In this document: piece by piece, positions 1 through 64,000 of the stretch | How positions within the stretch are numbered: the stretch's first letter is position 1 | How the letters are laid out: every line of letters starts with the position of its first letter | Assembly (NCBI RefSeq): GCF_000423205.1 | Contig: NZ_AUHN01000010.1 | Span: 62,001 to 126,000 of the forward strand | Direction: 5' to 3' | DNA length: 64,000 nt | Source of the DNA: Jonesia quinghaiensis DSM 15701 | Lineage (GTDB): Bacteria > Actinomycetota > Actinomycetes > Actinomycetales > Cellulomonadaceae | The notes under the pieces: generated by a model | What the model was told of the DNA's origin: nothing | Seen by the model: the letters and a program-made list of their open reading frames with translations, nothing else | Databases searched by the model: none | Program-made: the position numbers and the translations under genes

Positions 1-1038
1 GAGGAACGCCAGTGGGTGGGCCTTGTTGCACAACAAGGCATCACCGCATTCATCGACTGGTATACCTCTGCCGGCCAGTCTGGCCGGACACCTGGTGACA
101 TGTTTTCTGTTGCACCACAGGACCTCACTCGTTCCATTTCGCTGCAGCACACGTTGCAAATTGTGCGCTGCGTTGTTGAGGTTGTTGAGGCTTACAGCGA
201 CCGGTTGGCAGCCCCCGGCCAGGAACGTGACCTGCGTGAAGCAGTGTTGCGCTATTCGCGTGAAGTCGCCTTTGAAGTGGCGGAAGTTTACGCTCGTGCC
301 GCTGAAGTGCGTGGTGCTTGGGATGCCCGGTTAGAGGCTCTCGTCGTTGACGCGATTGTGCGTGGCGACCGAGACAAAACTTTGCGATCTCGGGTTTCTA
401 CACTGGGCTGGTCTGGGACCGGCAAAGTTGTGGTCATGGTTGGCTCCACTGCATCAGCATTTGACGATGTGAAATCTGCTGATCTGCGCCGTGCGACGCG
501 CCGCGTTTTCGACGATGTCCTGGTTGGCATTCAGGGTGATCGTTTGGTTTTGGTGTTGGGCGGTCATGGTGATTTGGTGTCGGCTGCGGAGTCGCTGGCA
601 CCTCGTTTCGGTGCGGGTCCGGTCATCATTGGCCCTGTTGTCCCAACATTGGATGATGCCCCACGTAGCGCTTCTGCGGCTCTTGCAGGCCTGGAGGCTG
701 TCTCTGCTTGGCCGGGAGCTCCGCGACCTGTTGGTGCTGACGAACTCTTGCCCGAACGCATGCTTATTGGTGACCCTTTGGCTCGTGTTGCACTTGTGGC
801 GCAAGCTTTTGAGCCCCTCTCCGGCTCGGGTGGTTCATTGTTAGAGACTTTGTCAGCATACTTAGGCACTGGGCGTTCTTTAGAGGGTGCTGCTCGTGAC
901 TTGTACGTCCACCCCAATACTGTGCGTTATCGCTTACGTAAAGTTGCCGAGTTGACTGGGTGGGACCCGCTCGACGCTCGTGAGTCGTTTGTGTTGCAGG
1001 TTGCTTTAGCGGCAGGGCGGCTCCCAGAACCGTTGTGA
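1..1038 (+). CDS. PucR/CdaR-type transcriptional regulator, FasR-like (5' end outside window)
   Basis: Probable activator of the fatty acid synthesis genes that follow. The frame is open from base 1 (EERQWVGLVAQQG), so the GTG at 16 is probably internal and the true start lies left of the window. The last 60 residues hold the PucR-family helix-turn-helix: LLETLSAYLGTGRSLEGAA, then a recognition helix with HPNTVRYRLRKVAELTG. The middle part resembles the GGDEF-like sensor region of CdaR/PucR proteins. In Streptomyces a protein of this kind, FasR, sits in the same place before fabD. The FasR role is inferred from family and position; no binding site was identified. Confidence 0.85.
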   Translation, partial: EERQWVGLVAQQGITAFIDWYTSAGQSGRTPGDMFSVAPQDLTRSISLQHTLQIVRCVVEVVEAYSDRLAAPGQERDLREAVLRYSREVAFEVAEVYARAAEVRGAWDARLEALVVDAIVRGDRDKTLRSRVSTLGWSGTGKVVVMVGSTASAFDDVKSADLRRATRRVFDDVLVGIQGDRLVLVLGGHGDLVSAAESLAPRFGAGPVIIGPVVPTLDDAPRSASAALAGLEAVSAWPGAPRPVGADELLPERMLIGDPLARVALVAQAFEPLSGSGGSLLETLSAYLGTGRSLEGAARDLYVHPNTVRYRLRKVAELTGWDPLDARESFVLQVALAAGRLPEPL

Positions 1039-1201
1039 CACTAACCATTTTTCGATTTTCTCTCCAAAAGTTTCTCGGCGTTTCTGCTGGTGTTCTCGTG
1101 GTGACCATGAACGTATTGTTTGCTTCCTACAAAACAGGTGTGCGGACTTGGTACACGTCAGTACCGGGCGAACAGCGCCACTATCAGGCAAAGTAGGTAC
1201 C

Positions 1202-2146
1202 GTGCTTGCAGTAGTTTGCCCGGGACAGGGCTCCCAGACACCGTCCATGCTTGAGCCGTGGCTTGAGCTTCCTGCGACCCGTCCTTTCCTTGAGGAACTG
1301 AGTGACGCTTCCTCCGTGGACCTTATTGCCCACGGCACGCTCTCTGACGCTGACACTATCCGTGACACCGCAATAGCTCAGCCACTGATTGTTGCTACCT
1401 CACTATTGGCGGCTCAGGCAATCTTCGGCGTTGATCCGCTGGCTGCTCGCCCATCTGTTGTTGCAGGCCACTCTGTTGGAGAGTTCTCCGCAGCAGCACT
1501 TGCTGGCGCCATGAGCCCGGCGCAAGCCGTTGGCTTAGTTGCACACCGTGCTCGGGCTATGGCTCGCGCTGCGGCGGCTGAGGTTACCGGAATGGCAGCT
1601 GTTGTCGGCGGGAAGCCTGATGAGGTTCTTGACGCCATTGACGCTGCTGGTTTGTCTGCGGCAAATATGAACTCTGCTGGCCAAGTTGTTGCTGCAGGTT
1701 CGGTGGAAGGCATCGAGAAGCTGGTTGCCAACCCTCCTACTCGGGCACGGGTTATCCCATTGCAGGTCGCCGGAGCATTCCACACCCGGTTTATGGCTAG
1801 TGCGCAAGATGAGTTCCGTGAGATTGCGGCCACTTGGCCGACTGCTTCACCGCACACCCCACTACTCAGCAACCGCGACGGGGCAGCATTCACCGGGGGT
1901 GAGCACGGTCATGGAACGGGCAGCGACGTTGTTGAACGTCTCGTTCACCAAATCACGTCCCCTGTCCGGTGGGACCTGTGCCAAGAGACACTCGGCAACA
2001 GCGGCGTTTCCGGCATTCTTGAGCTTGCCCCAGCAGGCGTGCTCACTGGTCTTGCTAAGCGCTCTTTGCCTGGTGTGGAACTTTTCGCGGTGAAATCGGC
2101 TGCTGATGTTCCTGCCGCACTTGACTTTGTCTCTACACACGCCTGA
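1202..2146 (+). CDS. fabD: Malonyl-CoA:ACP transacylase FabD
   Basis: Moves malonyl from CoA to acyl carrier protein, supplying extender units for fatty acid synthesis. The 314-residue product starts MLAVVCPGQGSQ, the usual N-terminus of the family. The nucleophile is Ser91 in GHSVGE and the partner His194 lies in GAFHTRFM. I chose the GTG at 1202; an in-frame TTG at 1148 would add 18 residues with no counterpart in the family. The ribosome site is weak (gtagg). First gene of fabD-fabH-acpP-fabF, 163 bp after the FasR-like regulator. Confidence 0.95.
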   Translation: MLAVVCPGQGSQTPSMLEPWLELPATRPFLEELSDASSVDLIAHGTLSDADTIRDTAIAQPLIVATSLLAAQAIFGVDPLAARPSVVAGHSVGEFSAAALAGAMSPAQAVGLVAHRARAMARAAAAEVTGMAAVVGGKPDEVLDAIDAAGLSAANMNSAGQVVAAGSVEGIEKLVANPPTRARVIPLQVAGAFHTRFMASAQDEFREIAATWPTASPHTPLLSNRDGAAFTGGEHGHGTGSDVVERLVHQITSPVRWDLCQETLGNSGVSGILELAPAGVLTGLAKRSLPGVELFAVKSAADVPAALDFVSTHA

Positions 2147-2163
2147 TAACACCAAGGAAACCG

Positions 2164-3165
2164 ATGGCAACGCTTAAGCAAGCAGCAGGGTCCCAGTTCT
2201 CGCGCATCTACGGATTCGGTGCTTACCGGGGTGAGAACGTCGTCACTAACGACGACATCGCTGGGCCGATTGATTCCTCTGACGAGTGGATTCGCCAGCG
2301 CACCGGCATCATCACCCGCCGCCGTGCAGACGCCGACCTGTCTGTGATTGACCTCGCCGTGAACGCGGCACAAGATGTCCTGAACACTACCGGGATCGCT
2401 GCCAGCGACATTGGCGCAGTCATCTTGTCAACGGTCACCTACTTTCACCAAACACCTGCAGCAGCTGCGATTGTCGCGGAACGTATTGGCGCAAACCCTG
2501 CTGCTGCGTACGACATTTCTGCGGCATGCGCCGGGTACACCTACGGTATTGCTCAGGCCGATGCGTTTGTTCGCGCCGGTACCGCCAAATATGTGTTGGT
2601 CATCGGCGCCGAAAAAATGTCGGACTTCATTGACCCCACGGACCGCTCTATTTCCTTCCTACTAGGAGACGGCGCTGGGGCAGCAATTGTTGGACCATCA
2701 GATACCCCCGGCATCGGGAAGACCGTGTGGGGTGCTGACGGCACAAAAGCTGGCTCTATTTACCAAACCCACTCATGGCAAGAAATGGGTGCTAACCCAG
2801 AACTCGGGTTCCCCACACTGCGCCAAGACGGTCCTTCCGTGTTCAAGTGGGCAAGTTTCAAAATGGGACCAGTTGCTTTGGAAGCTATTGACGCAGCGGG
2901 CCTGACCCCACAAGACATCGATGTGTTTGTGCCTCACCAGGCAAACATGCGTATCATCGACCAGTTGATCAAGCAGATCAAACTGCCTGAACACGTTGTC
3001 GTCGGCCGCGATATCGCGGACACAGGCAACACCTCCGCAGCATCCATCCCCCTGGCAGCGCACCGCCTTCTCGCTGAAGGCACCGCGAAGTCTGGAGACG
3101 TGTGCCTGCAGATCGGCTTTGGCGCCGGCCTCGCCTACGCGGCACAGGTCATCGTCCTGCCGTAA
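2164..3165 (+). CDS. fabH: Beta-ketoacyl-ACP synthase III FabH
   Basis: Condenses an acyl-CoA primer with malonyl-ACP to begin each fatty acid chain. It is 333 residues long. The catalytic triad is visible: Cys122 in SAACAGYTYG, His258 in VPHQANMRI and Asn289 in GNTSAASIP. The GDGAGA motif at 169-173 is also typical. ATG with an aaggaaa ribosome site, 17 bp after fabD, so co-transcribed. Primer preference (acetyl or branched) cannot be told from sequence; branched primers are common in actinobacteria. Confidence 0.96.
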   Translation: MATLKQAAGSQFSRIYGFGAYRGENVVTNDDIAGPIDSSDEWIRQRTGIITRRRADADLSVIDLAVNAAQDVLNTTGIAASDIGAVILSTVTYFHQTPAAAAIVAERIGANPAAAYDISAACAGYTYGIAQADAFVRAGTAKYVLVIGAEKMSDFIDPTDRSISFLLGDGAGAAIVGPSDTPGIGKTVWGADGTKAGSIYQTHSWQEMGANPELGFPTLRQDGPSVFKWASFKMGPVALEAIDAAGLTPQDIDVFVPHQANMRIIDQLIKQIKLPEHVVVGRDIADTGNTSAASIPLAAHRLLAEGTAKSGDVCLQIGFGAGLAYAAQVIVLP

Positions 3166-3213
3166 CCCACCAGACGAAGCGTTGCTTCATCACTGAAACA
3201 AGGAGAAACACTT

Positions 3214-3462
3214 ATGGCTTACACCGAACAGGAAGTCCTCGCTGGCCTCGCCGAGATCGTCGCTGAGGAAACCGGCTTGGCCGTTGAGACAGTCACCGCT
3301 GATAAGTCCTTCGTCGACGACCTCGACATCGACTCACTGTCAATCATGACCATCGTGACTCACGCTGAAGACAAGTTTGAGGTCACCATCCCTGACGAGG
3401 CCGCAAAGGACTTCAACACCGTCGGCGACGCTGTGAACTTCATCGTCGGCGCCCAGGGCTGA
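3214..3462 (+). CDS. acpP: Acyl carrier protein
   Basis: Carries growing acyl chains on a phosphopantetheine arm. The 82-residue acidic protein has the attachment motif DLDIDSLSIM, with Ser41 as the modified serine. A good aaggag ribosome site precedes the ATG. It lies 48 bp after fabH and 58 bp before fabF, the standard place for the fatty acid synthase ACP in actinobacteria, which argues against a polyketide or siderophore carrier. Confidence 0.96.
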   Translation: MAYTEQEVLAGLAEIVAEETGLAVETVTADKSFVDDLDIDSLSIMTIVTHAEDKFEVTIPDEAAKDFNTVGDAVNFIVGAQG

Positions 3463-3520
3463 TTCATCACCCCGTGTGGGGTGCCCGCGCACCCCACACC
3501 CCCACTGTCCAAGGAGAGTC

Positions 3521-4759
3521 ATGTCGACCAACGTAGTTGTAACCGGTCTTGGTGCGACCACCCCGCTCGGCGGCGATGTCGCATCAACGTGGAAAGCAGC
3601 GCTGGCCGGTGAGTCAGGTGCCCGCACGCTCGATAACGACTGGGCGGAAAAGTACGGGATCGGCGTGAATTTCGCCGCTCAAATCAAGGTGAAGCCAGAA
3701 GAAGTATTGGCTCGCCCTGAGATGAAAAAAATGGATCCCTCCGCGCAGTACGCAATCATTGCCACCCGTGAAGCTTGGGCTGATGCAGGATCCCCCGACG
3801 TCGACCCCACACGTCTCGGTGCCGTTGTGTCCTCGGGTATTGGTGGCATTTGGACAACATTGGATGGTTGGGACACACTCCGGGAACGTGGTGGACGCCG
3901 CGTTCTTCCGATGACAGTACCCATGCTCATGCCCAACTCCCCTGCTGCGTATGTTGAGTTGGAAATCGGTGCTCAGGCTGGTGCTCATGCTCTCGTTTCT
4001 GCCTGCGCATCCGGTGCGGAAGCAATCGGTTACGCCGTTGACATGATTCGGCTCGGCCGCGCCGACGTTGTCGTCGCCGGTGGAACTGAAGCCTGCCTCC
4101 ACCCCATGCCTCTTGCTGCTTTTGCAGCGTCACGCACCCTGTCACAGCGCAATGACAACCCTGCTGGCGCATCGCGCCCATACGACCAAGACCGTGATGG
4201 CTTTGTCATGGCAGAAGGTGCGGGGATTGTTGTTCTCGAAAGCGAAGAACATGCAAAAGCACGCGGTGCAAAAATTTACGCCCAGGTCTCCGGTGTCGGT
4301 CTTTCTTCAGACGCCTATCACCTGACCTCACCCGAACCTACCGGGCGTGGGCAAATCGCTGCTATGACGATGTCATTGAAGAATGCTGGCGTTGACTTGT
4401 CAGACGTTCACCACGTCAACGCACACGCAACGTCTACAACCGTGGGTGACCTCATCGAAGCTCGCGCTGTTCGTACCCTCTTTGGTGACAACGCAGACCA
4501 AATCAAACTTTCAGCCACTAAGTCACTCACCGGGCACCTGCTTGGCGGCGCGGGCGCACTTGAAACTATTTTCACTGTGCTTGCTGTTCATGACCGCGTG
4601 GCACCACCTACCATCAACGTGGACAATCCCGACCCAGAACTTACCTTGGACTTGGTCCGGGACACCCCCCGCGAACTACCACGTGGTGATATCGCCGCAT
4701 TGAACAATTCCTTCGGATTTGGCGGGCACAATGTTGCCCTTGTGGTTCGCAACGCTTAA
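3521..4759 (+). CDS. fabF: Beta-ketoacyl-ACP synthase II FabF
   Basis: Elongating condensing enzyme of type II fatty acid synthesis. It has 412 residues from the ATG at 3521, which has aaggag 5 bases upstream; an upstream in-frame start at 3476 would cover this ribosome site and is rejected. The active site is Cys162 in SACASGAE, His302 in HVNAHATST and His339 in SLTGHLLGG. The C-terminal NNSFGFGGHN motif is intact. Last gene of the fab run, followed by a strong hairpin. Confidence 0.96.
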   Translation: MSTNVVVTGLGATTPLGGDVASTWKAALAGESGARTLDNDWAEKYGIGVNFAAQIKVKPEEVLARPEMKKMDPSAQYAIIATREAWADAGSPDVDPTRLGAVVSSGIGGIWTTLDGWDTLRERGGRRVLPMTVPMLMPNSPAAYVELEIGAQAGAHALVSACASGAEAIGYAVDMIRLGRADVVVAGGTEACLHPMPLAAFAASRTLSQRNDNPAGASRPYDQDRDGFVMAEGAGIVVLESEEHAKARGAKIYAQVSGVGLSSDAYHLTSPEPTGRGQIAAMTMSLKNAGVDLSDVHHVNAHATSTTVGDLIEARAVRTLFGDNADQIKLSATKSLTGHLLGGAGALETIFTVLAVHDRVAPPTINVDNPDPELTLDLVRDTPRELPRGDIAALNNSFGFGGHNVALVVRNA

Positions 4760-4811
4760 GTTCTCACACAACTAGGTGCCGTACTCAAAAGCACATTACT
4801 GGGACACAGTG

Positions 4812-4855
4812 AACACGATGGCCTGACGTGACAACGTCGGGCCATCGTCGTGTTT
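4812..4855 (+). terminator. Transcription terminator after fabF
   Basis: Long stem-loop: acacgatggcctgacgt pairs with acgtcgggccatcgtcgtgt, with one mismatch and a small bulge, followed by ttt. It closes the fabD-fabF transcription unit and insulates the iron-regulated gene downstream. Confidence 0.75.
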
Positions 4856-4889
4856 GTGAAACCTCTCCCAGTGTGCATCCCGTGACCAG

Positions 4890-4908
4890 CAAAATTAGGC
4901 TAACCTAA
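4890..4908. promoter_or_regulatory. DtxR/IdeR iron box
   Basis: The 14-base core TTAGGCTAACCTAA (4895-4908) equals the right-hand part of the DtxR/IdeR consensus TTAGGTTAGSCTAACCTAA; the left five bases are degenerate, giving about 15 of 19 matches. It lies 50 bp ahead of a siderophore-reductase gene, a typical iron-repressed target. The taacct inside it may double as the -10 element. Confidence 0.75.
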
Positions 4909-4958
4909 CTGACAGCAGTTTCTCATTTTTTGATGGTTTTTGACACAAGGAGTGCACC

Positions 4959-5711
4959 ATGGGGCGCGGAATCAACGGAGTTATTCTCAAAGTCCTGGGG
5001 GCACGGGATATCACGTTAACCTTGCAGAACAAAACAGAAATCACCCCGTCACTCCTTCGGCTCCATTTCCACGCACCAACGCTCTTTGCCCACCTCAGCC
5101 CGGGGCCTGCATCATGGCTGCGTTTTTGGTTTCCCGACACACGGGGCGGATCTAAGGAATATCAAAGGGCTTACACAATTGCTCAGGCTCGGCCGGAGAG
5201 CAACGAAATCGACGTTGATTTTGTGATCCATGAACCAGTTGGCCCGGCCAGCGAATGGGCCACATTAGCCTCTCCCGGCGACACCATCACAGTGCAATCT
5301 TTAGGTTCTGAACCTTTCTCACGTGCCCCAGCTGCCAACGGTTTACTTCTCTTTGCGGACGCTAGCTCAATCCCAGCAGCCAATAGCATCATTGCTCAGT
5401 GGCCTGCCACACTGCCCATCACTGTGTTCACTGAAATAACTGATGAAGGTGACACACTTACCCCGTTGGCTTACCACCCCCAGTTGGAGCGACACAACCT
5501 ACTTCATGGCCAATGGGCAGCAGATCACTTGAGTGAATTCTTCACTCGCCCTGGATGGCAGGTGTGGGCCGCCGGTGAAAGCGGGTCAATGAAGAACATC
5601 CGAAAAGCAGCAAAAGCCCGCCCCGGTGCAGCTACGGTGCACACCCAAATAGTCGCCTATTGGATTAAGGGGAAAGCGATGGGAACCGCACGTGAGGTTC
5701 AGCCAACCTGA
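4959..5711 (+). CDS. Siderophore-interacting protein (ferric-siderophore reductase)
   Basis: FAD-containing, NAD(P)H-dependent cytoplasmic enzyme that releases iron from imported ferric siderophores. It has 250 residues. The N-terminal FAD domain has the RAYTIAQARPE flavin-binding stretch near 70 and GPASEWATLASPGDTI near 100. The C-terminal NAD(P)H-binding SIP domain has WQVWAAGESGSMKNIRK near 205-222. ATG with aaggag upstream. Single gene after a DtxR/IdeR box. No siderophore synthesis or transport genes are adjacent, so it probably serves imported siderophores encoded elsewhere. It overlaps the convergent DUF3145 gene by 13 bp. Confidence 0.88.
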   Translation: MGRGINGVILKVLGARDITLTLQNKTEITPSLLRLHFHAPTLFAHLSPGPASWLRFWFPDTRGGSKEYQRAYTIAQARPESNEIDVDFVIHEPVGPASEWATLASPGDTITVQSLGSEPFSRAPAANGLLLFADASSIPAANSIIAQWPATLPITVFTEITDEGDTLTPLAYHPQLERHNLLHGQWAADHLSEFFTRPGWQVWAAGESGSMKNIRKAAKARPGAATVHTQIVAYWIKGKAMGTAREVQPT

Positions 5712-6199
5712 TGCAACCAACGCACAGGTGCACCATCACCCGCATAACGGAATGGTTCGAGCTCGGCGTCCCAGGCACTACCCAACGCAAGATCAAGCTC
5801 TCGACGCATTCTGTGTGAGTCGTATGCATGTTCCATCGCCGCACGAATACGGGTTTCGGGTACAACAAGATTGCCGTGGACATCAGCGTGAGCATGGAAC
5901 ACCCCTAAAGACGGAGTGTGGCTCCAGCGTGAGCCGTCTGCTCCAGCAGAAGGATCCTCGGTAACTTCGAAACGAAGCTGATCCCACCCACGCAGGGCTG
6001 AAACCATTTTCGCTCCCGTACCTTGCATCCCTTGCCATGACAGTTCGGTTCGCATCAGTCCACGAGCAGCGGGTTGTGGGGTCCACTCACAATGCACCCT
6101 CACTCCAAGGACATTGCTGACCGCCCACTCAACGTGGGGGCACATAGCCTTTGGTGCAGAATGCACAAAGAAAACACCACGTGTTATGGCACGAGCCAT
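5699..6199 (-). CDS. DUF3145 family protein
   Basis: Conserved actinobacterial protein of unknown function, 166 residues. The family is recognised from the start MARAITRGVFFVHSAPKAMC, from MRTELSWQGMQGTGAKMVSAL in the middle, and from the C-terminal acidic part. No signal peptide or membrane segment, so cytoplasmic. A strong aaggagg ribosome site precedes the ATG. In actinomycetes this family often lies beside the fab genes, as it does here, but a role in lipid metabolism is only guilt by association. Confidence 0.85.
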   Translation of the reverse strand: MARAITRGVFFVHSAPKAMCPHVEWAVSNVLGVRVHCEWTPQPAARGLMRTELSWQGMQGTGAKMVSALRGWDQLRFEVTEDPSAGADGSRWSHTPSLGVFHAHADVHGNLVVPETRIRAAMEHAYDSHRMRRELDLALGSAWDAELEPFRYAGDGAPVRWLHQVG

Positions 6200-6373
6200 C
6201 TGATCCTCCTTGGGTGAGGTGCGTCTTCCCCTACGACCTCATCCGGAGTTGCACGTGCCACGTGCTGTGACCATCTTGCCTGATAACCACTAGGGGCGCA
6301 ATGCAAAACATCGCACACTCCCCATAGGCTTTCCTACGGTTCACCAACGAGACGGCAAAGCGCCATCTGCGCG

Positions 6374-6862
6374 TCACAGGGACGCGCGAAGCTCCTGCAT
6401 AGCGCGCTTACGAACAGAGCGTTCAAGACGATCGAGGTAGAGCATGCCATCGAGATGATCTACCTCATGCTGCAGGCAGCGTCCCATAAGGTCAGTACCC
6501 TCAACGATGACTTTCTTACCATCGAGATCAGTGCCTTCAACACGGGCGTACAACGCTCGCCGGGTGGGGTACCACAGGCCTGGCACTGAGAGACACCCCT
6601 CGTCGCCATCCTGAAACTTCCCTTCGGAAACTTCAACGATCACAGGATTAATGACGTATCCGAGGTCATCATCCACGTTGTATGCGAAGGCACGCAGGTT
6701 CACACCGATTTGGTTCGCCGCCAACCCAGCACGGCCTTCATAATCGACAGTTTCCATCAAGTCTTCGATAAGACTTTTGACCCCAGCATCAATGTGGGTG
6801 ATTTCTTCACACCGGGTACGCAGCACGGGATCAGGAACAACCCGTATGTCTCGCATCGCCAT
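6374..6862 (-). CDS. def: Peptide deformylase
   Basis: Removes the formyl group from the initiator methionine of new proteins. It has 162 residues and all three family motifs: GLAANQIG (46-53), EGCLSVPG (88-95) and QHEVDHLDG (131-139). Cys90, His132 and His136 bind the metal and Glu133 is catalytic. The ATG at 6862 has ggaggga upstream; a second ATG two codons in is possible. Single gene; the 174 bp between it and DUF3145 contain nothing I can identify. Confidence 0.95.
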
Positions 6863-6943
6863 GGCTTCCCTCCCGTGCTGCTCCCGCAGCGTGATCCAGC
6901 GCTGTGCACACTTGTCTAGCTATCACACTAGCCCGTGCCCTCG

Positions 6944-7020
6944 TGGTGCCCCAAGCAGGACTTGAACCCGCGACCAAGAGATTATGAGTCTCCTGCTCTA
7001 ACCAGCTGAGCTATTGGGGC
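6944..7020 (-). tRNA. tRNA with CAT anticodon (elongator Met, or Ile2)
   Basis: Cloverleaf on the minus strand: acceptor gccccaa/ttggggc, D arm gctcagctggttagagc, anticodon stem ggaga/tctct around ctcataa, T arm gcggg-ttcaagt-cctgc, discriminator A, and CCA encoded at 6944-6946. The CAT anticodon and lack of initiator features (a normal first pair G-C) exclude tRNA-fMet. Elongator tRNA-Met and lysidine-modified tRNA-Ile2 share this anticodon and I cannot separate them by eye. Confidence 0.93.
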
Positions 7021-7084
7021 GCAGGTTCTAGATTAACGTGTTTCCGACCTGTTTTTTGCCACTTTCTGGCATTAACGTGGTGTC

Positions 7085-7636
7085 ATGTTGTTCACGCGAG
7101 CACACCTCCCCACCTCCATTCGCACCGTTGTGCGCGAAGCCTCTACACAAAAGGTCCTCGCCTGGACTCCTGTGCAGAGATCAACACTCCCTGAGGAGTT
7201 TCTCGTCGCCACCTCAGATGCGCTAATTTTCGCGAAACTGCATGACCCCGACTCGGAAACTCCCACCCCAGCACGCTCATGGCCGTGGGCACACATTGAT
7301 CGCGCCGCGTGGGACCCCACCACCTCTTTACTAACAGTGACGTTCACCACCGCCGCTGAGGCATTGACGGCACCCATGCCCACAAAAATACCTGTGCGGT
7401 TCCTCACAACTATTCGGGAGCGCATTGAACACTCTGTTGTCATGAGTGAGACTGTCCCCTTGAAAGATGGCAGGAAAGCGCGGGTAGCCCTACGCCGGCC
7501 CGTCAATGGAGAGCTATTCATTGAAGTTCTCCACGACACACCACACCCCACACCTGGTGAAAAAGATCGGACAAAAATTGACGATGTCGTCGCCCGCTTC
7601 CATGACTTGTCCGGAGCACCGCTGAAAACCTGCTAA
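7085..7636 (+). CDS. Conserved hypothetical protein
   Basis: 183-residue cytoplasmic protein with no signal peptide or membrane helix. Features: RTVVREASTQKVLAWTPVQ near the start, PWAHIDRAAWDPTT mid-protein, and a charged C-terminus. Proteins of this look, with a W-x-x-I-x-x-A-x-W segment, are found in actinobacteria as uncharacterised genes next to tRNAs; I give no function. The ATG at 7085 lacks a clear ribosome site, so a leaderless message is possible. It lies between the CAT tRNA and the tRNA-Asn pair and reads in the same direction as the latter. Confidence 0.7.
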   Translation: MLFTRAHLPTSIRTVVREASTQKVLAWTPVQRSTLPEEFLVATSDALIFAKLHDPDSETPTPARSWPWAHIDRAAWDPTTSLLTVTFTTAAEALTAPMPTKIPVRFLTTIRERIEHSVVMSETVPLKDGRKARVALRRPVNGELFIEVLHDTPHPTPGEKDRTKIDDVVARFHDLSGAPLKTC

Positions 7637-7682
7637 AGTTTTACCTGCGGATCACGCGTGCCAAGAGGCATCTGTGAGTCCT

Positions 7683-7754
7683 TCCCGCGTAGCTCAACGG
7701 CAGAGCATCCGACTGTTAATCGGACGGTTACTGGTTCGAATCCAGTCGCGGGAG
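7683..7754 (+). tRNA. tRNA-Asn (GTT), copy 1
   Basis: 72-nt cloverleaf: acceptor tcccgcg/cgcggga with discriminator G, D arm gctcaacggcagagc, anticodon stem tccga/tcgga around ctgttaa (GTT), T arm ctggttcgaatccag. CCA is not encoded. Identical in all 72 bases to the copy 22 bp downstream. Confidence 0.97.
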
Positions 7755-7776
7755 CAACAACTTCATAGGGACACGA

Positions 7777-7848
7777 TCCCGCGTAGCTCAACGGCAGAGC
7801 ATCCGACTGTTAATCGGACGGTTACTGGTTCGAATCCAGTCGCGGGAG
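7777..7848 (+). tRNA. tRNA-Asn (GTT), copy 2
   Basis: Exact duplicate of the upstream tRNA-Asn, with 22 bp between the two genes. CCA is not encoded. It is followed after 4 bases by a perfect terminator hairpin, so the pair is probably one transcript cut by RNases. Confidence 0.97.
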
Positions 7849-7852
7849 CAGA

Positions 7853-7884
7853 AAAGAGCGGAAGGCATCAGCCTTCCGCTCTTT
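7853..7884 (+). terminator. Rho-independent terminator after the tRNA-Asn pair
   Basis: Perfect 13-bp stem aagagcggaaggc/gccttccgctctt with an atca loop and a ctttg end. It lies between the tRNAs and the convergent end of dnaG, and the run of a on the other side makes it usable in both directions. Confidence 0.88.
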
Positions 7885-7939
7885 GCGTGTGGGGATCATC
7901 CTCTGATCACTGGTCGTGTTGACACCTCCCAGCGCTGCG

Positions 7940-9841
7940 CTAGTCCGTACCCCGAAGTTGGCGGCGCTGGGTTTCTAGGTCCAAAAGCAACCGATATACC
8001 GTGTTGTACCCCTCTGGGTCACTGGCATACTCCATACGCTGCAAACGAGACTTCACATCACCGATCTGCCGGGTGATCCCCATATCGATAAACGCTCGAA
8101 CAATTCCGTGTACATAACTGTCCATGGCATCGGGCCGGTCTTCTGGTAACGGCGCCACGGACAACTCGTTGATGAGAGGCTGAACCGGCAGTGGTGCGCT
8201 ATCGAGCACCACTGCGACCCATTCTGATGCGCTGAGACCATGTGCGTGCCCTACGCCCCCTGCAGCGCGTACCGCATCAAACACTGCCCGCCACGCGGGA
8301 ACAGCGAATGCCTCCCCCGGCAACGAGTCCATGACAGCGGCGGGCACTGCGTGCGGTTGCTGCAAGAGCACCTCAAGTGTTTGGCGTTCAAGGCGAGCCA
8401 CCGGGTCCTTCGCATCAACGGACAGGGCGTGGGCTGCCGCATTAACAGGTTCACCAGTGCCAGCGGCGTTTGGGCGCCCCTGACCTCGTCCAGCTAACTG
8501 AACGGCTGAACGCACTGACTCAAATTCCATGCCCAGCCAGCCAGCTAACAGGCGGGTGTACTCAGGGCGCAAGGCATTATCACGGATCGCCGCGACCACG
8601 GGGGCGCACTGCCGTAGCGCCGCAACACGCCCCTCCGCGGTGTTGAGGTCGAAACTATTGATCGTGGTTTTGATAACAAACTCGAACATCGGCACTCGCG
8701 CCTCAACAAGAGCACGCACCGCACTAGGCCCTTTATCTTGACGCAACTCGCAGGGGTCCATCCCTGACGGCTCGACGGCAACAAAAGTTTGAGCCAAGAA
8801 ACGCTGATCCTCCCCAAAGGCACGCATCGCCGCTTTTTGCCCGGCCGCATCACCATCGAACGTGAAGATAATCGCGCCGCCCACCGAATCGCCGGAAGCT
8901 AACCGCACTCCCCCGCCTGTGTGGGTGTCCCCAATGAGCCTGCGCACAAACCGGACGTGATCAGACCCAAACGCGGTGCCACAGGTTGCCACGGCTGTGG
9001 TGACCCCTGAGAGGTGCGCTGCCATGACGTCGGTGTATCCCTCCACAACGACGACCTGTTTGTCTTTTGCGATGTCACGTTTGGCGAGGTCAATCCCATA
9101 CAGCACATGAGATTTACGGTAAAGAGTGGTCTCTGGGGTGTTGAGATACTTGGGGCCTTGATCGTCCTCGTAGAGCCGGCGCGCACCAAACCCGATCACT
9201 TCACCTGTGACATCACGAATGGGCCACATGAGGCGGCCTCGGAATCGGTCATAGATGCCTCGTTGCCCTTGGGACATCATGCCTGTTGCGATGAGTTCTT
9301 CAGTGGTGAACCCTTTGGACCGTAAGTGGTTCAGTAGGTGATCCCACCCCTTAGGGGCGTATCCGACCCCAAAGTGTGCAGCATCTTCGCGGGTAAAACT
9401 ACGTTCCGCGAGGAATGCGCGCGCCGGCGCCGCTTCAGGGGACATGAGGTGGTCTTGGTAGTACCGTGAGGCAACCCGGTGCGCGTCTAGCAGCCTAGCC
9501 CTGCGGCCCGGTTCCTCCCCGCGCCGTTCGCCGCCTTCTTCGTACCGCAGCGTCAAACCTGCACGTCCAGCTAAGTACTCCACGGCCTCGGTAAAGGTAA
9601 GGCCATCGACTTTTTGGACGAAGCTGATGACGTCTCCGCCCTCACCGCACCCAAAACAGTGGTAGCGCCCTACTTGGGGGCGCACATGGAAGGACGGGGA
9701 CTTTTCATCGTGGAAGGGGCAAAGCCCTTTCATGGATCCAACCCCAGCAGTTTTAAGCGTGACGTGTTCGCCAACAATGTCTTCAATGCGGGCACGTTCG
9801 CGGACAGCGTCAACGTCCTCGCGTTTAATCAAGCCAGCCAC
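7940..9841 (-). CDS. dnaG: DNA primase DnaG
   Basis: Makes RNA primers for DNA replication. The 633-residue protein has the CHC2 zinc finger at the start (Cys41, His44, Cys62, Cys65), the catalytic TOPRIM core with EGYTD (267-271) and DGDAAG (329-334), and a C-terminal DnaB-helicase-binding region. Between the TOPRIM motifs is a Gly-rich stretch (about 305-322, THTGGGVRLASGD) that looks like a small insertion. GTG start. It lies 91 bp after dgt in the same direction; dgt-dnaG is a common actinobacterial order. Confidence 0.96.
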   Translation of the reverse strand: MAGLIKREDVDAVRERARIEDIVGEHVTLKTAGVGSMKGLCPFHDEKSPSFHVRPQVGRYHCFGCGEGGDVISFVQKVDGLTFTEAVEYLAGRAGLTLRYEEGGERRGEEPGRRARLLDAHRVASRYYQDHLMSPEAAPARAFLAERSFTREDAAHFGVGYAPKGWDHLLNHLRSKGFTTEELIATGMMSQGQRGIYDRFRGRLMWPIRDVTGEVIGFGARRLYEDDQGPKYLNTPETTLYRKSHVLYGIDLAKRDIAKDKQVVVVEGYTDVMAAHLSGVTTAVATCGTAFGSDHVRFVRRLIGDTHTGGGVRLASGDSVGGAIIFTFDGDAAGQKAAMRAFGEDQRFLAQTFVAVEPSGMDPCELRQDKGPSAVRALVEARVPMFEFVIKTTINSFDLNTAEGRVAALRQCAPVVAAIRDNALRPEYTRLLAGWLGMEFESVRSAVQLAGRGQGRPNAAGTGEPVNAAAHALSVDAKDPVARLERQTLEVLLQQPHAVPAAVMDSLPGEAFAVPAWRAVFDAVRAAGGVGHAHGLSASEWVAVVLDSAPLPVQPLINELSVAPLPEDRPDAMDSYVHGIVRAFIDMGITRQIGDVKSRLQRMEYASDPEGYNTVYRLLLDLETQRRQLRGTD

Positions 9842-9932
9842 GTGTTGGTCCTTCCGGTGCGTCGCGATGTCAGCAGTATGTTCCGCGAAGGGGTTTCAAA
9901 AAGGTAAAACAAGTCAGTGTCAACCACTGGTG

Positions 9933-11222
9933 TCATAGAAACAGTGTCTCTCCCCGAGAGCACCAACGTTCATGCCATCTCAGTGCTGACACATCGGTGA
10001 GGGAAGCTACTTGGTCAATGACTACTCGCAAGCGTGCGGCATCGTCACGGGCAACATGCCAGTCACCACGGAATGCAGGTTCCAGCGCTTGCGCACCGTG
10101 CATGGTGAGCGCTTTGACGAGGTCTTCAATGATGCTGCGTTGATCGATGTAGGTGCGTTGGGTTTCGCGTGGCGCCATCACATAGGCCACGGCTAAACCT
10201 TTGAGGACAAGGATCTCGGCGAGGGTTTCGTGGGGCACGATCAGGTGGGCGTTGTACCGTGTGAGCGGGCCGTCGCCGTATTCTTCACGGGTTGCGCCCT
10301 GAGCTGCTTGAGCGAACCTTCCGATCAACTGGGAAGTGGAGTCCTTCAGTACCGCGAGTGCCCGACGCGAACCATCAAAGTCGGTGCTGAGTAGGCGAGC
10401 TGAGCGCAGGCGGGCGATGGCTGCACGGAGGTCGTCAGCGGAGACGATGTGCCCGTACCAGTCAGTGGTGTAGTCAATAACGCGTGTTTGCTCATCGTCT
10501 GCGTTGAGCATGGCGAGGTCGAGGGTTCCCCCAGCGATGGCATCTTCGACGTCGTGGACGGAGTAGGAAATGTCGTCGGCGAGATCCATAACTTGTGCTT
10601 CCATGCAGCGCTGCCCCTCAGGGGCACCCTCACGGAGCCAGTCGAACACAGGGAGGTCATCGTCGTAGACACCAAACTTGTGTGTGCGTTGGCCGTCCTT
10701 TTCAGGACGGTCAGGGTAAGACCAGGGGTATTTCACTGAGGCGTCGAGGGATGCACGAGTGAGGTTGAGACCTGCAGGTACGCCAAGCGAACTGAAGACC
10801 TTGGCTTCTAGGCGCGTGAGGAGTCGCAGCGTCTGGGCGTTGCCTTCGAATCCGCCGATATCTTTGGCGATTTCTGCGAGCGCGCGTTCTCCGTTGTGTC
10901 CGAATGGGGGGTGTCCGAGGTCGTGGGCGAGGCAGGCTGCGTCAACGATATCTGGGTCGCAGCCGAGCGCTTTTCCTAGTTCTCGTCCTACTTGTGCTAC
11001 TTCAAGGGTGTGGGTGAGGCGGTTGCGGATGAAGTCGTTACTTTCTGGCCCCAGCACTTGGGTTTTATCGGAGAGGCGGCGCAGCGCGGAGGAGTGCAGG
11101 ATCCGTGCGCGGTCGCGTTCAAAGGGAGTGCGGTTGGGGTTTTTCGCTGCTTCTTGGACGAGGCGCTCGGTGTCGGCGTCTCCATAGCCTGTTGCGAGTT
11201 GTCCTGCCACACGTGTTGTCAC
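9933..11222 (-). CDS. dgt: Deoxyguanosinetriphosphate triphosphohydrolase-like protein
   Basis: HD-domain enzyme that splits dNTPs (dGTP in the type enzyme) into nucleoside and triphosphate. In 429 residues it shows His71 (RLTHTLEV) and the metal-binding His100-Asp101 followed by DLGHPPFGHNGE (101-112), the Dgt signature; a further conserved Asp is in DLADDISYSVHD. GTG start with a weak ribosome site. It reads into dnaG. Some Dgt proteins act in phage defence, but this one is in the standard housekeeping position next to primase. Confidence 0.92.
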   Translation of the reverse strand: MTTRVAGQLATGYGDADTERLVQEAAKNPNRTPFERDRARILHSSALRRLSDKTQVLGPESNDFIRNRLTHTLEVAQVGRELGKALGCDPDIVDAACLAHDLGHPPFGHNGERALAEIAKDIGGFEGNAQTLRLLTRLEAKVFSSLGVPAGLNLTRASLDASVKYPWSYPDRPEKDGQRTHKFGVYDDDLPVFDWLREGAPEGQRCMEAQVMDLADDISYSVHDVEDAIAGGTLDLAMLNADDEQTRVIDYTTDWYGHIVSADDLRAAIARLRSARLLSTDFDGSRRALAVLKDSTSQLIGRFAQAAQGATREEYGDGPLTRYNAHLIVPHETLAEILVLKGLAVAYVMAPRETQRTYIDQRSIIEDLVKALTMHGAQALEPAFRGDWHVARDDAARLRVVIDQVASLTDVSALRWHERWCSRGETLFL

Positions 11223-11255
11223 AGTGCAACCCTATCCAATCGGTGGGCGTTTTCC

Positions 11256-13139
11256 CTATCTGATGCGCCACATGTGGACGGCGGGGCCTATTCCGGGCAG
11301 GGTGTACGCGTTTCCTGTGGTGGGTAAGGGCTGGTTGCCGTAGAGCGTGGTGGGCTGTTGAGGCTGTGTTTCGTGGTGGCTGGCGGAGGTGGTGGCAATG
11401 CTTGTGGGGATTGTGGCGCCGCTCCAGGGTGCGCGGGCGATGCTGATGAGGATCGCTTCGTCGTTGTTTTCGCGGAGGTAGACGACGGCGTCGGTGTCTG
11501 TGTGGATCCACCGTAACGATCCGGTGGCTAAAGCTGGGTGAGCGGCGCGCAGTGTGATGAGTGTGCGGTACAAGTCGTGTGTGGTGGCGTCCCAGCGTGT
11601 TGGGTCATTCCACGGCATGGTTTGACGCGCGTGTTCTCCGTTTGTGCCGGTGAGTCCAACTTCGTCGCCGGCGAAGACGACGGGGCATCCAAGGTAGGTG
11701 AAGAGTAGTGCGGCAGCGAGTTCTACGCGTTCGGGTGTTCCGACGAGTGTTCGCAGTCGCGGTGTGTCGTGGGAACCGAGCATGTTCCATTGCGCTTGGA
11801 GTGTGGTGAAGGGGTAGACCGAGTCGAAGGTGCGCATGGTGTCGACCATGGTGTGCCCGTCGATACGTGGCATCGTCGCAGGTAACCCGAAGGCGGGGAT
11901 GGTGGCGTCGTCTGCGGCGAGCCACCCCCAGATTGGCCGGGTGAATGCGGAGTAGTTCATGTTGCCGTGCCATCCGCCGAGGCCGAGGTCTGCGGAGGCG
12001 TCATGGAAGTGTTCGGCGATGAGTAGTGCCTCGTTGTTGAGGCCGGTCATCGTGGTGCGAATGGTGGCGGCGATGTCGTGTGTGGTGTCTTGGTCGCGGT
12101 AGCGGCCTGTCATGTTGGCGACATCCACTCGCCACCCGTCGAGGTTGAAGGGGGCTTGCATCCATCGTCCGATGACCGATTGTGGGCCGTTGATCATCGC
12201 GTTGCGTAGTTCGTGTGAGGTGTAGTTCAGTTTTGGCAGGGAGTCGTGTTCGAGCCAGCACACGTACCCTGGTTCACCCGGTGTCCAGTAGTAGTAGGAG
12301 TGTTCGGGTGCGGTGGGGTCACTGTTGGCGCGTTGGAACCATTCATGCCCGGCGCCGGTGTGGTTGGTGGTGATGTCTCCCATGATGCGTAGGCCGCGGT
12401 GGTGGATTTCGGTGGCAAGCCGTTCGTAGGCGGAGTTTCCACCTAGGAGGGGGTCGACTTCGTCGAATGTTGATGCGTCGTATCGGTGGTTGGACCGCCC
12501 GGGGAAGATGGGGGTGAGGTATACCGTTTTCACGCCGAGGTTGTGGATGTGGTCGAGGTGTTCGACGATGCCGTCGAGGTCTCCGCCATAGAAGTGTTCG
12601 CTGACTCCTGCTCCCGATGCAATGGGTTCGGTGTTCCAGTCGGTTGCCGGGATCGCCCACGGGGGAAGGTCGGTGTCGCTGAGTGCAGGTGCTGTGGATG
12701 AGCGGGCAAATCGGTCGGGGAAGATTTGGTAGATGATTCCTTCGTGGACCCATGCTGGTGCGGGCGCGTGGGTGGTGAGTTGGTAGTCGTTGGCATCGGG
12801 GACGTCGTGCAAGAACCAGCCGCGCTGATTGAGCCACCCGTACCCGTTGTCCAGCACGATGAGGAAGCGATAGTTGGTGCGTGGGTTGTGGACGAGAACG
12901 TCAGCCTCGTACCAGCGTTCATCAGCTGTTTCATGGGTGAGTAGCGCTGTGGCGAGCCGTGGCTCACCGTCACGTACCATCCGTACGTGCACTGCCTGTT
13001 CGTTGATGCCCGCCGGCACTCGTAACCGTACGGTCACGGTCTCCCCCAGCTGGGGTGTCATTGTGGACACGTACAGGCTGGAACCGTCGTGGTGTGGTGG
13101 GAGATTGACGTGAGGTGCACGGGGAGTGTCGGCGGGCAT
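11256..13139 (-). CDS. GH13 alpha-glucan hydrolase (cyclomaltodextrinase/neopullulanase type)
   Basis: Cytoplasmic enzyme that cuts imported maltodextrins or cyclodextrins. It has 627 residues and no signal peptide. An N-terminal beta domain (about 1-125, CBM34-like) is followed by the (beta/alpha)8 barrel: region I DITTNH (255-260), region II GWRVDVANM with nucleophile Asp339, region III with acid Glu376 (LIAEHFH), region IV SHD with Asp458. The N-terminal domain and HEGIIYQIFPDRF point to the maltogenic amylase/neopullulanase group. Start 9 bp after malG, so it is the last gene of malE-malF-malG. Exact substrate is inferred. Confidence 0.9.
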   Translation of the reverse strand: MPADTPRAPHVNLPPHHDGSSLYVSTMTPQLGETVTVRLRVPAGINEQAVHVRMVRDGEPRLATALLTHETADERWYEADVLVHNPRTNYRFLIVLDNGYGWLNQRGWFLHDVPDANDYQLTTHAPAPAWVHEGIIYQIFPDRFARSSTAPALSDTDLPPWAIPATDWNTEPIASGAGVSEHFYGGDLDGIVEHLDHIHNLGVKTVYLTPIFPGRSNHRYDASTFDEVDPLLGGNSAYERLATEIHHRGLRIMGDITTNHTGAGHEWFQRANSDPTAPEHSYYYWTPGEPGYVCWLEHDSLPKLNYTSHELRNAMINGPQSVIGRWMQAPFNLDGWRVDVANMTGRYRDQDTTHDIAATIRTTMTGLNNEALLIAEHFHDASADLGLGGWHGNMNYSAFTRPIWGWLAADDATIPAFGLPATMPRIDGHTMVDTMRTFDSVYPFTTLQAQWNMLGSHDTPRLRTLVGTPERVELAAALLFTYLGCPVVFAGDEVGLTGTNGEHARQTMPWNDPTRWDATTHDLYRTLITLRAAHPALATGSLRWIHTDTDAVVYLRENNDEAILISIARAPWSGATIPTSIATTSASHHETQPQQPTTLYGNQPLPTTGNAYTLPGIGPAVHMWRIR

Positions 13140-13148
13140 TGGGCTAGG

Positions 13149-14048
13149 TTATCCCTTCACGGAACCGGCGGTCAGGCCGGACACAATGTACTTTTGCAAG
13201 AACAAGAACAGCACAACAATGGGGATTGCGGCGAGTACCGCACCGGCGGCGAAGAGCCCCCATGGTGCGTTACGTTCGTCGGCTGCCCATTGGTAGAGCC
13301 CCACAGCGAGGGTCATTTTGTCGGTTTGGGAGAGCACCGTTTTCGCGATGATGAATTCCCCGTATGTTCCGATGAACGACAGCAACCCCACGACGGCCAG
13401 GATTGGTGACACCAGGCGCAAGATCATGGTCCAGAAAATCTGGGCGTGGGTTGCCCCGTCAATTTTTGCTGCCTCGTCGATTTCGTGCGGCACGGTGTTG
13501 AAGAACCCATACATCAAGAAGGTGTTCACACCGAGTGCTCCACCAAGGTATACCGCGATCAAACCGAGTTGGTTGTTGGCTCCAAGGAAGGGGAAGACTT
13601 CACGCAGAGACAACAGCAGCAGGAAGATCGCTACCACAGCAAGCATTTGAGGGAACATCTGGATGATCAACAGTGCGGTTAACGATGCGCGGCGCCCGGT
13701 AAACCGGAACCTGGAGAACGCGTAGGCCGCTGCCCCACCCATGAGGACTGTTCCAATGGCGGTGACAGTGGAGATAAAGAGCGAGTTAAGAGCCCAGTCA
13801 CTAAATCCGGTGTCAAAAAGGTTGGTGTAGTTGATGAGACTGAACTCGGAGAACAACTCGTTCGAGCCAGTGAGTGTGGTGCGTGGTTTCAGTGACGCAC
13901 TGAACACGTAGATGAGGGGGAACACCGCGTAGGCGATACCGAGGACACCAACAATGTGGCGCCAACCGACTTGTTTCCACCACGATGCTCCGCGGAGTTT
14001 GCCGTCCCGTAGCGTGTAGGAGGTCTCTGGTGTTGTAACAGCGGACAT
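13149..14048 (-). CDS. malG: Maltose/maltodextrin ABC transporter permease MalG-like
   Basis: Inner-membrane subunit of the maltodextrin importer. 299 residues, about six membrane helices, with the ATPase-docking EAA loop DEAAKIDGATHAQIFW near residue 195. Closest in layout to MalG (short N-terminus, a signal-anchor helix HIVGVLGIAYAVFPLIY). A ggaggag ribosome site lies inside the end of malF, one base separates the genes, and coupling is likely. The cluster has no ATPase gene; actinobacteria usually supply one shared MsiK-type ATPase from elsewhere. Confidence 0.92.
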   Translation of the reverse strand: MSAVTTPETSYTLRDGKLRGASWWKQVGWRHIVGVLGIAYAVFPLIYVFSASLKPRTTLTGSNELFSEFSLINYTNLFDTGFSDWALNSLFISTVTAIGTVLMGGAAAYAFSRFRFTGRRASLTALLIIQMFPQMLAVVAIFLLLLSLREVFPFLGANNQLGLIAVYLGGALGVNTFLMYGFFNTVPHEIDEAAKIDGATHAQIFWTMILRLVSPILAVVGLLSFIGTYGEFIIAKTVLSQTDKMTLAVGLYQWAADERNAPWGLFAAGAVLAAIPIVVLFLFLQKYIVSGLTAGSVKG

Positions 14049-14049
14049 C

Positions 14050-15654
14050 TTAGAGCTCCTCCAGTTGCTTTGTTTTGCGGAATCCGAGCCAGGAAATCAC
14101 TCCCACAAAAATGAAGATCAAAATCGACACGGCAGAAGCCAGACCATACTGTTTCACACCTGATTCGAATGCCACGGAGTACACCATGGAGATCAGAATG
14201 TCCGTGGAACCAATCATCAGTGGGCTTCCACTGAAGTTCGGCCCACCGCCAGTGAGCATATATATCAGGGCGAAGTTGTTGAAGTTGAAGGCAAAGCTGG
14301 AGATCAACAGTGGTGCTGTAGAGACCATGAGCAACGGCAGAATGATCGAGCGCAATACGCGCCACGGTGAGGCGCCATCAACCTTTGCGGACTCCAGAAC
14401 ATCTCCTGGAATCGACTGCAATGTCCCTGTGCAAATGAGGAACATGTAGGGGAACCCAAGCCATAGGTTCACCATGATGATGGAGAACTTCGCGAGCCAC
14501 GGGTCCGTCAGCCACGGCACGGCTGCGCCACCAAGGATAACTTCGTTGATAAACCCGAACCGTTCGTTGAGCATGCCACGCCACACCAAGGCAGACAGGA
14601 AGCCTGGGAACGCGTAGGGCAAAATCAGCAGTGAACGATAGATTTTGCGGCCCCGCACCCGTGGATCGTTGAATACCAGTGCAAGTGCTAGGCCGAGGGC
14701 GAATGTGGTGGCAACCGATAAGAAGGCGAACGCAAACGTCCACACGAGGATCTGGAAGAACGGCCCAGAGATGCGTGAGTCGGTGAACATTTTGGTGAAG
14801 TTCTCAAACCCCACACCAACTCGCCACCCTGGGGTGAGTTCTTCACCATCAGGCGAAACAAAATTCCCTCGGTCATTCGGGGCGTATTCGACACCTGTTT
14901 CAAGGTTGGTCATGCGGTCGCTGGACTCGTCATATTCCAACAGTGAACGGTAAACATATGCGTTGGTGGCATCTGTGGTCCGCAGTGATCCATCATTAGG
15001 GTCATCGCTAATGGGGACTCTGAGGTTGACTACTTCATCTTGGCGTGCGGCGATATCTCCAAACCCAAGAACTGTGTACCCGTCAAGTGCAGTAATGCGG
15101 GTTCCATCTGTTGTTGCATCGACGTTGGTGAAACCTTCTTCACTATCTCCAACACGAGGTTCGCCGTTGTCAACGATTCCAAAATGGATATCGCCATCGC
15201 TGTCTTCCAACACGGTAAGCGGGTACCCTGCAGTACCTTCGACTCGCTTCTCGTTGTATGACAGGATCGCGGAGATCGCGTCTTCCTTCGTGGAGTTATG
15301 TCCATCACCGTAGTTAGTAAACGCCACGTACCCGGTGTAGGCCATCGTGAACAATTGGTACGTGAAGAGGAACAAAAGCCCTGGGTAAAGGTATTTTCCG
15401 GGGATCGCACGCCGCGAAAAATACACCCAGTTCGCCACGATGACTGCAACCACGAGGCCGGCGAAAAGACCCCAGGTACCCACAGCCCACGCCGAGAGCA
15501 AACCGTAGACACCACCGGCGTTGAAACCTGCCATGACGGCAAGTTTCACAAAAAAGCCTTTACTGATGTTACGGGCCGCAGAGGCGTCACCCAGTGGACG
15601 CGATGGCCGCTTCTTCGAGTGCGGCGGTGAACCCGCCTGCTGCCCGACTGACAT
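14050..15654 (-). CDS. malF: Maltose/maltodextrin ABC transporter permease MalF-like
   Basis: Membrane partner of MalG. 534 residues from the ATG at 15654, which has gaaggag 6 bases upstream; an ORF extension to 15708 would cover that site. Like E. coli MalF it carries a large extracytoplasmic loop between early helices (about 105-275, acidic, with SDDPNDGSLRTTDATNAYV), which in MalF contacts the binding protein. The EAA loop is LESAKVDGASPWRVLR near 440. Signature of a maltose-type rather than a generic sugar permease. Confidence 0.93.
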   Translation of the reverse strand: MSVGQQAGSPPHSKKRPSRPLGDASAARNISKGFFVKLAVMAGFNAGGVYGLLSAWAVGTWGLFAGLVVAVIVANWVYFSRRAIPGKYLYPGLLFLFTYQLFTMAYTGYVAFTNYGDGHNSTKEDAISAILSYNEKRVEGTAGYPLTVLEDSDGDIHFGIVDNGEPRVGDSEEGFTNVDATTDGTRITALDGYTVLGFGDIAARQDEVVNLRVPISDDPNDGSLRTTDATNAYVYRSLLEYDESSDRMTNLETGVEYAPNDRGNFVSPDGEELTPGWRVGVGFENFTKMFTDSRISGPFFQILVWTFAFAFLSVATTFALGLALALVFNDPRVRGRKIYRSLLILPYAFPGFLSALVWRGMLNERFGFINEVILGGAAVPWLTDPWLAKFSIIMVNLWLGFPYMFLICTGTLQSIPGDVLESAKVDGASPWRVLRSIILPLLMVSTAPLLISSFAFNFNNFALIYMLTGGGPNFSGSPLMIGSTDILISMVYSVAFESGVKQYGLASAVSILIFIFVGVISWLGFRKTKQLEEL

Positions 15655-15735
15655 GTTTCTCCTTCGAGGATTGTCCCCGCGTAGCCTGACGGCTGAGGGC
15701 GTTTTCACTAAGTGTGGTTCGTGGTGTGGCGGTGA

Positions 15736-15773
15736 CGCCTCGGGGGTCCCGCATGCGCAAGACCCCCGAGGTG
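15736..15773 (-). other. Intergenic stem-loop between malE and malF
   Basis: An 11-bp perfect stem (cctcgggggtc/gacccccgagg) extended by two weaker pairs, with a 12-base loop. No T-run follows on the transcribed minus strand. It sits after the malE stop, so it more likely protects malE mRNA or thins out read-through than ends transcription, giving more binding protein than permease. Confidence 0.7.
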
Positions 15774-15808
15774 TGTCAGTTCACTGCGGGTGTGAACTGT
15801 TGTGATGA

Positions 15809-17044
15809 TTAGCTACCGGACATCGCTTCTTCGATGTTGCTGATCATGCTGTCCCACGCGGCGGGGGCGTCCTTCTCTTGGCCTGAGAAGATCGCAACTT
15901 GGGTTGCTCCCCAGAAGCCCCACACGGCTCCCATTTCTGGAAGTGATGGCATAGGAACACCCTTAGCGGCAACCTCACCAAATGCGACTGTGAGTTCGTT
16001 GTCGACCTTTTCCGCTGATGCGGTCAGCGCGGGCTGGCGCCCACCCGCAGCGTAGAGTGCGTCAGCTGCTTCTTCGGTGGACAGGAAGTTCACCACAAAG
16101 TCATTCGCGAGCACTGGGTTTGCGGCCTTTGCGGAGATGTAAGCGCCCTGTACACCAGTGAAAGGCTGAGCTGGTTCACCACCTGCCGAAGGAATCTCGT
16201 GGATGGAGATATCCATTCCTTCAGCAGCGAACTCACTGGCATACCACGGCCCAGTGATCATGTAGGGCGACTCGCCCGCCAAGAATGCTTCTTTGGCTTG
16301 GTCGCCGCCGATGTTTGAGTCGATGATGCCATCGTCACCGAGCTTCTTCAGGTATTCAGCGAACGCGTGCCCAGCGTCGCCTCCCATACCGATCTCTGCT
16401 GTGTATGCGCCGTTTTCGTATGCGAATACCGGAGCCCCAAATGATGTTTGCAGCGGGTACATGTGGTACGCGTCGCCTTCAGCACCTTGCTGGAGCAGGA
16501 CAGGGTACTTGGCGTCAAGGTCTTCGCCTTGTTCGATCAGTTCATCGAAGGTGGCAGGTGTTTCGGAGACGAGTTCGTCGTTACGGACCAACGCAATTGA
16601 TTCAATCGAGTAAGGAACACCGTAAGTTGTTCCTTCATAGGTGAACGCCTGGGTTGAGATTTCAGTGAACTCAGCTGCTTTGTCACCCAATTCCACAGGA
16701 GCTACGACACCATTGGACACGAGCTCGCCAAGCCAGTCGTGCGCTCCAACGATCACATCTGGGCCTTCGCCAGTGGGAACTTGTTGAATGAACTCAGTAC
16801 GGATGTCTCCTGATGCCTTTTGCACCACCTCGACATTCACGTTGCGCTCAGTCTTGAACGTTTCAATGACATCGGTGAAGTCGTTGATTCGGGTTTCATC
16901 AACCCAAATCACCATTGAGCCCGATGGGGCAGCTTCTGAAGCCGTAGGGTCAGATGTTTCTGGGGAGTCAGACTCGCCAGAGCATGAGGACAAGACGAGA
17001 GCCATGCCAAGGACCGCAGCTACTGCTGGGATGCTTCGTTGCAT
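15809..17044 (-). CDS. malE: Maltose/maltodextrin-binding lipoprotein MalE-like
   Basis: Extracellular, lipid-anchored substrate-binding protein of the importer. 411 residues. The signal sequence ends in the lipobox LSSC with Cys21, followed by a Ser/Glu/Pro linker. The mature part is a family 1 solute-binding protein: SMVIWVDETRINDFTDVIE, GPDVIVGAHDWLGEL, FLAGESPYMITGPWYASE and a C-terminal AAWDSMISNIEEAMSGS. First gene of the leftward operon, facing the malR gene across the operator region. Confidence 0.93.
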   Translation of the reverse strand: MQRSIPAVAAVLGMALVLSSCSGESDSPETSDPTASEAAPSGSMVIWVDETRINDFTDVIETFKTERNVNVEVVQKASGDIRTEFIQQVPTGEGPDVIVGAHDWLGELVSNGVVAPVELGDKAAEFTEISTQAFTYEGTTYGVPYSIESIALVRNDELVSETPATFDELIEQGEDLDAKYPVLLQQGAEGDAYHMYPLQTSFGAPVFAYENGAYTAEIGMGGDAGHAFAEYLKKLGDDGIIDSNIGGDQAKEAFLAGESPYMITGPWYASEFAAEGMDISIHEIPSAGGEPAQPFTGVQGAYISAKAANPVLANDFVVNFLSTEEAADALYAAGGRQPALTASAEKVDNELTVAFGEVAAKGVPMPSLPEMGAVWGFWGATQVAIFSGQEKDAPAAWDSMISNIEEAMSGS

Positions 17045-17133
17045 CGTTGATCTCCAATGAAGACGGGGATGGGAACGGAATGATCATGGTCGATCACCCT
17101 GATGGACTAGACACTAGGTGATTTTCGCCCACA

Positions 17134-17185
17134 TTTGCAAGCCGTTGCAGAAACTTTCATGCAACGATTGGATATCGCTTGCAAC
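17134..17185. promoter_or_regulatory. LacI/MalR-type operator cluster before malE
   Basis: Four TTGCA-type half-sites in 52 bp: TTTGCAA (17134-17140), GTTGCAG (17144-17150), ATGCAAC (17159-17165) and CTTGCAAC (17178-17185). The first two are 10 bp centre to centre, one helical turn. They lie about 90-140 bp upstream of the malE start in the divergent region. CTTGCA/TTGCAA repeats are typical targets of actinobacterial MalR-like LacI regulators. Binding is inferred. Confidence 0.65.
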
Positions 17186-17279
17186 AGGCCGTACACTCAC
17201 TGTTCAGGACACGGCCACAACCACCGATCTACCAGGGAGCAACGACGTTCCTGCGTTAGACTCGGGTCCAAGACCACCC

Positions 17280-17298
17280 CTTGCAAGACCTTGCAAAA
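17280..17298. promoter_or_regulatory. LacI/MalR-type operator before malR
   Basis: CTTGCAAGACCTTGCAAAA: two TTGCAA sites with a 4-base gap, the same 10-bp period as the pair before malE. It is 66 bp ahead of the malR start, a position suited to autorepression and to control of the alpha-glucosidase gene behind malR. Confidence 0.65.
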
Positions 17299-17363
17299 CC
17301 CACCCACCCGGTCGCCCGCACAGCGACCCACGCACGACAACGAAATCGACAAGGAGGTCCGAG

Positions 17364-18437
17364 GTGTCGTCAGCCATCAACCTGTCGGGCCCGCACAAAA
17401 CCCGCCTCACCGACCTCGCCGAACAAGCAGGGGTATCCACCGCCACAGTGTCCCGCGTGCTTAACGGAAAACCCGGAGTCGCAGCAGAAACACGTCAAGC
17501 CGTCCTCGCCGCGTTGGACCTACTGGGCTATGAACGCCCCGACAAACTACGCAACCGGTCAGCTGGGCTGGTCGGCCTGATCGTCCCCGAACTCACCAAC
17601 CCCGTTTTCCCAGCCTTCGCACAAACCATCGAATCTCTGCTCTCGCAACGCGGATACACCCCGCTGCTGTGCACACAGTCCCCCGGCGGCACAACCGAAG
17701 ACGAATACATCGACATGCTCAAAGACCACTCCGTCGATGGAATGCTCTTTGTTGCCGGGCTCCACGCAGATACCAGGGCAAACCACCAACGCTACGAACT
17801 ACTTCGCACCCAAAACACCCCGCTGGTCTTCGTCAACGGATTCGCATCAGAAATAGAAGCCCCTTTCATCTCCTGCGACGACGTCGCAGCGATGGACTTA
17901 GCCGTACGCCATCTCGTTTCCCTAGGGCACCAGCGCATCGGGCTAGCCATCGGACCAGACCGTTTCATCACCTCCCAACGCAAAATCCGCGGGTTCCGCG
18001 AAGCACTCACCCGCCACCTTGGAATCCTCGACACTGAACAGCACGTCGCCACCTCATTGTTCACTGTCGAAGGTGGTCAAGCAGCTGCCATGGAACTACT
18101 CGAAGCCCGTCACACCGCCATAGTCTGCGGTTCGGACCTCATGGCACTTGGCGCAGTACGCTCCGCACGACAACAAGGGCTACGCGTCCCCGAAGATGTA
18201 TCGATCGTGGGATACGACGATTCCCCGCTCATTGGGTTCACTGACCCACCGCTCACCACCATCCGCCAACCAGTAGCAGCGATGTCCGGAGCAGCAGTCT
18301 CCGCACTGGTGTCCCTGATAGAGGGGGCATCAACACCGCGCAAGGAACTGTTGTTCCACCCAGAACTCATTGTTCGCAATTCAACTGGCACATCGCCTGA
18401 CGCCCGGGTACATGTGTATCAAGGGCACCAAACCTGA
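17364..18437 (+). CDS. malR: LacI-family regulator of the maltodextrin genes
   Basis: DNA-binding repressor released or altered by a sugar. 357 residues from the GTG at 17364, which has a perfect aaggagg ribosome site 6 bases upstream; the frame is open further up but that region holds an operator. The N-terminal LacI helix-turn-helix is TRLTDLAEQAGVSTATVSRV with LNGKPGV (13-39); the rest is a periplasmic-binding-protein-like sensor (VGLIVPELTNPVFPAFAQ, SIVGYDDSPLIGFTDPPLTT). It faces malE and is followed after 44 bp by an alpha-glucosidase, so MalR function is well supported by context. Confidence 0.88.
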   Translation: MSSAINLSGPHKTRLTDLAEQAGVSTATVSRVLNGKPGVAAETRQAVLAALDLLGYERPDKLRNRSAGLVGLIVPELTNPVFPAFAQTIESLLSQRGYTPLLCTQSPGGTTEDEYIDMLKDHSVDGMLFVAGLHADTRANHQRYELLRTQNTPLVFVNGFASEIEAPFISCDDVAAMDLAVRHLVSLGHQRIGLAIGPDRFITSQRKIRGFREALTRHLGILDTEQHVATSLFTVEGGQAAAMELLEARHTAIVCGSDLMALGAVRSARQQGLRVPEDVSIVGYDDSPLIGFTDPPLTTIRQPVAAMSGAAVSALVSLIEGASTPRKELLFHPELIVRNSTGTSPDARVHVYQGHQT

Positions 18438-18481
18438 TCGCCGCATCACAACCCAGACCCAACCCACCGAACGGAGAACCC

Positions 18482-20263
18482 GTGGCACTGACACTCACCA
18501 CGACGTCGCCAGATGTAAGCATCCTCCACACCCCCCACAGTGGCCCAGCACAATGGTGGCGCAATGCCGTCATCTACCAGGTGTACCCCCGCTCATTTGC
18601 TGACGCCAACGGCGACGGCATCGGCGACATCGCAGGAATCACCCAACGGCTAGACCACCTACGCGAACTAGGCGTCGACGCCCTGTGGCTCTCTCCGTTC
18701 TACAAATCTCCCCAAGCCGACGCCGGGTACGACGTTGCTGACTACCGCCAGATCGACCCACTCTTTGGCACCCTGGACGACTTCGATGCCATGGCCGCCA
18801 AGGCCCGCGAACTCAACCTCAAAGTCATCGTTGACCTCGTCCCCAACCACACCTCCGATGACCACGAGTGGTTCAAAGAAGCCCTCAGCGCTGGCCCCGG
18901 CTCTCCCGAACGCGACCGCTACATGTTCCGCGACGGCAAAGGGAAAAACGGGGAACTGCCACCCAATAACTGGCAATCAATCTTTGGTGGCCCTGCATGG
19001 ACCCGTGTCGACCAGCGCTGGAATGCCAGCGAAGACGGCATCGCAGACCAGCAGTGGTACCTGCACATGTTCGACACCCGTCAACCAGACCTGAACTGGG
19101 ACAACGCAGAGGTCCGCGAAGACTTCGAATCCATTCTGCGGTTCTGGCTTGACCGCGGAGTCGACGGATTCCGCATTGACGTCGCACACGGCATGGTTAA
19201 AGCAGCTGGCCTACCAGACTGGAACGGTCTGACCTCCATGGTGGAAGGAACCACCGCCGAAGGCGCTACCCAAATCAAAACTGATGGCACCCCTAACGAA
19301 GATGGTGGCAACGGTGGCGGCAACTCTGGCCCAATGTTCGACCAAGACGGGGTCCACGAAATCTACCGGTCCTGGCACAAAGTCATGGAAACCTACGACG
19401 GCGACCGAGCACTTGTCGCTGAAGCTTGGGTTGAACCCCTCTCACGGCTAGCAATGTACGTCCGCGAAGATGAAATGCAACAAGCATTCAACTTCTCCTA
19501 TCTCACCACCAAGTGGGATGCAGCAGCCCTACGCACCGTCATCAACGCATCAATCCGCGAAAACGACAACGTCGGTGCGCCCACAACATGGGTGCTGTCC
19601 AACCACGACGTCGTACGCCACGCATCACGCATGGGCCTAGCAACCGGGGAACTCAACCCCAACGGCATCGGGAAAAACGACCCACAACCCGATGCTGCAC
19701 TTGGACTGCGACGGGCACGCGCAGCAACACTACAAATGCTCGCGCTACCAGGGTCGGCGTACCTCTACCAAGGCGAAGAACTGGGACTACCAGATCACAC
19801 CACCCTGGACGATCAGTACCGCCAGGACCCCGCTTGGGAACGCAAGGGCCACACCGAAGCTGGTCGTGACGGGTGCCGCGTCCCCATCCCGTGGGAAGCG
19901 GACAGCCCCGCCTACGGATTTTCCACAACCGGACAATCCTGGTTGCCACAGCCTGACACGTACAAAGCTTGCGCAGCCGACGTGCAAAAAGCGACAGCCA
20001 ACTCCACGTTCTCCATGTACCAGCGGGCACTGAAACTTCGCCGGGAACACAACCTTGGGCTTGGCTCCCTAGGGTGGGTCACGGAATTTGAGCACACCGG
20101 AGAAGTACTCGCTTTTGAGAACAACAACATTATTGTGCTCACCAACATCGGTGGCGACGCCATCGAGTTGCCACAGGGCACACGAGTTGTGTTGTCTAGT
20201 GCGCCAATGCATTCGGCGCTGACCGTTGAGCGTGATGTCTGCGTGTGGATTGTGCGCGACTAG
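18482..20263 (+). CDS. GH13 alpha-glucosidase / oligo-1,6-glucosidase
   Basis: Cytoplasmic exo-acting enzyme that releases glucose from maltose and short maltodextrins. 593 residues, no signal peptide. Typical start WWRNAVIYQVYPRSFADANG; region I DLVPNH (118-123), nucleophile Asp233 in GFRIDVAHG, acid Glu314 in LVAEAWVEP, Asp376 in SNHDVVRH. The residue after the region II nucleophile is Val followed by Ala-His, as in alpha-1,4-acting glucosidases rather than the Thr-type oligo-1,6 group, but I hold this loosely. GTG start with ggaga upstream. Second gene of the malR unit. Confidence 0.9.
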   Translation: MALTLTTTSPDVSILHTPHSGPAQWWRNAVIYQVYPRSFADANGDGIGDIAGITQRLDHLRELGVDALWLSPFYKSPQADAGYDVADYRQIDPLFGTLDDFDAMAAKARELNLKVIVDLVPNHTSDDHEWFKEALSAGPGSPERDRYMFRDGKGKNGELPPNNWQSIFGGPAWTRVDQRWNASEDGIADQQWYLHMFDTRQPDLNWDNAEVREDFESILRFWLDRGVDGFRIDVAHGMVKAAGLPDWNGLTSMVEGTTAEGATQIKTDGTPNEDGGNGGGNSGPMFDQDGVHEIYRSWHKVMETYDGDRALVAEAWVEPLSRLAMYVREDEMQQAFNFSYLTTKWDAAALRTVINASIRENDNVGAPTTWVLSNHDVVRHASRMGLATGELNPNGIGKNDPQPDAALGLRRARAATLQMLALPGSAYLYQGEELGLPDHTTLDDQYRQDPAWERKGHTEAGRDGCRVPIPWEADSPAYGFSTTGQSWLPQPDTYKACAADVQKATANSTFSMYQRALKLRREHNLGLGSLGWVTEFEHTGEVLAFENNNIIVLTNIGGDAIELPQGTRVVLSSAPMHSALTVERDVCVWIVRD

Positions 20264-20281
20264 TTAGAGTTCAGCTTCTTG

Positions 20282-20323
20282 ATAGGTCAGGGGTCGCACA
20301 CATGTGTGCGACCCCTGACCTAT
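20282..20323. terminator. 42-bp perfect palindrome, probable two-way terminator
   Basis: Two 21-base arms that are exact reverse complements with no spacer (left arm starts ataggtcaggggtcgcacac, centre aca/tgt). It fills most of the gap between the convergent alpha-glucosidase and dus genes. It can form a very stable hairpin from either strand, but there is no T-run, so it is an atypical terminator. Confidence 0.75.
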
Positions 20324-20332
20324 GCCTGCTAG

Positions 20333-21514
20333 CTACCCGCCAGAGACTGACAGTTCTGCTTCTTCTAGGCGACGGCGGAACTCTTCGGATAATTCGCGTG
20401 AGTCCAACCACCCCTCGGGCAGGTGTGGCCGTTTGGGGGTGCCAGCGCGCCCACGTTGACCTTCAGCGATTTCGCCAGGGTAGGGCGCATCAAGATCTAG
20501 TGCGTCGAGTTTGGTGCGTAAGTCAGCAAGAGAATCAACCAAAGCCAGCCCATGACGGGCATCACCGCCTACTGCGTACCCTTTGAGGTACCAGGCCATG
20601 TGTTTACGCAGATCGCGCAGCCCACGCCCCTCATGACCGAAGAACTCCACCATGTATTCACCGTGACGGTAAATAGTGTCAGCGACTTCACGTAGACCCG
20701 GCTGCACGCGTTCAGGGCGGCCAGCAAACGCTGCGGTGAGATCAGCAAACAGCCACGGTCGCCCTTGACAGCCACGACCAACAACCACGCCGTCACAGCC
20801 GGTTTGGCGCACCATCTCTAGCGCATCGTCGGCTGTCCAAATATCACCGTTTCCAAGGACCGGTATCGTTTTTACTTCTTCTTTCAATGCCCGGATAGCA
20901 CCCCACTGGGCGTTGCCGGAGTAGTGTTGCGCTGCGGTGCGCGCATGCAAAGCAACTGCAGCGACGCCAAGATTTTCTGCGGTTCGCCCCGCTTCAAGGT
21001 ACGTGATGTGATCGTCATCGATCCCCATCCGCATTTTGATTGTCACTGGTACGTCATAGGGTGCTGCTGCGGTTACTGCGGCATCGATGATGCGGGTGAA
21101 CAGTTCGCGCTTCCAAGGGAGGGCCGCTCCCCCGCCCTTGCGTGTGACCTTGGGGACTGGGCAGCCAAAGTTGAGGTCAATGTGATCGGCACGGTCTTCA
21201 CCGGCAATGATTTTTACTGCCGCACCCACTGTTGCTGGGTCGACGCCGTACACCTGGGCGGAACGAGGTTGTTCATATTCTTCGAATGACACAATGCGCA
21301 AAGATTCCTCGTTGCGTTCCACAAGCGCCCGGCTTGTCACCATCTCCGCCACGAAGAAACCCTCGCCCTGCTCACGGCACAATCTCCGGAAGGCAGTGTT
21401 TGTCACGCCGGCCATGGGAGCGAGAACAACAGGTGTGGCGCTCACGTGCTTTCCGATGCGCAACGGGGGCATCACGGGTGTATCAACGGTGGGTGTGTGG
21501 AGTGTTTCAGGCAC
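20333..21514 (-). CDS. dusB: tRNA-dihydrouridine synthase (DusB-like)
   Basis: FMN enzyme that reduces uridines in the tRNA D loop. 393 residues. TIM barrel with LAPMAGVTNTAFRRLCREQG (31-50), DLNFGCPVPKVTRKGGGAAL (113-132, catalytic Cys118), KMRMGIDDDHITYLEAGR and the phosphate-binding GNGDIWTADDAL. The C-terminal RNA-binding part is followed by a short Glu-rich tail. The GCPxxKVxxKGGGxAL pattern fits DusB/Dus3-like bacterial enzymes. Single gene between the palindrome and the small lipoprotein. Confidence 0.92.
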   Translation of the reverse strand: MPETLHTPTVDTPVMPPLRIGKHVSATPVVLAPMAGVTNTAFRRLCREQGEGFFVAEMVTSRALVERNEESLRIVSFEEYEQPRSAQVYGVDPATVGAAVKIIAGEDRADHIDLNFGCPVPKVTRKGGGAALPWKRELFTRIIDAAVTAAAPYDVPVTIKMRMGIDDDHITYLEAGRTAENLGVAAVALHARTAAQHYSGNAQWGAIRALKEEVKTIPVLGNGDIWTADDALEMVRQTGCDGVVVGRGCQGRPWLFADLTAAFAGRPERVQPGLREVADTIYRHGEYMVEFFGHEGRGLRDLRKHMAWYLKGYAVGGDARHGLALVDSLADLRTKLDALDLDAPYPGEIAEGQRGRAGTPKRPHLPEGWLDSRELSEEFRRRLEEAELSVSGG

Positions 21515-21691
21515 CAGTCCATTGTGTCATCGCTGTGCAGGCCGATGCGGCTCAAGAACCTGGATTCTCATCACACTGTGTACCTCTTTTTATGGTGGTG
21601 AACACCTCGTAGGCCGATGCGCTTCTTGACTGTCACATTGCGGCGACCTGTGACATAAATGGAGTGGGGAAAGCCGAAGGAGGAGGTCATC

Positions 21692-22108
21692 ATGTATCAC
21701 CGCAACTATGTGGTTCGCGCGCTGTCTTTTATGGGCATTGCTGCCGTGACGCTCACGGGGTGTCTTAGTGAGCGTTCTGAAGAACCTGCAGATGAACGAC
21801 ACGTTGACGTGATTATTGAAGAAGTTGATATATCTGAAACGTGGGACGGCAACGAGGCAGACCTTGGGGCACGGGTAGAGGACGGTGCCATTGTGTATAT
21901 GTCGGCTGGGTCTTCTTCGTGCCCGGCAACCATTGAGGCCGTGTCACAGGAGGGTAAAGATATTTCCCTGCATGTTAAGCAGTACCCGGCTGATGCAATA
22001 TGCACCATGGATTATGTTCCGATAATGCAACGCATTACTCGTGAGGATCGCGATCCTTTCCCCGCAGATGCTGTCGTTGAGGTCGAGAACCCCAACCGCT
22101 TTCAGTAG
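21692..22108 (+). CDS. Small lipoprotein, unknown function
   Basis: 138 residues from the ATG at 21692, which has aaggaggagg upstream. A signal peptide ends in lipobox LTGC with Cys24. The mature part is acidic with HVDVIIEEVDISETWDG, two cysteines (SSSCPATIEAV and DAICTMDY) that could form a disulfide, and a C-terminal strand-rich tail. The SxCPATI motif also occurs in small surface proteins of Micrococcales; I know no function. Single gene with its own terminator. Confidence 0.8.
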   Translation: MYHRNYVVRALSFMGIAAVTLTGCLSERSEEPADERHVDVIIEEVDISETWDGNEADLGARVEDGAIVYMSAGSSSCPATIEAVSQEGKDISLHVKQYPADAICTMDYVPIMQRITREDRDPFPADAVVEVENPNRFQ

Positions 22109-22133
22109 AGCTGGGATGAACGGGTAGTACGCC

Positions 22134-22170
22134 AAGGGGGTGAAGAACCGTGATGGTTCTTCACCCCCTT
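22134..22170. terminator. Two-way terminator between the lipoprotein gene and glyS
   Basis: Perfect 16-bp stem aagggggtgaagaacc/ggttcttcacccccctt-type (exact right arm ggttcttcaccccctt) with a gtgat loop. The arms end in aa/tt only, so the U-tract is short. It lies between two convergent genes. Confidence 0.85.
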
Positions 22171-22198
22171 GCGCGGTGCATATCAATCAGGCGAAGAG

Positions 22199-23590
22199 TT
22201 AAGCACCGATCAGTCGTACCGCGAGGTATTCGCGCACCTTGTCGAGCGCCACGCGCTCTTGTTCCATGGAGTCGCGGTGTCGAATGGTGACTGCGTTGTC
22301 TTCCAACGTGTCAAAGTCGACGGTGATGCAGAAGGGTGTTCCGATTTCGTCTTGACGACGGTACCGACGTCCAATAGCACCTGCGTCGTCGAAGTCCACG
22401 TTCCACGTACGCCGTAGTTCAGCGGCGAGGTCACGGGCTTTAGGTGAAAGATCTGCGTTCCGCGACAGCGGCAACACAGCAGCTTTCACCGGCGCGAGAC
22501 GGTAGTCCAGGCGCAGCACTGTGCGCTTGTCTACCCCACCCTTGGAGTTCGGGGCTTCGTCCTCGCTGTAGGCCTCCACCAAGAACGCCATTAAGGAACG
22601 GGTCAAACCTGCCGCAGGTTCGATGACGAACGGGAAGTACCGCGTGTTCTCTGCTTGGTCGAAGAACGACAGGTCTTTACCGGAGTGCTCTGAGTGAGTT
22701 TTCAGGTCGTAGTCTGTCCGGTTGGCGATGCCTTCAAGCTCGCCCCATTCTCCACCAGTGAACCCGAAGCGGTATTCGATGTCGACTGTGCGCTTGGAGT
22801 AGTGCGAGAGCTTCTCTTGTGGGTGTTCGTACAAACGGAGGTTGTCGGGGTTGATACCGAGGTCGACGTACCAGGCTTTACGGTCGTCAATCCACTTTTG
22901 GTGCCATTCTTCGTCTGTTCCAGGCTTGACGAAGAACTCCAGTTCCATCTGCTCAAACTCACGGGTACGGAAAATGAAGTTACCTGGTGTGATTTCGTTG
23001 CGGAAGGACTTTCCAATTTGGCCGATGCCAAAGGGAGGCTTCATGCGTGAAGCACCTTGCACGTTGGAAAAGTTTACAAAAATGCCCTGCGCGGTTTCTG
23101 GTCGCAGGTAGTGCAACCCCTGTTCATTATCAACAGGACCGAGGAAGGTCTTCAGGAGACCTGAGAAGTTTTGAGGCTCCGTCCACTCACCCTTTTTCCC
23201 ACAGTTTGCACAGCCAATTTCGTCCATGCTTTGGGGCGCACGGCCTTTTTTGTACTCAAACTCTTCTTGGAGTGTGTCCATGCGGTAGCGCTTGTGGCAT
23301 GAGGTGCACTCAATGAGCGGATCGGTGAAGACTGCAACGTGCCCAGAGGCTTCCCACACTGCCCGTGGCAGAATGACGGAGGAGTCAATTCCAACGACGT
23401 CTTCTCGCCCGCGCACAACTGTTTGCCACCATTGGCGCTTGATGTTCTCTTTGAGCTCCGCACCAAGTGGCCCGTAGTCCCAGGCGGAACGCGAACCGCC
23501 GTAGATTTCTCCACTTTGAAAGACGAAGCCTCGACGCTTCGCGAGGGAAATGACATTATCGAGACGTGAAGGCGTTGCGGCCACAGTCAT
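22199..23590 (-). CDS. glyS: Glycyl-tRNA synthetase (dimeric type)
   Basis: Charges tRNA-Gly. Class II synthetase of the alpha2 type found in actinobacteria, 463 residues from the ATG at 23590 (ggag 4 bases upstream); a GTG at 23617 would add nine residues. Motifs: [20 protein letters not shown] near the start, a zinc ribbon with CTSC and CANC, motif 2 [19 protein letters not shown], and motif 3 [14 protein letters not shown]. The anticodon-binding domain here is [14 protein letters not shown] onward. It is divergent from the zinc-uptake operon, with Zur-like boxes between them. Confidence 0.94.
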
Positions 23591-23707
23591 CACTCCAACT
23601 TGTTCTGATGGCCCCACATGGCTCGTAGGGCGTTTTGGGAAAGCTGTAAATCAGGGAACAACCTACGTTACCTTCATTGTGCCCAAAGAACGCCATCGGC
23701 GTGGTGA

Positions 23708-23722
23708 CGAGAATCATTTTGA
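23708..23722. promoter_or_regulatory. Zur-like box 1
   Basis: CGAGAATCATTTTGA is a near-palindrome close to the actinobacterial Zur site TGAnAATnATTnTCA, with mismatches only at the outer bases. It is about 40 bp ahead of znuA, and the operon also encodes Zur. Confidence 0.65.
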
Positions 23723-23741
23723 CCAACACCACACAAACTAT

Positions 23742-23756
23742 TGATAATGGATCTCA
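23742..23756. promoter_or_regulatory. Zur-like box 2 overlapping the znuA start
   Basis: TGATAATGGATCTCA keeps both TGA/TCA ends and the left AAT of the Zur pattern but is degenerate in the right half. It overlaps the ATG at 23747, 34 bp from box 1 (about three helical turns). Weaker than box 1. Confidence 0.4.
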
Positions 23757-24664
23757 TGAACGCCAAGCGCATCCTCGCCGCAGCCCTTGCCCCAACCTTG
23801 CTTCTCGCCGCATGCTCCACTCCCGAGCAGGAGGATGACACACTCAACGTTTTAGCCTCGTTCTACCCCCTGGAATACCTTGTCCAAGAAATTGGGCAAG
23901 ACCGGGTCACCGTTTCGTCGCTCACCCCTCAAGGCGGAGAGCCTCACGACCTCGAACTGGCACCTGCACAAACAAAAGACATCTCAGGTGCAGACCTTGT
24001 GGTCTACCAATCAGGTTTCCAAAGCGCCGTCGACAAAGCCGTCGAAGCACGCACCCCCGAACACGTATTTGATGCCGGGGTCTACGCAACACTGGCGCTC
24101 ACAGAAGACGACGGACATGACCACAGCGCAGACGACGGACATGACCACGAAACCGACCCACACTTTTGGCTAGACCCCAAACTCTATGCCCAAGCCGCAC
24201 AAGATCTTGCAGGCGAACTCTCAGAAGTCGACCCAGAGGGAGCTGAGCAATACCAAGCAAACGCACAGAGCATCGTCGACAAACTGACAGTCCTTGATCA
24301 GCAATATTCCACTGAACTTGCCACCTGCCAACATGACACTGTTGTCGTTACCCACGCGGCGTTTGGTTACCTCGCACATGAATACAACTTCAATCAACTC
24401 GCGATCAGCGGAATCGACCCAGAGGCTGAACCAAGCCCAGCCCAAATACGCAACGTGCGATCACAAGTTGAAGAGCTGGGCTTGAAGACAATCTTCTTCG
24501 AAACTCTTGTTTCGCCGAAAGTCGCTGAGACCCTCGCCGCGGATCTCGGCATCGACACAGGTCTTCTCGACCCTATTGAAGGGCTTGTGAACACTGAGGA
24601 AACCTACTTCAGTATCATGGAGAACAACCTCACCCAACTGAAGACTGGACTCGGCTGCGCATAA
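23747..24664 (+). CDS. znuA: Zinc ABC transporter substrate-binding lipoprotein ZnuA
   Basis: Captures zinc outside the cell for ZnuBC. 305 residues from the ATG at 23747 (a second ATG at 23756 is also possible; neither has a clear ribosome site). The lipobox is LAAC with Cys23. Zinc ligands include His67 (GGEPHDLEL) and His139 (DPHFWLDP). Between them is the His/Asp-rich mobile loop 121-136 (DDGHDHSADDGHDHE) that marks zinc rather than manganese uptake. First gene of znuA-znuC-znuB-zur; its stop overlaps the znuC start (taATG). Confidence 0.94.
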   Translation: MDLMNAKRILAAALAPTLLLAACSTPEQEDDTLNVLASFYPLEYLVQEIGQDRVTVSSLTPQGGEPHDLELAPAQTKDISGADLVVYQSGFQSAVDKAVEARTPEHVFDAGVYATLALTEDDGHDHSADDGHDHETDPHFWLDPKLYAQAAQDLAGELSEVDPEGAEQYQANAQSIVDKLTVLDQQYSTELATCQHDTVVVTHAAFGYLAHEYNFNQLAISGIDPEAEPSPAQIRNVRSQVEELGLKTIFFETLVSPKVAETLAADLGIDTGLLDPIEGLVNTEETYFSIMENNLTQLKTGLGCA

Positions 24665-25443
24665 TGAACGAATACCCCATCGTTTCTGCGGACAATCTCC
24701 ATGTGCATCTCGGCAATAGCCACATCTTGCGCGGTGTTTCACTCGCCGTCAGCCGCGGCGAAGTTGTTGCAGTACTTGGGGCAAATGGTTCAGGTAAGTC
24801 CACACTCATCAGAGCACTAACCTCGATCATTCCCGTCACATCGGGAACCATCGAGTTGTTTGGGCAAGCCACTGGGGCAAGCGCCCCATGGGCAAAAATT
24901 GGATACGTACCACAACGCATCACCGCACAGTCTGGGGTCACGGCGTCCGCCAGCGAAGTCGTTGCTTCTGGGCTACTACATGGGCGCACCATTCGGCTCC
25001 CGCGCGGCGCTAAAGCTCAAGCACACGCTGCACTTGAATCGGTTCACCTCGCTGATCACGCACACCTGCCACTCAGCGCGCTATCTGGGGGCCAACAACA
25101 ACGCGTCCTCATTGCCAGGGCACTCATACGCAACCCAGAACTCCTCATCCTTGATGAACCAGTGGCTGGGGTTGACCACCCATCCCAAGAAGCATTTGCA
25201 GCAACTCTCAAAGATCTCGTTGACCAAGGGCGCACAATCATCGTGGTACTCCACGAACTCGGAGAATTCGAAAGCCTCATCACTCGAACCGTTGTCCTGC
25301 GGCACGGACGCATCATTCATGACGGGCCAGCCCCACGAGCCTCTATCCGCCATGCAGAACCTGACCATGACCACGTTCACCCACACGAAGGGTACGTTGA
25401 ACAAGGTTCCGCACTACTCCCAGAACTTGGATTCGACCAATGA
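24664..25443 (+). CDS. znuC: Zinc ABC transporter ATP-binding protein ZnuC
   Basis: Energises zinc import. 259 residues with Walker A GANGSGKS (39-46), signature LSGGQQQR (140-147), Walker B LLILDEP (160-166) and the switch His in VVLHELGEFE. The C-terminus carries a His-rich tail (HAEPDHDHVHPHEG, near 235) that is not part of the ATPase fold and may sense or buffer zinc in the cytoplasm. One-base overlap with znuA and four-base overlap (ATGA) with znuB. Confidence 0.95.
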   Translation: MNEYPIVSADNLHVHLGNSHILRGVSLAVSRGEVVAVLGANGSGKSTLIRALTSIIPVTSGTIELFGQATGASAPWAKIGYVPQRITAQSGVTASASEVVASGLLHGRTIRLPRGAKAQAHAALESVHLADHAHLPLSALSGGQQQRVLIARALIRNPELLILDEPVAGVDHPSQEAFAATLKDLVDQGRTIIVVLHELGEFESLITRTVVLRHGRIIHDGPAPRASIRHAEPDHDHVHPHEGYVEQGSALLPELGFDQ

Positions 25444-26381
25444 GCCCTCTGCTGGACATGCTGAGCGACCCACTCATGCAACGCTCACTCATCGCAGCGG
25501 CTGTCGTTGGCTTAACTGCGCCCATTATGGGAACCTACCTTGTTCAACGCAGGTTATCCCTTCTTGGTGACGGCATAGGGCACGTTGCACTTACCGGCGT
25601 TGCTCTTGGCTGGATCATTGGTTCGGCGATGGGTCTCGTTGAACGTGACGCCCTTGCCGTGCCGGGCGCGATTTTCGCCGCGATCATAGGTTCCGTCGCT
25701 ATCGAGTATGTTCGAGAAAAAGGACGAACCAGCGGTGACGTAGCCCTAGCCCTGTTGTTCTACTCCGGGATTGCGGGCGGAGTTGTCCTTATTTCCATTG
25801 CTGGGGGCACAAACGCCAACCTCATGGGGTACTTGTTTGGCTCGATCTCTACTGTCACTGAACTCGATCTTGCGTTAACGGTCTTCCTGGGAATTCTGAT
25901 CTTCCTCGTAGGTATTGGCCTGCGAGCTGTGCTCTTCGCAGTCTCCAACGATGAGGAATTCGCTCGAGCATCAGGGCTCCCCGTTCGGGCAGCGAACCTC
26001 ACCATAGCCATCGTGGCAGCACTAACTGTCACCGTGTCAATGCGCGTTGTTGGCCTCCTCCTCGTCTCTGCAGTCATGATCGTTCCTGTTGCTGCAGCTC
26101 AACTACTGGCAACAACCTTTAAACGCACCATGACTATTGCCATGGGCATCGGCGTCATCGTTTCCATCAGTGGATTGACCATCACCTACTGGTACCCACT
26201 CTCCCCCGGCGCCACGATTGTTCTCCTAGCAGTGGCAGCCTACATTGTGGCTCTGCTCATCCATACACTTCTTGGGCGACGGCGCATCACAGCACGCGAC
26301 CCCCACCCAGACCTCCCTGACGACGTAGACTTGGTTGCTGCAGGTACGCAGACAACCAGGAGTGACCAATGCAAAGAATGA
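25440..26381 (+). CDS. znuB: Zinc ABC transporter permease ZnuB
   Basis: Membrane channel of the zinc importer, 313 residues with about eight or nine hydrophobic segments (ABC-3 family). Typical are MGTYLVQRRLSLLGDGIGH near 30 and VSMRVVGLLLVSAVMIVP near 200. The hydrophilic C-terminus (RRRITARDPHPDLPDDVD) is cytoplasmic. It overlaps znuC by 4 bp and zur by 13 bp. Confidence 0.95.
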   Translation: MSPLLDMLSDPLMQRSLIAAAVVGLTAPIMGTYLVQRRLSLLGDGIGHVALTGVALGWIIGSAMGLVERDALAVPGAIFAAIIGSVAIEYVREKGRTSGDVALALLFYSGIAGGVVLISIAGGTNANLMGYLFGSISTVTELDLALTVFLGILIFLVGIGLRAVLFAVSNDEEFARASGLPVRAANLTIAIVAALTVTVSMRVVGLLLVSAVMIVPVAAAQLLATTFKRTMTIAMGIGVIVSISGLTITYWYPLSPGATIVLLAVAAYIVALLIHTLLGRRRITARDPHPDLPDDVDLVAAGTQTTRSDQCKE

Positions 26382-26767
26382 CCCGTCAGCGTCAATCCAT
26401 CGCCGACATGCTGGCTGCGACCAGTGACTTCAAATCCGCACAACAACTCCATGACCTACTGCGTGAACGCGGTGAACCCGCAGGCTTAGCGACCGTTTAC
26501 CGTACGTTACAAAACCTAGCCGACGCGGGCGAACTAGATGTTCTGCGCACCGAAGACGGTGAAATGTTGTTCCGTCAATGTGAACGCGGAGAACACCACC
26601 ATCACCTGGTCTGCCGTTCCTGCGGAAAAACGGTAGAGATCGATGGCCCAACAGTCGAAGACTGGGCAACACGCGTTGGCCGAGCCCACGGATTCAGCTC
26701 AATCGAACACACCATTGAGCTATTTGGCACCTGCGAAGAGTGCGCTGCTCGCCCGGCCTCGTCATGA
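26369..26767 (+). CDS. zur: Fur-family regulator, Zur
   Basis: Zinc-responsive repressor. 132 residues: an N-terminal winged helix (TRQRQSIADMLAATSDFKSA ... GLATVYRTLQNLADAGE), then a zinc-rich dimer domain with HHHH (76-79), CRSCG (Cys82, Cys85) and CEEC (Cys122, Cys125). The pair of CxxC motifs is the structural zinc site. It is the last gene of the operon it most likely controls and overlaps znuB by 13 bp, so Zur rather than Fur or PerR is the natural reading. Confidence 0.92.
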   Translation: MQRMTRQRQSIADMLAATSDFKSAQQLHDLLRERGEPAGLATVYRTLQNLADAGELDVLRTEDGEMLFRQCERGEHHHHLVCRSCGKTVEIDGPTVEDWATRVGRAHGFSSIEHTIELFGTCEECAARPASS

Positions 26768-26868
26768 CGCCACACTAAATGCGGGATCGCCAGAACCCGG
26801 CTGGTTCTCATGACGGGAGTTGTGTCACACACCGGCCCCACATGGCCGAGCAAGGGTAACCTAATAAG

Positions 26869-27420
26869 GTGCCTCAACCCGCAGCCGATGCGCCGTTCCT
26901 TGAACTTTTCCTCTTCTTCTTTGGAATAGTTTTTGTCCGCACCCAAGTCACCTACTGGCTAGCACGCGCCGTCGCTCACCAGGCCGTCAAGCGCGCCGAC
27001 TCACGCACACCCCGATTGAAGCGACTCACAGCATGGATGTCCCGCGACTCCACACAACGTGGAGTGCTCACTGTCCAACGATGGGGGCCACTTGCTGTAT
27101 TTGCCTCATTTTTCATGACGGGCACAAAAACAGTGATCAATTCAGGCGCCGGGCTCATCAAGATGCCCTTCGCCCTGTACCTGCCCACCATGGCACTCGG
27201 CTGCATCGCCCACGCACTCATTTACGCACTCGTCGGGTGGGCAGCGTGGACAGCAGCGTTACAAGCGGCTGCAGGGTCACCACAGGGGCTTAGCCTACTT
27301 CTCATCACTATTACTGCCGTGGCAACTGGGCTCTACGTTCACCGCCGCAAGCGAAGGAAAACGGCAGCAGCGGTGTCTTCTGCGCTGCCACACAACGACT
27401 CGCCCCACCAAGCACCGTAG
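26869..27420 (+). CDS. VTT/DedA-like membrane protein
   Basis: 183-residue membrane protein with three or four hydrophobic stretches (FLELFLFFFGIVFVRTQ; GPLAVFASFFMTGTKTVIN; ALYLPTMALGCIAHALIYAL; LSLLLITITAVATGLYV). The RWGP...GTKTVINSGAGLIKMPF segment resembles the conserved core of the VTT/DedA superfamily, which includes lipid scramblases. The basic C-terminus RRKRRK is cytoplasmic. GTG start with no ribosome site and a TAATAA just ahead, so possibly leaderless. Substrate unknown. Confidence 0.65.
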   Translation: MPQPAADAPFLELFLFFFGIVFVRTQVTYWLARAVAHQAVKRADSRTPRLKRLTAWMSRDSTQRGVLTVQRWGPLAVFASFFMTGTKTVINSGAGLIKMPFALYLPTMALGCIAHALIYALVGWAAWTAALQAAAGSPQGLSLLLITITAVATGLYVHRRKRRKTAAAVSSALPHNDSPHQAP

Positions 27421-27445
27421 CCCTTGGCGGGACTGAGCACTGACA

Positions 27446-28234
27446 TCACGACGTTGTGATCGGTTTTGGTTTATCCACAGCACCACCGTAGCGGCGGTCC
27501 CTCCGCGCATACTGCTCAACCGCCCGCCACAGTGAGCGACGGTCGAAATCTGGCCACAGTTCATTCATGAAAACCAACTCGGCATAGGCTGATTGCCACA
27601 ACATGAAGTTCGATGTTCGTTGCTCACCAGATGACCGAATGAACAGATCAACATCAGGTAAATCTGGTTCATCAAGGTACCGGGCGATAGTTTTCTCAGA
27701 AATTCGGTCCGGTTTGACCCGACCAGCCGCAACATCTGCAGCGATAGCAGACACCGCATCGGCAATCTCAGCCCGCCCACCATAATTCACACACATATTG
27801 AGCGTGCACACAGTGTTTTGGCGCGTTAACTCCTCGGCGTCACGTAATTCCCGGATGACTGACGGCCACAGTCGCTTCGACCGACCAGACCACCGAACCC
27901 TTATGCCCCACTCATTCATAGTGTCACGGCGGCGGCGAAGAACATCTTTATTGAACCCCATGAGGAACCGGACTTCGTCTGGTGAACGCTTCCAGTTTTC
28001 TGTGGAAAACGCATACACCGACACGTGACGAATACCGATCTCAATGGCACCAGCCATGACATCAAGCAGAGCAGCCTCCCCCGCTTTGTGGCCTTCCGTG
28101 CGCGAAAGGCCACGCTCATTTGCCCACCGTCCATTACCATCCATAACAATCGCCACATGTTGCGGAACGAATTGGCGCGGGATCGAGGGAACCCGCTCTC
28201 CGGAGGGGTGCGGTGGAGGAGCAATAGGGCTCAC
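27446..28234 (-). CDS. uppS: Isoprenyl transferase (polyprenyl diphosphate synthase) UppS
   Basis: Makes the long-chain cis-polyprenyl diphosphate that carries cell-wall precursors. 262 residues from the GTG at 28234, one base after the recO stop and preceded by ggaaagg; the frame is open to 28303 but that would overlap recO by 68 bp. Catalytic Asp32 is in [33 protein letters not shown] and the C-terminal [20 protein letters not shown] are the other family blocks. Chain length (C50 or C55) cannot be read from sequence. Confidence 0.94.
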
Positions 28235-28235
28235 A

Positions 28236-28967
28236 TCAGGGCCTTTCCACGAGACGAAGCGCACGAATAGTGCGTTCAAGATGGTATTGAGTAAACGCAG
28301 CAATCAGTCCGCTCGCTTCACGCTGGCTGCGTTCAGGCGACGCCAAAACAATCGGCCAGTCGCCGCTCAGCAAAGCTGCCATATGCGCGAACGTTTGTGG
28401 TGCAGGTGACGCCGCACCTGGTGGACGACACGCCCCACAGACGGCGCCTCCCGAGGCGACCGCATACGAGGTGTGCGGTCCAGGTGCACCACACTGCGCA
28501 CACACATCAAAGGAAGGAGCGTAGCCGGCCACTGCAAAAGAGCGCAGCAAGTACGAGTCAAGAACGAGCTCAGCAGGATAGTGACCCAATGACAACGCCC
28601 GCAATGCCCCGGCAGCAAGCCAAAATTGTTGGACCGCAGGCTCACGTTCCGCGACTGTTAAACGGTCTGCCGTTTCCACGATGGCACTCGCTGCGGTGTA
28701 GCGGCCATAGTCTGCGCAGATTTCTTTTGCGTAAGCGCCAATCGTGTCAACCTGCGTGACCATGTCGAAGGTGCGGCCCTCATTGAGTTGAATATCAATG
28801 TGCATGAACGGTTCCAGGCGGGCCCCAAATTTTGAGCCGGTACGCCGGACGCCTTTTCCTACAGCCCGCACCTTGCCATGTTCGCGCGTGAGGAGCGTGA
28901 TAATACGATCCGCCTCACCCAGTTTCTGGGCGCGCAGCACAAGTGCATCATCACGGTAAAGGGGCAT
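28236..28967 (-). CDS. recO: DNA repair protein RecO
   Basis: Loads RecA on gapped DNA with RecF/RecR and anneals strands. 243 residues from the ATG at 28967 ([20 protein letters not shown], the standard family start); the longer frame to 29024 has no support. The N-terminal OB fold continues to about 80, then a helical domain with a zinc ribbon (CAQC ... CGAC). Second gene of leuA-recO-uppS: 63 bp after leuA and directly coupled to uppS. Confidence 0.92.
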
Positions 28968-29030
28968 AGTTCTATTGTCCCCCATGGGGGCGGCAGTGCC
29001 GCACCCCCATGAGTAGACCTTCACACAATG

Positions 29031-30900
<1,870 letters not shown>

Positions 30901-31010
30901 AAGAAGAAGGGTGACTTGCATGTCGCTGTCCACGTTGTCCACTGTACAACGACTCCCCCCGAGTCGCTTACGGTGTTTCAGAGAACGAACACCGCCGTAC
31001 AACGACGTGC

Positions 31011-31037
31011 GGCCTCTACCTGAAAGAGGTAGAGGCC
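31011..31037. terminator. Stem-loop between the LRV gene and the leuA promoter region
   Basis: Perfect 11-bp stem ggcctctacct/aggtagaggcc with a gaaag loop, 50 bp past the stop of the 31087-33123 gene. No T-run on the minus strand. It probably separates that gene from leuA. The rest of the 295-bp gap holds the leu leader and a smaller hairpin cggtgtt/aacaccg (30971-30993). Confidence 0.6.
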
Positions 31038-31086
31038 ACACATAGTTCAGGGTCACTGCATGACAACTGAACTTTCACTCAACAGA

Positions 31087-33123
31087 TCACAGAGCGCCGA
31101 GGTACTGGGTCAACACTCCCATGTTGTCCATCCACCACTGCTCATCCGTGAGATTTCCTTCGGTCTGCAGGCGCAGCACGTTTGACGCGAGGATTCCCAT
31201 CGAATCAGCGGATGACTGACCTGAGGAGATAGCCCAGCCTTCAGACTCTTTTCGAGCGACAAGTCGCAGTTCATCAAGGCCGAGTTCTTCGAACGCAGGT
31301 ACGTCCTTGATGCATACGCTGACTGTCATCACATCAGCTTTCACACCAACACATTCACTGGAAAGGTCCAATGCAATTGAGGTGCCCTCAACCTGTCCGT
31401 CAATGGTCAATGAATCGAGTTTCAGGTAAGCGGTGTCGCCTTCTTGACGATCTACAGAAAATGCTGCGCCTGACACAGTGAATTCGTTGAAGATAGCTTC
31501 GATTTCCTGTAAGTCCGCGTCTGCTAAGCCAAGGTCAGGCTGAATCACACCAGTGCGGCGTTCTGCAGTGACGTAGTGAGAGGACAACCCTGCAAAGTCA
31601 AAGGTCTTCACGGAGTCAAACGCCGACGCCACAAGATCTGTTGCCGCCTGCTCGGGGCTGTCTGCGTATGAGGGCTCTGGAACCTTGGAGAAGTCGGCCT
31701 CGACACCAATCATTGCGCCTTGCAGATCAACTATGGTCAGGCTTGGGCTGATGTACCAGCCATTGCCTTCTTTCACGGCAATCAAAGCGAACGTTATGTC
31801 TTCTTGAGGGCCTGTTTCGGTGTTACCAAGGCTGTCAAGGAGTCCATCAAGTGGTGAAGATGGACCGGATCCAAAGGAGTCATCGGTTCCCCACGGGTCA
31901 TCAGACGTAGAACCAGATCCAAAGTCAGAACCTGCTGAACCAGTCCCGTATAGCGACTCGTAGAGTTCGGCGATTTCTTCATCGGTGAGGATGCCTTTGT
32001 ACAACTCAGCGAAGTCTTCTTCCGACATCGCATAGTCGTTGGGGTCGCTTGTGGAGGAGTCACTACCGAAGGGATCAGTTGAGGTGTCTGAACCGGACAG
32101 ATCGGATCCGAATGGGTTGTCTCCCAAGTCAGATTCGAGACCGTCAAGACCAGAGTTCAGCGCTTCAGCAGGAATGACCAGGTCTTGTGCGGAGAACTCA
32201 ACCGGGAAAGCATCCTTGGCAGCGGTCTCAAGCTCTGTAGCAACCTCGTCCGTTGACGGGAACTGTCCGCCAGCTTCAGTGATGATGTCACCGAGCGGTG
32301 AACTTTCTACATCAGCGAAAATCTCATTAATCGCTGCTGACATTTTGGCATCATCAACGTCAAGAGTGAAGTCACCAGTGGATAGTTCCACTCGGGCGTA
32401 GTCTTCTGTGAGTTCCTCGACGGAGAACGTGACATTGTCCGCAGTGAGATTGAATGAACGGTAGAGATCGAGGAGGTCATCTCCGAACTCTTCGGTGCCC
32501 GTCTGTTCATCAATGTGTGAAGAGAACTGCTCCATAACATCGGCCGTGTATTCGCGATCGATGGGCGACAGTGATTCATACAGGGCAACATCATCGGACT
32601 CGGTCAGTGCATCCATGAGTTGCTGAGCAGCAGCCTCGGGACTTTCTGCGCCACCCATCTTGGAGAACACGAAGTGGTTCAGCGCGAAGGCGCCAGCGCC
32701 GACAACAGCAAGTGCACCAACACCCACGCCAATCCAGAGGCCACGTCGGCTCTTCTTCGTAGGAGCATCTCCTGGAGCGGCCTCGGGGGACGGTGCAAAT
32801 TCTGGACCAGGAACCTGACCGGTAGGCATTGGAACAGGAGGAAGATTTTCCTGCTGAGCGGAAGCAACAGTTGGTGCAGCAGCCTGCTGCTGCGGCTGAG
32901 GCACTGGTGCCGCCTCAAGTGGCGTAGAAGTGCGTGAGGCGAGCGCTTCGTTCACAGCTGGGTCGCCCAACTGCCCTAGCCATGTCACTAAGTCTGGGTA
33001 GGTGGAAGGATTGCGTGCAATCGCTGGCCGCAGGTCAGGCCGGTGCATGGCGATGTCCTGCAAAGTTACGCCAGGTGTTGTCGGATCGAGCGCTTGTTCA
33101 AGTGTGTAATCTTCAGGTTTCAT
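31087..33123 (-). CDS. LRV-module membrane-anchored protein, unknown function
   Basis: 678 residues. An N-terminal LRV-like module (5-66, YTLEQALDPTTP ... DLRPAIARNPSTYPDLVTWL) is followed by a Pro/Gln/Ala linker (67-125), one membrane helix (129-149) and a long outside part. Outside, SPEAAAQQLMDAL (161-173) and SPEQAATDLVASA (489-501) begin two related folded units, with a Ser/Asp/Gly-rich low-complexity acidic stretch between (about 325-440). Cytoplasmic N-terminus and surface C-terminus are inferred from the positive residues (KKSRR) before the helix. The module also ends the neighbouring protein at 33248-35158. Function unknown. Confidence 0.8.
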   Translation of the reverse strand: MKPEDYTLEQALDPTTPGVTLQDIAMHRPDLRPAIARNPSTYPDLVTWLGQLGDPAVNEALASRTSTPLEAAPVPQPQQQAAAPTVASAQQENLPPVPMPTGQVPGPEFAPSPEAAPGDAPTKKSRRGLWIGVGVGALAVVGAGAFALNHFVFSKMGGAESPEAAAQQLMDALTESDDVALYESLSPIDREYTADVMEQFSSHIDEQTGTEEFGDDLLDLYRSFNLTADNVTFSVEELTEDYARVELSTGDFTLDVDDAKMSAAINEIFADVESSPLGDIITEAGGQFPSTDEVATELETAAKDAFPVEFSAQDLVIPAEALNSGLDGLESDLGDNPFGSDLSGSDTSTDPFGSDSSTSDPNDYAMSEEDFAELYKGILTDEEIAELYESLYGTGSAGSDFGSGSTSDDPWGTDDSFGSGPSSPLDGLLDSLGNTETGPQEDITFALIAVKEGNGWYISPSLTIVDLQGAMIGVEADFSKVPEPSYADSPEQAATDLVASAFDSVKTFDFAGLSSHYVTAERRTGVIQPDLGLADADLQEIEAIFNEFTVSGAAFSVDRQEGDTAYLKLDSLTIDGQVEGTSIALDLSSECVGVKADVMTVSVCIKDVPAFEELGLDELRLVARKESEGWAISSGQSSADSMGILASNVLRLQTEGNLTDEQWWMDNMGVLTQYLGAL

Positions 33124-33198
33124 GATGTCCCTTGTTGTGGGGTAGACCGGAACAGACTACAGGCAATACCCTACCGAGCGGCATTGTTTTACATACAA

Positions 33199-33232
33199 AT
33201 TGAGGGACGCCATTGGTTGGCGCCCCTCAATG
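33199..33232 (-). terminator. Terminator after the polytopic LRV gene
   Basis: Stem attgaggg-acgcca/tggcgc-ccctcaat around a ttgg centre, with one internal mismatch, 16 bp past the stop of the 33248-35158 gene; on the minus strand it is followed by ttg. It separates the two LRV-module genes into different transcripts or reduces read-through. Confidence 0.65.
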
Positions 33233-33247
33233 ACATTCAATGTTCAA

Positions 33248-35158
33248 CTACTTAGCTGATGTTCCTCGTCGCGCTAGTGCCGCGTCAATGTCGGGGTCAC
33301 CGACACTTGCGAGCCACTGCAAAAGAGCCTCGTATGTTGCCGGGTTCGCGGCAAGGGCCGGTCGCAGTTCAGGGGCGACCTCCGCAATCCTCGCCAGCAC
33401 TACTGGATCAGTTGAAGGGTCTTGCGCCTGCTCCCACGTGTAGGAATGCGCATCTGCAACGGGTGCAGACTGAGCCACCGAAAGCACCTCTTCACGGGTC
33501 AACGACTGAGTATCGGCAGTGTTTGGCCGACTGTCATCAACGGAGGGTGGCGAGTGTGGCGAAACTGGCCGCATCACCGCAGTACTGTCCACAGGTGTTC
33601 CTTGATCTGTTCCTGATGAACGTGGCATCACTTGGGTTCCGTGAGCTGATTGCCGCGACGGGGAACTAGTCCCCACTGACGCAGCAGGCGATTGGGTCCC
33701 GTGCCCCGCAGTGGTTGGCTGGTGCGCGCTGGCAACGGTGGGGTGCTCCTGTGATGTGCTATATGCAGTGGCCACATGTGCTTCAGGTTGTTGTGCTGGC
33801 GCAACACTTGGGAGCATTCTTTCAGACCACGTGTAGGCATCGGCGTTTACCGGACGCTGGGCAGCGCCACTGCGGAAGTACTCACGCGCACCTGCGTGGC
33901 CAAATACCGCGATTAAGCCCAGTACTGGGAACACGAGAATGAACATCAAGTGGGCTAGTGACATCCCCCAACCCTGTGGCGATGCATTCGCTAGCACTAC
34001 ACCACCGATCAAACTCACCGCGAGCGCAATGATTATTGCTGGACGCGCTGCGGCGCCTTTGGCGCGCAGCGACCGCAGCGCTAGCGCGCCTGCTGCGAGA
34101 ACTGCACCAGCTCCAACGATTACTTGGACCAGTTGGCCCGCACCTTGATCCTGTCCCAAAGACTCGCCAGAAATGGTAAAGACAAGAACATAAATGAGCA
34201 GGTACCCAGCCGCCCACCACACAAGAACTCCAAGAAGACCGGTAATCTCCTCGATGTTCACTGCAGGCTCTTCACGGCGAGTTGTGCGACGTTCCCAAGC
34301 TGGGGAGGAAATCAACGCTGCTACTGCTGGAAGGAAGAGGAAAAACACACCGTATATGAGTGACATGGGCAGAATTCCACCAGGGAAGATCATGTCCACG
34401 GCGAGGTCTGACGGCAGTGAATTTGTTGCCGGTTCAGCGAAATGCGCAAGTACTAGCCACGAAACACCCACCGCGATAACGACACGACGCCAACCAGCTG
34501 AAAAACGCACTGCAGCAAGTACAAATGGTGCAACCGCAATGGCCAGAGCAATCACCAACGCCAGAATGAACACTGTTTTGATGTCACCAGACACTCCCTC
34601 AGTCATCGCACTGACGATGAGAGTCAACAGGCCCAGAGCGACCACGCCACCCAGGGCAATGATCACGGCTAGCCTGACATTTTGCGTTGGCCCCGTGTCT
34701 TTATCGATCGGCCCCAACTCACTGGCACGAGTTTGAGCAGCGAGTGCTGTTCCCACTCCTGCGAAGAGGAAAGCAAGACCAAAGAGAGTTAACTCATCAA
34801 CAAGGAGGGCGTCAATAACAGCCCACACGACAAATCCAACAAACGGAACTGCACTCAGCCTGCGCACGATCCTCGTTGTGGCGACCGTCCAACCACCAGG
34901 TAGCACGCCTAACCGAGCGAGATACGGCAGTGTCAACACCAGGAAGGAAACGACCACAGCGAGCAGGAACGCTGGCATTTCACCGCCTGTGTGTGACCCA
35001 TCCTGGCGGGCCAGAAGCGGCGCAGCGAGCGAAAGACCCAAGGTGACAACTGCCACCGCGTCTCTGACATAGTCACTTTCAGGTATTGAGGCGAATGACT
35101 CTTTGAGCCTCCGCGGCTCGGCCGAGGTCATTTCGGCGGTTAGTCCGGGTGTACTCAT
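33248..35158 (-). CDS. Polytopic membrane protein with C-terminal LRV-like module (DUF7937-like)
   Basis: 636 residues. The N-terminal two-thirds has about ten to twelve membrane helices, starting after SDYVRDAVAVVTLGLSLAAP (29-48). A Ser/Thr/Gln/Pro-rich cytoplasmic linker (about 430-560) leads to a C-terminal LRV-like module (SYTWEQAQDPST ... ELRPALAANPATYEALLQWL). This module is about half identical to the N-terminal module of the next gene. A shorter echo, AYTWSERML, precedes the linker. ATG with caggaac upstream. The DUF7937 label is from memory of the N-terminal pattern. Function unknown. Confidence 0.75.
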   Translation of the reverse strand: MSTPGLTAEMTSAEPRRLKESFASIPESDYVRDAVAVVTLGLSLAAPLLARQDGSHTGGEMPAFLLAVVVSFLVLTLPYLARLGVLPGGWTVATTRIVRRLSAVPFVGFVVWAVIDALLVDELTLFGLAFLFAGVGTALAAQTRASELGPIDKDTGPTQNVRLAVIIALGGVVALGLLTLIVSAMTEGVSGDIKTVFILALVIALAIAVAPFVLAAVRFSAGWRRVVIAVGVSWLVLAHFAEPATNSLPSDLAVDMIFPGGILPMSLIYGVFFLFLPAVAALISSPAWERRTTRREEPAVNIEEITGLLGVLVWWAAGYLLIYVLVFTISGESLGQDQGAGQLVQVIVGAGAVLAAGALALRSLRAKGAAARPAIIIALAVSLIGGVVLANASPQGWGMSLAHLMFILVFPVLGLIAVFGHAGAREYFRSGAAQRPVNADAYTWSERMLPSVAPAQQPEAHVATAYSTSQEHPTVASAHQPTTAGHGTQSPAASVGTSSPSRQSAHGTQVMPRSSGTDQGTPVDSTAVMRPVSPHSPPSVDDSRPNTADTQSLTREEVLSVAQSAPVADAHSYTWEQAQDPSTDPVVLARIAEVAPELRPALAANPATYEALLQWLASVGDPDIDAALARRGTSAK

Positions 35159-35225
35159 CAGTGTTCCTGCCTTCGTTCAGAGTGCTGGATCGAGGTCGTG
35201 ACGCTGGTTGTGCGGACTGTGCGCC

Positions 35226-36152
35226 TCAGAAACCTAGTTTGTGCAGCAGCTTTGGATCGCGTTGCCAGTCCTTTGCCACTTTGACTCGTAGATCAAGATA
35301 CACACGGCAACCCAAGAGTGCTTCGATTCCCACACGGGCTTGACTACCCACCTTGCGTAGTCGAGTGCCCTGTTTACCGATAATGATCCCCTTTTGGGAA
35401 TCACGCTCGACGAAAATCGAGGCGTGGATGGTCAGATAGGGCTTGCCTTGACGTTCCTCTTCGATCATTTCCTCAACGATGACCGCTAACGAGTGCGGCA
35501 ACTCATCGCGAACTCCTTCAATCGCGGCTTCGCGAACAAGCTCAGCGATCATGACCGATTCGGGTTCATCAGTTAGCTCACCGTCAAGATAGAACTCTCC
35601 ACCCTCAGGCATATATGACACCAACAGGTCAGTCAATTCTGTGACCTGGTAACCGCCGACCGCCGATACTGGAATGATTTCTTGAAACTCCATGAGCGTT
35701 GAGACGTCAAGCAGATGTTGCGCTAGCGCTTCTTTCGACACGAGGTCTGCTTTTGTCACAGCGGCGATGACCGGCGTCTTCACGCGGCGCTCATTGAGTT
35801 TCTCCAGCTGAGCAGTGATGAAGCGGTCCCCTGGTCCAACTTTTTGGTCTGCTGGCAGGCAGAACACGATGACGTCAACTTCACTGAGGGTGGACTGCAC
35901 AAGGTCGTTGAGTCGCTCACCAAGGAGTGTACGTGGGCGGTGAAGCCCAGGGGTGTCCACCAAGATGAGTTGAGCGTCAGGCCGGTGCACGATCCCGCGA
36001 ATAGTGTGGCGGGTAGTTTGCGGTTTGCTCGTGGTGATGGCGATTTTCTGCCCCACTAAGGCATTCGTCAAGGTCGATTTTCCAGCGTTGGGCCGCCCGA
36101 CAAGGCACGCGAAACCTGAACGGTGTTCTGGCTGTTGAGGTGAGGTGGTCAT
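35226..36152 (-). CDS. era: GTPase Era
   Basis: Essential GTPase that assists 16S rRNA folding and 30S assembly. 308 residues: G1 GRPNAGKS (19-26), G2 region with PQTTRHTIRG, G3 DTPG (66-69), G4 TKAD (133-136), and a C-terminal KH RNA-binding domain with HASIFVERDSQKGIIIGKQG (the GxxG-like GKQG loop). It overlaps the upstream CNNM gene by 4 bp (ATGA), so the two are translated together. Confidence 0.96.
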   Translation of the reverse strand: MTTSPQQPEHRSGFACLVGRPNAGKSTLTNALVGQKIAITTSKPQTTRHTIRGIVHRPDAQLILVDTPGLHRPRTLLGERLNDLVQSTLSEVDVIVFCLPADQKVGPGDRFITAQLEKLNERRVKTPVIAAVTKADLVSKEALAQHLLDVSTLMEFQEIIPVSAVGGYQVTELTDLLVSYMPEGGEFYLDGELTDEPESVMIAELVREAAIEGVRDELPHSLAVIVEEMIEEERQGKPYLTIHASIFVERDSQKGIIIGKQGTRLRKVGSQARVGIEALLGCRVYLDLRVKVAKDWQRDPKLLHKLGF

Positions 36153-37465
36153 AGTGTGCTCTCCTTGGAGTCGTGTGTCGCGCTCAACGATGCGTCGGCG
36201 TGGTCTGGCATAGTCTGTGCCGCAAGATCGCGCACTAGCACGGTAGCAAGTTGTTTTCTGCGCCCATGGAACGTGTCAGCGGTGATTTCAAGATCGAGAA
36301 TAGTCGTGTGAGAACCTGCAATGGGAATCATGCCCAGACCTTTAGCAAAAAGACCAGCGATCGTATCAACATCGGGGTCTTCTAAGCGTCGATCACACAG
36401 GTCACCAAGTTCGTCGAGCGTCATTCGGGCTGGCACCCGTAGCGCACCGTCTTGTGTCAGTTCAGTTTCCTGTGGGGCAACATCGTGCTCGTCAGTGAGA
36501 TCTCCAACGATCTCTTCGACGATATCCTCGATCGTCACGAGCCCAGCAATTCCACCATATTCGTCGACAATCATTGAGATATGTTGCGCCGACTCTTGCA
36601 TGTCCCTCAAGAGATCTGCCGCGTTTTTTGACTCTGGGAAAAATGCTATGGGTCGCATCAGATCAAACGCTGTTCGCGAATGAGGATCTGAGGAGTTCAG
36701 CAGCACCCTAGCGGTGTCTTTGAAGAACAACACACCTAGTACATCATCCGTCGAAGCACCCACCACGGGGATGCGTGAAAAGCCCGAACGGACAAATAAC
36801 CGTTGTGCTTTAAGCAGTGGTGTAGCAGCGTCAATGGTGACCATATCGGTACGCGGCACCATCACAGCTCGTGCTGTGGTTTCATGCAATTCAATAACGG
36901 AACGCAACATGTCACGGTCTTCGTCCTCGATCGCACGGGACTCGTCAACCCTGTCTACAAGCTCTCGCAACTGTTGTTCATCATCTTCACCGCCGCGCTC
37001 TTCCAGGTGTGGGGTGGGCGAAATCGCCCACTGAGTCAGTGCAGCAACAACCGTTAACAACCCAGAGAGAGCCCCAAGAACAACATCTGGGCGCCGGCTT
37101 CCCAACCGTCGAGGGCTCATACGGATGAGCACCAGAGAAATCAACGTTGATAAAGCGGCAGCTATCAAGACCACAAGCCACCACTCATCAAGAACCGCAG
37201 CAATAGAGACCGTGATGCACGCGGTAGCTATCATTTCAGCAGCAATGCGCATGAACGATAGTGCGTGCACGGTGCGCTCTGCATCCTGCGTCAGGCGCTG
37301 GATACGGTTGCCCGGCACTGGGCGGTCAGCCACCAACTGGGCGACTGTGGAACGCGTAATACGGTGAAGCGCAGCCTCCGAAGCAGAAAGCAACGCAGCA
37401 AGGATTAAACCGGCCAGAGCAAAAATGACCAGCAGAGCAACTGGGGCACCGTCAAGGAGATGCAT
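36149..37465 (-). CDS. CNNM/CorC-family membrane protein (hemolysin family)
   Basis: Probable Mg2+/Na+-type transporter or regulator. 438 residues: an N-terminal DUF21/CNNM membrane domain (about 5-150, four hydrophobic segments, with the SASEAALHR motif at 28-36), then two CBS domains (about 195-320, MVPRTDMVTIDAATPL ... SRIPVVGASTDDVLGVLF; IVDEYGGIAGLVTIEDIVEE) and a C-terminal CorC/HlyC domain. The old name hemolysin is not evidence of toxin activity. It lies between ybeY and era, the usual actinobacterial order. Confidence 0.9.
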   Translation of the reverse strand: MHLLDGAPVALLVIFALAGLILAALLSASEAALHRITRSTVAQLVADRPVPGNRIQRLTQDAERTVHALSFMRIAAEMIATACITVSIAAVLDEWWLVVLIAAALSTLISLVLIRMSPRRLGSRRPDVVLGALSGLLTVVAALTQWAISPTPHLEERGGEDDEQQLRELVDRVDESRAIEDEDRDMLRSVIELHETTARAVMVPRTDMVTIDAATPLLKAQRLFVRSGFSRIPVVGASTDDVLGVLFFKDTARVLLNSSDPHSRTAFDLMRPIAFFPESKNAADLLRDMQESAQHISMIVDEYGGIAGLVTIEDIVEEIVGDLTDEHDVAPQETELTQDGALRVPARMTLDELGDLCDRRLEDPDVDTIAGLFAKGLGMIPIAGSHTTILDLEITADTFHGRRKQLATVLVRDLAAQTMPDHADASLSATHDSKESTL

Positions 37466-37471
37466 CGTGAG

Positions 37472-37924
37472 TTATCTACTCGCTAAGAATGTGAGGAGAA
37501 GATGACGTTGCAGGGAGAACATTTCGCGTTCTTCTTGAGGCTCGGCGTGATCGTAACCCAGGAGGTGCAAGATGCCGTGTGTGGCAAGGAGGAGCATCTC
37601 TTCGATGTGTGAGTGCCCGGCCTGAACCGCCTGCTCTGCTGCGACGTCAGGGCAGATCACAATGTCGCCAAGGATGCCCTCGTCCGCGGGATTCTCCACT
37701 GATCCCGGCCGCAACTCATCCATAGGAAACGACAACACATCAGTTGGTCCAGGAATGTCCATCCACTGCACGTGAAGTTCAGAGATCGTGTCTGGGTCCA
37801 CGAACATGATGGATAGTTCGGTGCGTGGGTGAATGTGCATCGCTTCGAACACGTACTTCGCTAAGGCTGCGAACTCCGCCTCGTCGATAGAGACGTCAGA
37901 TTCGTTATTGACCTCAATGCTCAC
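37472..37924 (-). CDS. ybeY: Endoribonuclease YbeY
   Basis: Metal-dependent RNase needed for 16S rRNA 3' maturation and ribosome quality control. 150 residues with the H-x3-H-x5-H zinc motif at His116, His120 and His126 (HGILHLLGYDH) and the upstream block GPTDVLSFPMDE. GTG start with aggagg in the end of phoH; the stop codon of phoH (taa) is immediately followed by this start, so translation is coupled. Confidence 0.95.
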   Translation of the reverse strand: MSIEVNNESDVSIDEAEFAALAKYVFEAMHIHPRTELSIMFVDPDTISELHVQWMDIPGPTDVLSFPMDELRPGSVENPADEGILGDIVICPDVAAEQAVQAGHSHIEEMLLLATHGILHLLGYDHAEPQEEREMFSLQRHLLLTFLASR

Positions 37925-38980
37925 TTAGGAGCCCTCCTGTGTGCTGCGGGGAATTGAACGTGGCGCCCCTGATCCACGATGGTGATTCTGGGTTGTGTCC
38001 CAGCGTGCATAAGCATCAATGATGTCACTGACAAGACGGTGACGAACGACGTCGCCAGATGCTAAGTACACGAACTCGATGTCGTCTACACCTGTGACGA
38101 TATCTTGAACGATTCGCAGCCCAGAAGCCACCCCAGACGGGAGATCCGTTTGCGTGACGTCACCTGTGATAACCATTTTCGAATGATTCCCCAAGCGCGT
38201 GAGGAACATCTTCATTTGTTCACGTGTCGTGTTCTGAGCTTCATCCAAGATGATGAACGCATCGTTGAGAGTGCGACCACGCATGTACGCCAGCGGCGCG
38301 ACCTCGATGGTGCCCGACTCGATCAACCGAGTAATAGCGTCAGGATCGATCATGTCGCGCAACGCATCATACAAAGGACGCACGTAAGGATCGATCTTCT
38401 CCGTCAATCCGCCAGGCAAAAAACCTAGACGCTCCCCCGCCTCAACAGCGGGGCGCGTCAAAATGATTCTCGTGACCTGTTTCGCTTGCAAAGCCGAAAC
38501 AGCTTTTGCAACAGCCAAATAAGTCTTGCCGGTGCCCGCCGGTCCGATTCCGAAAGTAATCGAGTTGGAGTCAATAGCGTCAACATATTGCTTCTGCCCC
38601 AGTGTTTTGGGGCGAACCGCCCTACCCTTTGACGTCAAAATGTTGAACGCCAACACATCGGCTGGTCGGTGATTAGTTGCCGCAGTGAGCATCGCAATTG
38701 AGCGCGTGACAATGTCCGGTGTCAAAGGCGTACCTTGCTCAACAACTAGCACCAGCTCATCAATGAGCCGCGAGGCAAGGGCAACATCAGCAGCGGGCCC
38801 ACGCAGTGACACAGAATTACCGCGAACATGAAAAACCACCGGACCGAACCCTTGCTCAATCGCTCGAAGCACAGTGTCGGCAGGCCCAAGAAGCATCGAC
38901 ATCGACACGTGTGATGGAACAACAACCCGGTGTTCAACATCAAGTTGATCGGCCGCGCGGTGAGGAGGCGGTGTGGTCAT
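37925..38980 (-). CDS. phoH: PhoH-family ATPase
   Basis: Cytoplasmic P-loop ATPase, RNA-linked, often encoded with ybeY. 351 residues: Walker A GPAGTGKT (146-153), ILTRPAVEAGERLGFLPGGL, and Walker B with FIILDEAQNTTREQMKMFLT. An N-terminal KH-like part (about 20-80) is present. The start ATG is followed by MTTPPPHR, a typical actinobacterial N-terminus. Function beyond ATP hydrolysis and RNA metabolism is not settled for the family. Confidence 0.93.
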   Translation of the reverse strand: MTTPPPHRAADQLDVEHRVVVPSHVSMSMLLGPADTVLRAIEQGFGPVVFHVRGNSVSLRGPAADVALASRLIDELVLVVEQGTPLTPDIVTRSIAMLTAATNHRPADVLAFNILTSKGRAVRPKTLGQKQYVDAIDSNSITFGIGPAGTGKTYLAVAKAVSALQAKQVTRIILTRPAVEAGERLGFLPGGLTEKIDPYVRPLYDALRDMIDPDAITRLIESGTIEVAPLAYMRGRTLNDAFIILDEAQNTTREQMKMFLTRLGNHSKMVITGDVTQTDLPSGVASGLRIVQDIVTGVDDIEFVYLASGDVVRHRLVSDIIDAYARWDTTQNHHRGSGAPRSIPRSTQEGS

Positions 38981-39054
38981 AGAGGTGTTTTTCGCTCCAA
39001 AAGTGGGTTAAGCAGTCGCAGTCTATCTGAGGAATTACCACGACCGAAGATCAT

Positions 39055-39420
39055 TTATGCTGGCGTCCACCCTAGCCGCTGCCCGCCAAGGACATGCCCG
39101 TGAACGTGAAAAACTGACTGCCCGGCATTCGGCCCGCAGTTGAAGATGAAACGGAACTGGCCATCGGCGAGTTCAGATGCAACTTCATCAGCAAAAGTCA
39201 CCAACTGCGCGAGAAGTTCTGGCTCTGCTTTTGCCACGTGAACGACATCCCCAAAGTGCCTTTTGGGCACGACAAGAACATGCATCTCTGCTTGTGGATT
39301 GATATCGCGAAACGCAATGACGTCATCGTTTTGCTTGACAATGTCAGCGTCAATTTTTCCCGTAGCGATCGAACAAAACAAGCAGTCACTGTGCTGGTTA
39401 CTCGTAGCTGTCATACCCAT
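39055..39420 (-). CDS. HIT-family hydrolase
   Basis: Histidine triad protein that cleaves nucleoside phosphoramidates or AMP-linked substrates (HinT-like). 121 residues with the triad HVHGH at His105, His107 and His109 and a CLFC pair (Cys13, Cys16) near the N-terminus that may bind zinc. ATG at 39420, or at 39414 two codons on. It lies between rsmE and phoH in the standard order hrcA-dnaJ-rsmE-HIT-phoH. Confidence 0.93.
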   Translation of the reverse strand: MGMTATSNQHSDCLFCSIATGKIDADIVKQNDDVIAFRDINPQAEMHVLVVPKRHFGDVVHVAKAEPELLAQLVTFADEVASELADGQFRFIFNCGPNAGQSVFHVHGHVLGGQRLGWTPA

Positions 39421-39481
39421 CAGCCTAGCGCGATTTCGCGTCGTGGTCGTGGCGGCATACGCAGTGGTTCCTTGGTATCGC

Positions 39482-40270
39482 CTACCAACGCCGCGCCATG
39501 GCGCTCAGCACTGCTATGGCAGCGGGACCGGCAGTAGATGTCCGCAGGACGTGTGGGCCCAGTAACGTCAACGTTCCGCCGGCCTGAACAAAAGCATCTC
39601 GTTCAGCATCACTGATGCCTCCCTCAGGACCAACTATCACCAGCACCTCTGGCTGAGCAACCGACTCGTCCCTGTGCTGCAATCCAGCAATCGCATCGAT
39701 GTCTACCAGCCCTTGAGTGGCTTGTTCGTGCAAGATGAGTGCCACACCCCCAGCAGCAGTTGTCGCAGCGATACGCGACACCAACGCTGACGATGACACT
39801 GGTTGCTCAACCTGCGGAAGACGGGCACGGCGCGCTTGCTTTGTCGCAGCACGAACTGTTGTTTGCCACCGAGCATGTGACTTAGCTGCACGCGGCCCAC
39901 GCCACACCACGATGGACCGGTCTGCTTGCCATGGAATGACGGCATCAACACCAAGTTCTGTTGCTGCTTCAATAGCTAACTCGTCACGATCACCCTTTGC
40001 CAGCGCCTGCACCAAGACAAGGCTGAATGCGGGTTCAGGTTCATGGTTAATCTGAGTGACCTGAAGTGACAGGTTCTCACCTGATACAGCCTCAATCACG
40101 CAGGTTAAACGCACACCATGCCCATCGACAATGTCGATAATTTCGCCAGCGCCTCGGCGCTGCACAACACCAGCGTGCCGACCTTCAGCACCATCGAGAG
40201 TGAAAACGTCGCCCACAGTGAACTCAATGAGACGCGAAGATTCTAGGAAGAAGACCGGTGCACTCATCAA
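39482..40270 (-). CDS. rsmE: 16S rRNA (uracil-1498-N3)-methyltransferase RsmE
   Basis: Methylates U1498 in the decoding centre of 16S rRNA. 262 residues, an N-terminal PUA-like domain (GRHAGVVQRRGAGEIIDIVD) and a C-terminal SPOUT knot with VLVQALAKGDRDELAIEAATELG, VIVGPEGGISDAERDAFV and LLGPHVLRTSTAGPAAIAV. All three RsmE motifs are intact. It starts one base from the dnaJ stop, so it is in the hrcA-dnaJ unit. Confidence 0.94.
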   Translation of the reverse strand: MMSAPVFFLESSRLIEFTVGDVFTLDGAEGRHAGVVQRRGAGEIIDIVDGHGVRLTCVIEAVSGENLSLQVTQINHEPEPAFSLVLVQALAKGDRDELAIEAATELGVDAVIPWQADRSIVVWRGPRAAKSHARWQTTVRAATKQARRARLPQVEQPVSSSALVSRIAATTAAGGVALILHEQATQGLVDIDAIAGLQHRDESVAQPEVLVIVGPEGGISDAERDAFVQAGGTLTLLGPHVLRTSTAGPAAIAVLSAMARRW

Positions 40271-41389
40271 TCAGCGACCAGAGAACTTTTCACGCAGTTT
40301 GGAAAACACTCCATGGTTACTGGACGACACGCGGCCCGCGGGACGTTCTTCGCCACGTAGCTGAGCAAATTGCTGAAGCAACTCAGCTTGTGCTTCGTCG
40401 AGGCCTACAGGAACTGTGACATCAATGTGGATGTTTAGGTCACCACGGCCGCTTCCGTGGAGGTGACCGACACCTAGACCACGAACTGTGACAATCTGCC
40501 CCGGCTGTGTACCTGGTTCCAGATCAACTTCGCGTTCGCCGTCAAGAGTTTCTAAACTCAACACAGTGCCCAACGCTGCTGCGGTCATCGGCACTTCAAT
40601 GGTGCAGTGAATGTCATCGTCACGCCGAGTAAAGACTGGGTGTTTGCGCTCTCGGATTTCGAAGTACAAGTCACCAGCGGGGCCACCACCAGGGCCAACT
40701 TCGCCTTGACCTGACAGCTTCATTCGCACACCGTTTTCCACACCAGCGGGAACATCCACCGAAATGGTTCGACGTGAGCGAACTCGCCCTTCACCTGCAC
40801 ATTCGGAACAGGGTGTGGCAATTGTTGTACCGAACCCTTGGCACGCAGCACACGGCGCAGTGGTCATCACCTGGCCCAGGAACGACCGGGCTACGCGCTG
40901 AACAGAGCCAGTACCGTGGCACACTGAACACGTCGTTGGTGACGTACCTGGCGAGCAACAGGTGCCATCGCAGGTCCCACACACAACGGCAGTGTCCACC
41001 TCAATATCACGCTTGACACCAAATGCGGCGTCCTTGAGATCAATATCCAACCGCAGTAATGCGTCTTGCCCTCGGCGGGTGCGAGGAACCGGGCCACGCT
41101 GGGCGCTACCGCCACCGAAGAACGTTTCAAAGATGTCCTGGAAACCAAAGTTTCCGGCCCCTCCGCCACCTCCACCAGGAGCTGTCGGATCCACACCAAG
41201 ATCGTATTGCTGACGCTTTTCTGGGTGGGACAACACATCGTAGGCGCGCTGCACATCTTTGAACTCGTCCTCAGCACCGGGGCCAGCCACATCAGGGTGG
41301 AGTTTCCGGGCCATCTTACGGTAGGCCTTTTTGATGTCGTCAGCGCTTGCGCCGCGGTCGACGCCAAGTGTTGCGTAGTAGTCGTTCAC
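40271..41389 (-). CDS. dnaJ: Chaperone DnaJ
   Basis: Hsp40 partner of DnaK. 372 residues: J domain with HPD at 31-33, a Gly-rich linker (72-95), four zinc-finger repeats (137-144, 154-161, 180-187, 194-201) and the two substrate-binding C-terminal domains. The first repeat reads CGTCDGTC where CxxCxGxG is expected: the final Gly is replaced by Cys144, followed by another Cys145. Paired with hrcA rather than dnaK-grpE, so this is the second (DnaJ2-type) actinobacterial copy. Confidence 0.94.
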   Translation of the reverse strand: MNDYYATLGVDRGASADDIKKAYRKMARKLHPDVAGPGAEDEFKDVQRAYDVLSHPEKRQQYDLGVDPTAPGGGGGGAGNFGFQDIFETFFGGGSAQRGPVPRTRRGQDALLRLDIDLKDAAFGVKRDIEVDTAVVCGTCDGTCCSPGTSPTTCSVCHGTGSVQRVARSFLGQVMTTAPCAACQGFGTTIATPCSECAGEGRVRSRRTISVDVPAGVENGVRMKLSGQGEVGPGGGPAGDLYFEIRERKHPVFTRRDDDIHCTIEVPMTAAALGTVLSLETLDGEREVDLEPGTQPGQIVTVRGLGVGHLHGSGRGDLNIHIDVTVPVGLDEAQAELLQQFAQLRGEERPAGRVSSSNHGVFSKLREKFSGR

Positions 41390-41433
41390 GTGTGCTCTCT
41401 GTGCTTCCTTGTGGTTGGGGCAGGGCGGGGCGG

Positions 41434-42453
41434 TCAGTGGGACAAAATCCGCGACAAGTAGCGGGCAACAGCCCTCACTGCTGCGATGGTCCCTGGGTAG
41501 TCCATACCCGTTGGTCCAATCGACCCGAGTGCACCAAGTGACTCAGTCGAAGACCCATAGTGGCTTGTGATGACGGAGGTTTCACGGAGCCCATCAAGCC
41601 GCGTTTCTCGGCCGATGCGCACAGTCACTGCGCCATGATCGTCTGCGATCTCTGAGAGAAGTTTCAACAGGACAACTTGCTCTTCGAGAGCTTCAAGTAC
41701 CGGGCGTAGTTGAGTAATGACAACACCGTTACGAGTAAGGTTTGAGGTTCCAGCCAGAACGAGACGGTCCTCGTTTTCTTCATCCAGCGTCGCTGTCAGT
41801 AGATCCACGAGTTGGCTGTAGACATCAAAACTATCACCGCTGAACAGGTGTGCTGCTGCACGCAATCGTTCACCAACATGTGGTTGACGTTGCCCTACCG
41901 CAGTGTCATTCAACGTTGCCCGCAGTGTCACCAAAGCCTCATCAGTGACCGTTGGGTCAATGTCGAGGTGTCGCTGTTCTACTCGGCCAGTGTCTGTAAT
42001 GACCACCATCAACACCCGTGATGGGTGGAGGCGGACAAGTTCAAGGTGACGCACCGTAGATTTCCGCAGAGAAGGGTACTGGACCACAGCGACCTGTCCA
42101 GTGATCTGCGCCAAAAGGCGCCCTGCCCGATGCACAACATCGTCGAGGTCAACAGCACGATCGAGGAAAGTCTTGATGGCATTTCGTTCAGCACTCGATA
42201 GCGGTTTCACATCTGAAAGACGGTCCACGAACACCCGATACCCGAGATCTGTGGGAATTCGCCCGGCGGAGGTGTGTGGTTGTGCAATCAGGCCAGCGTC
42301 TTCTAACGCGGCCATATCGTTGCGGATCGTTGCCGGAGAGACCCCTAAGCCGTGTCGCTCGGCAATGAGTTTGGACCCCACGGGTTCGCGTGTGCTGACG
42401 TAGTCCTCCACAATCGCGCGGAGCACTTCCAGCCTGCGTTGATCGGCTTGCAT
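41434..42453 (-). CDS. hrcA: Heat-inducible transcription repressor HrcA
   Basis: Represses chaperone genes by binding CIRCE. 339 residues; the N-terminal winged helix ([20 protein letters not shown] ... [18 protein letters not shown]) and a GAF-like middle are typical. The C-terminus ends [12 protein letters not shown] at 42453 with a CIRCE element 23 bp upstream, so autorepressed. It is the first gene of the hrcA-dnaJ-rsmE run. Confidence 0.95.
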
Positions 42454-42475
42454 GGCGGCTCCCTTCCCTCACATC

Positions 42476-42502
42476 TTGGCACTCGCAGTTTGTGAGTGCC
42501 AA
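42476..42502. promoter_or_regulatory. CIRCE operator
   Basis: TTGGCACTC-N9-GAGTGCCAA, arms perfectly complementary. It matches the CIRCE consensus TTAGCACTC-N9-GAGTGCTAA except for a compensating pair change in each arm (A to G and T to C). It lies between hrcA and the divergent DUF3097 gene and close enough to either promoter to affect both. Confidence 0.92.
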
Positions 42503-42594
42503 TTCTACCGGGTTTTGTTCACAGTGAGTTGTGATTGTGGCCTTGACCGGGTGTCGGCACCATGTGATGCCACTATGAACGGTAATCTGCCCAC

Positions 42595-43461
42595 GTGACA
42601 TGGGATAGATATGGACAAGATGTTCTCGGTCAGCGCAAGAACACGCCCTCAGCGCCGCAGGTTCCCCAGGTGCCCGCGGCTCATGACCTCGTGGTGGAAG
42701 AGGTGACTACCGGGTGGGTGGGAGCTGTTGTCGGCGTGGAAAAGTCAGGGGGTATGCACATTGTTACCCTCGAAGACCGGCAAGGACGCACACGATCTTT
42801 CCGGCTTGGGCCAGGTTTCTGGGTCGACGGCCGTCCGGTAACGCTGGTGCCGCCACAAACCTCCGCGCGCCGCCCCCCTCAACGTACTGCGTCGGGATCA
42901 ACAATGCTTGGTGCGCAACGTGCACGCGTGGCACGCCCATCACGTATCTGGGTTGAAGGGCGTCACGACGCCGAACTTGTTGAGAGGGTCTGGGGTGCGG
43001 ACCTGCGTCATGAAGGGATTGTGGTGGAGATGCTTGACGGTGTTGACCACCTTCATGACCGACTGAATGAGTTCTCACCGACCACTGATTCACGCGTTGG
43101 CGTCCTGGTTGATCACCTTGTTCCCCGCAGTAAAGAATCACGTATCGCGGAAAGTGTCACCCAAGAATGGGGGCAAGATGCCGTACTCGTCCTAGGACAC
43201 CCTTACGTCGATGTGTGGCAAGCAGTACGCCCACAGCGCCTCGGGTTAGAAGCTTGGCCCGTCATTGAACGTGGTGTGGAATGGAAACGCGGCATACTCG
43301 CCGAATTAGGTTGGCCCCATAATTCTCAGGCCGATGTTGCTGCCGCTTGGCAACGCATCCTTGGAACGGTGCGGTCCTACACCGACTTGGAGCCCTCACT
43401 GCTGGGAAGAGTCGAAGAACTCATTGATTTTGTCACTGTTGAGCCGCTTGAGGGTCGTTAG
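42595..43461 (+). CDS. DUF3097 family protein
   Basis: Conserved actinobacterial protein, 288 residues, cytoplasmic. Family hallmarks: start MTWDRYGQDVLG, GFWVDGRPVTLVPP, WVEGRHDAELVERVWGADLR (a TOPRIM-like stretch, about 120-140), VGVLVDHLVPRSKESRIA and HPYVDVWQAVRP. Function unknown; the EGRHDAE/DHLVP pattern hints at a nucleotide- or nucleic acid-related fold. GTG start with no ribosome site, probably leaderless. It is usually found beside hrcA, as here, and is divergent from it. Confidence 0.88.
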   Translation: MTWDRYGQDVLGQRKNTPSAPQVPQVPAAHDLVVEEVTTGWVGAVVGVEKSGGMHIVTLEDRQGRTRSFRLGPGFWVDGRPVTLVPPQTSARRPPQRTASGSTMLGAQRARVARPSRIWVEGRHDAELVERVWGADLRHEGIVVEMLDGVDHLHDRLNEFSPTTDSRVGVLVDHLVPRSKESRIAESVTQEWGQDAVLVLGHPYVDVWQAVRPQRLGLEAWPVIERGVEWKRGILAELGWPHNSQADVAAAWQRILGTVRSYTDLEPSLLGRVEELIDFVTVEPLEGR

Positions 43462-44311
43462 AATCCCCGTGCTGCAGATCTGCCATCGCAAACATCACCA
43501 TGGGATGTGCTTTCACATGCCCAAACAGTGAGAACCTGGCCGCAATAACGGGCATGCTGCATTCCAACATCATGCCAAATTTCTCACCCCAGCTACTCGT
43601 TCGGGTGGAGGATTTATTACCTACTTCAGCCCGAGTGAGCCCCCTACCCACAAGTGCTGTCACCAGCCAAAGAACAGGCGCTTCAAGCAGGCTAAGAACG
43701 AACATCAAACTGACCACCAAGACAGCAATCGCTCCAAATAATGCAGCATAGATAATGAGCCCCGGACCGACAAAGATCGACGACTCCTGGTGCACGCTTG
43801 ACGTGACGTCGAAAAAGTTGACCAAAGCGAGTCCGGCAACGAGGGCAGCGGGAACTGCACGGGCAAAAAACGCCACAATGAGAGCTAGCGGTTGGCGCAG
43901 AACATCCTCACGTGTCACTAAAGCAGCGGAAGAACCCGCTATCACGGCATTGTGCCCAGTGACCCCGTACTCCGCCTGTGACCATGCGATGGCAACCCAG
44001 CGTGGAATGTTCATCGCGAGCATAATGGCACCCATGACAAAATAGTGTGCAGATAGAGCATCTGTCTTGAGCATCGGCAGAACGATAGCCCACAATGCGA
44101 GAGCTCCCCACGCAAGTGAAGACAGAGCAAACCACGGAACATACCGGCGTCTCGCCTGACTGATCAGTTGTACGTCTGCCTCACCAAGCACGCTGTGCGC
44201 ACGCGCCAGCGCATAGCGAGCACGGTAACGCCCTAAGGCGACCGAGTGTGCTGGAGGAATAGCCTCCCCTTGCACAACATGCGGAGGTAACTCGTGGCTC
44301 TGTTCAGTCAT
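43433..44311 (-). CDS. Polytopic membrane protein, unknown function
   Basis: 292 residues from the ATG at 44311 (MTEQSHELPPHVVQGE). Six or so membrane helices: WFALSSLAWGALALWAIVLP, AHYFVMGAIMLAMNIPRWVA, LALIVAFFARAVPAALVAGLAL and IIYAALFGAIAVLVVSLMFVLS among them. No conserved enzymatic motif seen. Its 3' end overlaps the convergent DUF3097 gene by 29 bp. I do not recognise the family. Confidence 0.6.
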   Translation of the reverse strand: MTEQSHELPPHVVQGEAIPPAHSVALGRYRARYALARAHSVLGEADVQLISQARRRYVPWFALSSLAWGALALWAIVLPMLKTDALSAHYFVMGAIMLAMNIPRWVAIAWSQAEYGVTGHNAVIAGSSAALVTREDVLRQPLALIVAFFARAVPAALVAGLALVNFFDVTSSVHQESSIFVGPGLIIYAALFGAIAVLVVSLMFVLSLLEAPVLWLVTALVGRGLTRAEVGNKSSTRTSSWGEKFGMMLECSMPVIAARFSLFGHVKAHPMVMFAMADLQHGDSNDPQAAQQ

Positions 44312-44412
44312 TGCATACTCTATTCTCGTAGCGCACTCGCGCACGGGAGCTCGTGCAGTGATCCGATGATGCAAAGATACTGAACACCTGCGACTAAACG
44401 GGCAGTAGACAC

Positions 44413-44458
44413 AACAAAACTTGCCGGGAAAATTAAGAGGTTCCCGGCAAGTTTTGTT
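44413..44458. terminator. Rho-independent terminator
   Basis: 18-bp perfect stem aacaaaacttgccgggaa/ttcccggcaagttttgtt with a 10-base loop. On the minus strand the right arm ends in gttttgtt. It follows the 44465-45382 gene closely. Confidence 0.9.
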
Positions 44459-44464
44459 ATTGCG

Positions 44465-45382
44465 TTACGGCGCTGGGTACTCGCCAATGAGTCGCTTGTA
44501 TACCCACGCTGTGGCAAGGAGACCAACAGGTACTGCGACAAGCAAACCAACGAACAGAAGAAGCGTGCCAGCAAAGGAGACCAACCACACGAGGAGCATC
44601 AGCACAATCGCGGTTGGGAAGTTATTCCAGGCCAGCATGACTGACGCTTTGATGGCTTCCGTTGCATCAAGGCGCTTGTCGATCGCGAAGTACAGTGCGA
44701 ACATCCCGAAGAAACTCACCACAAGAGAACCGATACCGGTTGGACTCAACAGCGCATTCGCAACGGCGATGAGAACAGCAACCAGAATTGGGGAACCCAA
44801 ACCGGAGAAGTCGAAGAAGTCGCTGAATGCCAACTTCTTGCCGTTGACTACCTGCAGCGTAGCTTTGACAAACATCACGCCCGCAACCATTGCGGCTACT
44901 CCCACAACGAGGGCGAAGAAGAACAAGCCACCCAACGAGGCAACAGCAAAGATGTCTGGGCTACCGGATGCTGCCCCAAGGCCCACCACTGAACCAAAAA
45001 TGAGCGAGATAACAAAAAGGATCACGCCGTAGACGAGGATCCCACCAATGTAGGCCCCTGCGTTCTGGGTGAATTTGCTCCACGCCCACGAGAAGCCTTC
45101 GCCAACCTGCACACCGTAGCCTGGGCCAGGCTGTGCATTGGGGGCTTGCTGATAGGGCTGCTGCGGCCCTGACTGCCCGTAGCCAGGTTGCTGGTATGGC
45201 TGCCCCTGTGGAGCACCGCCAGTTTGGTTAGGGTCTGTTTGACCGTATCCCTGCTGCTGGTAGGGATATGGGGGTTGTTGCGCACCGGGTTGGGCGCTTG
45301 ACGGTTGCGCTGGACCCGTGGGCTCGCTGCCTGATGGCTGCTGTCCGTACGGGTTTTGCGAGGGGTCATTATTCATAGTCAT
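44465..45382 (-). CDS. Membrane protein with Pro/Gln/Gly-rich N-terminus
   Basis: 305 residues from the ATG at 45382 (taggag 6 bases upstream). The first 100 residues are low-complexity, rich in Gln, Pro, Gly and Tyr (repeats around QQPYQQ, GYGQ); then FSWAWSKFTQNAGAYIGGIL and about five membrane helices resembling the DUF975/integral-membrane family. No catalytic motif. Transcribed alone in front of a strong terminator. Function unknown; a role in the cell envelope is plausible only from topology. Confidence 0.7.
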   Translation of the reverse strand: MTMNNDPSQNPYGQQPSGSEPTGPAQPSSAQPGAQQPPYPYQQQGYGQTDPNQTGGAPQGQPYQQPGYGQSGPQQPYQQAPNAQPGPGYGVQVGEGFSWAWSKFTQNAGAYIGGILVYGVILFVISLIFGSVVGLGAASGSPDIFAVASLGGLFFFALVVGVAAMVAGVMFVKATLQVVNGKKLAFSDFFDFSGLGSPILVAVLIAVANALLSPTGIGSLVVSFFGMFALYFAIDKRLDATEAIKASVMLAWNNFPTAIVLMLLVWLVSFAGTLLLFVGLLVAVPVGLLATAWVYKRLIGEYPAP

Positions 45383-45488
45383 GCGCTCTCCTAAGATGGA
45401 CGCTACGTACGGCCAACATAACCCGCGCACTCAAAAAATGCACACGTTTCTCACGGCTCATCCACGTCAAATGATGGGGTGAAGAGCC

Positions 45489-46769
45489 CTATGTGAGATC
45501 GCGAACAATAGCGTCTGCTAGCAGACGTCCACGCCTTGTCAGTATTAATGTGCCGCGGACTGCCTCATGTGGGTCAACGAGACCGTCAGCAATTATTTGA
45601 GCGACACGGGGGCGGGCATCGGCCGTTAAAGCGCTAACCGGTAACCCCTCACGCATACGAATACCCAACATCACACGTTCCAGCTGTGCATCAGCGGCAG
45701 TGAGGATTTCACGGCCAGCAGCCGGAGAATTGCCCTGCTCAAGTGCGGCAGCATAGCGCACCGGGTGCTTGACATTCCACCAACGAATGCCAGCTTTCTC
45801 GCCTTCTTCAACTTTCCCATTAACCAACGGTGCACCACCGAGATAAGAGTGCGCACCAGGGCCCACACCCCACCAATCGTGCCCGCGCCAATAGGCAAGG
45901 TTGTGCCGGCATGGTTGGGGTTCGCCCACCTCGTTACGCCGGGACCAATTGGAGATTTCATACCACTCGAACCCTGCGTCAGACAGAAGTTCGTCAACAC
46001 GTTCGTATTTTTCTGCTTGATCATCTGCCGACGGCAAAGCGATCTGCCCGCGGCGGACCTGCGCAGCCATTTTTGTGCCGTCTTCAACTACCAGGGCATA
46101 GGCAGAAACGTGTTGAGCCCCTGTGGCAATGGCAGTTCTGACTGAGTCTTCCCAGTCTGAGAGCGACTCCCCCGGTGTTCCATAAATGAGGTCCACAGAC
46201 GTTTGGAGCCCGGCATCGTGCGCCCACTGCACGACGTGCGGAACATTTGCTGGATTATGGGTACGTTCCAGCGTTGCGAGAACGTGAGGAACCGAGGACT
46301 GCATGCCGATGCTCACCCTCGTGAACCCTGCAGCGGCCAACGTACGTAAATACTCAGGGGTCACTGAGTCTGGATTGGCTTCAGTGGTAACTTCAGCATC
46401 GGGCGCTAAACCCCACACGTCGCGCACCCGGTGCAACAAACGAACGAGGTCCTCAGCAGGAAGCATCGTTGGGGTGCCACCACCAAAGAACACAGTAGTG
46501 ACTTGCCGGTCAGGAAAGCCTGCCTGACGTAACGCCTCACCTGCCAAGTCAATCTCTTGGCACGCGGTGTTGGCAAAGTTCCGCTGACTTGCTCCCCCAC
46601 CGAGTTCAGTGGCGGTATAGGTGTTGAAGTCACAGTAACCACACCGCACCGAACAGTAAGGAATGTGAATGTACACACCAAAGTTGCGGCTGTGGGCGTG
46701 GTGGGCTGTCCACTGTGGCAATTCACCTGACGCTGGGGCGTCCTCCCCTTCAGGTAAAGCAGGTGACAT
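45489..46769 (-). CDS. hemW: Radical SAM heme chaperone HemW
   Basis: Oxygen-independent coproporphyrinogen oxidase-like protein that binds and delivers heme; not a true HemN. 426 residues. The radical SAM cluster motif CSVRCGYC puts Cys39, Cys43 and Cys46 in place (VYIHIPYC before it). FFGGGTPTML and the C-terminal HemN-C segment with REGLPVSALTADAR follow. It lies 8 bp after lepA, a long-conserved pair. Confidence 0.93.
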   Translation of the reverse strand: MSPALPEGEDAPASGELPQWTAHHAHSRNFGVYIHIPYCSVRCGYCDFNTYTATELGGGASQRNFANTACQEIDLAGEALRQAGFPDRQVTTVFFGGGTPTMLPAEDLVRLLHRVRDVWGLAPDAEVTTEANPDSVTPEYLRTLAAAGFTRVSIGMQSSVPHVLATLERTHNPANVPHVVQWAHDAGLQTSVDLIYGTPGESLSDWEDSVRTAIATGAQHVSAYALVVEDGTKMAAQVRRGQIALPSADDQAEKYERVDELLSDAGFEWYEISNWSRRNEVGEPQPCRHNLAYWRGHDWWGVGPGAHSYLGGAPLVNGKVEEGEKAGIRWWNVKHPVRYAAALEQGNSPAAGREILTAADAQLERVMLGIRMREGLPVSALTADARPRVAQIIADGLVDPHEAVRGTLILTRRGRLLADAIVRDLT

Positions 46770-46777
46770 AAGGTTTG

Positions 46778-48649
46778 CTACTTCTTCCGCGAATCGCCTT
46801 GCTCGGAGGTCAGTGCGGAGATGAAGGCTTCCTTCGGTACTTCAACAGTTCCGATGGTCTTCATGCGCTTCTTTCCCTCTTTTTGCTTCTCCAAGAGCTT
46901 GCGTTTACGAGAGATGTCACCGCCGTAGCACTTCGCCAGCACGTCTTTACGCATGGCTCGAATCGTTTCTCGAGCAATAACACGAGCACCAATCGCAGCT
47001 TGGATGGGCACTTCGTATTGTTGGCGCGGGATGAGTTCCTTAAGTTTTGTACACATCTTCACGCCGTAGGCATAGGCAGCGTCTTTGTGGACAATAGCGC
47101 TGAACGCGTCTACCCGCTCTCCTTGAAGAAGGATGTCAACCTTCACGAGTTCCGCCGATTGGCTGCCTGTCACGTCATAGTCCAGTGAGGCATAACCACG
47201 AGTACGGGACTTCAACGCATCAAAGAAGTCAAAAACGATGTCAGCAAGAGGGAGGATGTAGCGCATTTCAACACGGTCCGCTGACAGGTAGTCCATACCC
47301 TGAAGTTCACCGCGGCGTTCTTGACACAGTTCCATAATCGCGCCGATGTACTCGCTAGGCGCAAGAATGGTCGCTTTTGATACTGGCTCTTGAATGTCTA
47401 GCAGTTTGCCGCCGGGGAACTCCGAGGGGTTCGTTACGTTGATCCATGTTTTGTCTTCCAACTGCACGTCGTAGATGACGTTAGGGGCCGTTGAAATCAG
47501 ATCAAGGTTAAATTCGCGTTCTAGGCGTTCACGAACGATTTCGAGGTGAAGGAGACCGAGGTACCCTACACGGAAGCCGAATCCCAAGGCCACAGAGGTT
47601 TCCGGCTCATAGTTCAACGCGGCATCGTTGAGTTTCAACTTATCCAGTGCGTCACGCAATACTGGGTAATCCGACCCGTCAATGGGATAAAGCCCGGAGA
47701 ACACCATCGGTTTAGGGTCTGAATACCCAGATAGTGCGCTTTCCGCAGGCTTCTTCGCGTTGGTCACTGTGTCACCAACTTTGGATTGGCGCACATCTTT
47801 CACGCCTGTGATGAGGTAACCGACCTCACCAACACCAAGCCCCTTGGTTGGGATAGCTTCAGGTGACGACACACCAATTTCCAACAATTCGTGATGCGCC
47901 TTTGTCGACATCATGACAATGCGCTCGCGTGGGCTGAGGTTGCCGTCCATGACACGCACATAGGTAACTACGCCACGGTACGAGTCGTAAACAGAGTCGA
48001 AGATCATCGCACGTGCTGGTGCCTCGGCGTCACCAACAGGGTTGGGAATGGCCTGAACGATCCGGTCGAGGAGCACCTCAACACCCTCACCAGTTTTCCC
48101 CGACACACGTAAAACGTCATCGGGGTCGGTTCCCACCAAGCCAGCGATCTCTTCGGCAAACTTCTCAGGCTGGGCGGCTGGAAGATCAATTTTATTGAGA
48201 ACTGGAATGATCTCCAGCTCGTTTTCCATTGCGAGGTATAAATTCGCCAACGTTTGGGCTTCGATGCCCTGCGCAGCGTCAACCAACAACACGGCACCTT
48301 CACAGGCCGCAAGAGAGCGAGAAACTTCATACGTGAAGTCAACGTGCCCTGGAGTGTCAATCATATTGAGCGCGTACGGAGTGCCCTCAACTTCCCATGG
48401 CATGCGCACAGCCTGGGACTTGATCGTGATACCGCGTTCACGTTCGATGTCCATACGGTCAAGGTATTGAGCGCGCATTGAGCGCGCATCCACCACACCG
48501 GTCAGTTGGAGCATGCGGTCGGCGAGGGTCGACTTACCGTGGTCGATGTGCGCGATGATACAAAAATTGCGCAACAGTTCAGGGGAGGTCGCCGCGGGCT
48601 GGATGCGAGCTTGGCTGGCTGCCGAAGGGATGGGAGTCACGGGGATCAT
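46778..48649 (-). CDS. lepA: Elongation factor 4, LepA
   Basis: Ribosome-associated GTPase that back-translocates or aids assembly. 623 residues: G1 AHIDHGKS (33-40), G3 DTPGH, G4 NKIDLP near 145, EF-G-like domains, and the C-terminal LepA-specific domain ending in basic residues ([20 protein letters not shown]). ATG at 48649. Divergent from the PemK/MazF-like gene. Confidence 0.95.
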
Positions 48650-48736
48650 TCTTCCATGTTTGGCCTGACAAGATGAATCGTGTGGCTATGAAGCAGGCCA
48701 CTTACCATAACTCACCGAGGCCGCTACGGTTCTGCT

Positions 48737-49276
48737 ATGTCTTCTTTCCCCTGGCGACGCATCGGCGCTGCGCTTTTTCGCGCTCTGCGCCCACGCGCAT
48801 CACGACCACCACACACCCCTCAGCCCAATCAACAGTCTCCTCGCCAGTCAACACCGGCGACACTCCCCCACTCTGACGCACCACGAAGGGCCGGCCAATA
48901 CCCCGGCGACTACACAGGCAGCTTTACTGCTACCTACGATCCACACATTGATGGCAACGCTGACCCCGGTGAAATAGTTTGGGCCTGGGTCCCGTTCGAA
49001 GAAGACCACACGCAAGGCAAAGACCGACCTGTACTTCTCGTGGGGCGCGATGATCAGTGGCTCCTTGGGCTCATGCTGAGCTCACGCGACAGAGATCAAC
49101 GTATGGCGTCAAACTGGGTAGAAATTGGCTCAGGTCCTTGGGATTCACAGGGCCGCCCCAGTGAAGTACGAGTAGATCGCATTATCCGCGTCAACCCATC
49201 GTCAGTTCGCCGGGAAGGCGCAGTCCTGCCCCGCGGTCTTTTTGACCAGGTCATCGCAGCGACACGGCGGTTCTAA
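48737..49276 (+). CDS. PemK/MazF-family toxin-like protein, solitary
   Basis: 179 residues: a Pro/Arg/Ser-rich N-terminus (about 1-50), then the MazF-type barrel with DPGEIVWAWVPFEEDHTQ, GKDRPVLLVGRDDQ and an C-terminal DRIIRVNPSSVRREGAVLPR. The GKDRPVL motif is the MazF/PemK signature. The usual small antitoxin gene is not upstream (divergent lepA starts 87 bp away), so this is either orphan or not a toxin at all; such orphans are common in actinobacteria. RNase activity is inferred. Confidence 0.75.
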   Translation: MSSFPWRRIGAALFRALRPRASRPPHTPQPNQQSPRQSTPATLPHSDAPRRAGQYPGDYTGSFTATYDPHIDGNADPGEIVWAWVPFEEDHTQGKDRPVLLVGRDDQWLLGLMLSSRDRDQRMASNWVEIGSGPWDSQGRPSEVRVDRIIRVNPSSVRREGAVLPRGLFDQVIAATRRF

Positions 49277-49513
49277 CTCACACGTCTATGGCCACTGTCC
49301 GTGCGCAAAGTCACGCGAAACATGCCCCTCTATACGCCAGGTCTCCATTGGACTTGGCTGAAATGGTTGGTAGCATTATCAGTTGCATGTCCGTCAAGGT
49401 CGGCGGGCATCGTTCCAGTACCTCACCACGGGTTCCCCACCCCAGTCCCGGTGCTGGAAAAGCCTTCTACGACCTGTCAGCTCACCACAAGGTGAACAAA
49501 AGAAAGTCCTAAC

Positions 49514-49774
49514 GTGGCAAACATCAAGTCCCAGATCAAGCGCATCCGCACCAACGAGAAGGCTCGCCTTCGTAACAAGGCCGTACGGTCCGAGGTTCGG
49601 ACATACGTACGTTCCGTTCGTGACGCTGTTGCTGCTGGCGACAAGGAAGCAGCAACCACTGCTCTCCGTGCCGCTACTCGCAAGCTTGACAAGGCAGTTT
49701 CCAAGGGTGTTCTCCACAAGAACCAGGCAGCGAACCGCAAGTCGGCTCTTGCCCGGGCCGTGGATTCACTCTGA
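49514..49774 (+). CDS. rpsT: 30S ribosomal protein S20
   Basis: 86-residue basic helical protein that binds 16S rRNA. Start [20 protein letters not shown] after the GTG at 49514, end ARAVDSL. The 237 bp between it and the upstream toxin-like gene hold no convincing ORF; they could contain its promoter and 5' leader. GTG is unusual for rpsT but agrees with the family N-terminus. Confidence 0.95.
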
Positions 49775-49806
49775 TTCACAGTTCGCTGTGAATGCTTAAC
49801 ACATAA

Positions 49807-49844
49807 CAATGGCGCCGCTCCCGTGTCTCGGGGCAGCGCCATTG
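49807..49844. terminator. Terminator after rpsT
   Basis: Bulged stem caatggcgc(c)gct.ccc / ggggcagcgccattg. The outer nine pairs are perfect. No clear U-tract; the convergent ABC permease gene begins its 3' end about 60 bp on, so it may serve both sides. Confidence 0.6.
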
Positions 49845-49900
49845 GTGTATTACGCGGATGCTTCTCAACGCACATGCAAGTCGGGTGGAGCCGTTTTCAG

Positions 49901-50611
49901 TTAGCGCACTGATGCGCGGCGCAAAGCAAAGTACTGGGCGGCTAAGGCTATCGCTCCCACCAACACTCCGCCCACCACACCACTCACCCATGTTGCATCT
50001 GCGATCCACTCTGGGATCGCTGGTGCAGCTAAAGCCACTCCCGCGACGAGAACAAAAACCAGCACAATCGCTCCAATAATCGGGCCTTTTGATCCAGCTT
50101 TAACAAACAGCGAACCGAAGGCGCCACCTATGCTGAGGGCTACAAAAGTGATTGTTGCTGTCAGCAATCCCACGCGCAGGTAGTTGTCCGTTCCGAAGAT
50201 CGCGACATCAAAAACATACGCTCCAACAAACCATTGGTTTGTTAGTTTTTCGATGCTGCACAAGGTTACGGCAATCAGTCCTGCATAGATGCTCTGCACA
50301 CCGAAATACAGGGCTGTTCCTGCGCTGTACGCCCGGCGGGTGGTGCCCATGGACATTCCGAAAGGGAAGGTCGTCGCGACGGCTTGCACTCCGAGATAGA
50401 CAAAGAAACCGGTGATGCTCCATACGGCACCGCCATTATTACGAAACCCTTGGATGACCTCAGGTGAGTCCATATCCAGCCCGAACCGTGCCATGGCAAT
50501 GGCGACGATCATCGACACAGCAACAACACTGAGGTACACAAAAAATGGAACGCCGAAAACCATTTCGCGTTTGTTGAGGTGTAGGCGGGTTACAGCCAGG
50601 CTGCGGATCAT
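49901..50611 (-). CDS. ABC transporter permease
   Basis: 236-residue membrane protein with six hydrophobic segments, including VPFFVYLSVVAVSMIVAIAM, AVWSITGFFVYLGVQAVAT, YFGVQSIYAGLIAVTL and IIGAIVLVFVLVAGVALAAP. MSMGTTRRAYSAGTALYF resembles ABC-2-type exporter permeases. It follows the ATPase with a 4-bp overlap and, with the GntR-family gene, makes a typical YtrA-type operon. Substrate unknown; drugs, peptides or lipids are all possible. Confidence 0.8.
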   Translation of the reverse strand: MIRSLAVTRLHLNKREMVFGVPFFVYLSVVAVSMIVAIAMARFGLDMDSPEVIQGFRNNGGAVWSITGFFVYLGVQAVATTFPFGMSMGTTRRAYSAGTALYFGVQSIYAGLIAVTLCSIEKLTNQWFVGAYVFDVAIFGTDNYLRVGLLTATITFVALSIGGAFGSLFVKAGSKGPIIGAIVLVFVLVAGVALAAPAIPEWIADATWVSGVVGGVLVGAIALAAQYFALRRASVR

Positions 50612-51480
50612 GATTTCACTCCTTGTTGATTGTCTCCGATAGCTGCCACGAGGTCGTGGAGTGGGAGATCGCGAACATCAAGACCAGCTGGAACAGATGA
50701 TGGCACTGGGCCGGCAAAAGTTGCTGTGGCCAACGAGCCAACAGCCCGTACCGTCATTGCCGCGTTCTCATCTGCCCACGTGCGCACGGTTTCAGCGCGC
50801 CCAGACACTTCATACCCAAGACTTTGTAAGTCATCTGCGGCGGCGTCTAGGTGCACTTTTCCGTGGTGCAGAACGATGACATGGTCAAAGATAGATTGCA
50901 TCTCCCCAACAAGGTGTGTGGACAGAACAATGGTTCGCGGGTGACGTGTGTAGTCCTCAATGAGGACTTCGTAGAACTTGTGCCGCGCTGAGACATCGAG
51001 CCCTAGATACGGTTCATCGAAGATGGTGATGGGTGCGCGTGAAGCCAGCGTCATGGTGATGGCTAGTGCAGAGAGTTGACCTCGTGAAAACTTCTTTGTG
51101 TCCGTTTTGGTTGGTAGCCGGAAGTTCTCTGCTAGTTCCTGTGCATAGTCACTATCCCAGTGGGGGTGGAAGGCTGGAGCGATCCGTAGTGCATGGGTGA
51201 GTTTATAGTCATCGGGGTAGCGCTGGTTGTCGCGGATGAAACACGTCTGCGCAGCAACTGCGGCTGACTCGAAAGGTCGTTTTCCGTGCACTTCCACTCG
51301 GCCGTCAGTGGGCTGGTCGTGCCCGGCAATGAGGGACATGAGGGTTGTTTTTCCGGCTCCGTTGGAACCGAGGAGACCACAGATTTGCCCAGTCTTTATG
51401 GATGTTGTTACCTCGTCAAGAGCGGTGACAGAGCCGAAACGACGTGTTACACCGCTGAGATTGATGGCGTTGTCAGTCAT
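50608..51480 (-). CDS. ABC transporter ATP-binding protein
   Basis: 290 residues. Walker A GSNGAGKT (38-45), a degenerate signature FSRGQ (131-135, normally LSGGQ), Walker B FDEP (154-157) with the D loop GLDVSAR next, and the switch His in STHLVGE. Middle gene of GntR-ATPase-permease; overlaps both neighbours (8 and 4 bp). FSRGQ is common in the YtrB/exporter branch. Confidence 0.88.
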   Translation of the reverse strand: MTDNAINLSGVTRRFGSVTALDEVTTSIKTGQICGLLGSNGAGKTTLMSLIAGHDQPTDGRVEVHGKRPFESAAVAAQTCFIRDNQRYPDDYKLTHALRIAPAFHPHWDSDYAQELAENFRLPTKTDTKKFSRGQLSALAITMTLASRAPITIFDEPYLGLDVSARHKFYEVLIEDYTRHPRTIVLSTHLVGEMQSIFDHVIVLHHGKVHLDAAADDLQSLGYEVSGRAETVRTWADENAAMTVRAVGSLATATFAGPVPSSVPAGLDVRDLPLHDLVAAIGDNQQGVKS

Positions 51481-51835
51481 GTGGGTACTCCTGTGTTATC
51501 AGGGTGATGAGTGCCTCAAGGTCAATACCGAGGGCGTGGGCATCGTGGACAAGCTGCTGGACGTTCGTGGCAATCAATTCGTTCTTTTTCCTGTCATGCA
51601 GCACTCTGCGCGCGCCTGGGGCAACAAACATGCCAATGCCTCGTTTTTTGTACGCGATGCCTTGGTCAACAAGGAGGTTGAGTCCTTTTGCGGCTGTGGC
51701 TGGGTTGATCCGGTAGAACACTGCCAATTCGTTGGTTGACGGCAAGTGGTCTTCTTCGTTGTAGGTTCCACGCACGATGTCGTTCGCGATGGTGTCTGCG
51801 ATTTGCTGGAAGATGGGTTTTGAATCATCGAACAC
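51473..51835 (-). CDS. GntR-family regulator (YtrA type)
   Basis: 120 residues: an N-terminal winged helix (PIFQQIADTIANDIVRGTYN ... LPSTNELAVFYRINPATAAKG) with only a short C-terminal helical tail, as in YtrA repressors of ABC exporters. First gene of the operon it very likely controls; an imperfect palindrome with TTAC-n4-GTAA lies 17-36 bp upstream. The inducer is unknown. Confidence 0.9.
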   Translation of the reverse strand: MFDDSKPIFQQIADTIANDIVRGTYNEEDHLPSTNELAVFYRINPATAAKGLNLLVDQGIAYKKRGIGMFVAPGARRVLHDRKKNELIATNVQQLVHDAHALGIDLEALITLITQEYPHD

Positions 51836-51851
51836 CTCATCACCTCACTGG

Positions 51852-51871
51852 TTCATTACTCATGTAACTAA
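51852..51871. promoter_or_regulatory. Probable GntR operator
   Basis: ttcattac-tcat-gtaactaa: half-sites 6 of 8 complementary with a perfect inner TTAC/GTAA, typical of YtrA-subfamily operators with a short gap. 17 bp from the GntR gene start. Confidence 0.55.
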
Positions 51872-51912
51872 CCTACGAAACTACTGTTGCTTCTGTCAAC
51901 CCCAGAAACACA

Positions 51913-51956
51913 AAAGAGTCCCACCTTTGTCACATCAACAAAGGCAGGACTCTCTT
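51913..51956. terminator. Terminator after holA
   Basis: Stem agagtcc-ca-cctttgt/acaaagg-ca-ggactct, two perfect 7-bp halves around a symmetric ca/ca mismatch, followed on the minus strand by cttttg. It ends the comEA-comEC-holA transcript and separates it from the GntR operon. Confidence 0.85.
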
Positions 51957-51971
51957 CACTAACGAGTCAAG

Positions 51972-52964
51972 TTAGCGCTCTTGGTTCGCGCACTCAGCAA
52001 TCACTCGCACAGCACGTTCAACGGCAAACACCGGGTCTCGGCCGGCACCTTTCACCTGATGATCCGCTTCCGCAACAGCAATGATGGCTTCTGCGAGCGC
52101 ATCGGGTCGCCAGCGCACGAGTTCTTTGCGGGCCCTGTCGATTTGCCATGGTGCCATTGCCGTGTCTTTTGCGGTCCGCCCAGATCGCATTCCTGCGACT
52201 TTGGCTAGTGCTCGCAGTTTCATGGCGAGCGCTGCAACGAGTGGGACAGGATCAGCTCCGGTTGCCAGGGCGTGGCGCAGGAGGGTCATGGCTTCTGCGG
52301 TGTTACCTGCTGCTGCTGCGTCTGCGACTTTGAACCCTGTCGCTTCGACGCGTCCCCCGTAGTAGCGTTCCACGACTGTGTCAGTGATGGTCCCTTGGGT
52401 GTCACTGACGAGTTGTTGGCATGCGGCTGCTAGTTCGCGGGTGTCGGCGCCGAGGGCTCCGACGAGTGCTCGCACAGCGTCGGTCGTTGCTCGTCGCCCT
52501 GCGCGTTGGAATTCTGCTGATGCGAATGACACTTTGTCGGTGTCTTTTTTTAAGGGGTCACATTGCACGGTGGGAACGCCCGCTGCTTTGAGGGCGTCGA
52601 GCATCTTTTTGCCGCGCACACCACCGCGGTGGGCAAGGACGAGCCAGACATCGGATGCTGGTTGTTTGAGGTACTGGGGGATGTCTGCGATGAGGGCGTC
52701 GCTGGTCGCTTCACAGTTATCGATGATGACGAGGCGCGCCTCGTCAAAGAGTGACGGACTAGTGAGGACTTGGAGCATTTGCGCTTGGTAGGTGGCTGCT
52801 GTCAGCGTTGTGCGTTCGACGCCTGGGTCTGCGGCTTGGGCTTTTCGCAGGAGGGTTTCTAGTGCACGGTCAACCAGTAAGCCTTCAGCTCCTTGGACCA
52901 ACACGATGGGCGCAAGGTCAACTGTGTCCCAGGTGGCTGTGGTGCGTGATGTTCTGGTGGCCAT
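51972..52964 (-). CDS. holA: DNA polymerase III subunit delta
   Basis: Clamp-loader delta subunit that opens the beta clamp. 330 residues from the ATG at 52964 (MATRTSRTTATWDTVDLAPI); the longer open frame to 53180 runs into comEC and has no family support. Recognisable: APIVLVQGAEGLLVDRAL near the N-terminus, DVWLVLAHRGGVRGKKMLDA, and the C-terminal collar LRALAKVAGMRSGRTAKD. It is 38 bp from the comEC stop; comEA-comEC-holA is the usual actinobacterial order. Confidence 0.9.
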   Translation of the reverse strand: MATRTSRTTATWDTVDLAPIVLVQGAEGLLVDRALETLLRKAQAADPGVERTTLTAATYQAQMLQVLTSPSLFDEARLVIIDNCEATSDALIADIPQYLKQPASDVWLVLAHRGGVRGKKMLDALKAAGVPTVQCDPLKKDTDKVSFASAEFQRAGRRATTDAVRALVGALGADTRELAAACQQLVSDTQGTITDTVVERYYGGRVEATGFKVADAAAAGNTAEAMTLLRHALATGADPVPLVAALAMKLRALAKVAGMRSGRTAKDTAMAPWQIDRARKELVRWRPDALAEAIIAVAEADHQVKGAGRDPVFAVERAVRVIAECANQER

Positions 52965-53001
52965 ACGGCTAAGCGTGTCATGGTTCTCCCGTTGATTCCA
53001 A

Positions 53002-55536
53002 CTATCTTCCTCCCTGTTGCACCGCGCACCCGTGGACCACCAGCTCGTCGCCCACTGCACTGATCTCAAAGTTGTGGCACGTGTCCGTCCGCAAGGGCAC
53101 TGCGGGTTGGTACATCGCCAAAGCATCTTTGTGGGGGTGTCCATAGGTATTTCCGCGCCCCACCCCAATGAGTACAGCATCTGGGTTAAGCACGTCCGCT
53201 AGTAGTTGACTTTGGCTTGCAGATCCGTGGTGCGACATTTTCACGATGCGTGTAGATGCCTGGCTGATGCGCACGGCCCCCTCGGCGGTCAGAGTGTTGG
53301 CTAGTCGCTCCTGAGCATCGTGTTCTACATCTCCAAGAAACGTCACACCTAGTGTGTGCTCACCACTCGTCAGCGTGAGATGGATGGCTAGTGAGTCATC
53401 ATTCCTGGTGTCTTGGCCTTGTTTGTCTCCCCGCACCACCGAGGGGGTTGTACTGGCCGGTACGGCGGGCCATAACGCGTCGTAGGTCAATGTGTCAGTG
53501 AGCTGCCGTGAAACCCCGGCATAGTCATAGCTGACTTTCGTCTGGTGGAACTGGGCCACCCGAGCCACCTGGTCCACATGCTCACCGGACCACGCACCAT
53601 AACGGTAAGACACAATGAGGTGATCAATAGGCACATGCTGCGCAACCTCTTCAAGCGCTCCCACATGGTCTTCGTGGGCGTGAGACAACACCAACGTAGA
53701 AATGCGGGTAACCCCCAGATCATCAAGACACGACGTCACGGACTGGCCAGGTGGACCCACATCAACCATGACCGTGTGCCCAGTAGAATCTTGAACCAAA
53801 AAAGCATCCCCTTGCCCCACATCGCAGGCGGCAACAACCCAGGCACCGTCAGGAGGATCCAACACTGTAGAAAGCCACGCAGGGCGAACCACGACAATAA
53901 CGATTGCGACAACAAGAACCCCAATCACCCGGATGAGGGCTGTGGAGGGTTTCATGAGTGGGGCTGCGGAACGCGGAGGAAAAACAGGAAAATCCATCAG
54001 CCGAGTCGTTGACACTAACCAGGTGGACCGGGCCCGTTGCCGCAACGACACCAGATGCTGCACCACCCGCCTCCCACCGCCGCTGAGAACCCCCACCACG
54101 ACCACCAAGACGGCCCCCACAGCAACAGCCCCGCCAATGCCCTCAAGCCACGGCACAGTAGCCGAAGGCCACGCCGCAAACGTTTGTGCAACCATCGCGA
54201 TCCACCACGTGGCACCACTGGCAGCATGAAAAAACAGCATCGCTATACCCGGCGCAACCGTCGACAACAGTGTGCCGGCAACAGCACACAGCGTCGCAGG
54301 AGCTAAAGCTAGGGTCGCCACAGCGTTCGCCGGCACGCTGTACAACGACACCGACGGTTCCAACAGAATAAGAATCGGTGTACACGCAATCCAGGCAGCA
54401 AGAGGAACAGCAAGAAACGCAGCCAACCCGTAAGGCATCCAACGCCGTGGACGTTGCGGGCGGTGCAGCCACACCGCCAACGGGCGCGTTCCCACAATGA
54501 GCCCCGCAGTAGCAACAACGGACAACACAAAACCGTAATGTACTGCTAACTGAGGGTCCGCAATCAGCAAAACAATCACCGCCCAGGACAACGCTGTCAT
54601 CCCCTGATGAGGGCGACGCAACAACAACGCCAACACGGTAATACCTGCCATTGCCGCTGCCCGCATCACACTGGGTTGAGGTTGCACAAGCACCACAAAC
54701 ACAACCATGACTAAGCCAGCAAGAAGCCCCCTCAACCACACCGGTGTGCTCCGAAGCACAAGGAGCGCACACGTGAAAATCAGAGCAAAATGCGAACCCG
54801 ACACTGCAGTGATATGAGTTAAGCCCGTCACCTTCATGGCCGCGTCAAGTTCATCAGACATCAACGACGTGTCACCAATCGCAGTGCCTGGCACCAACCC
54901 TCGCGCCTGATCACTCATATCCGCGACCGCCGTCAGCGTCGCCGCCCGCAACGAGTTCGCCCACGCCGCCGTCCCCGAGGGGACCTGAAGAACCTCAACA
55001 CTGTCCGCTTCAAAAAAAGCATGCCGGTGACTTGGCGTGGGCGCCTCACGCACCGTTCCACACACAGACACCACACTGCGAAAATCCAACGGCTCCTGCG
55101 ACAAAACCATCACTGTCACATGCTGAACACTCAGATCGGCGTACCAAACAGGTCGCTGAGGTGTCGACGAAGACGTCGGGCGCGATGATCCCAAAACCAC
55201 ACCCTGCGCGCACACAGAACTCTCCTGCGCAGCAGCGTCATACCACCCCGCCTTCTCCGCGCGATACATCGTGCCCCACGCCGAAGCCAAAACCAGCATC
55301 GTGCACACCGCGGTCACCGCCACACCCACACAGGCAGCCAACACACGGCGAGACACCCGAGGAGAAACACTCCCCCAACGCCGCAGAACACACACCATCA
55401 CCACGGCACAAACCACAGCCACACAGGCAACCACCAGAACCCCCGGCAGCAACACATCACGGTGGTTCAGCGTGATAATCGCTGCGATCCATGGAACACC
55501 CGCTACCGGAACAAGGCGGTAGTCAATAACTTTCAT
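53002..55536 (-). CDS. comEC: ComEC/Rec2-family DNA uptake channel
   Basis: 844-residue membrane protein of the DNA uptake machine. An N-terminal hydrophobic part with an OB-like domain (to about 190), the Competence membrane domain (about 210-480, GLTHITAVSGSHFALIF near 238), and a C-terminal metallo-beta-lactamase-like domain with HAHEDH (619-624). The metal motif is intact, suggesting an active nuclease-like domain. Ends 38 bp before holA. Genes for a type IV-like pilus were not seen in the window, so competence itself is unproven. Confidence 0.93.
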   Translation of the reverse strand: MKVIDYRLVPVAGVPWIAAIITLNHRDVLLPGVLVVACVAVVCAVVMVCVLRRWGSVSPRVSRRVLAACVGVAVTAVCTMLVLASAWGTMYRAEKAGWYDAAAQESSVCAQGVVLGSSRPTSSSTPQRPVWYADLSVQHVTVMVLSQEPLDFRSVVSVCGTVREAPTPSHRHAFFEADSVEVLQVPSGTAAWANSLRAATLTAVADMSDQARGLVPGTAIGDTSLMSDELDAAMKVTGLTHITAVSGSHFALIFTCALLVLRSTPVWLRGLLAGLVMVVFVVLVQPQPSVMRAAAMAGITVLALLLRRPHQGMTALSWAVIVLLIADPQLAVHYGFVLSVVATAGLIVGTRPLAVWLHRPQRPRRWMPYGLAAFLAVPLAAWIACTPILILLEPSVSLYSVPANAVATLALAPATLCAVAGTLLSTVAPGIAMLFFHAASGATWWIAMVAQTFAAWPSATVPWLEGIGGAVAVGAVLVVVVGVLSGGGRRVVQHLVSLRQRARSTWLVSTTRLMDFPVFPPRSAAPLMKPSTALIRVIGVLVVAIVIVVVRPAWLSTVLDPPDGAWVVAACDVGQGDAFLVQDSTGHTVMVDVGPPGQSVTSCLDDLGVTRISTLVLSHAHEDHVGALEEVAQHVPIDHLIVSYRYGAWSGEHVDQVARVAQFHQTKVSYDYAGVSRQLTDTLTYDALWPAVPASTTPSVVRGDKQGQDTRNDDSLAIHLTLTSGEHTLGVTFLGDVEHDAQERLANTLTAEGAVRISQASTRIVKMSHHGSASQSQLLADVLNPDAVLIGVGRGNTYGHPHKDALAMYQPAVPLRTDTCHNFEISAVGDELVVHGCAVQQGGR

Positions 55537-55542
55537 CGCCGG

Positions 55543-56397
55543 TTACGTGGTAATCAAGTCAGCAACATTAGCCATAATCGCTGGCCCTATCCCACTCACC
55601 GCATCCAACCCATCAGGGGAGGTAAACGGACCATGCGCATCACGATGCGCAACAATCCGCCCCGCCAAGGCAGGCCCAATCCCCGGGAGCGCCTGTAACT
55701 CCTGTGCGCTCGCAGTATTGATGTTGATAGGTGCGGTTGGCGCTTGCTCGTTCGTATGTGCCGGTGGGTTTCCTGTTGTTGTGGCGGGCAGTGTTTCACC
55801 AGGTTGTGGAACAAGGATCTGCTCACCATCGGTGAGCGTACGGGCAAGGTTATGCGCCTCGATGTCAGCTTTTTTCGTCACCCCACCGGCAGCCTCAATG
55901 GCATCTGCGACACGGGACTGTTCAGGGAGCGAATATAGGCCGGGCTTCTTGACCTCGCCTGCCACATGAATGACTATTTCCGATGCGGCCCCCACCTCAG
56001 CGTTGCCGCCGCTAGGCACAGTCGCTGGCGCCGTTTCCTGTTGCGCGTCAGGCGCAGCAGCGGGGTCAGCGGCGGGGTCAGCGGCGAAATCCTCTTCTTG
56101 GTTATCTGTGAGGACTGCACCCGTCAAAGGTGTTGTGGCGTCCTGATAGGTGAGGAGTTGGTACCCGAGGAACAACGCGAGCGCCACTGTGATGACGATG
56201 CTTGCCGCACGAGCAGACAGCACCCATCGGTGGGTTCGGCGATGACGGGCTACAAGACCATCGTGTTCAAGTGGATGCCCGTGCGCTGCAGTATAAGCAG
56301 CGAAAACGGACTCACGAGCTGAAGTGAGCGCTGGGCGTGGAAGCGCATCATCATGACTTGTTGCGGGATCAGAATGGGTGTTGTCAGTGGTGGTCAC
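55543..56397 (-). CDS. comEA: ComEA-type helix-hairpin-helix protein
   Basis: Binds incoming DNA and hands it to ComEC. 284 residues: a membrane helix near 70-90 (ARAASIVITVALALFLGYQLL), an acidic Ala/Asp/Pro-rich spacer, an SLBB domain (about 145-195, IHVAGEVKKPGLYSLPEQSR) and a C-terminal helix-hairpin-helix pair (ININTASAQELQALPGIGPA onward). The long linker and the SLBB domain are typical of actinobacterial ComEA. 6 bp upstream of comEC. Confidence 0.92.
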   Translation of the reverse strand: MTTTDNTHSDPATSHDDALPRPALTSARESVFAAYTAAHGHPLEHDGLVARHRRTHRWVLSARAASIVITVALALFLGYQLLTYQDATTPLTGAVLTDNQEEDFAADPAADPAAAPDAQQETAPATVPSGGNAEVGAASEIVIHVAGEVKKPGLYSLPEQSRVADAIEAAGGVTKKADIEAHNLARTLTDGEQILVPQPGETLPATTTGNPPAHTNEQAPTAPININTASAQELQALPGIGPALAGRIVAHRDAHGPFTSPDGLDAVSGIGPAIMANVADLITT

Positions 56398-56533
56398 CCG
56401 TGTGAGGGTACGGATAGGTGCACAGTGGTGCTGTCGCGAAGGCTGTTGTGATCAGCCTAAAGGTGGATAACCCTCAAGCCTTACTCCTGGGGACAACGAG
56501 ACTCCGCGCACTGAGCCAGAGCTTCGTGCGCAA

Positions 56534-57391
56534 TCAACCAGCCGATGTCGTTGTCCGAGCCCACACAACGGCCAACGTACCAATACCTGTGTGCGCTGCA
56601 AGCACAGTGGACAGCGGCGCCACGACAACGTCCACACCTAGTACGTCACGCAATTCCTGAGCGAGGTCATCTGCCTGATCCGGGGCAACACAATGCTGCA
56701 CAGCAAACTGGTTTGCTCCACGTTCTTGAGCGCGCTGAGCTGCAACAATAAGTCGCTCAGTACCAGCAACCGCAGACCGCACTGCGCCGTGAGGTGAGAT
56801 GGTCCCGCCTTTGAGGCTGAGCATCGGGCGAATCCCTAGCCGCTGCCCTAACGCACCCATGGGAGCAGACAACCGCCCACCCGCCACAAGACGATCTAAA
56901 GTATCGACCAGAAACTCCGCGCCAGCGTGGCTACGCCACTTGGCAATAGTGTCAGCGATGCGGGCAGCGGACATTCCTTGGTCAGCAAGTCGCTGTGCTT
57001 CCATCACGAGAAAACCCAAAGACAGGCCCGCAACGGTGGAATCAATCACGTGAATACGCCCTGGCCATGCCCGAGCAGCAACTGCTGCTCGTTGACAGGT
57101 TCCCGATAGGTGCGCGGAAATATGCAACGAAATAATGTGTTCCGCACCACCCTTCAATGCGGCCGCATACGCTGCAGTGAACTGGGATTCAGCTGGTTGG
57201 GAGGTGCGCAGTGGCATACCTGCACGCAAAAAAGCTTCACAGTCTTGCGCGGTGAAATCAACATTCTCAGTGAACTCATGACCGTTACCGTGAACATGGA
57301 GATTAACGACCCGAACCGCACTGCTGCCAGTTGCCCCGGGGGGAAGGCACGCCGTGGAGTCGGTGACAATAACAATTGGTGAATCCTGCAC
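56534..57391 (-). CDS. DegV-family fatty-acid-binding protein
   Basis: 285 residues. N-terminal PIVIVTDSTACLP (6-18), PLRTSQPAESQFTAAYAAAL, and the lipid-binding block SLKGGTISPHGAVRSAVAGT. Family members (FakB-like) hold a fatty acid and present it to FakA kinase. No FakA gene is in the window; the partner must be elsewhere, or the role may differ. GTG start. It reads toward comEA; the 136 bp between hold nothing I can name. Confidence 0.85.
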   Translation of the reverse strand: MQDSPIVIVTDSTACLPPGATGSSAVRVVNLHVHGNGHEFTENVDFTAQDCEAFLRAGMPLRTSQPAESQFTAAYAAALKGGAEHIISLHISAHLSGTCQRAAVAARAWPGRIHVIDSTVAGLSLGFLVMEAQRLADQGMSAARIADTIAKWRSHAGAEFLVDTLDRLVAGGRLSAPMGALGQRLGIRPMLSLKGGTISPHGAVRSAVAGTERLIVAAQRAQERGANQFAVQHCVAPDQADDLAQELRDVLGVDVVVAPLSTVLAAHTGIGTLAVVWARTTTSAG

Positions 57392-57601
57392 CCTCGTAGA
57401 CTACCGCTTTCACGACAGGGCAGTTGTCACAGGAGGTAGCCGAAAGGTGGAGTGAGGTACAGGCAAAATAACCCTGCAGTCTGACGCGACAGCGCGTAGG
57501 GCACCGTAGGTTTGATCATGGGAAGATTGCTGGCGTTGTTCCCCAACTCTTCCTGAACACTCAGTCAAGTGCTATTGACGTTCACTCATGGAAGGGGCAG
57601 C

Positions 57602-58891
57602 ATGCAGGCAATCAGCGATTTTTATCAGCAGATGCGCCACATCGCTGTCGCTTTGACCTGCGTTGCTGCCGTAACGGCCCTTGCGGCGTGCACCCCTTCT
57701 CCACGCGAATCTCCAGACCCCACGGACCCAACATCCGCTCAACACCAAGCCGCTACTCACATCACTCATGGTGCTGGGCGCCTCACTGTTGTGGAATCTG
57801 ACAAAGCACAGACTGCTCTCAACGGACGCCAATTCAGTGTGATCCAAGAGTACTCCGGCGGGGACGGGGAGGACTTCTCGGCAGCGCAACTCACCGAAGA
57901 CGGTGACATTGTGGCGTTGGCCCGCGATACTGCTTCGGAGACTGGCAGTCGGAACGTGGGGCGAGTTGACTCGGGGAACTACCAACAAATAGCTGACACC
58001 ACAGTGTTTTGGGGCGGTCAGTTTCATGAAGTTGTGGCAGTCTCCACCACCTCAGAGACAACTGCTTGGCTAGAAAACACCGGTTCAGACGGATTCGCTG
58101 GTACTGATGCATGGAAACTCTTCATGCTTCATGACGGAGTAGTCCGAGAAGTTGCCTCCTCACAGGAAAACCTTCCCGATGTGACAAGCCCAGATTTCGG
58201 TGACCTCGTCGTTGCAACATCGGAAGACGGAACTCGATTCACCCTTGCTATCACTGGTGAAACTGCACCCCCAGACGGAGGTTCCCGCCACAAGCGCAGT
58301 TACCTCATTGAAGGATTAGTTGATCCCTTGATGTGGGAGGAGCCCGCTCAGCACACAACCCTCGCCGTCCACGACCTCGGGCAAACTCAGCTGGCCAGCG
58401 TTGTTCAAGACACTGCGTGGCAGGTGCAATCTTCTTCAGAAAATGGGGTCACCACCTTTGCGGTGTCCTCAACTGACCTGACCTCTGACTCCCCTGAACC
58501 TGTCCAGCGATTAGTGTACGAGCCTGGAGTGCGAGTGCACCATCACATCGTGTCTGACGGTTCAATGATTGCGGTGCGCGCAAGCATGGGTGGCGAGACA
58601 TGGATCGACATCATGACACCGCAAACCATGGACATCACCCGAGTGTTGTTGGACTCTGCCCCAGCCGATATCGCGTTGTGCGACGGGTTACTGGCGTGGA
58701 CATCACCGGCAGCTGATGACCGCTCCTCCCCCGTGTTTATTTTCACGACAGACACCGGTACGTTGTGGTCCACCGACGTCTCGGACAACTTGGGGTCCAT
58801 CGCCTGCCGTGACGGGTACATCATGTGGCAGGCGATGGATGCATCAGTTGATCAAGGTGCCACGGCCGTTGTGGTTGCTTGGCAAGAGTGA
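57602..58891 (+). CDS. Lipoprotein of unknown function
   Basis: 429 residues from the ATG at 57602 (ggaagggg upstream). A signal sequence ends in lipobox LAAC with Cys30, followed by a Pro/Ser/Thr linker. The mature part has repeated beta-strand-like segments (GDIVALARDTA, AWLENTGSDG, LAWTSPAADD, GYIMWQAMD), which suggest a beta-propeller-like surface protein. No enzyme motif. Its last 48 bp overlap the 3' end of the convergent jetC gene, where a jetD gene would normally sit. Function unknown. Confidence 0.75.
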   Translation: MQAISDFYQQMRHIAVALTCVAAVTALAACTPSPRESPDPTDPTSAQHQAATHITHGAGRLTVVESDKAQTALNGRQFSVIQEYSGGDGEDFSAAQLTEDGDIVALARDTASETGSRNVGRVDSGNYQQIADTTVFWGGQFHEVVAVSTTSETTAWLENTGSDGFAGTDAWKLFMLHDGVVREVASSQENLPDVTSPDFGDLVVATSEDGTRFTLAITGETAPPDGGSRHKRSYLIEGLVDPLMWEEPAQHTTLAVHDLGQTQLASVVQDTAWQVQSSSENGVTTFAVSSTDLTSDSPEPVQRLVYEPGVRVHHHIVSDGSMIAVRASMGGETWIDIMTPQTMDITRVLLDSAPADIALCDGLLAWTSPAADDRSSPVFIFTTDTGTLWSTDVSDNLGSIACRDGYIMWQAMDASVDQGATAVVVAWQE

Positions 58892-61800
58892 CTCTTGAAT
58901 AACGTGGTTGTCTTGTAGCTCTTCCTCGTTCTGCAGGTTTTCTTGGGTGTAGTTGATACCGGGTAGAGCAGCATCAGTGGCAAGAGACCATGTCAGTTGT
59001 GTGAGTCCTTTGCTGTCCTTCACAGTTTGCACCAGCAGTGACATGTGCGGTTCCAACGCTGAGACTTTATCCAACGGCGCACCCACAATGAGTTGGAACC
59101 CTAACCCTTTCCAGGCTGAGACACTTCGCCCAGCAAACCGCGAGTCGGCTTTGATGAATGCTTCATCGAGGAAAACTGGTGCATAACGTGGGCGGGCCGC
59201 GTCTGCGTCACCAAGCTGGTAACGCAGTGCGGCTCCAACAATAAAAGCCACGAGCTCTTGGGATTCGCCACCTGACTTTCCAGCGATGTGGTCAAACACG
59301 GAAACCTCAGTACCCTGCAGGTCAACTTTCATCGCATCTACCTTGACGTGTTCACGCACGTCGATGAGCCGCCGATGCTCAGGAGACTCTGGGCGGACAC
59401 GGTTCAGTAACGCAGCCATTCGGGCGTAGTGACGTTCCCTGTCAGCTGGTGCAGAGTCTGCACCAAGTTGGGTGGCGAGTTCTTTGAGTTCATGCCGGAA
59501 ACTACGGATGTCCTGTGATTCAGTGACTTTCGCGACGATCTTTAAGCGATGGTGGTCGTCTTGGAACGGCAGTTTCCACAAAATGTCATTGACTGGTTCC
59601 ATCCGTTGCCGAATTTCGTCGATTGCTTGCGATATTTGCGCGTTCAACGTGGTGAGTTCATGCCCTGACAACAGGGTGAGAGTTCGGTCCCACTTTTCGC
59701 GTAGTTCGTAGAGCCGTTGGTGTTCGAGTTCCGTCAGAATTCTTTCAAAGTCTTCGAACGACCTCTCCGGGTGGGACCCAACATTTGGGTTGGGCCACCG
59801 GGCAAGGAACTGAGTGAATACCCTTTCCAGTTCATGAAGCACAGATTGAACTTTTTCTTGCGCATGGTGTCGTTCAACCTGAAGTTCACGGATCATCGCG
59901 GTCACTGCGGCATCGAACTCTGCGATGCTACCGGCGTGGGATTGCTCCACCCGAGAATCCAGCAATTTTTCGATCCGGGGGTCAAGCGTGGTGTCTTCGA
60001 CGTTTTCTAGCCGGTCTTTCGCAGCGTCTTCAATGTCTACCAACCCCGCATAGGTTGCCTCGAGGTCTTCAATACGTGCTGAGGCGTGAGCTATGCGAGT
60101 GCGTACTGCAGAGAGCTGGGCGCTGATTTCGTTTTCTTCGCGTTTAAGTTGCGCAACGATGTCGCTGCCGGCTGTGATGTCTTCTAATTGCTGGCGGCGG
60201 TTTTCCGCGAGTTGTTGTGCGGCAGCGACATCAATGTTGTCCCAACTCACTGTCAAAATGTGTTCGTGCGCCCGCACGACATTGCGTAGTGTTGCTTGAG
60301 CCTCTGCAGCTGCGTCAGCGGCACCGGTCTCTTGCGCGATCTTCTCATCGCAGGCAGCTGCTTCAGCACTCAGGGCAACAATGGCGCCGTCGTTGGAGAA
60401 ACCTAGCACGGCACGCGTGAGCCCCCCATGACTTCCCCGGCGCCCCTGGCTGGTTTGCCCGGTGACAGTTAATGCTTGCGGGTGGGAGTTCAGTTCTGCT
60501 GGGTCGTTGACACACACCAGGGCGAAAGATTGGAGTAGACGTTCTTGCAACCACCCGGTGAATCGCCCGCGGCGATACTCCAAACGCCCTGGGAGGAGGC
60601 GGCGGTCCTCGCATTCACTCTGAGGCATATGCGTGGGTACACCTTCAAAGGAGATCCTTCTGCGCAGCGTCAGTGAGTTAATGGCGCGGCGGAAATCAGG
60701 AAGTTTCTCCTCGTCAACAAGGAGGGTGACCGCAAACCCGCCAAGCGCAGCGGACAGTGCGGTACGCCATGTCTCATACTCGGCCCGTACTTCAACGAGT
60801 TCTCCCACAAAGGGCAGATCGTGAGGTTCCATGCCGCATGCTGCGGCTAGTTGGCAGCGGGCCTCATGAAGTTCTGCTGGGATGTTTCCTTGGCGGGCGC
60901 GTAGTGACGACAACTGGGCCGCGATGTCATCACGGCGAGTTTGGGCCGCATCACGACGACGAAGCGCCTGGTAGTGCTGATCGCGTAACTCTTGTTCCCG
61001 TTCACTTAAACCGTTGAGGAATTCACGCGCTGTGCGTTGAACACTGTCAAAGTCGCGCCGTGTTGTCACCGTGGCATCTAAGGTGTGCAGGTGGCGATCC
61101 AGCGTCGAACGTGTCGCCTCTACCGTTCGTGCTGATTCCTCAAGACCGCGCAAATCGCGGGTGAGGGCGTCAACGCTATCCCCACCTTCGTTGCGGATTG
61201 AGGTTCGCACAGTGTCGAGTTGGGTATCTAACGCACTTTCTTGAGCGAGAGCTTGGGCACGTTCTTCCCGGTGCCTGCGAAACTCTTGCCTGTTGTTGGC
61301 AATTTCACTGCCCAACAGTGTCACGATGCGTCGGTCACGCCACACCGTGAAGGGTGAGGTGTCCGACGTGTCCGTGAGCAACCCAGCATCATCAATGGCG
61401 TGTAAGCCTTCTCGGGCCTGTTCGAGGCTACCTTTAAGTTCGCGAATTGGTTCCAGGTGCGCTACTTGTTGCTGTGCTGTCATCATTTCTTGGCGGACAG
61501 TGCTGAGCTCATCAAAGTGCGCCACCGCTTTGGCAGCGGTGTCGAAGGTGGCTGGTTCTTCTAACACCATCTGCTTATACAAGGCGTCAACGGTAGATAT
61601 GTGTTGGCCTGCTTGGATTCTGGCAAGCAGTTGCATCGCTTTTGCCCCACCACCTGCAGCACCAATTCCCAACGCTGAGTGGAGGCGAGTGAAGAACGCT
61701 GCATCCGTGTCATACAGGGTAAGTCCCTCCACCTGGGTGAGGGTGCGTTTGGAGAACCTGCCCTGTGCATGGGACACCAACCTGCGCAGGTCAAACTTTC

Positions 61801-62296
61801 CCTCCACTGTCGCCCGGTGGAAAACGCACTCATCGTTGCGCCGTGCACGGCGCGGAACATAGAAAATGCGCAACGCGGTCATGAGTGCGCCGCGTTGGTC
61901 ACGCCACGTCATCGCTACAGCGGACCAAGTGTCGCTGTCTCCGCCTCGTAACACCGTTTCAGTGGGGCCAGTTGCTGTTGGGCGATCATCTGTTTTGCCG
62001 CGCACATAACTGATGATGTTGCGTTGGTCTTGTCCTCGGGCGCGGCCTGATGTTGCAGAGTTTGACGCGCCGTTAAAGGGGGTGGTGTGGGGCATCATTA
62101 GCGCAATGTAGGCGTCAAGAAGGGTTGATTTTCCGGTCCCTGAACCACCGGAGAGTAGTGTTCCTTCTGGGTGGAAAGGCAGTGCGTGGTGTCCGTGGTA
62201 ACCGCCCCAGTTCACCAGTTGCAGGGACTCTGCCAACCATTGTTGGCCGGTAGATTCGCGGGGAATTAATCCAAAGAGCGAGTCAACAAATGTCAC
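58844..62296 (-). CDS. jetC: Wadjet-type SMC ATPase JetC (MksB/MukB-like)
   Basis: Motor of a plasmid-restricting condensin. 1150 residues from the GTG at 62296, overlapping jetB by 4 bp (GTGA). Walker A GGSGTGKS (50-57) near the N-terminus, long coiled coils with a hinge-like middle (about 500-600), then the ATPase C-end: SGGESQ signature (1008-1013) and Walker B PVFLDEA (about 1040-1046). A tail of some 45 residues after TWSLATD runs into the convergent lipoprotein gene. The family is also known as MksB. Third gene of jetA-jetB-jetC. Confidence 0.9.
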   Translation of the reverse strand: MTFVDSLFGLIPRESTGQQWLAESLQLVNWGGYHGHHALPFHPEGTLLSGGSGTGKSTLLDAYIALMMPHTTPFNGASNSATSGRARGQDQRNIISYVRGKTDDRPTATGPTETVLRGGDSDTWSAVAMTWRDQRGALMTALRIFYVPRRARRNDECVFHRATVEGKFDLRRLVSHAQGRFSKRTLTQVEGLTLYDTDAAFFTRLHSALGIGAAGGGAKAMQLLARIQAGQHISTVDALYKQMVLEEPATFDTAAKAVAHFDELSTVRQEMMTAQQQVAHLEPIRELKGSLEQAREGLHAIDDAGLLTDTSDTSPFTVWRDRRIVTLLGSEIANNRQEFRRHREERAQALAQESALDTQLDTVRTSIRNEGGDSVDALTRDLRGLEESARTVEATRSTLDRHLHTLDATVTTRRDFDSVQRTAREFLNGLSEREQELRDQHYQALRRRDAAQTRRDDIAAQLSSLRARQGNIPAELHEARCQLAAACGMEPHDLPFVGELVEVRAEYETWRTALSAALGGFAVTLLVDEEKLPDFRRAINSLTLRRRISFEGVPTHMPQSECEDRRLLPGRLEYRRGRFTGWLQERLLQSFALVCVNDPAELNSHPQALTVTGQTSQGRRGSHGGLTRAVLGFSNDGAIVALSAEAAACDEKIAQETGAADAAAEAQATLRNVVRAHEHILTVSWDNIDVAAAQQLAENRRQQLEDITAGSDIVAQLKREENEISAQLSAVRTRIAHASARIEDLEATYAGLVDIEDAAKDRLENVEDTTLDPRIEKLLDSRVEQSHAGSIAEFDAAVTAMIRELQVERHHAQEKVQSVLHELERVFTQFLARWPNPNVGSHPERSFEDFERILTELEHQRLYELREKWDRTLTLLSGHELTTLNAQISQAIDEIRQRMEPVNDILWKLPFQDDHHRLKIVAKVTESQDIRSFRHELKELATQLGADSAPADRERHYARMAALLNRVRPESPEHRRLIDVREHVKVDAMKVDLQGTEVSVFDHIAGKSGGESQELVAFIVGAALRYQLGDADAARPRYAPVFLDEAFIKADSRFAGRSVSAWKGLGFQLIVGAPLDKVSALEPHMSLLVQTVKDSKGLTQLTWSLATDAALPGINYTQENLQNEEELQDNHVIQESLLPSNHNGRGTLIN

Positions 62297-62946
62297 AGCA
62301 GGTCCCCTTGATCTGTGGTGGGTGTTGCGGTGTTTTCCGTCAACCACTGGGTAAGTTCGGTGAGGCGTGAAACGGGTAGAAGTATTTCGATCACTGATGA
62401 CACTTGGTAGCGCCCTGGTTCACGTTCCGTCATCACACCTTCACGGGTGAGCTGGTTGATGGCTGCTCGAATTTCGTGGTGACGTGCTGCCTGGTTTGTG
62501 TCATGTTGCGGGAAGAATGAGTCGGCGTAGTCGATGAGGTCTTCGGAGTCAACAAATACTGATTGGGCGCCAAGGGCAGCGTGTTGCCGGTAGACGGTGC
62601 GTAAGTGAATGAGCACAAGAGTTTCAACACGTTTGTATGCCTCGTCTTTCAGGAGGATCGGAACGTGGGTGTCCTCCAGCCTCACCTGTTGTTTATAGGC
62701 AATGTCGTAGTTGCGATCAACGATGAGGGTGAGGAACATGTCGTGAAACCGGGACTGCAACAGGTCTTCATGCGTCAAGATCGCTCGCCATACTGCAGGG
62801 TGATTCGCCCGGTCTACGAAGCGTTTTTGGAGCAGGAGCGCTAATGCACGGCGCGCTTCACTGGGGAGTTGGCCGCGGTCAGCGTCAAAAAGAATCGTTT
62901 GCGGAGCTTCCACCGGTGTGGTGTCGACAAAAGGCTCATCACTCAT
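62293..62946 (-). CDS. jetB: Wadjet subunit JetB (DUF4194, MksE-like)
   Basis: Kite-like partner of JetC. 217 residues with winged-helix elements, notably EIRAAINQLTREGVMTEREP and VSSVIEILLPVSRLTELTQW at the C-terminus, as in DUF4194. Cytoplasmic. It overlaps jetA and jetC by 4 bp on each side, so the three are translated as a unit. Confidence 0.85.
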   Translation of the reverse strand: MSDEPFVDTTPVEAPQTILFDADRGQLPSEARRALALLLQKRFVDRANHPAVWRAILTHEDLLQSRFHDMFLTLIVDRNYDIAYKQQVRLEDTHVPILLKDEAYKRVETLVLIHLRTVYRQHAALGAQSVFVDSEDLIDYADSFFPQHDTNQAARHHEIRAAINQLTREGVMTEREPGRYQVSSVIEILLPVSRLTELTQWLTENTATPTTDQGDLL

Positions 62947-64000
62947 GGGGTTTCTCCGTGTTCTACCTGTGCGAGGCCAACCGTGTGGCGGGGAATATAA
63001 AACTGACGACGTGTCCCGTCATGGCGGATCGCGGTGACTGTGTCGACCTGGTGCGCCTCCCCAGGTGTTTCAGTGGTCTGTAAGTTCTTGCTTGTGAGCG
63101 CCATTTCTTGGAAGCCAAGAATTTCCACGGGGCGTTGCAGATCAGGGGAACTCTGGGCAAAAAGTTGGGCAATTGTTACTGCCTCTTGCCGAGCAAGTGC
63201 TGCTTGGAATGCGCCATGAATCGCTTCGTGTTGTGGCCCACCCAAGGCCAGCATGTCATCCAGTGCCATGCCTGAGACCTCTTCACGAGGCGCATCAAGA
63301 TGATCAGGAACCGGTGTAGCCCCCAAATCGGCGAGAGTAGTACGTAACCGCCCCAGTGCTGCGCGTTGGAACCGTGGCATCGCGTCAACTCGGTCTCCGC
63401 GATGTGATTGTTCGAACCATCGTGTCAGTGCGGTAACTGTTGACCGTAGCGCTTCGTCAAGTTCGCGGTCGCGCAATGGGTTGTGGTGGGTGATGTTCGC
63501 GGTGAGGGTGCGTGAGGCACGTTGTTGTTCTGTGAGGACCACATTGACAGAATCCAGGATGGACGTTTTGATCCCTCGTAGTGCAGCTTTGTCACGACTG
63601 TCCAACGCTCTAGCGTGTGGGTGGGAAAGTATCGCATCAATTGCTTGGTCAAGTTCATTGAGAAGGGTTTCATCGCGCAGGACATCAACGGCTCCGGTGA
63701 ATGCGCGGCCTTCTGGTGTGTGATGGAGGAGTTGCTCAGAGGCATCGAGGTACTCATCAAGCACATCTCCTGCTGGGCGGGAGTCTGAGCGTAGGTCGCT
63801 GAGGATAGACCGTTGGAGATCTTTGATTGACTCGGCCACGCGCGCAAAATCGGCGGGAAGTTCCCGTACCAGATAGCGCACGTTGTCCAGTTGCTCTTCC
63901 ATACGTTGCGGTTCAATGGTGGGCATTGGGGCACCTGCCCGCAGTGCATCGCGTTCCTGTGTGAGGCGTTGTATGTCGCGGTCGAGTTGGGTGATGCGCG
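62943..64000 (-). CDS. jetA: Wadjet subunit JetA (DUF3375, MksF-like), 5' end outside window
   Basis: Kleisin-type partner that bridges the JetC heads. 352 codons are visible; the frame stays open past the ATG at 63926 to the window edge, reading RITQLDRDIQRLTQERDAL, a coiled coil, so the real start is beyond 64000. The C-terminal DUF3375 part includes ALGRLRTTLADLGATPVPDH, DDMLALGGPQHEAIHGAF and ending RRQFYIPRHTVGLAQVEHGE. First visible gene of the operon; if jetD exists it could lie further right. Confidence 0.85.
   Translation of the reverse strand, partial: RITQLDRDIQRLTQERDALRAGAPMPTIEPQRMEEQLDNVRYLVRELPADFARVAESIKDLQRSILSDLRSDSRPAGDVLDEYLDASEQLLHHTPEGRAFTGAVDVLRDETLLNELDQAIDAILSHPHARALDSRDKAALRGIKTSILDSVNVVLTEQQRASRTLTANITHHNPLRDRELDEALRSTVTALTRWFEQSHRGDRVDAMPRFQRAALGRLRTTLADLGATPVPDHLDAPREEVSGMALDDMLALGGPQHEAIHGAFQAALARQEAVTIAQLFAQSSPDLQRPVEILGFQEMALTSKNLQTTETPGEAHQVDTVTAIRHDGTRRQFYIPRHTVGLAQVEHGETP

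What the first reader, a model, noticed from the sequence alone, without database searches (positions are those of the whole stretch)
58844..64000. Wadjet/MksBEF condensin operon without a neighbouring JetD nuclease
Three genes with 4-bp overlaps encode the JetA (DUF3375), JetB (DUF4194) and JetC (SMC ATPase) set of the plasmid-restricting Wadjet system. The JetC ATPase motifs are intact, so the motor should work. The usual fourth gene, jetD (TOPRIM/DUF3322-DUF2220 nuclease), is absent where it would be expected, downstream of jetC. Either jetD lies beyond the right edge, or this is a JetABC-only complex acting as a chromosomal condensin (MksBEF-like) or recruiting a different nuclease. That would be a new variation on a known system.
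Basis: partly seen in the sequence, partly recalled or inferred. Interest (0 to 1): 0.75.

Follow-up and report, generated by a model that had tools for sequence, protein, structure and literature searches.

The report
Nuclease-less Wadjet (JetABC) operon beside leuS
A three-gene DNA-loop motor related to a bacterial anti-plasmid defence has lost its DNA-cutting subunit but is kept intact at the same chromosomal spot across many related bacteria, which suggests it now does another job, probably organising DNA.

Summary
On the minus strand, jetC (58844-62347), jetB (62293-62946) and jetA (62943 to beyond the edge, ending at 64454 on the contig) encode intact type I Wadjet JetA, JetB and JetC with ATGA and GTGA overlaps. 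No JetD lies downstream (a convergent gene overlaps the end of jetC), upstream (leuS follows jetA directly) or anywhere in the 99.99% complete genome, by three profiles. This is not a lone oddity. In the family, 156 of 200 genomes have JetA but only 31 have JetD. The leuS-jetABC order, mostly with DegV and comEA/comEC downstream, recurs across many genera. Some relatives at the same locus still carry jetD, one keeps only its 3' remnant, and one sister pair shows jetD cleanly missing between conserved flanks. JetC in JetD-less lineages keeps every ATPase motif (52/52) and is under purifying selection (omega about 0.09-0.14 in fixed lineages, near that of leuS). The genome also has Smc-ScpAB. 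Best reading: a Wadjet-derived, vertically inherited, MksBEF-like accessory condensin whose nuclease was lost repeatedly. Nuclease-free MksBEF is already known in Pseudomonas, so this is a new member of a known kind. The chromosomal role is inferred, not shown.

The parts
62943..64000 (-). jetA (kleisin, DUF3375), 3' part; the gene continues past the window to position 64454 in window numbering (L001 9943-11454, 503 aa from the first start; probable start is the GTG after GAGGAG, four codons in)
62293..62946 (-). jetB (KITE, DUF4194), 217 aa; ATGA overlap with jetA; conserved N-terminal tail FVDTTPVE...LFDADRGQL
58844..62347 (-). jetC (SMC-type ATPase), 1167 aa from the first GTG, about 1150 aa from the likely GTG start at 62296 (GTGA overlap with jetB); Walker A, signature and Walker B intact
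57569..58891 (+). Convergent 440-aa lipoprotein-like ORF, no Pfam match, overlapping the 3' end of jetC by 48 bp: occupies the place where jetD would be. Its homologue is in the same place in G017 (L052)
56534..57391 (-). DegV-family gene, part of the conserved block around the operon
55543..56397 (-). comEA (SLBB and helix-hairpin-helix), part of the conserved block
53002..55536 (-). comEC-like DNA-uptake channel gene (named from its neighbours and sequence; not itself scanned against Pfam), part of the conserved block

Best explanation
The locus is a type I Wadjet motor (JetA kleisin, JetB KITE, JetC SMC ATPase) that descends from a JetABCD system and has lost the JetD nuclease. It is vertically inherited at a fixed chromosomal site beside leuS and kept by purifying selection. 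It most likely works as a MksBEF-like accessory condensin: two JetC heads bridged by JetA and JetB bind and reel DNA into loops with ATP, contributing to chromosome (or other DNA) organisation alongside Smc-ScpAB, without cutting. Shown here: gene identity, intact ATPase motifs, absence of JetD, conserved position, repeated jetD loss among relatives, purifying selection, presence of Smc and ScpA. Inferred: loop extrusion (from solved JetABC relatives) and the chromosomal role (by analogy with P. aeruginosa MksBEF).
For: Type I JetABC assignment; closest solved structures are Wadjet JetC and JetA. JetD absent from the genome by three profiles, also absent from the genus mate G017. Family: JetA in 156/200 genomes, JetD in 31/200; order: 100 versus 53 of 248. 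leuS-jetABC is conserved across about 27 sampled loci of many genera, mostly with DegV and comEA/comEC downstream; JetC and LeuS trees share 13 of 24 splits (0.26 by chance). JetD of leuS-linked and Cellulomonas-type relatives forms one group broadly matching the JetC tree, so jetD was probably ancestral. jetD is cleanly missing in L056 versus L119 with both flanks conserved; L120 keeps only the last ~90-100 codons of jetD beside an intact jetABC. ATPase motifs intact in 52/52 JetD-less JetC. JetC omega 0.087-0.143 in five JetD-less leuS-linked pairs, LeuS 0.09-0.17 in the same pairs. Some genomes hold both this locus and a complete JetABCD elsewhere (G025, G102, G144). Own genome has Smc hinge and ScpA.
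Against: No experiment shows what JetABC does without JetD in actinobacteria; in C. glutamicum the complete MksBEFG has no role in chromosome folding (PMC7083940). JetC evolves about twice as fast as LeuS, and between the two genus mates is only 58% identical against 81% for LeuS, faster than a strict housekeeping gene. Some JetA-free genomes exist in the family (44/200), so the operon is dispensable over evolutionary time.
Confidence: 0.6

Rival explanations
1. JetABC still restricts plasmids without JetD, either by extruding and sequestering small circles so that they fail to replicate or segregate, or by recruiting an unrelated host nuclease in trans.
For: JetABC alone recognises DNA topology in Wadjet (PMC10586767, PMC12287153). 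The JetB N-terminal tail is kept with and without JetD, so a partner surface may persist.
Against: No nuclease is conserved next to the JetD-less loci: neighbours are leuS, glycogen phosphorylase, a HerA-like helicase in opposite orientation, DegV and comEA/comEC. In C. glutamicum null alleles of mksG (the JetD homologue) lose the plasmid copy-number effect (PMC10123090). Genomes with both versions exist, so pure redundancy is unlikely.
Confidence: 0.2
2. The operon is a modular platform: jetD is a fast-evolving cassette that is lost and regained at the jetC 3' end, and the JetD-less state is a temporary phase of a defence system.
For: On the JetC tree the window clade needs 10-11 gains or 19 losses of JetD. 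JetD branches are much longer than JetC branches.
Against: JetD sequences of the clade form one group broadly matching the JetC tree rather than several unrelated sources. Both Jonesia-like species, g13, all g25 and the main Isoptericola/Luteimicrobium group lack it throughout, which is long for a temporary phase.
Confidence: 0.12
3. The operon is a decaying remnant of a Wadjet system.
For: jetD is gone, and JetC diverges faster than LeuS between the two genus mates.
Against: All three genes are open with translational overlaps, motifs are intact in 52/52 JetD-less JetC, and omega is about 0.09-0.2 for JetC.
Confidence: 0.03
4. A divergent or unassembled jetD exists elsewhere in the genome.
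For: The assembly has 12 contigs.
Against: Completeness 99.99%; no hit by DUF3322, JetD_C or the clade's own JetD profile at E<=1; the genus mate G017 is a single contig and has none.
Confidence: 0.03

Closest known systems
Type I Wadjet (JetABCD; MksBEFG of C. glutamicum; EptABCD of M. smegmatis)
   Same: Same JetA, JetB and JetC families, gene order A-B-C, overlapping genes, intact SMC ATPase motifs
   Different: No JetD/MksG TOPRIM nuclease in the operon or the genome; fixed core-genome position beside leuS instead of variable contexts
MksBEF of Pseudomonas aeruginosa (nuclease-free condensin)
   Same: Three-gene kleisin-KITE-SMC operon without the nuclease, co-existing with Smc-ScpAB; [quoted passage not shown]
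   Different: Arises inside actinobacterial type I JetABC, so probably an independent loss of JetD; direct phylogenetic comparison with P. aeruginosa MksB was not made here; no functional data
MukBEF
   Same: Same broad kleisin-KITE-SMC architecture; weak N-terminal match to the MukB profile (E=9.8e-5, just under the cut-off)
   Different: Much closer to JetC (E=4.8e-57) than to MukB (E>=4.5e-4) among solved structures

Membership tests
Type I Wadjet (JetABCD) | JetA DUF3375 kleisin, JetB DUF4194 KITE, JetC SMC ATPase in one operon | tested here: met
Type I Wadjet (JetABCD) | JetD nuclease (DUF3322 plus JetD_C/DUF2220 TOPRIM) in the operon | tested here: not met
Type I Wadjet (JetABCD) | Restriction of small circular plasmids by cleavage | not testable with these tools
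   needs transformation and cleavage assays
MksBEF-type nuclease-free condensin | Three-subunit kleisin-KITE-SMC operon without MksG/JetD | tested here: met
MksBEF-type nuclease-free condensin | Intact SMC ATPase (Walker A, signature, Walker B) | tested here: met
MksBEF-type nuclease-free condensin | Co-existence with Smc-ScpAB, as in P. aeruginosa | tested here: met
   SMC hinge and ScpA in the same genome
MksBEF-type nuclease-free condensin | Role in chromosome organisation or segregation | not testable with these tools
   needs deletion strains, Hi-C, microscopy
MksBEF-type nuclease-free condensin | Direct phylogenetic affinity to P. aeruginosa MksB | not tested
   the P. aeruginosa sequence was not retrieved
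MukBEF | MukB/MukE/MukF as the best-matching families | tested here: not met
   DUF3375, DUF4194 and JetC1 are the best matches; JetC of 8as8 far ahead of MukB

The most novel reading that the evidence does not exclude
In this actinobacterial family a plasmid-defence machine has been turned into a vertically inherited second condensin, by repeated loss of the JetD nuclease at one leuS-linked locus, with JetD-bearing, JetD-remnant and JetD-free relatives all still present to compare.
Probability: 0.5. Interest if true: 0.65.

Novelty: new member of a known kind. Interest (0 to 1): 0.48.

Why it matters
It has been proposed that MksBEF and MukBEF chromosome condensins descend from Wadjet defence by loss of the nuclease (PMC10586767), but the evidence is thin. 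Here one family holds the whole series within one JetC clade: jetABC with jetD, with a jetD remnant, and without jetD, the last kept under strong purifying selection. That makes the question testable: does the Wadjet motor act on the chromosome once the nuclease is gone? It also warns that counting JetABC genes overstates Wadjet defence: most JetA-bearing genomes in this family have no JetD at all.

Tried and rejected
jetD beyond the right edge: rejected, leuS is there. Weak JetD-profile hits at the jetABC loci of other JetD-less genomes were first taken for relics; they match only the first ~45-90 profile positions and lie in the 3' end of jetC read in another frame, because some aligned JetD ORFs were over-extended at the N-terminus; rejected. 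The HerA-like helicase and glycogen phosphorylase near the operon in some genera were considered as substitute partners; the helicase is in the opposite orientation and neither is next to jetC in the window genus. High omega values for some JetB pairs come from over-extended ORF starts and were not interpreted. An operon with leuS was considered: in several genera jetA starts within about 20 bp of the leuS stop, but in both Jonesia-like genomes a strong hairpin separates them, so it is not claimed here. The JetB IFDR motif reported to contact JetD (PMC10586767) could not be located with confidence, as the P. aeruginosa N-terminus was not shown and the primary paper is not held.

Full report
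What is there. The window is G000:C6:62001-126000 of a 3.04-Mb, 12-contig genome, 99.99% complete. Three minus-strand genes encode JetA (62943 to 64454 in window numbering, cut by the edge), JetB (62293-62946) and JetC (58844-62347). Pfam and PADLOC agree on type I Wadjet subunits, and the nearest solved structures are Wadjet JetC and JetA. jetA and jetB overlap by ATGA and jetB and jetC by GTGA. The ATPase motifs of JetC are intact. Genus: the only genus mate, G017, is a single contig of 2,749,646 bp, which I recall as the size of Jonesia denitrificans; that identification is from memory.

Where JetD is not. Downstream of jetC a convergent ORF overlaps its 3' end, so there is no room for a gene. 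Upstream of jetA lies leuS. Genome-wide, DUF3322, JetD_C and a profile of ten JetD proteins from the closest JetABCD relatives find nothing, the last at E<=1 and with a strong positive control. The same profile finds nothing in G017. There is one JetC in the genome, together with Smc (hinge domain) and ScpA.

Relatives. In 200 genomes of the family JetA is found in 156 and JetD in 31; in 248 genomes of the order 100 and 53. So nuclease-less JetABC is common in this part of the Actinomycetota. Gene maps of some 80 loci show two patterns. The window's type sits directly downstream of leuS, mostly with DegV and comEA/comEC further on, in many genera. Complete JetABCD loci of the other JetC groups sit in variable surroundings. 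Some genomes carry both (for example G025, G102, G144). Two further JetD-less groups exist elsewhere on the JetC tree.

History. On the JetC tree JetD-bearing members are nested within and scattered among JetD-less ones; the window clade needs 10-11 gains or 19 losses of JetD. The JetD sequences of this clade form one well-supported group that broadly follows the JetC tree, which favours an ancestral jetD and repeated loss. Two loci catch the loss directly: L056, compared with its sister L119, lacks jetD while the flanks on both sides remain, and L120 keeps only the last ~90-100 codons of jetD some 650 bp past an intact jetC; these two belong to the same JetC clade but not to its leuS-linked part, where L112 and L113 are the members that still carry jetD. 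LeuS and JetC trees of 27 leuS-linked loci share 13 of 24 splits against 0.26 in shuffles, with JetC evolving about twice as fast, so inheritance is largely vertical.

Selection. In JetD-less lineages the Walker A, signature and Walker B motifs are intact in 52 of 52 JetC sequences. For five leuS-linked JetD-less species pairs (L086/L094, L075/L077, L097/L098, L102/L104, L071/L098) JetC omega is 0.087-0.143, with LeuS at 0.09-0.17. One further leuS-linked pair, L060/L082, gives 0.19 for both. The complex is being kept for something other than cutting by JetD.

How it probably works. By homology JetA, JetB and JetC form an SMC motor that extrudes DNA loops; in Wadjet the stalled motor hands the DNA to JetD for cutting (PMC12287153, PMC10586767). 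Without JetD the motor can load, extrude and compact but not cut. P. aeruginosa MksBEF, believed to derive from JetABCD by JetD loss, contributes to chromosome organisation and segregation (PMC10586767, PMC7485682). I therefore favour an accessory condensin. Against this, C. glutamicum MksBEFG, which has the nuclease, does not organise the chromosome (PMC7083940), so the analogy is not proof.

Novelty. Nuclease-free MksBEF is known. I found no description of the leuS-linked actinobacterial group in the held library, though the library omits most subscription papers. The value lies in the natural series of jetD loss within one JetC clade.

Noticed in passing
window 62293-62946 and JetB of related loci: JetB of this clade has a conserved N-terminal tail, roughly F(I/V)xPVxMEEDPxxLFxGDxGTL, present with and without JetD; the other JetABCD groups of the family keep at most the LWxGDxGTL part. 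Possible partner-binding motif.
   Followed up: partly
L001 11455-11524 (just right of the window, between leuS and jetA): Strong hairpin in the leuS-jetA gap (z -3.1), with a different but equally strong one in G017 (z -2.85), lacking a T-run; other genera have almost no gap there.
   Followed up: partly
L057, L078, L096, L101, L103; and L058, L062, L069, L072, L084, L085, L087: Two further JetD-less JetABC groups in the same family, one at a conserved site beside an F420 ligase-like gene.
   Followed up: partly
L120 12211-12510 (oriented; G176): Truncated jetD remnant beside intact jetABC.
   Followed up: yes
order-level sample, genus g35 of family f11: JetA in nearly all sampled members but JetD in very few: another lineage of probable nuclease-less JetABC.
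   Followed up: no
window 7683-7849: Two tandem tRNA-Asn(gtt) genes.
   Followed up: no
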